Positions 1 through 48,873 of a stretch of 48,873 bases of DNA are shown here, piece by piece. A model generated the notes under the pieces. The model did no database searches. It was not told where the DNA came from and was given only the letters and a program-made list of their open reading frames with translations. Within the stretch, counting starts at the first letter, position 1, and each line of letters begins with the position of its first letter. The translations under genes were made by a program, and so were the position numbers. This DNA is from Flavobacteriales bacterium (GTDB lineage Bacteria; Bacteroidota; Bacteroidia; Flavobacteriales; Flavobacteriaceae): NCBI GenBank assembly GCA_004213965.1, contig SGZI01000002.1:1-48873 (forward strand), given 5' to 3'.

Positions 1-336
1 AGATAGATTTTGATATTGGTTATATATTTCATTTTTTAAATCAAATTCAACATATCTTGATACATTTATTATAGTCTGTCTTGTTAAAAATGTAAAAAAA
101 CCAGATAATACAGCAGCCAATAGGATAAGGAATATATTCTGAATAAGCTCATTTTCTACTATTGATTGATCAATTATTACATTCCTTCTATACTGATCTA
201 TAATATTTATTGAATTTCTTACTAATCCTGGGGTAAACAAAAGCAATATTCTAGCAATTATTATTATAATCACTCCAAGCAATAGGTTTAACCTGTATTT
301 GTAAAAATATTTATTAAGGTGTTTTAATTCTTTCAC
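1..336 (-). CDS. ABC transporter permease/ATP-binding protein, N-terminal part (partial, runs off window start; GTG start)
   Basis: Reverse strand reads (V)KELKHLNKYFYKYRLNLLLGVIIIIIARILLLFTPGLVRNSINIIDQYRR..., a hydrophobic ABC exporter-type TM region; divergent from nusB as commonly seen in Flavobacteriia. Confidence 0.6.
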   Translation of the reverse strand, partial: MKELKHLNKYFYKYRLNLLLGVIIIIIARILLLFTPGLVRNSINIIDQYRRNVIIDQSIVENELIQNIFLILLAAVLSGFFTFLTRQTIINVSRYVEFDLKNEIYNQYQNLS

Positions 337-416
337 TGATTATAAATTCTTTCTAATAAATTTTAATAGTATCTTGCGTAAAATTAAATTAAAGTATTTA
401 ATTAAAGTTCTTTAAA

Positions 417-1364
417 ATGCTTACTAGAAGACATATTCGCCTAAAAATAATGCAAATTATCTACGCATTAAAAATTTCTGATTTCGAATATACAAAACAG
501 ACAGAGAAAAATCTCTTAGACAGTATAGATTCTATGTATGATTTATATTTAATTTTAATCTCGTTACTAGTAGAGTTATTAAAAAAAGCAGAAAATAAAT
601 TCCTAATTTCTAAACAAAAAATCTTAACTGACAATAAAAGTCATTTTGATAATCAGAAAATTATCAAAAACCAATTCTTAAATTATTTAAAACTTAATGA
701 GGTATTCAATCAGGAGATAAGAAAGAGATCTCTGGATGTATGGGAGATTGATTTTAAATATGTTGATTTGATATACGATCAATTAATAAAAAGTGATTTT
801 TATTCTGAGTATTTGACAAGTATTGAACTTTCTTTTAAAAATGATAAAGATTTTGTTTCTAGGCTATACAAAGATGTTATAGTTAAGGATGAAAAACTGT
901 ATAGTTACCTTGAAGATAAAAATATTAATTGGGTAGATGACTTGCCATTGGTAAATACAATTATTTTAAAACTAATAAATAAATCAAAAAAAGTAAATCT
1001 TAAAAAATATTTATTACCAAAATTATATAAGGATAGTAAGGATAAATTATTTGCAAAAAAATTACTAAAAATGACATTAGAAAATTATAGCAAATACAAT
1101 AAGGAAATATCCAAAAAAACAAAAAACTGGGATTCTGAAAGGATAGCAAAATTAGATTATATAATGTTAAATATGGCAGTTTGTGAACTTGTTGAGTTCA
1201 AAACTATCCCAATTAAAGTAACCTTAAACGAATATATTGAGATCTCAAAAGAGTATTCAACACCAAAAAGTAATATATTTATAAATGGTGTATTGGATAG
1301 TATTGTAAAAGATTTTACTAAAAAACGTAAAATAATTAAAGAAGGTAGAGGTTTGCACGAATAA
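417..1364 (+). CDS. nusB: Transcription antitermination factor NusB (long Bacteroidota form)
   Basis: MLTRRHIRLKIMQIIYALK N-terminus and C-terminal NusB domain (LDYIMLNMAVCELVEF..IPIKVTLNEYIEISKEYSTPKSNIFINGVLDSI). Confidence 0.9.
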   Translation: MLTRRHIRLKIMQIIYALKISDFEYTKQTEKNLLDSIDSMYDLYLILISLLVELLKKAENKFLISKQKILTDNKSHFDNQKIIKNQFLNYLKLNEVFNQEIRKRSLDVWEIDFKYVDLIYDQLIKSDFYSEYLTSIELSFKNDKDFVSRLYKDVIVKDEKLYSYLEDKNINWVDDLPLVNTIILKLINKSKKVNLKKYLLPKLYKDSKDKLFAKKLLKMTLENYSKYNKEISKKTKNWDSERIAKLDYIMLNMAVCELVEFKTIPIKVTLNEYIEISKEYSTPKSNIFINGVLDSIVKDFTKKRKIIKEGRGLHE

Positions 1365-1407
1365 CATTTTTTTATATTTTTACAGCAAAATTTAATTCTT
1401 TTAAAAA

Positions 1408-1905
1408 ATGAAAAACATATTATTTTTATTATCGTTATTTTTTATATTTTCTTGTGGTGATGACCCCTTTAGCAAGGTAAAGTCTGAAAATGTTCAAAAA
1501 GCATCAGTAAGAGATAATTCCACCACTAATTCTGCAATTATGACTTTTGACAAGGCAGTTCATGACTTTGGGACTATTCAAAATGGAACCCCTGTAGAAA
1601 CTGTTTTTTCTTATACTAACACAGGCAAAAGTCCTTTAGTTATTACAGATATTAAAAGTACATGCGGTTGTACAGTTCCTAGAGATTGGAGTAGAGAGCC
1701 GTTAAGTCCTGGAGAATCATCACAATTTACGGTTAAATTTGATGGAAAGGGTGTTAATAAGACTTCTAAAACAGTTACAGTCACTGCTAACACTGCAACT
1801 GGTAGAGAAACAGTTAAGATAACAGCATTTATTAATAATCCAGAAATGGCAGAAAAGCTTAAGAATAGACCAGCGAAGCAAATGCCAGGTCCAGTAGTAG
1901 AATAA
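1408..1905 (+). CDS. DUF1573 domain lipoprotein
   Basis: Lipoprotein signal MKNILFLLSLFFIFSCGDD; DUF1573 core FDKAVHDFGTIQNGTPVETVFSYTNTGKSPLVITDIKSTCGCTVP. Confidence 0.85.
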   Translation: MKNILFLLSLFFIFSCGDDPFSKVKSENVQKASVRDNSTTNSAIMTFDKAVHDFGTIQNGTPVETVFSYTNTGKSPLVITDIKSTCGCTVPRDWSREPLSPGESSQFTVKFDGKGVNKTSKTVTVTANTATGRETVKITAFINNPEMAEKLKNRPAKQMPGPVVE

Positions 1906-1915
1906 TATATTATAG

Positions 1916-2191
1916 ATGGATACTAGTAGCGTTTTTATTCTTGCAATTTTATTGGTTACTTATTTTTTTATAATAAGACCTCAGCTTAATCAGTCTAAAA
2001 CGGAAAAGAAATTTAAAACTGAACTAAAAAGAGGTGATAGAATAGTTACAATTGGAGGAGTTTATGGAACTGTAAATGATGTAAATAATAAAGAAGGAAC
2101 CTGTATTATTGCAACTATGGCTGGAAAGATTAAGATAGATATATCTGCTATTTCTATAAGTAAAACTACTAAGCTTAATAAGAATAAATAA
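1916..2191 (+). CDS. yajC: Preprotein translocase subunit YajC
   Basis: Single TM with FFIIRPQ and GDRIVTIGGVYGTV motif; position after nusB/DUF1573. Confidence 0.9.
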   Translation: MDTSSVFILAILLVTYFFIIRPQLNQSKTEKKFKTELKRGDRIVTIGGVYGTVNDVNNKEGTCIIATMAGKIKIDISAISISKTTKLNKNK

Positions 2192-2261
2192 TCATTAAGC
2201 TCTTTGTTTTTTTTAGTTAATTCATTTTATTATATTTTTGTTATGTAGTTCATTGTTGTGA

Positions 2262-3281
2262 ATGTATAAAAAGATAATTCTTCCTTTCTTATTTTTATTT
2301 GATCCTGAAAAAGTTCATAATTTTACATTTCTATTTTTTAAAATAAGTTTAAACCTTCCTTTTATTGGTTTTTTTGTAGAGAAAACATATTCATTAAAAA
2401 ACAAAAAACTAGAAAAAAAATTATTTGGATTAGATTTTAAAAACCGAGTAGGTTTGGCCGCTGGATTTGATAAAAATGCTAAATTATATAAGGAATTAAG
2501 TCGTTTTGGTTTCGGCTTTATAGAAATTGGAACTGTTACCCCAGAACCTCAACAAGGAAACCAAAAGAAGCGATTATTCAGATTAAATAATGATCAAGGA
2601 ATTATTAATAGAATGGGTTTTAATAATGATGGAATGATTAAGATTGCTTTGCGCTTAAAGAAAAACAAAAATATATTGATTGGAGGAAATATTGGGAAAA
2701 ATAAGAATACCCCAAACCCTAATGCCGTTAATGATTATTTGCTTTGTTTCAACCACTTATATGATTTTGTTGATTACTTTGTCGTTAATGTAAGCTCTCC
2801 AAACACACCTAATTTAAGAGAATTACAAAACAAAGATTTTTTATCTAGAATATTAAAATCTTTAAAGGATGAAAATTTAAAAAAAACAAAACCAAAACCA
2901 ATATTGCTAAAAATTTCTCCAGATTTATCTTATGAGATTCTTTCAGAAATAGTGGATTTGGTTATTTCTTTAAAAATAGATGGAATTATAGCAACCAATA
3001 CTACTGTTAGTAGAGATAATTTAATTTCAAAGCATAAAAATGAGCCTGGAGGATTAAGTGGTAGGCCAGTTGCAAAAAAATCTAATGAAGTAATTAGATA
3101 TATTAATAAAAAAAGTAATGGACTAATTCCAATAATTGGTGTAGGAGGTATACATTCTGCTCAGGATGCTATTGATAAAATTAAGGCGGGAGCAGATCTA
3201 GTTCAAATATACACTGGGTTTATTTATGAAGGTCCATCATTAATAAAGTCTATAAATAAGGCATTAGTTGATTTAAACTAA
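2262..3281 (+). CDS. pyrD: Dihydroorotate dehydrogenase (quinone, class 2)
   Basis: [66 protein letters not shown] motifs. Confidence 0.93.
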
Positions 3282-3283
3282 TT

Positions 3284-5026
3284 TTATTTTACTATAAATT
3301 TTACATTTTCTTCTCTACCGTTTGAGATAATATTAAGAAAGTAAATACCAGAGTCTATTGATTCTATGTTGATTGCTAAATCAGATTCTGAAGAAACAAT
3401 TTTATTTAATATAACTCTACCATTAATATCAAATATTAAATATCTTTCAGGAAAGCTCTCTCCATTTAATTTAATATTGATTGTGTGTTCAGATGGATTG
3501 GGATAAACACTAAAATTGCTAACATTAATATCTGATAAACTTAAATAATTAGTGCTTATTTGCGTGTCTTCTTCCCATCCAAAATTTGAGTTCCAATAAA
3601 TTGTAGAATTATCATCTGTTCTTAGAATATAATATTCCTGACCTGCAGCCCCTTGACCAGGAGCATTGTTAGATAATCCATCTCCCTGAGTATCATATAT
3701 TGTAAATGTATAACATTCAGAAGACACAACATCTAGAGCATGGGTATATTGCCCAGAGGAACTATAAGGACCTCCAGAATCTAGTACTGTACCTGAACTA
3801 TCTTTAAATTCCCATGTGTTTTGATTAATTCCATTAGCAACGTTTACAGTAAGATTTACAGTAGTTGTCTCATATATGTTTGAATCATAACTAATATAAG
3901 CTGGAAAAACCTTTGTTATTGAAGCTGAATTTGAATTTGTAATAGTAAGAGTAACATCATAATCTCCAAGGCTATATGTGTGTGAAGGGTTTTGAATATC
4001 GTAGTCAATCACATCGTCACCGTCAACATCCCATTGCCATGAAACTGCTCCAACGCTTGTATCAGTAAAGTTAACAGTTATAGTATCATCGCAATCTTGA
4101 TTTTCATCAGAAGTAAAATCAACATTAAACGACGGGCATTCATAATAAGATTTAAATGTATGATAGCCAGCATACATCCTAGCATATTGACCATTAGTTA
4201 ATGAGTTTGTGCATGACTGAGGTGAGTAAGACATGATATTTGAAGTGTCTGGATCAAAGAATTGACCCTGAGCATCTGTATCGTTTCCAGTATAAACACA
4301 ACTAACGTTGCTTACATTACTTCCATTTAATTGAGGGTCAGCAGGTGTATCACATATTTGATCTCCACCAGAGGAGCAATTTGAACCACTTACTAATTCA
4401 GTAGTTAATGTGCCATTTTGGACTCCATGAGTATGGATTAGATTCCAATGATGTCCAAATTCATGAAGTAATGTATCACCATCTGCATTAGTTGTACATT
4501 GATTGTCCATAACAATCACATCATAATATTGATTGGAACTTCCAGGAAGATAGGTGTAACCGCATATTCCATTTCCTCCAGAGGTAATTGATTCAACAAA
4601 ATATATATTTAGAATATCTGGCTGATTATGTGAATAGAGACTTCCTTGTTCATCCGTATCGAAAGCATACAAGTTATTATCAGCTATGTAGTTTATATCA
4701 TCACATATATTCATTTCTAAAAAAGAATTTACTAGGTATGAGTTGGCTTCTTCAATTTCTGCTATGACATCTGAAGCGGATATTGCAGATGTGCCATTTG
4801 CTTGTGTAACTATATGAATTTTTACAGGAACATTAGTTATAGCAGTTGATGTTTTGTTTGCTTTTAACTGGTAGTATTTTTTTTCATAATTTTCAAGAAT
4901 TTCTCTTTTTTCATCCATACTGTTAAAATAATTTTCAGGAACTTCAGTTCCACAAAAATTATTAATATTTTGCGCTGATGAATTTATTGAAAATATAATT
5001 GCGATTATAAATAGTATTTTTTTCAT
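3284..5026 (-). CDS. Secreted M43 (pappalysin-like) zinc metalloprotease with PKD domain and T9SS type A C-terminal sorting domain
   Basis: Signal peptide; HEFGHHWNLIHTH zinc motif; PKD-like FTDTSVGAVSWQWDVDGD; C-terminal NFSVYPNPSEHTINIKL...SGIYFLNI. Confidence 0.85.
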   Translation of the reverse strand: MKKILFIIAIIFSINSSAQNINNFCGTEVPENYFNSMDEKREILENYEKKYYQLKANKTSTAITNVPVKIHIVTQANGTSAISASDVIAEIEEANSYLVNSFLEMNICDDINYIADNNLYAFDTDEQGSLYSHNQPDILNIYFVESITSGGNGICGYTYLPGSSNQYYDVIVMDNQCTTNADGDTLLHEFGHHWNLIHTHGVQNGTLTTELVSGSNCSSGGDQICDTPADPQLNGSNVSNVSCVYTGNDTDAQGQFFDPDTSNIMSYSPQSCTNSLTNGQYARMYAGYHTFKSYYECPSFNVDFTSDENQDCDDTITVNFTDTSVGAVSWQWDVDGDDVIDYDIQNPSHTYSLGDYDVTLTITNSNSASITKVFPAYISYDSNIYETTTVNLTVNVANGINQNTWEFKDSSGTVLDSGGPYSSSGQYTHALDVVSSECYTFTIYDTQGDGLSNNAPGQGAAGQEYYILRTDDNSTIYWNSNFGWEEDTQISTNYLSLSDINVSNFSVYPNPSEHTINIKLNGESFPERYLIFDINGRVILNKIVSSESDLAINIESIDSGIYFLNIISNGREENVKFIVK

Positions 5027-5078
5027 ATAATTATTGAATTGAAAGTAAAAATAATTAATTTTTTATAAAATTTTAAGC

Positions 5079-5702
5079 ATGGAGAGTATATTAATTTCTT
5101 TTTTTATTGCTAGTTTTTTTCTTGCACTTGCACCTGGTCCAGATAATTTCTTTGTTTTAACCTTTAGTGCTAAATATGGAAAAACACTTGGATTTTATAC
5201 TGTTTTAGGATTGATTTCAGGTTGTTTTATTCACACAACCTTTGTAGCCTTTGGCGTTTCAGCATTAATTGTAAGTAATCCTTTTCTTGTTTCTGTATTA
5301 AAATATATTGGAGCAATATATCTGTTATTTGTTGCAATAAAAGTATATAATTCTGAAAATGAAATAACAGATATTCGCGATAGCGTGAATAAAAAAAACA
5401 AGTTTAAGGTATTTTTAAATGGCTTTTTAATGAATATGTTAAATCCTAAGATTTTAATTTTCTTTTTAGCATTTTTTCCAACCTTTATTTTTAGTGATTA
5501 CATAAATCCAGTTATTCAGTTTTATATTCTAGGAGGAATTTTTATGTCAATTACTTTTATTGTTTTTATTACAATTGTCTTGATGTCTTCTTTTATTAAC
5601 AATAATTTTAAAAAGTTTAAAGTATACACTGAGTTATTGAAATGGATTAACATTATTGTCTTAATTTCAATTGCAATAATGATACTATTTTCTGAAAATT
5701 AA
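5079..5702 (+). CDS. LysE family translocator
   Basis: APGPDNFFVLTFSAKYGKTLGFYTVLGLISG and multi-TM profile. Confidence 0.85.
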   Translation: MESILISFFIASFFLALAPGPDNFFVLTFSAKYGKTLGFYTVLGLISGCFIHTTFVAFGVSALIVSNPFLVSVLKYIGAIYLLFVAIKVYNSENEITDIRDSVNKKNKFKVFLNGFLMNMLNPKILIFFLAFFPTFIFSDYINPVIQFYILGGIFMSITFIVFITIVLMSSFINNNFKKFKVYTELLKWINIIVLISIAIMILFSEN

Positions 5703-5731
5703 GCTAATTTTATACATCTTAGCTATTTTAA

Positions 5732-6592
5732 ATGTCAACTATTAAAATTATTGAATGTCCTAGAGATGCAATGCAAAGTATTAAGGAATTTATTCCAACA
5801 GATTATAAGTTGAAATATCTTCAGTCTTTAGTAGATGTAGGTTTTGATACCATAGATATTGGTAGTTTTGTTTCAAGTAAAGTTATACCGCAACTATCTG
5901 ATTCAGCAGAAATTATCGATAGAATTAATTTGACTAATAATACCAAGTTGTTGGTTATCATTGCAAATAAAAGAGGTGCGTTAGAGGCATGCACTCATGC
6001 TAAAATTTCATATTTAGGCTATCCCTTTTCAATTTCAGAAAATTTCCAAATGAGAAATACTAATAAGACAATAAAAGAATCAGAAAAGGTTTTAATGGAT
6101 ATACAGGAAGTTTGCTTAAGTCATAATAAGGAATTGGTAGTTTATTTATCTATGGGTTTTGGAAACCCTTATGGTGATCCTTGGAGTTTTGAAATAGTAG
6201 ATAAATGGATTTCAAAATTGGTTGATCGGGGTGTTAAGATAATTTCATTAAGTGATACTATTGGTTCTGCAGACGCCAATTCTATAGGTCAATTATTTCA
6301 AAACATATCAAAAAAGTATAAGGATATTGAGTTTGGGGTTCATCTTCATACAAACCCTAGATCATGGTATAATAAGGTTGAGGCTGCCTATGAGGCTGGA
6401 TGTAGGCGATTTGATGGAGCAATAAAAGGTTTTGGCGGATGTCCTATGGCTTCCGATAAGCTAGTAGGTAATATGCCAACTGAAAAATTAATTTCTTTTA
6501 TTACTGAAAGAAACATTGCTTCAAGTGTTAATTTATTACGCTTTGAAAGTGCATTTAATAATTCTCTTGAAATATTTAATAGATATAAATAG
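5732..6592 (+). CDS. Hydroxymethylglutaryl-CoA lyase
   Basis: ECPRDAMQ, DIGSFVSSKVIPQ, SLSDTIGSA, FGVHLHTNP, GFGGCPMA motifs. Confidence 0.88.
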   Translation: MSTIKIIECPRDAMQSIKEFIPTDYKLKYLQSLVDVGFDTIDIGSFVSSKVIPQLSDSAEIIDRINLTNNTKLLVIIANKRGALEACTHAKISYLGYPFSISENFQMRNTNKTIKESEKVLMDIQEVCLSHNKELVVYLSMGFGNPYGDPWSFEIVDKWISKLVDRGVKIISLSDTIGSADANSIGQLFQNISKKYKDIEFGVHLHTNPRSWYNKVEAAYEAGCRRFDGAIKGFGGCPMASDKLVGNMPTEKLISFITERNIASSVNLLRFESAFNNSLEIFNRYK

Positions 6593-6616
6593 TATTTTTT
6601 GATCAAAAAATACTAT
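6589..6616. terminator. 28-bp perfect palindrome between convergent genes, candidate bidirectional terminator
   Basis: atagtattttttga|tcaaaaaatactat, 14-bp arms overlapping the HMG-CoA lyase stop codon; neighbouring genes converge. Confidence 0.55.
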
Positions 6617-6650
6617 AAAAGGATAATAAATACATTACGCTAATCTTAGT

Positions 6651-9494
6651 TTAATTAATTATCAATTTATTTTCATTAGAGGAAATATTGTTTTTTACTT
6701 GGATAATGTATTCTCCTTTTTCAATATACTTTTTGTTATCCTTATCATATAAATTGTTATTAATAAAATTTAATCCTTTATCCAAGTTATAAGTTTTGTT
6801 AAAAATTATTCCGGAGTCATTTTTAACAAGAAAATCAACTTGAGACTTATTTTTAGAAAAGATAACGACTTCAATATTTGGTTCCATCGTATTCCCATAC
6901 CAATTTTTTGAACCCCATCTAGATGAAAATTTTACTTTATCTATATCATAAATATATAGTTCACTGTCTAATATATTCTGATTTAATTTTTGAAGCACTT
7001 CTATATTTGTTACATAAATAGACCTCCCATGTGTGCCTACTATTAAATCATTTTCTCTTGGATGAATAACTAAATCATGAACTGGAGTATTTGGTAATCC
7101 ACCACTAAAAGCAAAAAATATATTTCCATAATCTAAAGAGGCATATAATCCATGGTCTGTTCCTACGTATATAAGTTTTTCATTTTTTAAATCTTCAATT
7201 ATTACATTAACTGGCTCATTAGGGATATTATGACCTATCTTACTCCAATTTAAACCATAATCCTCAGAGACATATACCATAGACTCAAAATTATCCCATC
7301 TATAACCATTTAGCGATAAATAAACTCTACTCTCTTTAAATTTTGAAGGATATATTCCACTTACCCACATTTTTTTAGGCAAAGAACTACTAATGTTTTT
7401 CCAAGTAAAACCACCATCTTTTGAGATATGAATTAAGCCATCATCACTGCCAACATAAATCAAACCATACTTTAATTCAGACTCAATAATAGTAGTTAAA
7501 GTGCCATAACTTACATTGCCTTTTATGCCACCATTTGTAAGATCAGCTGACAAGGTTTCAAAATCATTTCCTTGGTTTAAAGACCTGTGAAATTTATTGG
7601 ACCCCATATAAAGAATATCTTGATTATGTCTAGATAAATAAATTGGCGTTTCCCAATTCCATCTATATGGCTTCTCTCCTAATTTATGACTAGGAGTAAT
7701 TCTTTTTCTTTCACCTGTTCGTGTATTAACTCTAGCATAATTTCCAAATTGAGATCCTGTATATACTGTCTCGTTATCTCTAAAATCTATTTCAGTTTGC
7801 ATACCATCTCCTCCAAGAATAGATTTCCAAGGATATTGACCTGAACTATGCCATCTTAAACTTGACTTATAATCTGATGGTCCCATCCATACACCATTAT
7901 CTTGAAGTCCTCCATAAACATTATATGGATCATTCATATCAATATTTATATCATAAAATTGACCTACAGAAGTGCTATTATGCTTCATCCAATTCTTACC
8001 AGCATCATATGAAATATTCAAACCACCATCATTACCTGCGATAAGATGACCGGATCTATTAGGGTTTACCCACAAAGCTTGATGATCACCATGCATATTA
8101 TCAAAGCCTATAGACTCCCATGTTTTTCCAAAATCAATTGATTTCAAAAGAGGAACACCTAATACGTATAATTTTGCTGGATCTTGAGGGTCTACCCTAA
8201 TTTCTCCAAAATAATAACCATAAGAGAAATAAAGATTACTTAACTCATCCTCATTTACCTTTTTCCATGTTATTCCATAATCTTGAGAAGAATAAACTTC
8301 TGCTCCTATTACTGGAGTTTCATAAAGCAAACTATTTGAGTCTTCTAAAAATTCAACTAGAGAAATTGGATCAATACTTCCATCTGTAACTAATTGTTTT
8401 ATTTTATCAGATTTGTATTCAGAAGGAAATCTATTTGATCTAAGGAATTTGTTCAATTTTTTATCAGATAATTTTAGAAAATCACTAATTGAAATATCTC
8501 TCAACATATCTTTAGTAAGATCATCATTCTTTTTTTTAGATGGAGTAGAAGCTCTTCTATCCTGATTATCTAAGATTGCATATATAATATTTGGATTTGA
8601 TTTAGATATATCTAACCCAATTCTACCTGTTCCTTCTGTATCAGGGAATCCACTTAATCCACCCGATATCTCTTTCCAATTTTCACCACCATCAGTTGAT
8701 TTAAATATGCCAGATCCTAATCCTGAACCATCAAAATTCCAAGCCATTCTTTTTCTCTCCCACATTGATAGATAGAGAATGTCAGGATTAGATGGATCAA
8801 TGACTAAATCAATTGCACCTGTCATATCATTGATAAATAGAGTATTTCTCCATGTAACCCCTCCATCTGTTGTCTTATATAAACCTCTATCCTTATTTGA
8901 AGAATATAAATGACCTAATGAAGCCACCCATATAATATTATTATCTTCGGGATGAATTATGATTCTACCTATATGATGAGACCCTTTTAATCCTATATGA
9001 GTCCAATCTTTTCCTCCATTAGAAGATTTATAAATTCCATTCCCAGAATAAGAAGATCTACTTGAATTATTTTCACCCGTACCTACATAGATTATATCAT
9101 TTTCCCAATCAACCTCAATATCTCCTATTGTCATCACCATCTGATTATCAAAAATAGGGTTAAAGCTATTTCCATTATTTGTGGTTTCCCATAATCCTCC
9201 AGAAGCATATGCAACATAAAAATGAGATGGGTCTTTTGGATTAACTGACAAATCAGTTACTCTTCCACTCATAACTGTAGGACCTATATTTCTGAAATTA
9301 ATATTTTTTACTATAGAATTTTTTTCTAAGTAAACCCTGTCTAAATATCCATTAAATCTTTCTTCAGTAGATGTAGCTAAGGGATAATTAGGTTTTTTAT
9401 TATTCTTTTGAGAATAAGCATTATTTATAAAAAATAATATTAATAATAATTTTAATATTTTAATCATTGGTTTAGGTTTGAATTTATTGTTCAT
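6651..9494 (-). CDS. Secreted VPS10/sortilin-like BNR-repeat (photosystem II Ycf48-like/glycosyl hydrolase-annotated) protein
   Basis: Repeated S.DGG..W.. / SKDGGFTWKNIS BNR-type repeats; signal peptide; 947 aa. Confidence 0.8.
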   Translation of the reverse strand: MNNKFKPKPMIKILKLLLILFFINNAYSQKNNKKPNYPLATSTEERFNGYLDRVYLEKNSIVKNINFRNIGPTVMSGRVTDLSVNPKDPSHFYVAYASGGLWETTNNGNSFNPIFDNQMVMTIGDIEVDWENDIIYVGTGENNSSRSSYSGNGIYKSSNGGKDWTHIGLKGSHHIGRIIIHPEDNNIIWVASLGHLYSSNKDRGLYKTTDGGVTWRNTLFINDMTGAIDLVIDPSNPDILYLSMWERKRMAWNFDGSGLGSGIFKSTDGGENWKEISGGLSGFPDTEGTGRIGLDISKSNPNIIYAILDNQDRRASTPSKKKNDDLTKDMLRDISISDFLKLSDKKLNKFLRSNRFPSEYKSDKIKQLVTDGSIDPISLVEFLEDSNSLLYETPVIGAEVYSSQDYGITWKKVNEDELSNLYFSYGYYFGEIRVDPQDPAKLYVLGVPLLKSIDFGKTWESIGFDNMHGDHQALWVNPNRSGHLIAGNDGGLNISYDAGKNWMKHNSTSVGQFYDINIDMNDPYNVYGGLQDNGVWMGPSDYKSSLRWHSSGQYPWKSILGGDGMQTEIDFRDNETVYTGSQFGNYARVNTRTGERKRITPSHKLGEKPYRWNWETPIYLSRHNQDILYMGSNKFHRSLNQGNDFETLSADLTNGGIKGNVSYGTLTTIIESELKYGLIYVGSDDGLIHISKDGGFTWKNISSSLPKKMWVSGIYPSKFKESRVYLSLNGYRWDNFESMVYVSEDYGLNWSKIGHNIPNEPVNVIIEDLKNEKLIYVGTDHGLYASLDYGNIFFAFSGGLPNTPVHDLVIHPRENDLIVGTHGRSIYVTNIEVLQKLNQNILDSELYIYDIDKVKFSSRWGSKNWYGNTMEPNIEVVIFSKNKSQVDFLVKNDSGIIFNKTYNLDKGLNFINNNLYDKDNKKYIEKGEYIIQVKNNISSNENKLIIN

Positions 9495-9511
9495 TTAATT
9501 TAAAAAAAAAA

Positions 9512-9652
9512 TTCCCAACTGAAAAATTAGTCTGCTTTATAGAACATAATAATATTAATTCTGATATAAATCCGTTGCGTTTAGACACTACATTTAATAA
9601 TTCTCTTGAGATTTTAACAGATATAAATAACTCTTATTTAAAATTATTCTAA
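9512..9652 (+). pseudogene. Fossil 3' end of an HMG-CoA-lyase gene
   Basis: Frame starting at 9512 reads FPTEKLVCFIEHNNINSDINPLRLDTTFNNSLEILTDIN..., gapless over 34 aa (20 identical) with the C-terminus PTEKLISFITERNIASSVNLLRFESAFNNSLEIF of the intact gene at 5732..6592. Confidence 0.8.
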
Positions 9653-9718
9653 ATAATTTTTTATAATTCTAACTCTTGTCTATATTTGCACTATTAATAA
9701 TTAATCTAAATAAAAATT

Positions 9719-10813
9719 ATGAAAAATTTTAAACTATTAATGCTGTTATTTTGTTTAAGTACAAGCTTTATTTTTTCACAAAATGCAGCTGAAACACTTA
9801 TGGCAAAAGGCGACGGTCTTGTTATGGGTGGTTATGGTGAAGTACATTTAAATGTAAATGAGGATGCAAACAATAAAGTTGATGTTCATAGATTAGTAAC
9901 TCTTTTAGGATATAACTTTAATGATAAAGTTCAGTTTGTGTCTGAAATTGAGTTTGAGCATGTTAAGGAAGTTTATGTTGAACAAGCTTTTCTTAGTTAT
10001 GCAATGACTGACAATCTTAATTTAAGAGCAGGATTAATGCTTGTTCCTATGGGGATTGTTAATGAATATCATGAGCCTACAACATTTAACGGTGTTGAAA
10101 GACCAGGAATGGATAAATCAATTATTCCTTCAACTTGGAGAGAAATAGGTTTTGGTTTTAATGGTAGAATGGACAATGCATCTTTAAAGTATCAATTGTA
10201 TTTATTCAATGGATTCAAATCTGATGGTTTAGGTGGATCTAATGGTATAAGGAGCGGTAGACAAAAAGGAGCAGAGGCAGTGTGGAACACTACTAATGTT
10301 TCTTTTGATGTAGATTGGTATGGAGTTGCAGGTCTTAAATTAGGTGTTTCTGGTTACTTTGGAGATTCTAATGTAGATGAAGGAGCTGACGTTCCAGGAG
10401 TTGGTATTTCAATGGTAGGATTTGATGCTAGATATACTAAAGATAGATTTGGCATGAGAGGTCAATACATAACAACTTCAATTGATGGCTCTGAAGAGTA
10501 TAATACAGCATGGGATTCAGATCTTGGGTCTGAGATGAACGGTTGGTACATGGAAGCTTCATATAACTTAATGGCATCTGATAAAAGTGAAAGACTTGAT
10601 TTATTTGCTAGATACTCGAATTATGATACTCATGCAGGAGTAGCTGGTTCGTTAACTCGTAATGATGCATATAATAGAAATGTGTTAACTACAGGTTTAT
10701 CATGGCATGTAGCTGATGGAGCTGTATTTAAAATGGATTACCAAATTAAAGGAGACGAAGGATCTGATGACAACTCATCAGTTCTTAATTTCGGAGTTGG
10801 AGTTTGGTTTTAA
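9719..10813 (+). CDS. Porin-like outer membrane beta-barrel protein
   Basis: Signal peptide ending ...FIFSQ; alternating beta-strand pattern; C-terminal GVGVWF. Confidence 0.75.
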   Translation: MKNFKLLMLLFCLSTSFIFSQNAAETLMAKGDGLVMGGYGEVHLNVNEDANNKVDVHRLVTLLGYNFNDKVQFVSEIEFEHVKEVYVEQAFLSYAMTDNLNLRAGLMLVPMGIVNEYHEPTTFNGVERPGMDKSIIPSTWREIGFGFNGRMDNASLKYQLYLFNGFKSDGLGGSNGIRSGRQKGAEAVWNTTNVSFDVDWYGVAGLKLGVSGYFGDSNVDEGADVPGVGISMVGFDARYTKDRFGMRGQYITTSIDGSEEYNTAWDSDLGSEMNGWYMEASYNLMASDKSERLDLFARYSNYDTHAGVAGSLTRNDAYNRNVLTTGLSWHVADGAVFKMDYQIKGDEGSDDNSSVLNFGVGVWF

Positions 10814-10872
10814 TTTGTTTTGTTTAGTTATAGTTTAGTTTTTACTAACCTATAGAAGTAGATTAGTCAGGT

Positions 10873-10907
10873 AGAAGAGAAGGTTGCTTTTTGCAACTTT
10901 CTTTTCT
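10873..10907 (+). terminator. Intrinsic-type hairpin downstream of porin gene
   Basis: 15-bp stem agaagagaaggttgc-TTTTT-gcaactttcttttct (2 G.U pairs). Confidence 0.6.
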
Positions 10908-10928
10908 CATTTTAAAAAAAGTATTAAA

Positions 10929-11459
10929 ATGAAAATTAGAAACATAGTATTACTATTTTTTATTTCAAGTTTATTTTTATCTATCAATCCTTTAGACAGA
11001 ATTCAAAAAAGAATTGATAAGGAAATTAAATCTACTTTTGAAATTGATAGTTATAATTTAGAAATCATATCTGTTGATGAGTTGATTTCTAACACATTAT
11101 CATCATCATTTACTGATAATTTTAAAAAAATAATTACAAACAATGAAATAGTTGGGTATTCTTATTACTCTAAAGCACCTAGCTTGTATAATCTGTATGA
11201 TTATTTAATTATATTAGATAAAGATTTAAAAATTAAAAAATCTAAAATTTTAGCATATAGGGAGGATTATGGTGGTGAGATTGCTAGTAGAAGATGGCTT
11301 AAGCAATTTATTGGCATGACATGGTTAGATTCATATAAATATTCAAAAGATATATCTGCAATTTCTGGGGCAACAATATCTGTAAAATCAATGATAATAG
11401 CCGTAGAGAACTTCATGCTCTCAATTAAAATTTTGGATGAAAACAACATTATAAGATGA
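10929..11459 (+). CDS. FMN-binding domain protein (flavinylation-type), exported or membrane-anchored
   Basis: MKIRNIVLLFFISSLFL leader; GGEIASRRWLKQFIGM...DISAISGATISVKSM resembles the FMN_bind S/T-GAT-S/T motif. Start moved from TTG 10884, which lies in the terminator hairpin, to ATG 10929. Confidence 0.7.
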   Translation: MKIRNIVLLFFISSLFLSINPLDRIQKRIDKEIKSTFEIDSYNLEIISVDELISNTLSSSFTDNFKKIITNNEIVGYSYYSKAPSLYNLYDYLIILDKDLKIKKSKILAYREDYGGEIASRRWLKQFIGMTWLDSYKYSKDISAISGATISVKSMIIAVENFMLSIKILDENNIIR

Positions 11460-11947
11460 AACTAAATGGCCTAATTTATAATCTACCAGGTGAATTAAGA
11501 AACTTAATAATCCCTTTTGTAGTAGTATTATCAATTGGATATTTTGTCGGAGTAATGTTTATTGACCACACTTCTTCATTAAATCCTAAAGGAATACAAG
11601 ATAATTATTTAGGAAATGAGGTTACAGAGCCTACAGATGTAATAAAGTTTAAAAAGAGCAGTTATCAAATGTTTAATTTAATTCATACCCATGTAATTTC
11701 AATGGCTATTATCTTTTTTATAATGGGATTGTTACTTTCAATTACAGATTTGAATAAATATTTGAAGGGGTTTTTAATTATAGAACCATTTTGTTCTATT
11801 ATAGTAACATTTTTTGGTATTTACTATTTATGGACTGGTGTTTTATGGATGAAATATTTAATATTTATTTCATCTATTCTAATGACATTTGTTTTTTTTA
11901 TCAGTGCTTTTATTGTCTTATATCAGTCTATTTTTATAAAAAAATAA
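11456..11947 (+). CDS. Small multi-TM membrane protein, partner of the FMN-binding protein
   Basis: 4-bp overlap with upstream CDS; about 4 TM segments, with an NLIHTHVISMAIIFF histidine motif. Confidence 0.6.
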   Translation: MKLNGLIYNLPGELRNLIIPFVVVLSIGYFVGVMFIDHTSSLNPKGIQDNYLGNEVTEPTDVIKFKKSSYQMFNLIHTHVISMAIIFFIMGLLLSITDLNKYLKGFLIIEPFCSIIVTFFGIYYLWTGVLWMKYLIFISSILMTFVFFISAFIVLYQSIFIKK

Positions 11948-11997
11948 ATACCTCTTTCCACGTATTAACATCTAATTTTAAAATTGTATATTTACAC

Positions 11998-12016
11998 GCA
12001 ATTAATTAATAATTGC
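11998..12016. promoter_or_regulatory. Inverted repeat abutting the guaB start codon
   Basis: GCAATTA-attaa-TAATTGC, ending one base before the ATG at 12018. Confidence 0.45.
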
Positions 12017-12017
12017 A

Positions 12018-13490
12018 ATGAAACATCATCAAAACAAAATAGTTGGAGAAGCTCTTACTTATGATGATGTACTGCTGATTCCAGCCTATTCAAAAATACT
12101 TCCTAGAGACGTAGAGATAAAAACTAAATTTTCAAAGAATATATCATTGAATATTCCTATAATCTCTGCAGCAATGGATACAGTTACTGAAAGTAGAATG
12201 GCAATTGCAATAGCTCAAGAAGGAGGTATAGGAGTTTTACACAAAAACATGTCTATTGAAGCTCAAGCAAAAAAGGTAAGAAAGGTTAAAAGAGCAGAAA
12301 GCGGGATGATTATTGATCCAATCACCCTACCACTAGACTCTATTGTTAGTGATGCGAAACTGAGTATGAAAGAAAATAAAATTGGAGGTATTCCTATTGT
12401 AGATGATAAAGGAATTTTAAAAGGAATAGTTACAAATAGAGACCTTAGGTTTGAAAAGAATAATTCAAGAGGAATTACTGAGGTAATGACAAAAAAGAAT
12501 TTAATAACTGTTGGTGAGGGAACTTCTTTGACTGAGGCTGAAGTTATTTTGCAAAAAAATAAGATTGAAAAATTACCCGTAATAGATAAAAAGAAAAAAC
12601 TAATTGGCTTAATTACTTTTAGAGATATTACAAAATTAAGACTAAAGCCAAATGCTAATAAAGATGTTTACGGTAGATTAAGGGTAGCAGCAGCAATTGG
12701 AGTCACTAATGACTCTTTTGAAAGAGCACAAGCTCTAGTTAATTCAGGTGTTGATGCAATTGTAGTTGATACAGCTCATGGACACTCAGAAAGAGTAGTT
12801 AGCTTGCTTAAAGAATTAAAGAAAAAACTTAAAAATATTGATATAATTGTAGGAAATATTGCAACAGTAGAAGCTGCTAAATTTCTTGTTAAAGCTGGAG
12901 CTGATGGTATTAAAGTTGGAATAGGTCCAGGGTCAATTTGTACAACTAGAGTGGTTGCTGGAGTTGGGTATCCTCAATTTTCAGCTGTTTTAGAGGTTTC
13001 TAATGCTATAAAATCATCTGGAGTTCCTGTGATAGCAGATGGAGGAATTAAATATACTGGTGATATTTCAAAAGCGATTGCCGCTGGAGCAGATTGTGTT
13101 ATGCTGGGGTCATTATTGGCTGGAACTAAAGAATCTCCAGGAGAGACTATTATATATGAGGGCAGAAAGTTTAAATCATATAGAGGTATGGGTTCATTAG
13201 AAGCAATGAAAAAGGGTAGTGGTGATAGATATTTTCAGGAATTCGAAACTGAAGTGTCAAAACTTGTACCTGAAGGCATTGTTGGTCGAGTTCCATATAA
13301 AGGAGAATTAACTGAGAGTATACATCAATTTATTGGAGGTTTAAGAGCGGGAATGGGATATTGTGGTGCAAAAAACATTAAATTATTACAAGAAAATTCA
13401 AAATTTGTAAAAATAACTTCATCTGGAATTACAGAAAGTCATCCTCATGGTGTTAATATTACCAAAGAAGCACCTAATTACTCTAGATAA
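12018..13490 (+). CDS. guaB: Inosine-5'-monophosphate dehydrogenase
   Basis: [13 protein letters not shown], two CBS domains, [31 protein letters not shown]. Confidence 0.97.
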
Positions 13491-13542
13491 TTACTCATGT
13501 TTTAATTAATATTTTTATTTTTGAACTTCAAAAATAATTTTA

Positions 13543-15186
13543 ATGTATAGATTATATCTATTTATTTTAGTTTTCCCATTAATTACATTTTCTCAGATAA
13601 ATGATCAAGATATTTTATTTGAAATTAATAATCAGCCTGTTTATGCAGAAGAGTTTATTAGAGTATATAATAAGAATATTGAATTAATTAATGATGAATC
13701 CCAAAAAGATATTGATAATTATCTTGAACTTTATATAAATTATAAACTAAAATTATCTGATGCTTATTTAAAAAAATTAGATGAAAAAGATACTTATAAA
13801 AGTGAATTAGATAAATATTCTAAACAATTAAAATCATCTTTTTTAACAGATAAAATAACTGAGGAAAAATTAATTTTAGAGGCTTATGATCGTACAAAGC
13901 AAGAAGTAAATGTTTCTCATATTTTAATTAGAATTGATGAAGGCAATAATGATACTATTAAATCCTATAATAAGGTTTTAAATTTAAGAGCAAGTTTATT
14001 AAATAACAACATAGATTCAGTTATTAATACTTACCATAATGGCAAGGATATTATCATTGAAAATTTAGGATATTTTTCTGCTTTCAAAATGATATATGCA
14101 TTTGAGAATGTTGCTTATCGTACCAGAGTAGGAGAGGTCTCAATGCCTTTTAGAACTCAATTTGGATATCATATCTTAAAAGTAAATGACAAAAGAACTT
14201 CTTTAGGAGAAGTAACAGTTGGACATATAATGGTATCTAAGAAAAAGCCAGGGGCAAAAGAAAAGATATACAGTTTATATGATTCAATTGCTAAAGGATC
14301 AAACTTTGAATCATTAGCAAAAAAATATTCTGATGACAAGAATACTTCTTTTAAAGGAGGAAGACTAAATTCTTTCTCAAGTGGTCAATTAAATTCAATT
14401 GAATTTGAGGATATGGCTTTTAGCTTAAATGATAAAAATGAAATTTCATCACCAGTAGAGACAAAACTTGGGTGGCATATTATTAAGTTGTACTCCAAGA
14501 GCAAATTAAAACCTATTGAAGACATGAAATCTATTCTATCTAATAAGATAAAAAGAAGTTCTCGTTCTTCTATTATCTCAAACTCATTTTATCAAATGCT
14601 ATTAGATAAATACGAGGTAAATTATGATAATAAAAATTTGAAATATTTTGAATCTATAATCAATGATGAATATTTCAAAAATTCGTGGTTAATTCCAGAT
14701 GATATAAACGAGAATAATAATCTAATTACTATTGGAAATAGAACATATAATTTTCTAGATTTTGCAACTTATATTAGTGAAAATCAAAGAAAAATTAAAA
14801 GTAAAAACAAAAAAAACATTGTTTTTTCATTATATAAAGACTTTATAAATAATAGCATAGTTGAAATATATAAGTCAAACCTAGAGAATGAGAATAAAGA
14901 TTTTAAATATATTTTAAAAGAATATAAAGAAGGCTTGTTACTTTTTGATTTAATGCAAGAAAAAATATGGAATGTTGCCAGTAAAGATTCTATTAAAATG
15001 AAAAAGTTTTATGAATCAAATAAATATAATTACACTTCTTTTGAAGAAGATAAAGGAGAAATAATAGGTGATTATCAAGATTTTTTAGAGAATAATTGGC
15101 TGAAAAAACTACGAAAAGAAAATGTAATTGTTATTAATAAAAGAATATTGAAACGAATAAAAAAAATATTAGAAAATAATGAATAG
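13543..15186 (+). CDS. PpiC-type peptidyl-prolyl isomerase (SurA-like)
   Basis: Signal peptide; two parvulin-like segments (VSHILIRIDEGN..., VGHIMVSKKKPG...). Confidence 0.85.
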   Translation: MYRLYLFILVFPLITFSQINDQDILFEINNQPVYAEEFIRVYNKNIELINDESQKDIDNYLELYINYKLKLSDAYLKKLDEKDTYKSELDKYSKQLKSSFLTDKITEEKLILEAYDRTKQEVNVSHILIRIDEGNNDTIKSYNKVLNLRASLLNNNIDSVINTYHNGKDIIIENLGYFSAFKMIYAFENVAYRTRVGEVSMPFRTQFGYHILKVNDKRTSLGEVTVGHIMVSKKKPGAKEKIYSLYDSIAKGSNFESLAKKYSDDKNTSFKGGRLNSFSSGQLNSIEFEDMAFSLNDKNEISSPVETKLGWHIIKLYSKSKLKPIEDMKSILSNKIKRSSRSSIISNSFYQMLLDKYEVNYDNKNLKYFESIINDEYFKNSWLIPDDINENNNLITIGNRTYNFLDFATYISENQRKIKSKNKKNIVFSLYKDFINNSIVEIYKSNLENENKDFKYILKEYKEGLLLFDLMQEKIWNVASKDSIKMKKFYESNKYNYTSFEEDKGEIIGDYQDFLENNWLKKLRKENVIVINKRILKRIKKILENNE

Positions 15187-16027
15187 AATTTTATTAATAT
15201 TTTTTGTCATTCTTTTTTCATGTGATAATTATTTTGTTCCAAAAAGCACAAACCCTATTGCTAGATTAAATCAGGATTACTTATTTGAAGATGAAATCTC
15301 AGGTTTAATTGATGATCAACAAGAAAAATTAGATTCAATTATAAGGGTAAATGAGTTTATTAACCAGTGGGCAATTAATAAAATTCTAAGATCAGGAGCT
15401 AAGCTAAATTTATCAGAAAATAAGTTATCGGAAATCAACTCTATGGTTTATGATTATGAAACAGAATTACTATCTAATAGCTATTTAGAGGCATTAGTTA
15501 ATTCTACGATAAGCTTAGAAGTTGACTCTCTTAAATTGGACAGTTTATATAAACAGAACTATGAGATTTTTAAACTAAATGAAGATCTAATACAATACGT
15601 ATTTATTTATTTACCTAATACTAATCCTGATATTAGTCAAATAAGAGGAAAATTAAGAAGGTATAATCAAGATGATAGAAAGTTGCTTGATTCAATTTCA
15701 TATCAGTTTATTGAACATTCATTTGCTGATTCTATTTGGCATAGAAGAAATGATCTATATAAAACTTTATCTATAATGAATAATTATAGGTATAAATCGT
15801 TAAAAAAATACAAATTTTTCCAATTCAAAGATTCTTTAGGATTATATTTGATTAAAATTACTAGTTTGCTTAACAAAGGTGAACATGCTCCTATAGAATT
15901 TGTTTCACCAACTCTAGAGTATATGATTTTAAATAAAAGAAAGGTCAATCTAGTAAACAAGATAAAAAAGGAGATTCTTGAAAACGCAATTGAAACTAAT
16001 AAATTAGAAGTTTATAAAGATGAATAA
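15179..16027 (+). CDS. SurA/PpiC-cluster lipoprotein, divergent
   Basis: Lipoprotein signal MNRILLIFFVILFSCDNYF; overlaps neighbouring PPIase genes by 8 bp at each end. Confidence 0.65.
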   Translation: MNRILLIFFVILFSCDNYFVPKSTNPIARLNQDYLFEDEISGLIDDQQEKLDSIIRVNEFINQWAINKILRSGAKLNLSENKLSEINSMVYDYETELLSNSYLEALVNSTISLEVDSLKLDSLYKQNYEIFKLNEDLIQYVFIYLPNTNPDISQIRGKLRRYNQDDRKLLDSISYQFIEHSFADSIWHRRNDLYKTLSIMNNYRYKSLKKYKFFQFKDSLGLYLIKITSLLNKGEHAPIEFVSPTLEYMILNKRKVNLVNKIKKEILENAIETNKLEVYKDE

Positions 16028-17375
16028 ATATACTATAATTTGCTTATTATTTTTTATTTCAAATACAATAATAAGTCAAGACACTAATAGAGTAAAGATC
16101 GATGGAGTAGCTGCTGTAATAGGCGATTTTGTTGTATTAGAATCAGATATTGATAAACAATTTACGCAATTAAAAGTTTCAGGTGTTTCAACTAAAGATA
16201 TTACTAGATGCCAAATATTCGGCAAATTATTGGAGGATAAATTATACCAACATCATGCTGTGCAAGACAGTATTGAAGTTAATAATGCCGAAATACAATC
16301 ATATGTTGACCAACAGATTGATATGTTTGCTCAACAGATAGGGTCTATGGATAAATTAATTGAATATTATAATAAGAGTTCAGAACAGGAATTAAGAACT
16401 GAAATGTTTGATCTAAATAAAAATTCTGAATTAGCAAAAAAAATGCAAGAGTCCATAATTGAAGACATTGAAGTTACACCAGAAGAAGTTAGACAATTTT
16501 TTAAGTTAATACCAAAAGCTGATAGGCCTATTTTTGGAACAGAGCTGAGGGTTTCACAAATTGTAATTATTCCTAAAACTACAGAAGAAGAAAAAGAAAA
16601 AGTAGTTGATAGATTAAGACAGTTCAAAGCTGATGTAGTTGAAAATGGAGCAAGTTTTGTTACAAAAGCAGTACTATATAGTGACGATTTACCTTCAAGA
16701 AGAAATGGAGGTAAATATACAATAAACAGAAAAAGGTCTCCGATGGTTAAAGAGTTTAATGAAGTTGCCTTTTCCCTTGAAGAAGGAGAAATATCTGAGC
16801 CTTTTGAAACAGAATTTGGATATCATATTATTTTTTTAGAAAAGATCCGTGGACAGGAATATGATGTCAGACATATTTTATTGAGACCTAAGGTAAACTC
16901 GAAAGAAATAAAGGAAGCAAAAGAAAAAATTGAAAATATTAGAAAAAGAATAGTTTCAGGAGATTTAGCATTTTCTGATGCTGCTAGAGATGCTAGTGAT
17001 GAAAAGGAAACTAAATATGATGGAGGACTTCTTATAAATCCAGAGACTCAAGATTACAGTTTTGAATTAACTAAGATGGATCCTGAGTTATATTCCCAAA
17101 TTTCAAATTTAAAAGAAGATGAAGTAAGTATTGTTTATCAAGATGAAGATAGAGTGAATCCAATAAAATTTAAAATCCTTTCTGTTTCTAACAGATATGA
17201 TGAACATGTTGCAGACTTTTCTAAGGATTATTTAAAGATTCAAAAACTAGCATTGCAAAACAAGCAGTTAAAAGAAATTGAAAAATGGCAGGATGATAAA
17301 ATTAATGAAACATTTATTAAGATATCCATGGAGCATAGGGATTGTAATTTCTATAGCAATTGGTTAAAAAAATAG
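16020..17375 (+). CDS. SurA-like periplasmic chaperone / peptidyl-prolyl isomerase
   Basis: KIDGVAAVIGDFVVLESDID N-domain; two parvulin domains (LRVSQIVIIPK..., YDVRHILLRPK...). Confidence 0.88.
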   Translation: MNKYTIICLLFFISNTIISQDTNRVKIDGVAAVIGDFVVLESDIDKQFTQLKVSGVSTKDITRCQIFGKLLEDKLYQHHAVQDSIEVNNAEIQSYVDQQIDMFAQQIGSMDKLIEYYNKSSEQELRTEMFDLNKNSELAKKMQESIIEDIEVTPEEVRQFFKLIPKADRPIFGTELRVSQIVIIPKTTEEEKEKVVDRLRQFKADVVENGASFVTKAVLYSDDLPSRRNGGKYTINRKRSPMVKEFNEVAFSLEEGEISEPFETEFGYHIIFLEKIRGQEYDVRHILLRPKVNSKEIKEAKEKIENIRKRIVSGDLAFSDAARDASDEKETKYDGGLLINPETQDYSFELTKMDPELYSQISNLKEDEVSIVYQDEDRVNPIKFKILSVSNRYDEHVADFSKDYLKIQKLALQNKQLKEIEKWQDDKINETFIKISMEHRDCNFYSNWLKK

Positions 17376-17381
17376 CTTTTT

Positions 17382-19640
17382 ATGGTTTTTGATTTTGAAA
17401 TGATTGAAAAGGTTTATAATGACATTGTTAAGAATGTTGACAATGCAAGAAAATCTATTAAAACTCCTTTAACTCTTTCAGAAAAAATATTATATTCTCA
17501 TTTATGGAATGGTTTCGACAAACCATTTATAAGAGGTAAAGATTATGTTGATTTTAGACCAGACAGAATCGCATGTCAGGATGCTACAGCACAAATGGCA
17601 CTTCTTCAATTTATGCAAGCAGGTAAATCTAGAGTTTCTGTACCTACAACTGTTCATTGTGATCACTTAATACAAGCTAAACTAGGAGCCGTAAAAGATT
17701 TGAAAAGAGCAAACTCTGTTAGCAATGAGGTTTTCGAGTTTTTAAAAACTGTTTCAAACAAGTATGGAATAGGTTTTTGGAAACCTGGAGCTGGCATTAT
17801 TCATCAAGTTGTATTAGAAAACTATGCATTTCCTGGAGGAATGATGATTGGAACTGATTCACACACGGTAAATGCTGGTGGATTAGGTATGATAGCAATA
17901 GGTGTTGGTGGTGCTGATGCAGTTGATGTAATGGCTGGAATGCCTTGGGAATTAAAATTTCCAAAAATTATTGGTGTTAAATTAACTGGTAAGCTTTCAG
18001 GATGGACTGCTCCAAAAGATGTTATTTTAAAAGTTGCAGGAATTTTATCTGTTAAAGGAGGTACAGGATGTATAATTGAATATTTTGGTCCTGGTGCACA
18101 ATCCATGTCAGCTACTGGTAAAGGAACAATATGTAATATGGGCGCTGAAGTAGGAGCAACTACTTCTACTTTTGGATATGATGAATCAATGGAGAGATAC
18201 TTAAGAGCAACGGGAAGAAGTAAAGTTGCTGATGCTGCAAATAATATTAAAGAATATTTAACAGGAGATAAAGAGATTTATAATAATCCAGAAAAATATT
18301 TTGATCAATTAATAGAGATTGATTTAAATGAGTTAAAGCCTCATTTAAATGGACCTTTTACACCAGATTTAGCTACTCCTATTTCAGAAATGGGGAAGAA
18401 AGCTAAGGAAAATGATTGGCCTTTAGATGTTGATTGGGGATTAATAGGTTCTTGTACAAATTCATCATATGAAGATTTAACAAGAGCTGCTTCAATAGCA
18501 AAACAAGCAATAGAGAAAAAATTAAAAACAAAATCAGATTTTGGAATTAACCCTGGCTCTGAGCAAGTTAGATATACTGCAGAAAGAGATGGAATACTTA
18601 AAATATTTGAAGATTTAAATGCTACAATTTTTACTAATGCATGTGGACCATGCATAGGTCAATGGGATAGAAGTGATTTAAAAGGGGAGGAAAAAAATTC
18701 AATAGTTCATTCTTTTAATAGGAATTTTTCAAAACGTGCTGATGGAAATCCAAACACACACGCTTTTGTTGGATCTCCAGAGATTGTAGCTGCTATTGCA
18801 ATTTCAGGAAGACTAGATTTCGATCCTTTAAATGATAGTTTAATCAATGAAAAAGGTGAAGAGGTGATGCTTGATCCGCCTACAGGAATTGAATTACCAA
18901 AACAGGGGTTTGATTGCAAGGATTTTGGTTATATTGATCCTATATCTAATGGAAATAGTATTGAGGTAAAAGTAAATCCTAAATCCGATAGATTACAGTT
19001 GTTAGAACCATTTAAACCAATTGGAAATAATATAAAAGACGCAAGATTATTAATAAAAGCTTTTGGTAAATGTACCACTGATCATATATCTATGGCTGGT
19101 CCATGGTTAAGATATAGAGGCCACCTAGATAATATTTCTAATAATTGTTTGATAGGAGCTGTTAATGCATTTAATAAAAAAACAAATTTTGTAAAAAATC
19201 AACTTACTGGAGAATATGGAGGTGTTCCAGATGTTCAGAGATTTTATAAATCTAAAGGAATAGATACAGTTGTTGTTGGTGATCACAATTATGGCGAAGG
19301 TTCTTCTAGAGAACATGCAGCAATGGAGCCAAGACATTTAGGTGTTTGCGCTGTAATAGTTAAATCATTTGCTAGAATTCATGAAACAAATCTAAAAAAA
19401 CAAGGAATGTTAGCTCTAACATTTTCAAATGAATCTGATTATGATTTAATTCAGGAAAATGATAGAATCTCATTTATTGACTTAAAGGATTTTTCTCCTT
19501 CAAGACACCTGAAGGTTAGATTAAAACATGATGATGGTTCATATGATGTTATTAAGTTAAATCATTCATATAATTCTTCACAAATTGAATGGTATAATTT
19601 AGGTTCTGCTTTAAACCTTATAAAAAGACATGGTCGTTAG
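17382..19640 (+). CDS. Aconitate hydratase
   Basis: [54 protein letters not shown]. Confidence 0.95.
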
Positions 19641-20797
19641 TTTGCTTTTAGGCCAGTAAATAAATGTCTTAAGAAGCTTTTAACAAAATGAATTGAAAAT
19701 AACGATTTAATTATTTTTAATTCACTAAAAAAATCACTTTTCTCATCTAAAAATTCAAATATTTTATTAGTTGTATTTTTTCTAAATAATAAAGAAAATA
19801 ATTTTTCCCCAAACCAATTATTTTTTTCTAATACATCTAAAAATATTTTATCCATATGATAATATTTTAATTTGCTTTTAACTTTAATTAGAGTAACTCC
19901 TTTTTTTAATTGCCTAACTATTTTTTTGCTATTTCTTTCAGAATTCTTAAATGAGTATCCTGTTGAAGGTTTAACCCATCCACCTGCTGTTCCTATTTTG
20001 GTGATTCTGTCTGTTGTATGATTAAAAAATGGGTAATTAGTCATAGGAATTACCCCATATTCTTCATTTATAATAGAGTAATTATTGACGTTTAATATAT
20101 CCTTTATATATTTTTTTAATTTCAAATCATATTCCTTTGACTCTACCAATTCCTTTGTAAAGTATGTGTATTCAACAAGTGCTTTATTATTAGATATAGG
20201 TAACACATAAGTAAAAGCTGTTTTTTCAGTGTCACGGATTCTGTAATCCATTATTGTAAATGTCTTTGAATCAAATTTTGAAGCTTCAGTTTTAATAATC
20301 CATCCTTTAAAATGCTGTTTGATTGAAATATGATTATTTAAATTAATATTATTGGAAACTCTACTATCAAATACATGATCACACATATAGTTGGTTTTAT
20401 TAGCCACAACTATTACCTGATTATTCTCTTTTCTTATGTTTATCACATCATCCTTAATGAATTCTATATTACTGTTTGCTGAGATACTTTTTATTACATG
20501 TTTATGAAAATCTATAGATTTTATCATCTTGTATTTGTAATCTTTTAAATCAAGATTAATCACATGATCTTTGCAGATAAAACACCCATTTGACCATGAT
20601 TTTGTAATAATTTCATCCCATTTACCTTTACCTTTTTCCCAAAACGAGTAGCATTTTTCTTCATTTTTTTTTAACGATTTATCTATTAATAGAATCTTTT
20701 CTTTTCTAAAAAATTTGTCTTCAGAAATTGATTTAATTAAATGTAATCCAGAAGTTCCTGCACCTATAATAATATATTTAAAGTAAGGTTTTTTCAT
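19637..20797 (-). CDS. crtY: Lycopene beta-cyclase
   Basis: [13 protein letters not shown] dinucleotide-binding motif; [16 protein letters not shown]; context of crt genes. Confidence 0.88.
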
Positions 20798-20826
20798 ATG
20801 CTATATAAAGTTGAGATTATATGATA

Positions 20827-21285
20827 CTACTTATAATAGTCTCTAAAATATTTTAATGGAGGTAATAACATCCCAAAACATTCTCCATCTTCTTTCCCTA
20901 TATGTTTGTGATGCATTTTATGAGCACGTCTAACTGCTTTAGCATACCAATTATTGGTGTTTCTAAATAATTTAAATCGTTGGTGAATTAGTATGTCATG
21001 AACAAGAAAATATGTTAATCCATATGCGAAAATTCCAAAACCAATAGCAAAACCATAAATAAAATTGTATTCAACTTCAGAATAGAAGAAACTCATACTT
21101 ACAAGTGCATAAAAAATAAAAAATAAGTCATTTCTTTCCCACCATGAATCATGATCTTTTTTATGATGATCTTTATGAACAGACCAAAGAAAGCCATGCA
21201 TAATATACTTATGTGAAAACCATGCCATAAATTCCATAAAACAGAAGGTTGAGATAAATACTATAATCCAATTTATAGTCTCCAT
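20827..21285 (-). CDS. crtZ: Beta-carotene hydroxylase
   Basis: HKYIMHG, HKDHHKKDHD, RRAHKMHHKH histidine clusters. Confidence 0.9.
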   Translation of the reverse strand: METINWIIVFISTFCFMEFMAWFSHKYIMHGFLWSVHKDHHKKDHDSWWERNDLFFIFYALVSMSFFYSEVEYNFIYGFAIGFGIFAYGLTYFLVHDILIHQRFKLFRNTNNWYAKAVRRAHKMHHKHIGKEDGECFGMLLPPLKYFRDYYK

Positions 21286-22125
21286 TTACAATAGATTTAA
21301 TTGATATTTGACATAACTTCTTGTAAGAAGTTCAATTTTTTTTAGATTAGGAACTCTAATTCTGCTATTTTTTATCTCTGGTGCAGGTGTGTTTTTTAAT
21401 TTTTTCAATAATTGATTGTAATACCTGTATGCCATAAATACACCAAACTTAGCTTCAATTGGCAGTAATTTTATACCTGTTAATGCATTTTTAAAATCCA
21501 TTTCAATATCAGTAATAATTTCCTTTTTTGTACTTTCATTTAGATTATTTAGTTGAATATTTGGAAAATATGATCTTTTTAAAATCTCAATATCTAATTT
21601 ATAATCTCTTAAAAAATTTACTTTTTGAAATGCAGAGCCTAATCGCATAGCATAATTCTTAAGTATTTTATATTTTTTTTCATCTCCTTTGACAAATACT
21701 TTTAAACACATTAAACCAACTACATCTGCTGATCCATAGATATAATTTTCATACTCCTTTTGTGTATTATATTTTGTAACTGTAAGATCTTTTCTCATGC
21801 TATCCATGAATGCAGTTACAAGCTCTTTATTAATGTTATATTTATGATAGGTTATTTGAAATGAATTTAGTATTGGATTTATATGTATTTTATTTTTTAA
21901 TGCTCGCTCTAAATCATTATTAAATTCTTCAAATAGCATACTTCTATCATAATCATGGAATGAGTCAACAATCTCATCAGCAAATCTTACAAACCCATAA
22001 ATATTATATATATCCTGTCGGATATTTTTTGATAACATTTTACAAGCCATTGAAAATGATGTACTATAGGTATTAGTAACTTTCTTGCTGCAGCTATATG
22101 AAACTTCGTCAAATACTTTTTTCAT
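21286..22125 (-). CDS. crtB: Phytoene synthase
   Basis: YGFVRFADEIVDSFHDYD, YIYGSADVVGLMCLKVF, QKVNFLRDYKLD. Confidence 0.92.
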   Translation of the reverse strand: MKKVFDEVSYSCSKKVTNTYSTSFSMACKMLSKNIRQDIYNIYGFVRFADEIVDSFHDYDRSMLFEEFNNDLERALKNKIHINPILNSFQITYHKYNINKELVTAFMDSMRKDLTVTKYNTQKEYENYIYGSADVVGLMCLKVFVKGDEKKYKILKNYAMRLGSAFQKVNFLRDYKLDIEILKRSYFPNIQLNNLNESTKKEIITDIEMDFKNALTGIKLLPIEAKFGVFMAYRYYNQLLKKLKNTPAPEIKNSRIRVPNLKKIELLTRSYVKYQLNLL

Positions 22126-22163
22126 CTTTAAAACACTATCTGTTTACAATTTAAAAATAATTT

Positions 22164-23633
22164 TTAATTTTCTTCATATTTCATTACTAAATCACTTACA
22201 AGTTTGCCTGAAACTAAAGCTGGAGGTACTCCAGGACCTGGCACAGTTAGTTGTCCGCAGAAGTAAAGATTAGAGACTTTCTTGCTTTTAAGTCTTGGTC
22301 TTAAAAATGCTGTTTGGAATAATGTATTTGCTAAACCATAGGCATTTCCTTTGTATGAGTTATAATCATTAATAAAATCATTTACACAGTAGCTTTCTTG
22401 ATAGATTATATTATCTGTCAAGTCTTGTTTAGTTATTTTTTCAAGTTTATTAATTAGTATATCAAAATATTTATCTCTTATTTGTTGATTATCTTCAAGA
22501 TTTGGAGCAATTGGAATAAGAAAAACTCCATTCTCACAACCCTCTGGCGCAGTGTGCTTATGAGTTTTAGATGTAAAACTTGCATATAGTAATGGATTAG
22601 TTGGCCATTTAGGATCATCATAAATTTCAACTGCATGTTGATCAAAATCTGTATCAAAAATTAAGTTATGATGCTCTATGTTATTTAATTTTTTATTAAA
22701 CCCAACATAAAACAATAAAGATGAAGGCGCTAGTGTTCTTTTATTCCAATAGTTTTCACTGTACTGTCTCAGATTCTTTGGAAGTAATTTTTCTGTAAAA
22801 TTATAATCTGCACCAGATATCACAATATCACACTCAATAAAATTTTCATTAATTTCTAAGCCTACTAATTTATTGTCCTTTGTTATGATTTTTTTTACAT
22901 CAGAATTGTTTTTATATGAAACTCCTAGAGATTTTCCTAATGAAATCATTCCTTGAACAACATCATAAAATCCATTTTTAGGTTGAAATGTTCCTAATCC
23001 AAAATCTGCAAAATTCATAAAATTGTAAAATGCAGGGGTGTCTGAGGGTTTTGCTCCTAGAAATAATACAGGAAATTCAAGAATAGCTCTAAGCATCGGA
23101 TTTTTAAAATCTTTTCTAACTTCTCTTCTAATATTTGTAAGGAAGTATCGAACCTTTTTAATTGTATCTATTGTTATTAGTTCCAGAGGAGATTCACCGG
23201 GCATTTTATATATCATATCTAATACAGCAACCCTATAATTGTCTTTAGCATTATGAATAAATTTTTTAAGCTTGTCAGAGCTGCCTGCTTCTATTCTCTC
23301 AAATCTTTCACAAATTTTTTCAAGAGAATCTTCAATTGGAATAGTGTTATTATCATTGAAATAAACTGAATATCCAGGATTTAGCTTTGTTAATTGATAA
23401 TAATCACTAGTTTTTTTATTAAAATCATTGAAAAAATTTTCAAAAACATCGGGCATCCAATAAAAGCTTGGCCCCATATCAAACGTAAACCCTTTTGCTT
23501 TTAATTGTCGAGCTCTTCCACCAAATTCATTATTTTTCTCAAATACTGTAACCTTATTTCCTTGCTTAGCTAAATAACATGCTGCAGACAATGAGGAAAA
23601 GCCAGAACCAATAATTGATATGGATTTATTCAT
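22164..23633 (-). CDS. crtI: Phytoene desaturase
   Basis: IIGSGFSSLSAACYLAKQGNKVTVFEKN; C-terminal YFCGQLTVPGPGVPPALVSGK. Confidence 0.93.
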   Translation of the reverse strand: MNKSISIIGSGFSSLSAACYLAKQGNKVTVFEKNNEFGGRARQLKAKGFTFDMGPSFYWMPDVFENFFNDFNKKTSDYYQLTKLNPGYSVYFNDNNTIPIEDSLEKICERFERIEAGSSDKLKKFIHNAKDNYRVAVLDMIYKMPGESPLELITIDTIKKVRYFLTNIRREVRKDFKNPMLRAILEFPVLFLGAKPSDTPAFYNFMNFADFGLGTFQPKNGFYDVVQGMISLGKSLGVSYKNNSDVKKIITKDNKLVGLEINENFIECDIVISGADYNFTEKLLPKNLRQYSENYWNKRTLAPSSLLFYVGFNKKLNNIEHHNLIFDTDFDQHAVEIYDDPKWPTNPLLYASFTSKTHKHTAPEGCENGVFLIPIAPNLEDNQQIRDKYFDILINKLEKITKQDLTDNIIYQESYCVNDFINDYNSYKGNAYGLANTLFQTAFLRPRLKSKKVSNLYFCGQLTVPGPGVPPALVSGKLVSDLVMKYEEN

Positions 23634-23659
23634 AGTTAAATTATTCTTGATGGTCTTTG

Positions 23660-23745
23660 TGCGTACGAGAAGACTCGAACTTCCACAACTTATTAAAGTT
23701 ATTAGGCCCTCAACCTAACGCGTCTACCAATTCCGCCACGTACGC
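23660..23745 (-). tRNA. tRNA-Leu (GAG)
   Basis: Cloverleaf GCGTACGTGGCGGAATTGGTAGACGCGTTAGGTTGAGGGCCTAA...GTTCGAGTCTTCTCGTACGCA; anticodon loop TTGAGGG; long variable arm; CCA not encoded. Confidence 0.95.
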
Positions 23746-23776
23746 TTAATTAAGCTTGTTGGCTTGAACTAATTTG

Positions 23777-23849
23777 TGACCTGGCTGGGGCTCGAACCCA
23801 GGACCCTCTCCTTAAAAGGGAGATGCTCTACCAACTGAGCTACCAGGTC
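23777..23849 (-). tRNA. tRNA-Lys (TTT)
   Basis: Cloverleaf GACCTGGTAGCTCAGTTGGTAGAGCATCTCCCTTTTAAGGAGAGGGTCCTGGGTTCGAGCCCCAGCCAGGTCA; anticodon TTT. Confidence 0.96.
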
Positions 23850-23935
23850 AAAATTAACTCATATATAAGGCTGCAAATATAAAATCTTTAATTTATATTA
23901 CAATGAAATTTATATATTAATATCGAAGCTTTAAT

Positions 23936-24448
23936 ATGATTATAGTTCTTGTAGGTTACAATGATTCAAATAAAACAAATGTTGCTAAAATGATTGCCAA
24001 TAAATTAGGTTTAAATTTTGTTGATTTACACCAGTTAATTGAAAAAGAAGAAAAATTAAGTATAGCAAAAATATTAAAAACTAAGGGAGATGTAATATTT
24101 AGAAAAATTGAGAATTATTATCTTAAAAAGATATTAAAAAATAAAAATAAAATTGTTTTATCTGTTGAAGAAGGCACTCCTTGCTATTCTAATAACATTA
24201 ATCTTATAACAGGGGAAAACATTGTAAGTATATATTTAAAATACTCATTAAGTAATCTTGTAGACATCTTATTTAAAAATCCTCCTATTATTGTAAGAAA
24301 TTTTTCAAAAGATAAGCTAAAGGAATATATAGCAAAACATTTATTTGAAAGAAATTTGTATTATGAAAAGAGCAAAATCATTATTGATTGTACACATAAA
24401 TCAGAAACTAAGATAATTAATGAGATACTGATTAAATTAAATAATTAA
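23936..24448 (+). CDS. Shikimate kinase homologue with altered catalytic motifs
   Basis: VLVGYNDSNKT (cf. GYMGSGKS), FVDLHQLIE (cf. LDLDxxIE), FRKIE, LSVEEGTPCY (cf. LGGGTPCY), lid AKHLFERNLYY. Confidence 0.7.
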   Translation: MIIVLVGYNDSNKTNVAKMIANKLGLNFVDLHQLIEKEEKLSIAKILKTKGDVIFRKIENYYLKKILKNKNKIVLSVEEGTPCYSNNINLITGENIVSIYLKYSLSNLVDILFKNPPIIVRNFSKDKLKEYIAKHLFERNLYYEKSKIIIDCTHKSETKIINEILIKLNN

Positions 24449-24937
24449 TGCTTCTATCTTAGACCCTTTAAATTCAACTAGTACATGGTTTTGCATAGAA
24501 GTTGATAGAGAAACTCCTTTAAAATCGGCCTTTACTGGAAATTTTTTGTGATTTCTATTTACTAATACAGCTGTTTTAAACTGTATTAATTCTACTTCAA
24601 GAAAGTGCTTCACTCCATAAACCAGTGTTGATCCAGAATTTAATACATCATCAATTAAAACAACTGATTTATTTGTGTAGATCTCTTTATTAATAGAAGT
24701 TTTAATAGGATTTCTTGGATTTTTTTTATCAATAATCACTTTACACAAAACAACTTCTATTTTAGAGATTTTATTAAGAATCTTCTTTATCTCTTGGGCA
24801 ATTTTATAGCCATTAGATTCAATACCAGCAATAACAATTTCAGAGTTTTTCATATTTGCTTCTAATATTTGATATGAAATTCTCTTTAGTTTACTTCTAA
24901 TTTGAGTGTCATTAAGTATTATAGTTTTGTCTCCCAT
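24437..24937 (-). CDS. Phosphoribosyltransferase (PyrR-like)
   Basis: PRPP loop VVLIDDVLNSGSTLVYG. Confidence 0.85.
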   Translation of the reverse strand: MGDKTIILNDTQIRSKLKRISYQILEANMKNSEIVIAGIESNGYKIAQEIKKILNKISKIEVVLCKVIIDKKNPRNPIKTSINKEIYTNKSVVLIDDVLNSGSTLVYGVKHFLEVELIQFKTAVLVNRNHKKFPVKADFKGVSLSTSMQNHVLVEFKGSKIEALII

Positions 24938-25010
24938 TTATATATAAATTTAACTACTTAAAAGATTGTTAAAACTTGACAATTTACAATATAATAATTG
25001 TACTTTTGCA

Positions 25011-25018
25011 TGTAAAAT
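25011..25018 (+). promoter_or_regulatory. Candidate Bacteroidota -7 element (TAnnTTTG)
   Basis: TACTTTTG, 8 nt before the ATG at 25027. Confidence 0.35.
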
Positions 25019-25026
25019 TAAAGCAA

Positions 25027-26004
25027 ATGAGATATAAAGTACATTTTTTTTTCTTTTTATTTTTAGTTTTATTTTACTCATGCCCTGATGATCCAGATGA
25101 TGGATTAGTAGAGATTCCTGAAAATGACAGAACTGAACAACAACTTATTGATAAAGATTCTCTTTTAGGCTATTTCGATACTCATTACTATAATTCTGCT
25201 TATCTAGAAAACAATCCAGGTTTCACTTTAGATGAAATTATCATATCTGAATTACCTGAAGATGGAAATTTGCCTGATCCAGACCAAAACACTATTCTTA
25301 GTGATGATATAATAACATTAACTACTACATACTTTGATATTGAATATGAATATTATATTATAAAAATTTCTCAAGGAGAATCTGAAACGTCACCAAATTT
25401 TTCAGATAGAGTTAGAGTTAACTATGAAGGAAGTCTTATGGATGGAATTATATTTGATAGTGCTTCAACTCCTGTAGATTTTGATTTAACCAATACAATT
25501 GCTGGATGGGGTAGGGTACTTCCTGAATTTAATAATGCTACAGGTTTTGTAGTTAATAATGATGGAACTGTTGATTATAACAATCCAGGTATTGGGATAA
25601 TGTTCTTACCTTCTGGGATGGGATATTATTCTAGTGCAGCAGGATCAGTACCAGTATATTCAAATCTTATCTTTAAATTTAAACTCTTAGAATCTGAAGA
25701 AAATGATCATGATTATGATAATGTTCCTTCTCATTTAGAAGATTTAGATGGGAATCTAGACTTAACTGATGATAATACTGATGATGATCCATATGCAGAT
25801 TTTGTCGATAGTGATGATGATAATGATGGTACATTAACAATTGATGAGGACCTTGAGCCTGATACAGATTTAACGGATGACAGAGATGGAGATGGAGATC
25901 CTACAAATGATATAGGGGATGGAGATCCTACAAATGATGACACTGACGGCGATGGTATTCCTAATTACTTAGACACAGACAATACTGAATCAAGAGACGA
26001 TTAA
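25027..26004 (+). CDS. FKBP-type peptidyl-prolyl isomerase lipoprotein with Asp-rich thrombospondin-type-3-like tail
   Basis: MRYKVHFFFFLFLVLFYSCPDD lipoprotein signal; DRVRVNYEGSLMDGIIFDSA FKBP motif; DxDxDG repeats. Start moved from 24976 to ATG 25027. Confidence 0.75.
   Translation: MRYKVHFFFFLFLVLFYSCPDDPDDGLVEIPENDRTEQQLIDKDSLLGYFDTHYYNSAYLENNPGFTLDEIIISELPEDGNLPDPDQNTILSDDIITLTTTYFDIEYEYYIIKISQGESETSPNFSDRVRVNYEGSLMDGIIFDSASTPVDFDLTNTIAGWGRVLPEFNNATGFVVNNDGTVDYNNPGIGIMFLPSGMGYYSSAAGSVPVYSNLIFKFKLLESEENDHDYDNVPSHLEDLDGNLDLTDDNTDDDPYADFVDSDDDNDGTLTIDEDLEPDTDLTDDRDGDGDPTNDIGDGDPTNDDTDGDGIPNYLDTDNTESRDD
25891..25938 (+). repeat. 27-bp period tandem repeat encoding Asp-rich segment
   Basis: gatggagatcctacaaatgat occurs at 25891 and 25918. 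Confidence 0.8.
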
Positions 26005-26957
26005 TTTTTCCTTTTGATTACTTTTTCTGATTTTTCTACAATAGAATTTGCACTAAGACCGTATTTTTCCATTAGTTGAGCTGGGGTTCCAGATTCACCA
26101 AAAGTATCATTAGTTGCAACGAATTCTTGAGGTTTTGGATTGTTTGAAGCCAATACACGAGAAACACTTTCTCCTAATCCTCCTAAATAATTATGTTCCT
26201 CAGCAGTTACAATACAGCCTGTTTTTTCAACTGATTTTAGTATTGTTCCCTCATCTAGAGGTTTAATTGTATGGATATTAATTACATCAGCACTAATCTC
26301 TTTATCATGTAATATTTTAGCTGCTTCTAATGCTTCCCACACTAAATGTCCAGTAGCTACAATTGTTACATCATTTCCTTCTTGAAGTTGTACTGCTTTT
26401 CCAATTTCAAAATTTTGATTCTCTGGTGTAAAAACAGGAACTTTTGGCCTACCAAACCTAAGATAAACAGGTCCATTATAATTAGCAATAGCAACAGTAG
26501 CTGCCTTAGTTTGATTATAATCACAAGTATTTATAACTGTCATTCCAGGGAGCATTTTCATCAGACCAATATCTTCTAATATTTGATGAGTAGCTCCGTC
26601 TTCTCCAAGTGTTATTCCAGCATGAGAGGCACATATTTTTACGTTTTTTCCAGAATAAGCAATCGATTGGCGTATTTGATCATATACTCTTCCAGTTGAG
26701 AAATTAGCAAAAGTTCCTGTAAATGGAATTTTTCCTCCAATTGTGAGTCCTGCAGCAATTCCCATCATATTAGCTTCTGCAATACCAACTTGGAAAAATC
26801 TTTCTGGATGATTTTTTTTGAACTCATTCATTTTTAATGATCCAGTTAAATCAGCACATAATGCAACTACATTGGGATTTGTTTTGCCAAGTTCTGTCAA
26901 ACCATCACCAAAGCCACTTCTGGTATCTTTTTTTTCTGTGTAGTCGTATTCTTTCAT
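26001..26957 (-). CDS. Transketolase, C-terminal subunit
   Basis: ALCADLTGSLKM, GIAEANMMGIAAGLT, SHAGITLGEDGATHQ. Confidence 0.92.
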   Translation of the reverse strand: MKEYDYTEKKDTRSGFGDGLTELGKTNPNVVALCADLTGSLKMNEFKKNHPERFFQVGIAEANMMGIAAGLTIGGKIPFTGTFANFSTGRVYDQIRQSIAYSGKNVKICASHAGITLGEDGATHQILEDIGLMKMLPGMTVINTCDYNQTKAATVAIANYNGPVYLRFGRPKVPVFTPENQNFEIGKAVQLQEGNDVTIVATGHLVWEALEAAKILHDKEISADVINIHTIKPLDEGTILKSVEKTGCIVTAEEHNYLGGLGESVSRVLASNNPKPQEFVATNDTFGESGTPAQLMEKYGLSANSIVEKSEKVIKRKN

Positions 26958-27803
26958 TTAATAATCTCCTAAAGTTTCAGGGTTTTGATTTAAAGCTATT
27001 TCTAATTGCTCATCATTTGGAGCCTTTCCATGCCATTCATGTGTGTGCATCATAAAATCAACACCATTGCCCATAACAGTATTTAAGAGCACACATACAG
27101 GTTTATTATTACCTGTTTTAGATTTAGCATCATTCATTCCATCAATAATTGATTGAACATCATTTCCATTATTTATTTCACATACAATCCATCCAAATGC
27201 TTCAAATTTTAACTTTATATTACCCATATCAACAACACTAGACGTGCTTCCATCAATTTGTTGACCATTGACATCTATTGTTGCAACAATATTATCTATT
27301 TTTTTTGCAGATGCATACATTATTGCTTCCCAATTCTGACCTTCTTGTAATTCTCCATCACCATGTAGGCTATATATTAACTTATTATCATTATTTAATT
27401 TTTTTGAATGAGCAGCACCAAGAGCAACTGAAAGTCCTTGACCTAAGGATCCAGAAGCAATTCTAACACCAGGAAGACCTTCATGAGTTGTTGGATGTCC
27501 TTGCAGTCTTGAATCAATTAAACGAAATGTACTAAGTTCAGAAACATCAAAATAATTTGACCTAGCTAATACACTATAGAACACGGGAGAAATATGCCCA
27601 TTACTTAGAAAGAAAAGATCTTCTTTTGATCCATTCATATCAAAACTATCATTTCTTTCCATAATAACATTAAACAGACAAACAATAAATTCTGCACAAC
27701 CTAATGATCCTCCAGGATGTCCAGAGTTTACCTTATGTACCATTCTTAGAATATCTCTACGAACCTGAGTAGTTAATGCCTGTAAATGATTGATATCTAT
27801 CAT
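26958..27803 (-). CDS. Transketolase, N-terminal subunit
   Basis: SGHPGGSLGCAEF, SGSLGQGLSVALG, HGDGELQEGQNWEA. Confidence 0.92.
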   Translation of the reverse strand: MIDINHLQALTTQVRRDILRMVHKVNSGHPGGSLGCAEFIVCLFNVIMERNDSFDMNGSKEDLFFLSNGHISPVFYSVLARSNYFDVSELSTFRLIDSRLQGHPTTHEGLPGVRIASGSLGQGLSVALGAAHSKKLNNDNKLIYSLHGDGELQEGQNWEAIMYASAKKIDNIVATIDVNGQQIDGSTSSVVDMGNIKLKFEAFGWIVCEINNGNDVQSIIDGMNDAKSKTGNNKPVCVLLNTVMGNGVDFMMHTHEWHGKAPNDEQLEIALNQNPETLGDY

Positions 27804-27962
27804 TCTTTATCGTAGAATTTTGATTGTGTGAAATTAGAATTTTGTTTTACTAATATGAAATTATTTTAAAACCATTTATTAACAAAAACTTAAAATTTAT
27901 AATATTAGAGTTTTATTAAGAATTAATTGGGTTAATGTTATTTATATTTGTTTTTCATATTT

Positions 27963-29093
27963 ATGAAATTTACAATTCAAAATACAGATATTAATTCTAA
28001 AGCTAGAGCGGGCATTATAGAAGCTTCTCATGGTAAAATTGAAACTCCTGTCTTTATGCCAGTTGGCACACAAGGAACTGTTAAAGCTGTCCATCAAAGG
28101 GAATTAAAAAATCAAATTAATGCTGAGATAATTTTAGGGAATACATATCATTTGTATTTAAGACCAGGTGTTGATATAATTGAAAAAGCTGGAGGAATCC
28201 ATAAATTTATAAATTGGAGTGGTAATATATTAACTGATTCAGGCGGATATCAGGTTTATTCTTTGGCATCAAATAGAAAAATAACTAATGATGGTGTAAA
28301 ATTTAAGAATCATATTGATGGCAGCACCCATCTATTTACCCCTGAAAAAGTTATTGATATTCAAAGATCAATTGGTGCTGATATAATTATGGCTTTTGAT
28401 GAATGCCCTCCTTATCCATGTGATTATGATTATGCAAAAAATTCAATGAATCTAACGCATAAATGGCTAGATAGATGTATTAAGAGATTTAATTCAACAG
28501 AAAAAAAATATGAATACGAGCAGTATTTATTTCCTATAGCTCAAGGAAGCACATATAAAGATCTTCGAATTCAATCTGCTGAATATATATCAAAGACTAA
28601 CTCATTTGGAAATGCTATCGGAGGACTATCTGTTGGTGAACCTGCTGAAGAAATGTATGCTATGACTGAGTTGGTTTGTGAAATTTTTCCTATAGATAAG
28701 CCAAGATATCTTATGGGTGTAGGCAATCCTATAAATCTTCTTGAGAACATAGCTTTAGGAGTAGATATGTTTGATTGTGTTATGCCTACAAGAAATGCAA
28801 GAAATGGAATGCTTTTTACTTCAAGAGGTGTAATTAATATAAAAAATAATAAGTGGAAAGATGATTTTTCAGCAATTGATAAGGATGATATTACATATGT
28901 TGACAAACAATACTCAAAAGCTTATCTAAGACATCTTTTTTCTGTAAATGAAATTTTAGGAAAGCAAATTGCTTCAATACATAATTTAGGGTTTTATTCT
29001 TGGTTAATTTCTGAGTCTAGAAAACACATAATAGATGGAGATTTTTTAAATTGGAAGAAAAAAATGGTAAAAGTTTTAAATAAAAGATTATAG
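27963..29093 (+). CDS. tgt: tRNA-guanine transglycosylase
   Basis: TPVFMPVGTQGTVKAV, TDSGGYQVYSL, MAFDECPPYPC, GGLSVGEP; natural start likely ATG 27963 (MKFTIQNTD). Confidence 0.95.
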   Translation: MKFTIQNTDINSKARAGIIEASHGKIETPVFMPVGTQGTVKAVHQRELKNQINAEIILGNTYHLYLRPGVDIIEKAGGIHKFINWSGNILTDSGGYQVYSLASNRKITNDGVKFKNHIDGSTHLFTPEKVIDIQRSIGADIIMAFDECPPYPCDYDYAKNSMNLTHKWLDRCIKRFNSTEKKYEYEQYLFPIAQGSTYKDLRIQSAEYISKTNSFGNAIGGLSVGEPAEEMYAMTELVCEIFPIDKPRYLMGVGNPINLLENIALGVDMFDCVMPTRNARNGMLFTSRGVINIKNNKWKDDFSAIDKDDITYVDKQYSKAYLRHLFSVNEILGKQIASIHNLGFYSWLISESRKHIIDGDFLNWKKKMVKVLNKRL

Positions 29094-29097
29094 TTAA

Positions 29098-30183
29098 TTG
29101 AAAATAATAGACTGGTACATATTAAAGAAATATTTAATCACATATATTTCAATTCAAATACTTTTTGTCCCGATTGCTATTGTAGTCAATCTTGCAGATA
29201 ATATTGATAAAATTTTATCAAATAATGTTCCTTTTAATGAAGTATTAGAATTCTACTATAATTTTACTATATATTTTTCAAATTCACTATTGCCGTTATT
29301 TTTATTTCTTTCAGTTATATGGTTCACTTCTAAGTTAGCGTCTGATTCTGAAATTGTAGCATTATATAGTTCAGGATTTTCTTTAAAAAAACTTATTAAA
29401 CCGTATCTGATTGGTTCGGCTATGATTGCATTTGCTGCACTTATTCTTGGAATTTTTGTTGTTCCAGATGCAAGTAGAGATTTTAATGAATTTTCATACA
29501 AATATCTTAAAGGTTCCAGGAAAAACATTGAAGACAAAAATATCTTTAGAAAAATAAATGATAATGAATATATCTATTTGACTCAGTTTAACATAAAAAA
29601 TAATATTGGCACTAATTTTACATTAGAACATTTTCAAGGAAATAAGTTGAAATTTAAGATTAATGCAAGTAATATTAGATATATAGAAAAGGACAGCACT
29701 TATAGATTAACAAATTATACTAAAAGAACTATTACTGACAGTATTGACATCATTTATACAGAAAGAACTTTAGATACGTTATTTTCATTTAATTTATCTG
29801 ATTTAACGCCACTAAATTATATTGCTGAGACATTAAATTATTTTGATCTAGTAAAATTTATTGACCAAGAAAAATCAAGAGGATCTTCTAATATAGGAAG
29901 ATATCAAGTAGTTAAATATAAAAAATGGAGCGTCCCGTTTTCTATATTTATTTTAACATTAATTGCATTTTCTGTTTCTTCAGTTAAACGAAGAGGTGGA
30001 ACAGGTGTTAATTTAGCTTTTGGTATTTCAGTAGCAATGACCTATGTTTTCTTTGATAAGGTTTTTGGGGTATTAGCTCAGCAATCTGATTTTTCTCCCT
30101 TTATTGCAGTTTGGTTTCCAAATTTTGTTTTTGGATTTTTAGCTGTGTATTTATTATATAAAAATGCATACAAGAAACTTTAA
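29098..30183 (+). CDS. LptF/LptG (YjgP/YjgQ) family permease, TTG start
   Basis: DWYILKKYLITYISIQILF; 3+3 TM architecture; KKWSVPFSIFILTLIAFSVSS..RRGG. Confidence 0.85.
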   Translation: MKIIDWYILKKYLITYISIQILFVPIAIVVNLADNIDKILSNNVPFNEVLEFYYNFTIYFSNSLLPLFLFLSVIWFTSKLASDSEIVALYSSGFSLKKLIKPYLIGSAMIAFAALILGIFVVPDASRDFNEFSYKYLKGSRKNIEDKNIFRKINDNEYIYLTQFNIKNNIGTNFTLEHFQGNKLKFKINASNIRYIEKDSTYRLTNYTKRTITDSIDIIYTERTLDTLFSFNLSDLTPLNYIAETLNYFDLVKFIDQEKSRGSSNIGRYQVVKYKKWSVPFSIFILTLIAFSVSSVKRRGGTGVNLAFGISVAMTYVFFDKVFGVLAQQSDFSPFIAVWFPNFVFGFLAVYLLYKNAYKKL

Positions 30184-31042
30184 ACATTATATCCACCTCC
30201 ATTTCCTGGTCTTTATTGCTGGATTTACCGCAATTTTAGGAGAATTGATATCAGTATCATCTATTCCATTAGTTTGGCATAGAATGCTTATTGCAAGCGT
30301 ATTAACGTTTATATACTTAATTGCTGCTAAGAACAAAATAAGTATAGATTTTAAAACCTTTTTAAAATTTTCTTTACCAGGTATTATTATTGCTTTGCAT
30401 TGGATTACGTTTTTTGAAGCTATAGAACAATCTAATATTTCAATAACCTTAGCTATGTTTTCTACTGCTGCTTTTTTTACCTCATTTATTGAGCCTTTAT
30501 TCTTTAGAAGAAGAATAATTTATTATGAGATTATTATGGGTTTACTAGTGATTATTGGAGTTTATTTAATTACCATGGCTGAAATATCATATTTAAATGG
30601 TATTATTTTAGGTATTTTTTCAGCACTATTTTCTTCATTGTTTTCAGTTTTTAACGGAAAACTTGTAAAAAAATATAGTCCTATTACAATTTCTTTTTAT
30701 GAATTCTTAACTGGAGTAATCTTTATAACATCATATTTATTAATAACTGAATCCTTTTCTAGTGTTTATATAGAAAATATTTTTAGTCTTGACTATTTTT
30801 ATTTGTTTATACTAGGTTCTATTTGCACAGCATATGCATTTATTGCTGCTGTTAGTTTAATGAAATATTTAACACCTTTTACAGTTGTGCTAACATATAA
30901 TCTTGAGCCTGTCTATGGGATTGTATTGGCTATTTTATTATTTCCAAATCAAGAAAAAATGAGTTTTATGTTTTACCTTGGAGCTATTCTTATTCTAACT
31001 ACAATTATAATCAATGCATTTATTAAATATAGAAAGAATTAA
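30164..31042 (+). CDS. DMT/EamA family transporter
   Basis: 10-TM EamA repeat profile; FTAILGELISVSSIPLVWHRMLIA, FIEPLFFRRRI, YNLEPVYGIVLA. Confidence 0.85.
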   Translation: MHTRNFKHYIHLHFLVFIAGFTAILGELISVSSIPLVWHRMLIASVLTFIYLIAAKNKISIDFKTFLKFSLPGIIIALHWITFFEAIEQSNISITLAMFSTAAFFTSFIEPLFFRRRIIYYEIIMGLLVIIGVYLITMAEISYLNGIILGIFSALFSSLFSVFNGKLVKKYSPITISFYEFLTGVIFITSYLLITESFSSVYIENIFSLDYFYLFILGSICTAYAFIAAVSLMKYLTPFTVVLTYNLEPVYGIVLAILLFPNQEKMSFMFYLGAILILTTIIINAFIKYRKN

Positions 31043-31118
31043 AAATAGCGCAATCTATAGCATAATGTATACAAGATTTTATAATTTTAAATATTATATG
31101 TGTATATAAATTTTTTTT

Positions 31119-32072
31119 ATGAATTATTTAGATTTTGAATTACCTATAAAAGAATTAGAAGATCAATTACATGAGTGTAGATCATTAGGAGAAAAGAGTG
31201 ATGTAGATGTTACTGAAACATGTAAAAAGATTCAAAAAAAATTAAATTCTGCTGTAAAAGAAATTTACAGTAATCTATCTCCGTGGCAAAAAGTACAAAT
31301 GTCTAGACATCCTGACAGACCTTATACTTTAGATTATATTAATTCAATTTTTGGAGACACATTTGTTGAATTACATGGTGATAGAAATTTTAAAGATGAT
31401 AAAGCAATGATTGGCGGTCTTGGAAAAATTGAAGATCAAACATTTATGTTTATTGGTCAACAAAAAGGTAATAATACCAAAACTAGACAATATAGAAATT
31501 TTGGGATGTCAAACCCTGAGGGATATAGGAAAGCTCTAAGATTGATGAAAAAGGCGGAAAAATTTAACATTCCAGTTGTTGCATTAATTGATACGCCTGG
31601 AGCATATCCTGGAATGGAAGCTGAAGAAAGAGGTCAAGGTGAAGCAATAGCAAGAAACATTTTTGAAATGACAAAACTTAAAGTTCCTATAATTGTTATA
31701 ATTATTGGTGAGGGTGCATCTGGAGGTGCTTTAGGAATTGGAGTAGGAGATAAGGTTATGATGCTTGATAATACATGGTATTCGGTAATTTCTCCGGAGT
31801 CTTGTTCATCTATTTTATGGAGAAGTTGGGAATTTAAAGAGGTTGCTGCATCTGCATTGAAGTTAACTGCTAAGGATATGAAAAAAATGAAGTTAGTAGA
31901 TAAAATTATTAAAGAACCTCTTGGTGGAGCACATAGAAATAAAGAAAAGACATTCGAAATTGTAAAAGAGGCAATCCTTAATGCATATAACGAATTTAAA
32001 GAAATGAGTTCATCTGAATTAGTTAAAAGAAGGATGAATAAATATTCTAACATGGGAGTTTATAAATCTTAA
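31119..32072 (+). CDS. accA: Acetyl-CoA carboxylase carboxyltransferase subunit alpha
   Basis: [13 protein letters not shown]-like [49 protein letters not shown]. Confidence 0.95.
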
Positions 32073-32191
32073 TAATTCTCCTATTATTAACAATTTTATC
32101 TTTTTATTAACAGCTTAAATGTTTATTAAAGGTTAAAAATTTTAAAATTTAATTTCATTTCAAATTCTTTTAATTATCTAAATTAGCCTTA

Positions 32192-33712
32192 ATGAAACCA
32201 TCAACATCTTTTCAGGGTCTTAGAATTGATCATAATTCGATCATTAATTTAGAAAAGGGTAAAATTCCTCCTCAAGCAATAGATTTAGAAGAAGTTGTTC
32301 TTGGAGCTATGATGATAGACAAGAAAGGTGTAGATGAGGTTATAGATATATTAACTCCTGAAGCATTTTACAAAGAATCTCATCAATTTATTTTTGAAGC
32401 GATTCATAAACTTTTTCAAAAAAGTGAACCTATTGACTTATTGACTGTATCTGCCCAGTTAAAGAAGGATTCAAAGTTAGAATTATGTGGTGGAGATTTC
32501 TATTTAATTTCACTAACTCAAAAGGTTTCATCTTCTGCTCATATTGAATTTCATGCTAGGATTATTCTTCAAAAGTATATTCAAAGAAGTCTTATTAAGA
32601 TTTCAAATGAAATTATTATGGATTCCTACGATGAAACAAAAGATGTTTTTGATTTATTAGATAATGCAGAAGCTAAACTTTATGATGTAACTCAAGGAAA
32701 TATCAAGAAATCTTCAGAAACAGCTCAAAACTTAGTTATACAAGCTAAAAACAAAATTGAGTCTATATCAAATAAGCAGGGATTAAGTGGTGTTCCCTCT
32801 GGTTTTAGTAAAATAGATAAATTAACTTCTGGATGGCAAGAAAGTGACTTAATTATTATAGCCGCTAGACCAGGTATGGGTAAAACTGCTTTAGCCTTAT
32901 CAATGGCAAGTAACATATCTATTAATCAAAATATACCTCTTGCTTTTTTCTCATTAGAAATGTCATCTCTACAACTTATTACAAGATTAATTTCATCTGA
33001 AACAGGACTTAATTCTGAAAAATTACGAACAGGTAAATTAGAAAAACATGAGTGGGAACAATTGAATGTTAGGGTTAAAAACCTTGAAAAGGCTCCATTA
33101 TTTATTGATGATACTCCATCATTATCAATTTTTGACCTAAGAGCTAAGGCAAGACGTTTAGTATCACAGCATGATGTTAAATTAATAATTGTAGATTATC
33201 TTCAATTAATGACTACTGGTGGTACATTTAAAACAGGAAATAGAGAGCAGGAAATCTCAACTATTTCTAGAAATTTAAAAGCACTTGCAAAAGAATTAAA
33301 AATACCAGTGATTGCTTTATCACAGCTTTCTAGGCTTGTTGAGGGAAGACAATCTAAAAGACCTCTTCTGTCGGATTTAAGGGAATCAGGTGCTATTGAG
33401 CAAGATTCAGATATTGTTTCGTTTATTTATAGGCCTGAATATTATAAAATAGATACATGGGATGATGATGATAGATCATCAACTGAAGGTGAAGCTGAGT
33501 TTATAGTTTCTAAACATAGAAATGGAGGGTTGGATACTATTAGATTAAGATTTGTTCCTTCATTAGGTAAATTTGAAGACATTGAGAACTATGATTCTCC
33601 TTATGAGTTTCATTCTAAAATGAATGCTGCAGCTAATGATGACACATTTAAACCTGACAGTGATCAATCTTTGCAAGACCCTACTGAAGAAAAATCAGAC
33701 TTGCCGTTTTAA
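32192..33712 (+). CDS. dnaB: Replicative DNA helicase DnaB
   Basis: IIIAARPGMGKTALAL, FSLEMSSLQL, IIVDYLQLM, LSDLRESGAIEQDSD; no intein. Confidence 0.95.
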   Translation: MKPSTSFQGLRIDHNSIINLEKGKIPPQAIDLEEVVLGAMMIDKKGVDEVIDILTPEAFYKESHQFIFEAIHKLFQKSEPIDLLTVSAQLKKDSKLELCGGDFYLISLTQKVSSSAHIEFHARIILQKYIQRSLIKISNEIIMDSYDETKDVFDLLDNAEAKLYDVTQGNIKKSSETAQNLVIQAKNKIESISNKQGLSGVPSGFSKIDKLTSGWQESDLIIIAARPGMGKTALALSMASNISINQNIPLAFFSLEMSSLQLITRLISSETGLNSEKLRTGKLEKHEWEQLNVRVKNLEKAPLFIDDTPSLSIFDLRAKARRLVSQHDVKLIIVDYLQLMTTGGTFKTGNREQEISTISRNLKALAKELKIPVIALSQLSRLVEGRQSKRPLLSDLRESGAIEQDSDIVSFIYRPEYYKIDTWDDDDRSSTEGEAEFIVSKHRNGGLDTIRLRFVPSLGKFEDIENYDSPYEFHSKMNAAANDDTFKPDSDQSLQDPTEEKSDLPF

Positions 33713-33713
33713 T

Positions 33714-33947
33714 TTACGAGTCATTAGATAAATAATTATTAATTATTATTTCCGCTTTTTTAACATCTTGGTTTTTTACTAACAACCTATGTGTAAGTGA
33801 CAAATTAGGCACTGCAAACCCTGCTAATACTGCAGATTTACCTTCATCTTCTACAATTGAGTTTATGTTTGCTTCAGATAGATCAGAAACTAATCTGTTA
33901 ACCTCAATCATTGAGCCTGTAAATATATGAACATGCTTAGTGTCCAT
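33714..33947 (-). CDS. DUF2007 (putative signal-transducing protein) family
   Basis: HVHIFTGSMIEVNRLVSDLSEANINSIVEDE. Confidence 0.7.
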   Translation of the reverse strand: MDTKHVHIFTGSMIEVNRLVSDLSEANINSIVEDEGKSAVLAGFAVPNLSLTHRLLVKNQDVKKAEIIINNYLSNDS

Positions 33948-33954
33948 ATTTGCT

Positions 33955-34299
33955 CTATTTAAGGTTTTTAACTAACTCTTTAAAAGCGTTGGGATTATTA
34001 ACTGCTAAATCTGCTAATACCTTTCTGTTTATCTCAATATTGTTAGATTTTAGTTTGCTTATAAATTCGGAATAAGTCAATCCATTTAGTCTAGCAGCAG
34101 CATTAATTCTCATTATCCATAAGGATCTGAAATTTCTTTTGTTATTTCTTCGATCTCTATATGCATAAAGCATCGCTTTATCTACAGCATTTTTAGCTAC
34201 AGTCCATACGTTTTTTCTTCTTCCGAAATAACCTTTTGCTTGTTTAAGTACTTTTTTTCTTCTAGCTCTTTTGGCTACTGAATTTACTGATCTTGGCAT
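33955..34299 (-). CDS. rplT: 50S ribosomal protein L20
   Basis: [32 protein letters not shown]. Confidence 0.97.
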
Positions 34300-34378
34300 T
34301 TTTCTATTTTTTTAAATTAGGTGGTTTTTAAAACTCTTTATATACCCAAATTTATGGTTAATACTCACCTGCTAAGAA

Positions 34379-34576
34379 TTATTTAAGTCTTAGCTGTTGT
34401 TTTATATTATCAGTATCACTTTTGTGTACTAATGTCGAATGTGTCAACGCTAACTTTCTTTTTTTTGATTTTTTTGTTAGAATATGACTTTTGAAAGCAT
34501 GCTTTCTTTTTATTTTTCCTGATCCAGTTAGCTTAAATCTTTTCTTTGCACTGGATTTTGTCTTCATTTTTGGCAT
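34379..34576 (-). CDS. rpmI: 50S ribosomal protein L35
   Basis: [33 protein letters not shown]. Confidence 0.97.
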
Positions 34577-34586
34577 TTCTTGTAAT

Positions 34587-35141
34587 TTATTTATTTTTTT
34601 TTGGTGTCACTATCATTATCATCTTTTTGCTTTCTAGTTTTGGTAGCTGCTCAACCGTTCCATATTCTTCTAGCTCTTGAGCAAGTCTTAATAATAATAT
34701 TTCACCTTTATCTTTATATATAATTGATCTTCCTCTAAAAAATACAAATGCTTTAAGTTTAGCTCCGTCAGATAAGAATTTAATAGCATGCTTCTTTTTA
34801 AATTCATAATCATGATCATCAGTATTTGGTCCAAATCTTATTTCTTTTACAATCACCTTAGATGTTTTAGATTTTAAAAACTTTTCTCTCTTTTTTTGTT
34901 CAAAGAGGAATTTTTTATAATCCATAATTTTACATACAGGTGGAACTGCTTTTGGTGAAATCTCAACTAGATCTAAACCTTGTTCGTCTGCAATTGTTAG
35001 CGCCTTACTAGTTGGGTATACACCAATCTCAACATTGTCGCCCACTAATCTAATTTCTAGTGCTTCAATCTTTGAGTTAATCTTATGAGGATCCTCACGT
35101 CTTCTTCTTGGTCTATAAACTTTTCTTCTTAAAGCTATAAT
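34587..35141 (-). CDS. infC: Translation initiation factor IF-3, probable ATT start
   Basis: In-frame upstream extension of the GTG-started ORF: (ATT)[47 protein letters not shown]; no ATG/TTG in the extension; thrS ends 12 nt upstream. Confidence 0.85.
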
Positions 35142-35153
35142 TTTAGATTTTAA

Positions 35154-37082
35154 TTAAACATTTTTTATTTCTTTCTCGATTATATGGAAGAATTTTTCCA
35201 ATTTTATCATCCCATAATCTTTTCCGCCATGACTTCTAAGTGAGATCATATCTTTATCATTTTCTTTTTCACCAATTATAATCATGAATGGAATTTTACT
35301 TAATTCAGCATCCCTAATCTTTCTACTGGTGGTCTCACTTCTGTTGTCTAGTAGCGCGCGAATTTCGTTATTTTCTATCAAATTTAAAACTTTTTTAGAG
35401 TATTTTTCATATTTATCACTTATGGGAAGAATTATAACTTGATTAGGAGTAAGCCAAAGTGGTAAATTTCCTGCAGTATTTTCAAGTAATATTGCAACAA
35501 ATCTTTCAAGACTTCCAAAAGGGGCTCTGTGTATCATTACAGGTCTATGGGATAAATTGTCTTTACCTTTATATGTAAGGTCAAATCTTTCAGGAAGATT
35601 ATAGTCAACCTGTATAGTTCCTAATTGCCATTCTCTTCCTAGCGCATCATTTACCATAAAATCTAATTTTGGTCCATAAAAAGCAGCTTCACCGTATTTA
35701 ATATTATAATTTAAGTTTTTTTCTTTAACTGCTTTCAATATTGCATTTTCAGATTTTTCCCAAGCCTTTGTGTCTCCAATGTATTTTTGTGAATTTTCAG
35801 GATCTCTTAATGAGATTTGAGTAGAGAAATCATTCAAACCTAGATGATTAAACACATATAGTGTTAAATCTATAACATTTTTAAATTCCTTATCTAGTTG
35901 GTCTTCACTACAGAATATATGAGCATCATCTTGAGTAAATCCTCTTACTCTAGTCAATCCATGCAGTTCCCCACTTTGTTCGTACCTGTATACAGTTCCA
36001 AATTCCGCATATCTAATAGGCAGGTCTCTGTAACTAAATTTCCTAGAATTATATATTTCACAATGATGAGGACAGTTCATAGGTTTTAACATAAATTCCT
36101 CATTTTCTTTAGGGGTCTTAATTGGCTGAAAGCTATCTTCTCCATACTTCTCATAATGTCCAGAAGTAATATAAAGTTCTTTATTTCCTATATGTGGAGT
36201 AATTACCATTTCATAACCTGCTTTCTTTTGAGCTTTTATTAGAAAGTTTTCAAGTCTATTTCTCAGATCAACTCCTTTTGGAAGCCAAAGTGGTAGTCCT
36301 AAACCAACTTTAGTTGAAAATGTAAATAAATTTAATTTTTTACCAATTATTCTATGATCTCTCTTTTTTGCCTCTTCAAGGTTTAGTAGATATTCATTAA
36401 GCAATTTCTGTTTTGGAAAGGATATACCATAAACTCTTGTTAATTGCTTATTCTTTTCGTTAGCTCTCCAATATGCTCCAGCAACATTAGTAATTTTAAC
36501 TGCTTTTATTATCCCAGTATTAGGTATATGACCTCCTTTGCATAAATCAGTAAAATTTGAATGATCACAAAAAGTAATTTCCCCATCAGTTAACTCATCT
36601 ATCAACTCAATTTTATAATCATTCGATAATTTTTTATAGAATTTAATAGCATCTTTTTTTGATACAGATTTCATTTTAAAATCATGTTTCTCTCTTGATA
36701 TACTTATCATTTTAGATTCTATTTTATCAAAATCCTTATCTGTTATGACATGATTATTAAAGTCAACATCATAGTAAAATCCATTTTTTATTGCTGGCCC
36801 AATAGTTAGTTTAATATCAGGATACAATTCTTCTAATGCCTGAGCTAAAACATGTGAGGAAGAATGCCAGAAAGCTTTTTTTCCTTCATTATCATCCCAA
36901 GTGTATAACTCTAAAACTCCATTTTCATTTAGATTTGTTGAAACTTCTACTGTTTTTCCATTAAAGCTAGCAGAAATTACATTTCTTGCAAATCCTTCAC
37001 TAATGTCTTTTGCAACATCTATTACAGCTATATTTTTTTTATAACTTTTTTTACTGCCGTCCTTAAGTGTTATAGTAATCAT
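35154..37082 (-). CDS. thrS: Threonyl-tRNA synthetase
   Basis: TGS domain; MNCPHHCEIY, RVRGFTQDDAHIFC, FYGPKLDFMV. Confidence 0.97.
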   Translation of the reverse strand: MITITLKDGSKKSYKKNIAVIDVAKDISEGFARNVISASFNGKTVEVSTNLNENGVLELYTWDDNEGKKAFWHSSSHVLAQALEELYPDIKLTIGPAIKNGFYYDVDFNNHVITDKDFDKIESKMISISREKHDFKMKSVSKKDAIKFYKKLSNDYKIELIDELTDGEITFCDHSNFTDLCKGGHIPNTGIIKAVKITNVAGAYWRANEKNKQLTRVYGISFPKQKLLNEYLLNLEEAKKRDHRIIGKKLNLFTFSTKVGLGLPLWLPKGVDLRNRLENFLIKAQKKAGYEMVITPHIGNKELYITSGHYEKYGEDSFQPIKTPKENEEFMLKPMNCPHHCEIYNSRKFSYRDLPIRYAEFGTVYRYEQSGELHGLTRVRGFTQDDAHIFCSEDQLDKEFKNVIDLTLYVFNHLGLNDFSTQISLRDPENSQKYIGDTKAWEKSENAILKAVKEKNLNYNIKYGEAAFYGPKLDFMVNDALGREWQLGTIQVDYNLPERFDLTYKGKDNLSHRPVMIHRAPFGSLERFVAILLENTAGNLPLWLTPNQVIILPISDKYEKYSKKVLNLIENNEIRALLDNRSETTSRKIRDAELSKIPFMIIIGEKENDKDMISLRSHGGKDYGMIKLEKFFHIIEKEIKNV

Positions 37083-37126
37083 TTTTATATTCTAGTACTC
37101 TATCTTCTAAACAATAAAATTATAAA

Positions 37127-37339
37127 TCATTTTTCAAAGAGAGTGTTTATTATTTTAAATATTCCTTTAAAAATTAAAAAAATAGCTATTATACATATAA
37201 AAACACCAATAATAGTGTAAATATTTAGATCAGTTTGGTATTTAGTATTTCCAGCTTGAATTATTACTGGGCCAATAATAATTGGAAATAATGAATATAA
37301 CAAAAGCATAATGCCATCTTTTATTTTATTTTTTTTCAA
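37127..37339 (-). CDS. Small two-TM membrane protein (DUF6095-like)
   Basis: 70 aa, two hydrophobic helices, overlaps murQ end. Confidence 0.55.
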   Translation of the reverse strand: MKKNKIKDGIMLLLYSLFPIIIGPVIIQAGNTKYQTDLNIYTIIGVFICIIAIFLIFKGIFKIINTLFEK

Positions 37340-38162
37340 TTTTATTTTTTTTATAATTATTTATAGCTATCCTGACACTCTTAGATTCATTAAGAAGCTT
37401 AATTGCCTCTGCCTCTGATATATTTAATTCAGATTTTATAATATGATGACCTCTTTTTACTAGTTTATTGTTAGATAATTGCATATCTACCATTTTGTTT
37501 CCCTTAATTCTCCCTAATTTTATCATAACTGTAGATGATATCATATTTAAAACTAATTTTTGAGCAGTTCCAGCCTTCATCCTTGAACTACCAGTTATAT
37601 ATTCAGGACCTACAACTACTTCTATAGGATACTTAGCTAGGACAGATAGTGGGGAGTTCTTATTAGAAGTAATACACCCAGTAATTATTCCATTTTTATT
37701 GCATTCTTCAATTCCACCTAACACATAAGGTGTAGTTCCTGATGCTGCAATACCAACAACTACATCTTTGTTTGAAATATCATAATTGATTAGATCTTTC
37801 CATGCTTGATTTAATGAATCTTCAGCATATTCTTGAGATTTTCTTATTGCTTTATCACCTCCAGCAATGACACCAATTACAATATCGTCCTTAACACCAA
37901 AAGTTGGAGGACATTCAGAGGCATCTAATATGCCTAATCTTCCGCTAGTTCCTGATCCAATATAAAATAATCTACCACCATTTTTTAGTTTATTATATAC
38001 AGCATCAACTAGTATTTTGATTTGAGGTATTGATTTTTCAACTATTTGAGCAATAGATTTATCTTCACCGTTTATATCTGATAATATTTCAATAGTGCTT
38101 TTAAACTCTAGATTTTTATAAAGAGATTCTTTTTCCGTAGTTTTTATAAAATTTTTACTCAA
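37326..38162 (-). CDS. murQ: N-acetylmuramic acid 6-phosphate etherase
   Basis: GRLFYIGSGTSGRLGILDASECPPTFG; VGIAASGTTPYVLGG; TGSSRMKAGTAQKLVLNMIS. Confidence 0.94.
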   Translation of the reverse strand: MSKNFIKTTEKESLYKNLEFKSTIEILSDINGEDKSIAQIVEKSIPQIKILVDAVYNKLKNGGRLFYIGSGTSGRLGILDASECPPTFGVKDDIVIGVIAGGDKAIRKSQEYAEDSLNQAWKDLINYDISNKDVVVGIAASGTTPYVLGGIEECNKNGIITGCITSNKNSPLSVLAKYPIEVVVGPEYITGSSRMKAGTAQKLVLNMISSTVMIKLGRIKGNKMVDMQLSNNKLVKRGHHIIKSELNISEAEAIKLLNESKSVRIAINNYKKNKIEKK

Positions 38163-38174
38163 AATAATGATTGA

Positions 38175-40391
38175 TTAATGAGTGTTTATGATGCTGTTTA
38201 ATGTGCTGCTGGGTCTCATAATTATTTCAGTTTTTTGTTTATCAGTTGAATAATAACCTTGTAAATCCACCTTTTTCCCTTGCATCCCAGTTAATTCACT
38301 AATAATTTTAGACTCACTAATTTTTAGTAAATGATGGAGCTTTTCAAATTCATTTTTAAGTTCAGGTTTTTTGTTTTGGCTTGCTAGAGCTTCAGACCAA
38401 TATAATGCTAAATAATAATGACTACCTCTATTATCAATTTCTCCTGCTTTTCTTGAAGGAGATTTATTGGTAATTAATAATTTTTCAATTGCTAAACCTA
38501 AACAATTTGAAAGTACTAGTGCATTATCGTTGTTATTAGTTTTTCCGAAATGGTCAAGAGAAACTTCTAATGCTAAAAATTCACCTAATGAATCCCATCT
38601 TAAATGATTCTCTTCTGTAAGTTGCTGAACGTGTTTAGGAGCAGAGCCTCCAGCTCCAGTCTCAAATAAACCCCCTCCATTCATTAATGGTACTATTGAT
38701 AGCATTTTTGCACTTGTTCCTACTTCGAGGATAGGAAATAAATCAGTTAAATAGTCTCTTAAAACATTTCCAGTAACTGATATAGTATTTCCCCCCTCTT
38801 TAATTCTTTCTAAACTATATTTAGTTGCATCATAAGGGGATAGTATTTTAATTTCAAGTTCTTTAGTATTATAATCTTTAAGATATTTTTTTACTTTTTT
38901 TATGATTTCAATATCATGGGATCTTTTTTGATCTAACCAGAAAATTACAGGATCTTTTGTTGCATTTCCTCTATCAACCGCAAGTTTAACCCAGTTTTTT
39001 ACAGGGTCATCTTTAACTTGACACATTCTCCATATATCTCCTTTGTTAACTTTTTGTTTAAGAAGTAGATTGTCATTAATATCAGCTAAGCTTACATATC
39101 CATCACTCTCAATTTCAAATGTTTTGTCGTGAGACCCATATTCTTCAGCTTTTTTTGCCATTAATCCAATATTAGAAACACTCCCCATTAATTTTGGATT
39201 GAAGGCTCCATTTTTTTTACAGAAATCTATTGTTGCACTATAAATTGATGCATATGAGCTGTCAGGAATAATCGCTTTTGTATCCATCATTTCATTGTTC
39301 TTGTTCCACATTTTACCTGAATTTCTGATCATTGCCGGCATTGATGCGTCAATGATTATATCGCTTGGTACATGTAAATTTGAAATTCCTTTATCAGAAT
39401 TAACCATTGCGAGATAAGGCCCTTGATCAAATGCTAAATTGATGTCTTTTATAATTTCAGCTTCTAATTTATTATCTAGTTCTTTAATCTTATTTAATAG
39501 TGCTCCAATCCCATCATTTGCGTTTACTTCAATTTTACTTAAAGTTTCAGAATGTTTTTCGAAAACATTTTTTAAAAAAGCCTTGACCACATGTCCAAAA
39601 ATAATAGGATCACTTACCTTCATCATAGTCGCTTTTAAATGTAATGAAAGAAGTATGCCGCTATTTTTTGCATCATCAATTTCTTTTTCTATAAATTCTA
39701 TTAAACCCTTTTTATTCAGTACGGAAACATCAACAATTTCATTTTTTTCAATTAAAAAATTATTTTTTAGAATTTTTCGCTTCCCATTTACATCAACATG
39801 TGAAATGTATGCTTCTGTGTTTTCTTTTAATGTTATAGATTTTTCATTGTTTCTAAAATCACCAGATTTCATAGTTGAAACATGTGTTTTTGAATTCTGT
39901 TCCCATTTCCCCATAGTATGTGGATTACTTTTAGCATAGTTTTTTATTGCTGAAGGAACTCTTCTGTCTGAATTACCTTCTCTTAAAACTGGATTAACAG
40001 CACTCCCTTTAATTTTATCATACTTTTTCTTAATTTCTTTTTCATAATTACTTTCAGGTTCATCAGGATATTCAGGAATGTTATAACCTAGTTGTTGTAG
40101 TTCACTAATAGCGCTCTTTAATTGAGGTGTAGAGGCACTAATATTTGGTAGCTTAATTATGTTTGCTTTGGGATCATGAACTAAATCTCCTAGATAGGTT
40201 AGATCATCGTCAATTTTTTGATTATTATCTAAATTTTTAGAAAAATTAGCTAATATCCTTGAAGACAATGAAATATCTCTAGTTTCTATTGCTATGTTAG
40301 AAGACTTTGTAAATTTTTTTACTATTGGTAAAAGGGAGACAGTTGCTAAAGCAGGCGCTTCATCTGTTTTTGTATAAATAATTTTAGACAT
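38175..40391 (-). CDS. icd: NADP-dependent isocitrate dehydrogenase, monomeric type
   Basis: [66 protein letters not shown]. Confidence 0.93.
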
Positions 40392-40455
40392 TAAATATCA
40401 GAAAATTAGTTTTTTTAAAGATAATCATTGCCAACGAGAAAAAACAGAAAATAAC

Positions 40456-40890
40456 TAACAGATATAAAAAACAAAAGCCACGTCATTGTAGTTTCCTACT
40501 CTAACATGGCTTTTTATGAATTTGCTTTGTAATCGTTTCCCCATTGCTGGTTCAGATAAAATTTGCATTTTGTCTCGACTTCAATGCTCATCCACTCGGA
40601 ATCTAGTTTGCTACTTGCTTTGGAGATTGCTCTCTTTAGCTTGTCTTTCCCTGGACTCCTGTTTAATTGTCTTCAAGAGTTCTGCTGTCCACTCTCATTT
40701 GCATTTGAGCTTCTTTCTTGAACTCTGCTCTTCGGTCTTTCCTAAAAGCGAACTTTTTTGGATTTTCTTCTGAGCATTTTAACTTTAGGTTATAAAATTG
40801 TGCAGGCACACATCTTATGTTTTAAAGCTTGCTTTGGCTTCTTGCTTGCGCATTCTGCTTTCTGCTTTTGAAAACAATATATGTAAAAGA
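40456..40890 (-). ncRNA. Candidate structured non-coding RNA (or long structured rplS 3'UTR), family not recognised
   Basis: Locally elevated GC, purine-rich on the minus strand, no sustained coding frame; GAGA-GCAA-TCTC GNRA hairpin; GAGTTC/GAACTC stem; strong terminator at 40461-40514 oriented for minus transcription. Confidence 0.45.
40461..40514 (-). terminator. Intrinsic terminator (minus-strand orientation)
   Basis: Minus strand reads aaaaGCCATGTtagaGTAGgaaaCTACaatgACGTGGCttttGTTTTTTATA: extended stem plus U-tract. Confidence 0.7.
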
Positions 40891-41023
40891 ACGTTTATTA
40901 CTTTTGAATTCGTATCGTTGCCGATATAGCAATTGCTTCAAATTCTTAGTACTAATATATATTAATATTGTGTAAAAACAAGTGCTTGTATGAAAATTAA
41001 TTTCAACAGTTTGTAAACGTTAG

Positions 41024-41043
41024 TTATTAACAATTGTTAATAA
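41024..41043. repeat. 20-bp perfect palindrome just after rplS stop
   Basis: TTATTAACAATTGTTAATAA. Confidence 0.6.
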
Positions 41044-41049
41044 GTTAGA

Positions 41050-41400
41050 TTAACTTCTTTTTTCTCTTATTTTGGCTTTTTTACCTGTAAGATTTCTGAA
41101 GTAGAATATCCTTGCTCGTCTAACACTTCCTTTTTTATTTACTTCAATTTTCTGAATAGAAGGGGAGTTAATTGGAAAAATTCTCTCTACACCAATAGAG
41201 CCTGACATTTTTCTTATTGTAAAGGTTTCAGTAGAAGATGTACCTCTTCTTTGCAAAACAACCCCTTTAAAAAACTGTATACGAGTTTTATTACCTTCTT
41301 TAATCTCGTAGTACACTGTGATTGTGTCCCCAGAACTAAATGAAGGATGCGTGTTTTTTGTAACAAATTGGTTTTCTACAAAGTTAACTAGTGAGCTCAT
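41050..41400 (-). CDS. rplS: 50S ribosomal protein L19
   Basis: FSSGDTITVYYEIKEGNKTRIQFFKGVVLQRRG...SIGVERIFPINSPSIQKIEV. Confidence 0.97.
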   Translation of the reverse strand: MSSLVNFVENQFVTKNTHPSFSSGDTITVYYEIKEGNKTRIQFFKGVVLQRRGTSSTETFTIRKMSGSIGVERIFPINSPSIQKIEVNKKGSVRRARIFYFRNLTGKKAKIREKRS

Positions 41401-41469
41401 TTTTAATTTTTTTAATTATATCATGCTAACGTGAACAGTTTTTGTTGAGAGGTTAACCTGAAACGCAGG

Positions 41470-41499
41470 CAAAAATAACAATAAATTGATAATTAACAA
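41470..41499 (-). promoter_or_regulatory. Candidate rplS promoter (TTG-N19-TATTTTTG)
   Basis: Matches the Bacteroidota -33/-7 consensus spacing (TTTG...TAnnTTTG) on the minus strand. Confidence 0.55.
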
Positions 41500-41524
41500 T
41501 TATAATTTTATTCTTTATATAAAA

Positions 41525-42196
41525 TTAATTTAAGTCAGGTCTTTTCTTCTTTGTTTCTTCTATTGCCTTCTCCATCCTCCATTTATCAATTTCATTGTTG
41601 TTGCCACTAATTAAGACATCTGGAACTTTCCAGCCTTTATAATCCCTAGGTCTTGTATAAATAGGTGATGAAAGTAAATTGTCTTGAAATGAATCTGTAA
41701 GAGCAGATGTTTCATCTCCTATTACTCCAGGAATTAAGCGAATTATACTATCGCACAAAATAGCAGCAGCGAGTTCTCCTCCAGATAAAACATAGTCGCC
41801 AATAGATACCTCTTTAGTAATGATGTTATCTCTTACTCTTTGGTCAATTCCTTTATAATGACCACAAAGCAGAATTATATTATTAAGTAAAGAGAATTTA
41901 TTTGCAGTTGATTGATTGAGTTTTTCCCCATCAGGTGATAAATAAATAATCTCATCATAATTTCTTTCACTTTTTAGTTTAGAAATACACTTATCAATTG
42001 GTTCAACCATTAAAACCATTCCAGCACCACCTCCAAATTGGTAGTCATCTACAGATTTGTACTTATTAGTAGAATAATCTCTTAGATTATGAATTACAAT
42101 ATTTACAATACCTTTTTCAATACTATTTTTTAAAATTGATGATTCAAAAGGGCTTTTTAATAAATCGGGAACTACAGTGATTATATCTATTCTCAT
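41525..42196 (-). CDS. trmD: tRNA (guanine-N1)-methyltransferase
   Basis: [50 protein letters not shown]. Confidence 0.95.
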
Positions 42197-42219
42197 TAAT
42201 AATTAGTTGTAAAGTAAAT

Positions 42220-43656
42220 TTATCTAAAATTAAATCTTTCTGTTATATTTTTATTATTAATTATTTCAATACTTATAGGTTCATTGTAATTTCTAGAGTT
42301 TAGAATTTTTTCTACATCTAATATTGATTTTATTTTTTCTCCGTTAATTGACTTTATGATGTTCCCTTCACTTATACCGTAATCTGTCCAATATTTTTTA
42401 TAATTATTATTGAATTCTGAAATTTTTACTCCTGATTTAATATTGTATTTTTTTAATTCATCACTATTTAGGTTTTTTAATATTCCAATTAAATAAAATT
42501 GAACCCTTTCGTTTTTATTTAACTTAACTGAAACTGTCTTTTCTTCAGCTCCAGCTTTTAGCTTTATGGAAACAATATCATCAGGTCTTTTGGTATTTAG
42601 ATACCCTTTTAAATCAGAAAATTTATTTATACTTATCCCATCAATTTGTTTAATAATATCACCTTTTTTTATTCCAGCAGAATTTGCTCCAGAACCTCCT
42701 TCAATCGAATTAACATAAAACCCTTCTGTATCCTCTACACCTAATTCTTTTGATATTGAGCTACTTAGAGATGAGCCAGTTACTCCAAGAAAACCATATT
42801 GGACCACGCCAAATTCCATGATATCTTCAATTACTTTTCTGGCAATATTACTTGGAACAGCGAATGAATATCCTATATATGATCCAGTTTGGGATTGTAT
42901 TGCAGTATTAATTCCTATTAACTCTCCTTTTGTATTTACTAATGCGCCACCTGAATTCCCTGGATTTACTGCAGCATCTGTTTGGATATAAGATTGTGTT
43001 GTTCTTCCAGAACGATCTAAATTTCTAGACTTAGCACTTATTATGCCAGCAGTTACAGTTGACGTTAAATTAAAAGGATTTCCTACTGCAAGCACCCATT
43101 CACCAATTTCAGTTGAGTCACTATCTCCAAAAGTTGCATATGGCAATGCTCCATCATTATCAATTTTTAATAATGCAATATCATTTTGATCATCACTTCC
43201 AATAAGTTCTGCATTATAAGTTTGATTATTGTTCGTTGTAATTTCAATTTTTTTTGCATTTTCAACTACATGTGAATTGGTTACAATATATCCATCAGGT
43301 GAAACTATAACACCAGATCCTGTTCCAATTGATGGGCGTTGCTTTTTTCTACCAAAGATTAAATCTTCAATACTGAAATCATTTGAAAAATTTGATGAAT
43401 TTTTTACATGAACAACAGTGTTAATTGTATTTTTTGCTACTTCAACAAAATCAGGTTTTTGAAAATTTAAGCCATTAAAAGATGTATTAGAAGTTTTGAA
43501 GTTGTCTAATACTAGTTCTTTTTTATTTTCACTATTAATAATTGAATCCATCTTTTTTTCAATTGATCTAAAATAGGTGACAGATTTTATTATAATAAAG
43601 AAGCTTATAGCTAATGCTAGAATTAAAAACAGAATTTTTTTCATAATAAAAAGCAA
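42220..43656 (-). CDS. HtrA/Deg family serine protease with two PDZ domains
   Basis: GTGSGVIVSPDGYIVTNSHVV; NPGNSGGALVNTKGELIGIN; PDZ region. Confidence 0.92.
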   Translation of the reverse strand: MLFIMKKILFLILALAISFFIIIKSVTYFRSIEKKMDSIINSENKKELVLDNFKTSNTSFNGLNFQKPDFVEVAKNTINTVVHVKNSSNFSNDFSIEDLIFGRKKQRPSIGTGSGVIVSPDGYIVTNSHVVENAKKIEITTNNNQTYNAELIGSDDQNDIALLKIDNDGALPYATFGDSDSTEIGEWVLAVGNPFNLTSTVTAGIISAKSRNLDRSGRTTQSYIQTDAAVNPGNSGGALVNTKGELIGINTAIQSQTGSYIGYSFAVPSNIARKVIEDIMEFGVVQYGFLGVTGSSLSSSISKELGVEDTEGFYVNSIEGGSGANSAGIKKGDIIKQIDGISINKFSDLKGYLNTKRPDDIVSIKLKAGAEEKTVSVKLNKNERVQFYLIGILKNLNSDELKKYNIKSGVKISEFNNNYKKYWTDYGISEGNIIKSINGEKIKSILDVEKILNSRNYNEPISIEIINNKNITERFNFR

Positions 43657-43750
43657 TATTAATTATTAAATATAAAGCTATAAATTATCTGATTTTTAGA
43701 CAGTATTTTTAACGTACATTTAACAATAAAGGTTTAGGATCAATTATTCC

Positions 43751-43758
43751 TATATTTG
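43751..43758 (+). promoter_or_regulatory. Candidate Bacteroidota -7 element of dapF
   Basis: TATATTTG 8 nt before the dapF ATG. Confidence 0.4.
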
Positions 43759-43766
43759 TTTTCTTT

Positions 43767-44579
43767 ATGGAAATAGTATTTTACAAATATCATGGTTGTG
43801 GAAATGATTTTGTTATGATTGATAACAGAAATGGTTGTTTTAATAATTATAACAATGAATTTATTTCAAAAATTTGTGACAGAAAGTATGGTGTTGGAGC
43901 AGATGGGTTGATTTTAGTTGAAAACAATAATGATTTAGATTTTACTATGAAATATTTTAATTCAGATGGCTCAGAATTTGGAATGTGTGGAAATGGTGCT
44001 AGATGTATAACTAAATTTGCAAAAAAATTAGGCATTATAAATAATTCTGCAAGTTTTCAAGCTATTGATGGGGTGCACTATTCAGAAATTTTAGATGAAA
44101 ATTACGTTAAGGTAAAAATGAACGATATTGATATGAGTAATTATAAGTCAATTGATTTAACGAATCATAATTTTTACCTTGATAATGGCTCACCTCACTT
44201 AGTGATTAATTCTAGAAATATTACTCAAATTGATGTTTCAAATGAGGGTAAAAAAATTAGGTACAATAAAAAGTATAGTAAGAATGGAGTTAATGTAAAT
44301 TTTATAGAATACAATCAAAATGATTCTTCATGTAAGGTTAGAACTTATGAAAGGGGAGTAGAAGATGAGACTCTTTCATGCGGAACAGGAGCTGTTGCTG
44401 TAGCAATTGCCTTGAATTATTTAGGAATTGAAAACAGTAATGAAATTAAAATTTCAATGAAAGGCGGCGATCTTTTGGTTTCATTTAATAGAAATGAAGA
44501 TAGATTTTATGATATTTGGTTGTCTGGAGATGTGTGTGAAGTTTATAAAGGAAAAATTGATGAAAGTTTTAAAAGGTAA
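43767..44579 (+). CDS. dapF: Diaminopimelate epimerase
   Basis: FYKYHGCGNDFVMID; FGMCGNGARCI; YERGVEDETLSCGTGAVAVA. Confidence 0.95.
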   Translation: MEIVFYKYHGCGNDFVMIDNRNGCFNNYNNEFISKICDRKYGVGADGLILVENNNDLDFTMKYFNSDGSEFGMCGNGARCITKFAKKLGIINNSASFQAIDGVHYSEILDENYVKVKMNDIDMSNYKSIDLTNHNFYLDNGSPHLVINSRNITQIDVSNEGKKIRYNKKYSKNGVNVNFIEYNQNDSSCKVRTYERGVEDETLSCGTGAVAVAIALNYLGIENSNEIKISMKGGDLLVSFNRNEDRFYDIWLSGDVCEVYKGKIDESFKR

Positions 44580-45081
44580 AAACATATATTTAAGAGCTTT
44601 AGAGCCAGAGGACATTAACTACTTATTTTCAACTGAAAATAATGAAGATATATGGGAGATCAGTAGTACGTCTCAACCCTTTTCAAAGCATATACTTACA
44701 AAATATATTGAAAACTCTAACATTGACATATATAAGGTTAATCAATTAAGATTAGTGATTTCAGATTATAGTAATAATTGTTTAGGATTAGTTGATTTAT
44801 TTGATGTAGACTTTAAAAACAATAATGCAGGAATTGGTATTTTAATTAATAAAGATTCTCGTAATAATGGATATGCTAAAGAGGCTTTAGAAATTATAAT
44901 TAAGTATTCTTTTAGTTATTTAAATCTTCACCAATTGTATTGTAATATTATTGAAGATAATATACTTAGTGTTAACTTATTTAAGAAATTAGGTTTTAAG
45001 CAGGTTGGATTAAAGAAAGATTGGATTTATTTTAATGGAAAATATAAAAACGAATATTTATTTCAGTTAATATGTACATAA
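44560..45081 (+). CDS. GNAT family N-acetyltransferase
   Basis: MKVLKGKNIYLRALEPEDINYLF; NKDSRNNGYAKEAL; NLFKKLGF. Start at ATG 44560. Confidence 0.88.
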   Translation: MKVLKGKNIYLRALEPEDINYLFSTENNEDIWEISSTSQPFSKHILTKYIENSNIDIYKVNQLRLVISDYSNNCLGLVDLFDVDFKNNNAGIGILINKDSRNNGYAKEALEIIIKYSFSYLNLHQLYCNIIEDNILSVNLFKKLGFKQVGLKKDWIYFNGKYKNEYLFQLICT

Positions 45082-46115
45082 GAAAAATACTTTATGCAAT
45101 AGTCACTATAGGACTCTTATTAATGGGGGGATTTGCATTTTACATATATAATGTAATGTTTGCAGCGAACACAAACTTTAATGAAGATTTTAAATACATT
45201 TATATTAAAACAAGTTCTGATTATGAAGATTTAACTTACCAATTAAAGGATTACCTGCTAGATACTTCAACATTTACAGCATTGGCTAAAAGAAAAAACT
45301 ATTCAAATAATATTAAGCCAGGAAAATTTATTATTAAAAGAGATATGAATAATAATCAGATAATAAATTCACTTAGATCAAATAATATTACTGTTGATGT
45401 AATTTTTAATAATGCCAAAAACTTAAATGACCTTGCTGGGAAAATTTCAAATCAGATTGAGGCAGATAGTATGTCCTTTTTAACTTTATTTAAAACTGAT
45501 TATTTCATTGATAAGGGTTTTGATGAGAAAAATATTTTATCAATGTATATTCCCAATAGTTATAATTTTTTCTGGAATACAAATGCTGAAAAATTTAACG
45601 AAAGAATGTTTGAAGAATACACAAAATTTTGGCAAAAAAATGATAGAGTTAAAAATGCAAATAAGATAGGTTTATCAAAAATTGAGGTAATGATCTTAGC
45701 CTCAATTGTAAATGAAGAATCAAAAGAAATTAGTGAATTGCCTAGGATTGCAGGTGTTTATTTAAACAGGTTAAATAACAATTGGTTATTACAAGCAGAT
45801 CCAACCGTAAAATATGCTGCATACCAACTTGACCAATATAAAAACACTATCATTAGAAGAGTGCTTAACAAACATCTAAGAATAGATTCAAAATACAACA
45901 CATATAAATATAAGGGGCTGCCCCCAGGATTAATTTCTATGCCATCTATTTATTCAATTGATGCTGTGCTTAATTATGAGAATCATAAGTTTTTTTATTT
46001 TGCAGCAGATCCAGAAAATCCTGGATTTCACAGATTTGCCAAGACTTTTCGTGAACATAAAACCAATGCAAGAAAATATCAGAGATCACTATCCAAAAAA
46101 GGCATAAAAAAATAA
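45072..46115 (+). CDS. mltG: Endolytic transglycosylase MltG (YceG-like)
   Basis: ASIVNEESKEISELPRIAGVYLNRLNNNWLLQADPTVKYA; YNTYKYKGLPPGLISMPSIYSIDAVLN. Confidence 0.93.
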   Translation: MYIRKILYAIVTIGLLLMGGFAFYIYNVMFAANTNFNEDFKYIYIKTSSDYEDLTYQLKDYLLDTSTFTALAKRKNYSNNIKPGKFIIKRDMNNNQIINSLRSNNITVDVIFNNAKNLNDLAGKISNQIEADSMSFLTLFKTDYFIDKGFDEKNILSMYIPNSYNFFWNTNAEKFNERMFEEYTKFWQKNDRVKNANKIGLSKIEVMILASIVNEESKEISELPRIAGVYLNRLNNNWLLQADPTVKYAAYQLDQYKNTIIRRVLNKHLRIDSKYNTYKYKGLPPGLISMPSIYSIDAVLNYENHKFFYFAADPENPGFHRFAKTFREHKTNARKYQRSLSKKGIKK

Positions 46116-46119
46116 AGCC

Positions 46120-46830
46120 TTAGTATTTGTGAATAATAAATATTGTAGGTTTTTTATCAATTAAATATTTTCCTTTTCTCCATTGATTTATACTTTTTGT
46201 AATAATTGACTCATCACTAGTAGTTAAAGATGAGGCTATACATAATTTAGTGTTATCACTAAGTGTTTTTAATAAATCTTCAAGCATTTTATTATTCCTA
46301 TAAGGTGTTTCAATAAATATTTGAGATTGATTTCTTTTTTGAGATACTTTTTCAAGAAATTTAATTTTTGCTTTCTTTTCTGTTTTATCAATAGGCAAAT
46401 AACCGTTAAATGCAAAGTTGTTTCCATTTAACCCTGAACCCATTATTGCTAATAATATTGATGAGGGGCCAACAAGAGGTGTTGTTTGAATTTTTTTAGT
46501 ATGAGCTAAGGAAATAATATTTGAGCCTGGATCTGCAACATTTGGACATCCTGCATCAGAAATTAATCCAACATTAATGCCATTTAAGCATGGGTCAAGT
46601 AGGGTATAATATTCTTCCTCTTTTTGGGATTCTTTAATTATAAAAATATTTAAATCATCTTGATTTTTTTCAGGGCAAACACTTTTAATATAATTTCTTG
46701 CAATCTTTTCATTTTCAACAATAAAATATGTTAATGAGTTAATGATTTTTTTTACTGAATTAGGTATAACCTCGTCTGGATTAATATCCCCGATGACATT
46801 AGGTATTATATATAGTTTCCCTTTAATAAT
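46120..46830 (-). CDS. SAM-dependent methyltransferase, tetrapyrrole-methylase/RsmI-like, probable ATT start
   Basis: Reading past the 46443 ATG: (ATT)IKGKLYIIPNVIGDINPDEVIP...GLISDAGCPNVADPGSNIISLAH...TTPLVGPSSILLAIMGSGLNG; stop TAA at 46842-46840 and no ATG/GTG/TTG between. Confidence 0.8.
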   Translation of the reverse strand: MIKGKLYIIPNVIGDINPDEVIPNSVKKIINSLTYFIVENEKIARNYIKSVCPEKNQDDLNIFIIKESQKEEEYYTLLDPCLNGINVGLISDAGCPNVADPGSNIISLAHTKKIQTTPLVGPSSILLAIMGSGLNGNNFAFNGYLPIDKTEKKAKIKFLEKVSQKRNQSQIFIETPYRNNKMLEDLLKTLSDNTKLCIASSLTTSDESIITKSINQWRKGKYLIDKKPTIFIIHKY

Positions 46831-46860
46831 GTTAGTTGTTTATTTAAAAAAAATGTGAAA

Positions 46861-48288
46861 TTACACAGACAATTTCTTACCTAAGTCATCAACAAATTTT
46901 CTAAAATGTTTATCTGTTGAAGATAAATTGTCTACTGTTTTACATGCATGAAGTACAGTAGCATGGTCTCTTTTTCCGATTTGAGACCCAATACTTGCCA
47001 GTGAAGCTTTGGTAAATTTCTTTGCAAAAAACATAGCCAATTGCCTAGCTTGAACAATGTGTCTTTTTCTAGTTTTTGATTGTAATGTTTCAATATCCAT
47101 TTGAAAATAATCTGAAACAATTTTTTGTATATAATCAATAGAGACTTCTCTTTTAGTATTCTTTACAAACTTTTCTATTATTTCTTTAGCTAATTCAATT
47201 GTAATTTCCTTTTTATTAAATGATGCCTGTGCTATTAATGAAATAATAGCTCCTTCCAATTCTCTTACGTTACTTCTTATATTTTTAGCAACATATTGAA
47301 TTACTTCTTCATTCATTTCAATTCCATCACGATATAATTTGTTTTTTAAAATAGATATTCTTGTTTCAAAATCAGGATGTTGTAATTCTGCTGAAAGCCC
47401 CCATTTAAACCTAGACAGAAGACGTAATTCAATATCTTGCATATCAACAGGTGCTTTATCGCTAGTTAATATTACCTGCTTCCCGTTTTGATGTAGGTGA
47501 TTAAAAATATGGAAGAATACATCTTGAGTTCCTGGTTTGCTAGAAAAGAATTGAATATCATCTATTATTAATACATCAATAATTTGATAGAAGTATATAA
47601 AATCATTTCGATTATTTTTTTTGACAGACTCAATATATTGTTGAGTAAATTTTTCAGCTGTTGTGTATAATACTGTCTTTTCAGGATATTTATTTTTTAT
47701 ATCTATACCAATTGCATTTGCTAAATGAGTTTTACCTAATCCAACTCCACCAAAAACTAAAAATGGATTGAATGATGTTCCGCCAGGCTTGTTAGCAACT
47801 GCTATTCCTGCATTTCTAGCCAATCTATTTGAATCACCTTCTAGGAAATTTTCAAATGAATAGTTCGCGTTTAATTGAGATTCAATTTTTACATTTTTAA
47901 TTCCAGGAATTACAAAAGGGTTTTTTAATTCAGGAACATTTTTACTTAAAGGTCGTGTTGCATTTTGAGCCTTTATTTGAGCAGCTCCACTACTAGGTAT
48001 TTTTTCAGTATATGGCTGAGAATTTCCATAAGTATTTTGCATTTTTATAATATAAACTAGCTTTGCATTTTCGCCAAGAGTTTTTTGCAATGCTACTTTT
48101 AAAATCTTAACATAATGCTCTTCAAGCCATTCATAGAAAAACTTACTAGGCACCTCAATACTCAAAACGTCATCATCTAGCTTAACAGCTTTAATAGGTT
48201 CAAACCACGTTTTATATGCTTGAGATTGTATGTTGTCTTTTATAAATTTTAGACATTTTGACCATACTGAACTAGCAGTTAAATTCAT
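46861..48288 (-). CDS. dnaA: Chromosomal replication initiator protein DnaA
   Basis: NPFLVFGGVGLGKTHLANAIG; VLIIDDIQFFSSK; IGKRDHATVLHACKTV. Confidence 0.97.
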   Translation of the reverse strand: MNLTASSVWSKCLKFIKDNIQSQAYKTWFEPIKAVKLDDDVLSIEVPSKFFYEWLEEHYVKILKVALQKTLGENAKLVYIIKMQNTYGNSQPYTEKIPSSGAAQIKAQNATRPLSKNVPELKNPFVIPGIKNVKIESQLNANYSFENFLEGDSNRLARNAGIAVANKPGGTSFNPFLVFGGVGLGKTHLANAIGIDIKNKYPEKTVLYTTAEKFTQQYIESVKKNNRNDFIYFYQIIDVLIIDDIQFFSSKPGTQDVFFHIFNHLHQNGKQVILTSDKAPVDMQDIELRLLSRFKWGLSAELQHPDFETRISILKNKLYRDGIEMNEEVIQYVAKNIRSNVRELEGAIISLIAQASFNKKEITIELAKEIIEKFVKNTKREVSIDYIQKIVSDYFQMDIETLQSKTRKRHIVQARQLAMFFAKKFTKASLASIGSQIGKRDHATVLHACKTVDNLSSTDKHFRKFVDDLGKKLSV

Positions 48289-48454
48289 GCAAATAAAGTT
48301 AAGTTAATTAGTTTAACTAAACCCAAAAATTAAATTCGGATTCGAACTAACAAATATGTAAACAAATTTTAAATAAAAAAAATTCAAAAGGGTTGTTTTT
48401 TAATTTTTTTTTTCGTTAGGTTTATTTTTATTGAAAATACAATATTTTAGAACA

Positions 48455-48873
48455 TTATAATTGCTCATTATAAATAACCAACAACTTATCATCAATTATT
48501 TTAGTTTCGTATTTTGGTTTTATTTTAATTAATGGAGCTTTAACTCCTTTTTTAAATTTAACCGGAGATTTGAATATCCTTGCTTCATCCCAAATATTTT
48601 CTTTTATAAATGTGGTAAGAGTTTTTAAACCACCTTCAATAATAACTGAATTAATTTTCTTCTTGTATAGAATGTTGCTTATTTGAATTGCTACTGGTTT
48701 ATTAAAATCAATTAATTTTTCTGTAATGACAATTTTATCTGCTTTTGACTTAAAGACATCTTGATTTTTATCTAAATCATTTTTTCTATTTACAATTATA
48801 ACACTTGGGTTTGTGCCAGTTGAATTTCTAGCTGTTAATTTTGGGTTGTCTTGTCTTATGGTATTTGCACCCA
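48455..48873 (-). CDS. ribD: Riboflavin biosynthesis protein RibD, C-terminal reductase part (partial, runs off window end)
   Basis: GANTIRQDNPKLTARN...NSVIIEGGLKTLTTFIKENIWDEARIFKSP. Confidence 0.88.
   Translation of the reverse strand, partial: GANTIRQDNPKLTARNSTGTNPSVIIVNRKNDLDKNQDVFKSKADKIVITEKLIDFNKPVAIQISNILYKKKINSVIIEGGLKTLTTFIKENIWDEARIFKSPVKFKKGVKAPLIKIKPKYETKIIDDKLLVIYNEQL

Follow-up and report, generated by a model that had tools for sequence, protein, structure and literature searches.

A putative stand-alone structured RNA gene between rplS and icd of Flavobacteriaceae with a conserved upstream palindrome and a boxA-like element

In bacteria, it is rare for a large and widely conserved RNA to have no known role, and such cases have repeatedly opened up new biology. 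OLE, ROOL and GOLLD, which are long, highly structured noncoding RNAs of single genes, emerged from comparative genomics, occur patchily within their lineages and were unclear in mechanism at discovery (PMC12286853, as far as its available text goes). In flavobacteria, noncoding RNAs with predicted structure have been reported as the Rfp sRNAs of Flavobacterium psychrophilum, e.g., Rfp18, and the independent transcripts of this species have a median length of 176 bp (PMC9723704, in the part available). For E. coli, it is established that boxA recruits NusB/NusE (S10) and can block Rho termination on long untranslated RNA (PMC4807359).

The window, i.e., the whole analyzed stretch of 48,873 nucleotides from a Flavobacteriales bacterium, contains an RNA locus that in kind comes closest to large structured orphan RNAs, e.g., OLE, ROOL and GOLLD (PMC12286853, available text). 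In comparison, the flavobacterial RNA is smaller, belongs to another lineage, has no Rfam match to any of them, and is distinguished by its boxA-like box and by a conserved palindrome lying upstream. The locus is arranged as follows:

38175-40391: icd, encoding the 738-aa monomeric type
40466-40945, minus strand: whole noncoding RNA gene, about 480 nt, kept at 80–90% in the genus and matched by a covariance model from other genera
41050-41400: rplS, flanking gene
46861-48288: dnaA, about 6 kb from the palindrome and the RNA locus

A sequence-only reading had proposed a novel structured RNA at 40456-40890 in the gap between rplS and icd; both genes and the gap were found as described. The differing composition noted there was confirmed: the GC content of 40456-40890 was 36.8%, whereas the window as a whole had 28.6% and the stretch 40891-41049 had 24.5%, and only 2% of 435-nt windows were equally GC-rich and 2.6% equally C+T-rich. 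The minus strand folded 4.2 SD below dinucleotide shuffles, none of 100 being as good, and the plus strand 2.6 SD below. The proposed 5' boundary at 40890 was about 55 nt short, since the transcription start was inferred at about 40945 from the promoter, with its -7 box at 40959-40952. The 3' end was set by the T-run of the terminator.

A DNA search of 60 related genomes recovered the whole region at 80–90% identity in four sister species; from other genera it recovered the 3' hairpin of the RNA, likewise located in the rplS-icd gap. With rplS as anchor (present in 160 of 161 genera), downstream DNA was taken from 80 genera, and most of these had an rplS-icd gap of 430–1500 nt with the same features. 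The family consensus, derived from 67 loci chosen by the terminator alone, runs from the rplS terminator through a palindrome (TTATKAACAATTGTTAAYAA), GTTYATAA and TGTTGATA repeats and a promoter (TTG..TATATTAG) to a box (ACGTTCTTTA), a long A-rich body and a terminator (AAAGCCATRTCA..TGATATGGCTTTTGTTTTT). The RNA of relatives is roughly 350–600 nt long. Homologues comprise a longer type A (n = 63), a shorter type B (n = 27) and a few more divergent sequences; both types have boxA, P1 (UUGUUUUUUGA with UCAAGAAAAACAA), P7 (GAAACAU with AUGUUUC), P8 (UUGAAAUAGU with RCUAUUUC) and the terminator hairpin.

Covariation was scored by a G-test with average-product correction against pairing-free alignments simulated along a FastTree tree. 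In type A, 18 column pairs were significant (E ≤ 0.05, tree null). The alignment of related rplS-icd regions, which had been suggested as a check, placed 16 of these 18 in predicted helices, spread over the P1-enclosed domain, P7 and P8; P1 varied mostly one-sidedly. Type B alone, underpowered with 27 sequences, gave no pair beyond the tree null. In the 3' parts, 94–96% of cells pair, and covariation exceeded all 500 shuffles and every slid control in types A and B. The inner terminator arms (AAAGCCAU/AUGGCUUU) showed zero changes in 50 and 27 sequences (77 in total), and the apical pairs covaried. This invariance exceeds what a terminator needs and is partly a selection artefact, since most loci were found via a related terminator motif. 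For type B, an H-type pseudoknot first drawn by eye (CAAACG with GUUUG across P8) was discarded, as the alignment supports a nested CAAAU/GUUUG pairing with strong covariation.

The predicted fold of the window copy comprises the following parts:

40870-40878, minus strand: 5' strand of P1 (ATTGTTTTC), a long-range helix, pairing with 40674-40666
40666-40674, minus strand: 3' strand of P1 (GAAGACAAT), pairing with 40870-40878
40691-40828, minus strand: P1-enclosed domain of the genus consensus fold, with hairpins 40828-40782 (with GTGTGCCTGCACA), 40775-40727 and 40710-40691
40598-40659, minus strand: P7-like domain (40659-40651 with 40606-40598) at the position of P7 of other genera, holding the GAGA-GCAA-TCTC hairpin
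40516-40595, minus strand: P8 domain, in which 40595-40576 pairs with 40535-40516 around an inner hairpin, marked by pair-keeping changes and by a covarying P8 in other genera
40466-40514, minus strand: intrinsic terminator AAAAGCCATGTTAGAGTAG-GAAA-CTACAATGACGTGGCTTTT plus T-run, with invariant inner arms and covarying apical pairs

P1 forms in every member of the window genus as well as across types A and B, and P1 and the terminator form in this genus as elsewhere in the family. The P8 of the window (GTGGATGAGCATTGAAGTCG with CGATTACAAAGCAAATTCAT) keeps its pairs in sister species, e.g., by changes from A-U to G-U and from A-U to G-C. Covariance model R1, built without any sequence of the window genus, matched the window at 40471-40587 (E = 2.4e-7). 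The interior of the window-genus RNA aligns poorly with other genera, and homology there rests on boxA, P1, P8, the terminator and position. A sister genus with a 1.5-Mb genome retains the palindrome, promoter, boxA, GTGTGCCTGCACA hairpin and a compensated terminator (AAAGCCGCAC..GTGCGGCTTT).

Most helices previously picked out by eye were recovered. The GAGA-GCAA-TCTC hairpin lies at 40635-40624 and does not vary within the genus, the CTCA..TGAG stem is present and grows longer in sister species through compensating changes, the GCATT/AATGC pairing is present in most, and the terminator hairpin spans 40514-40473 with its T-run to 40466. The enclosing GAGTTC/GAACTC pairing can form, but the conformational switch in which it would compete with TTCAAG/CTTGAA is not supported, because TTCAAG/CTTGAA is not conserved even in sister species of the genus.

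Known RNAs were not recognized at the locus. An Rfam match would have made the RNA a known one; no family of Rfam 15, including 6S-Flavo, Flavo-1, OLE, ROOL, GOLLD and raiA, reached its gathering score in the window or 29 relatives. Weak matches in these sequences (MALAT1, RefA9, PhrS etc.; E about 0.01–5) stayed below gathering and were mostly generic terminators, and a sub-threshold RT-14 match in L010 at the rplS end lay outside the RNA body. 6S-Flavo, 6S, tmRNA, RNase P RNA and SRP RNA are likewise conserved stand-alone RNA genes, and none of them matched at the locus. For RNase P RNA (RF00010), no covariance-model match was obtained there, and the genome's own copy lies at G000:C1:39196-39495. 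For tmRNA (RF00023), neither a covariance-model nor an ARAGORN match was obtained there, and a full tmRNA was found elsewhere in 13 of 15 related genomes. The initial reading had likewise recognized no conserved core of RNase P RNA, tmRNA ends or SRP RNA. Upstream of rplS, the L19-Flavobacteria ribosomal-protein leader (RF03130) was found in six of nine relatives and was unmatched in the window (41400-41525), so that the window genus may have lost L19 autoregulation.

It is extremely improbable that the RNA is an mRNA for one or more small proteins. ORFs of 37–85 aa can be drawn in the window, but they exist only mechanically: type A sense ORFs average 29.6 aa, compared with 27.5 aa in shuffles, indels are frequent and no reading frame is conserved. 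The original statement that no frame stays usefully open is consistent with this.

An earlier description of the RNA was not found, with literature coverage being thin for subscription journals, and the main text of a 50-genome survey (PMC11109978) has no mention of Flavobacteria, rplS or icd. The largest sampled genus of the family (g141, inferred from its size to be probably Flavobacterium) is without the RNA, which sets the RNA apart from the Rfp sRNAs; identity with an Rfp is not strictly excluded by the available part of PMC9723704.

A pattern scan of named genomes gave carriers in Winogradskyella, Maribacter, Zobellia, Aquimarina, Tenacibaculum, Cellulophaga, Arenibacter, Algibacter and others; in most of them, rplS precedes the RNA and icd follows it, both in the same orientation. 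The order of promoter, structured RNA, terminator and gene is that of a classic attenuator, and the RNA could be a long 5' leader controlling icd in cis through a regulated terminator. In several genera, the RNA unit was also found upstream of icd with rplS elsewhere (L144, L174, L200, L207, L310-L316), and where rplS and the RNA are separate, the RNA usually remains 100–220 nt upstream of icd. However, a pentapeptide-repeat gene often intervenes, and the unit also follows rplS without icd next to it, in places facing a convergent gene (L164, L179, L180, L186, L190, L032, L065). In eight sampled genera, icd follows rplS with neither RNA nor palindrome. In addition, a separate icd promoter is predicted beyond the terminator:

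40416-40423, minus strand: candidate -7 box of a separate icd promoter, TATCTTTA (TATCTTTG in the sister species), supported by TAnnTTTG enrichment

TAnnTTTG occurred in 43 of 67 RNA-to-icd spacers, compared with nine expected. A cis-leader or riboswitch would always lie upstream of icd and be co-transcribed with it, which does not fit an RNA that occurs without downstream icd and an icd with its own predicted promoter. The RNA is retained at loci that rplS or icd has left, and icd has a predicted promoter to itself; on these grounds, the RNA was taken as neither a UTR nor an icd leader. Control of icd in cis is improbable; some room for it is left by the strong long-term link between the RNA and icd.

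A stand-alone structured RNA gene between rplS and icd is highly probable. The candidate on the minus strand is backed by covariation beyond the tree null, occurrence in more than 100 genera, lack of an Rfam match, and RNase P RNA and tmRNA lying elsewhere, with no transcript shown as yet. Covarying helices, lack of coding potential and a stand-alone unit are the marks of a large structured orphan RNA and are all present; transcription is inferred only.

Unusual arrangements were seen in three genomes. In L091 (G030:C1), two tandem units of palindrome, promoter, noncoding stretch and terminator (offsets 55-560 and 602-1050 downstream of rplS), too divergent for the models, precede a gene for dimeric NADP isocitrate dehydrogenase, apparently as a lineage-specific duplication. 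One assembly has a complete RNA after rplS (L032, G161:C4) and a second, partial copy before icd (L318, G161:C91), of which the 3' half alone remains and integrase-like sequence replaces the 5' half. In L090 (G100:C11), an ABC-transporter (lptB-like) gene is preceded by a short and divergent form of the unit that has the palindrome, boxA and an altered terminator (GGAGCCUUG..UAAGGCUCUU).

The region upstream of the RNA body and its 5' part contain four conserved elements:

41024-41043, no strand assigned: perfect palindrome TTATTAACAATTGTTAATAA (consensus TTATKAACAATTGTTAAYAA), a conserved upstream element that tracks the RNA
41000-41018, minus strand: two more half-site-like repeats, GTTTACAA and TGTTGAAA (family consensus GTTYATAA and TGTTGATA), in conserved columns of the family alignment
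40952-40981, minus strand: flavobacterial-type promoter of TTG, a 19-nt spacer and TATATTAG, with the -7 box at 40959-40952 (conserved TAtaTTag)
40875-40895, minus strand: boxA-like element AACGTTCTTTTACATATATTG, a conserved box resembling rRNA leaders

In nearly all genomes searched, the palindrome was found only at the RNA locus, and it travels with the RNA where the latter is unlinked from rplS. It occurs at 47 of 55 rplS-linked loci that have the RNA and at none of the 8 rplS-icd loci that lack it, and is otherwise almost unique per genome; it was therefore assigned to the RNA. The palindrome and its spaced half-sites resemble an array for a dedicated transcription factor or of weak DnaA boxes; no binding protein has been identified. 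The locus could function mainly as DNA, as a cluster of DnaA boxes or an origin close to dnaA, in which case the RNA would be a by-product or serve to activate the origin: dnaA is about 6 kb away, the TTATKAACA-type repeats resemble weak DnaA boxes, and the locus lies near coordinate 1 in several complete genomes. This is very improbable, however, as consensus boxes (TTATCCACA) are absent from the window, no GC-skew switch occurred within 190 kb of the locus in G019 (the skew of G173 being too weak to read), and DNA binding does not explain covarying RNA helices.

With respect to transcription of the RNA gene, a -7 type motif was found upstream of boxA in 65 of 98 homologues, compared with 27 expected, mostly at 70–80 nt. 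The box (ACGTTCTTTA) was more than 80% identical across the 67 loci, which had been selected by terminator alone. Every rRNA leader examined carried a GTTCATT box, usually GTTCATTRNNATATTG, 130–170 nt before 16S; this element, shared by L249-L261, is apparently the Flavobacteriaceae boxA. The leader of the RNA carries ACGTTCTTTATATAATTG, i.e., near its 5' end it has GTTC[TA]TT and a partial downstream match, as expected of a boxA like that of host rRNA leaders. As in rRNA leaders, a promoter is followed by a GUUCUUU/GUUCAUU box ahead of a long untranslated RNA (PMC4807359), but the short box is all that is shared, and neither rRNA nor tRNA follows. The balance tips towards a functional box, on resemblance only and without data on NusB/S10 binding or Rho resistance.

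Comparative sequence evidence supports a predicted promoter and terminator of its own, a covarying multi-domain fold, absence of coding potential, an upstream palindrome that goes with the RNA, and a unit that does not depend on its neighbors. The locus is probably a stand-alone gene, present in single copy, whose product is a large structured noncoding RNA that is inferred to act in trans, is confined to Flavobacteriaceae as sampled and lies outside Rfam; no transcript has been seen. The palindrome may be the operator for a dedicated regulator, and the boxA-like box may load NusB/S10 and related Nus factors. Equipped in this way, RNA polymerase would escape Rho and reach the end of the long untranslated transcript, as it does on rRNA. 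Once complete, the RNA would act in trans, its most likely role being to scaffold or sequester one or more proteins, with no ligand or target known.

Base pairing to mRNAs is another way in which a stand-alone RNA could act in trans, and it has been proposed for Rfp18 of F. psychrophilum (PMC9723704, available part). This mode is common among bacterial regulatory RNAs, and the P7 loop region of type A (UCAAUACAUUUUGA) is conserved. It remains possible but rather unlikely: conservation is higher in paired columns (mean 1.19 bits) than in unpaired ones (0.76 bits), the main unpaired exceptions being boxA, the most conserved unpaired stretch, and one loop, and the invariant terminator arms are paired. 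Since conservation favors paired columns, action via proteins was preferred to base pairing, and the inference that protein binding is the main mode has about even chances.

R1 matched 106 of 161 sampled Flavobacteriaceae genera, at essentially one place per genome. Since about one third of the sampled genera lack a model match, the RNA is not essential to the family. Outside the family, no convincing match was obtained with R2 over 148 genomes of the order or with R1 over 248 of the phylum; an R2 match in G305 and matches in G266 lay inside coding sequence and were taken as false. Pattern matches in Clostridia, Bacillales and a gammaproteobacterial MAG lacked all other parts and were taken as generic terminators, and viral contigs did not match the terminator pattern. 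Among sampled genomes below 2.5 Mb, R1 matched only in the window genus, so the RNA survived strong genome reduction there.

A new Flavobacteriaceae-specific class of large RNA, with a palindrome-controlled promoter and rRNA-like boxA antitermination, kept in genomes of about 1.1–1.4 Mb and acting in trans via proteins, is put forward in this full form with evenly divided confidence. The RNA occurs in about two thirds of the genera sampled from a family that abounds in the sea, and its promoter, structure and terminator are defined. Since carriers include the culturable Zobellia, Maribacter, Winogradskyella, Aquimarina, Tenacibaculum and Cellulophaga, experiments on the expression of the RNA, its deletion and pull-down of its partners are directly feasible. 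In Bacteroidota, its boxA-like element could also serve to probe Nus antitermination beyond rRNA.
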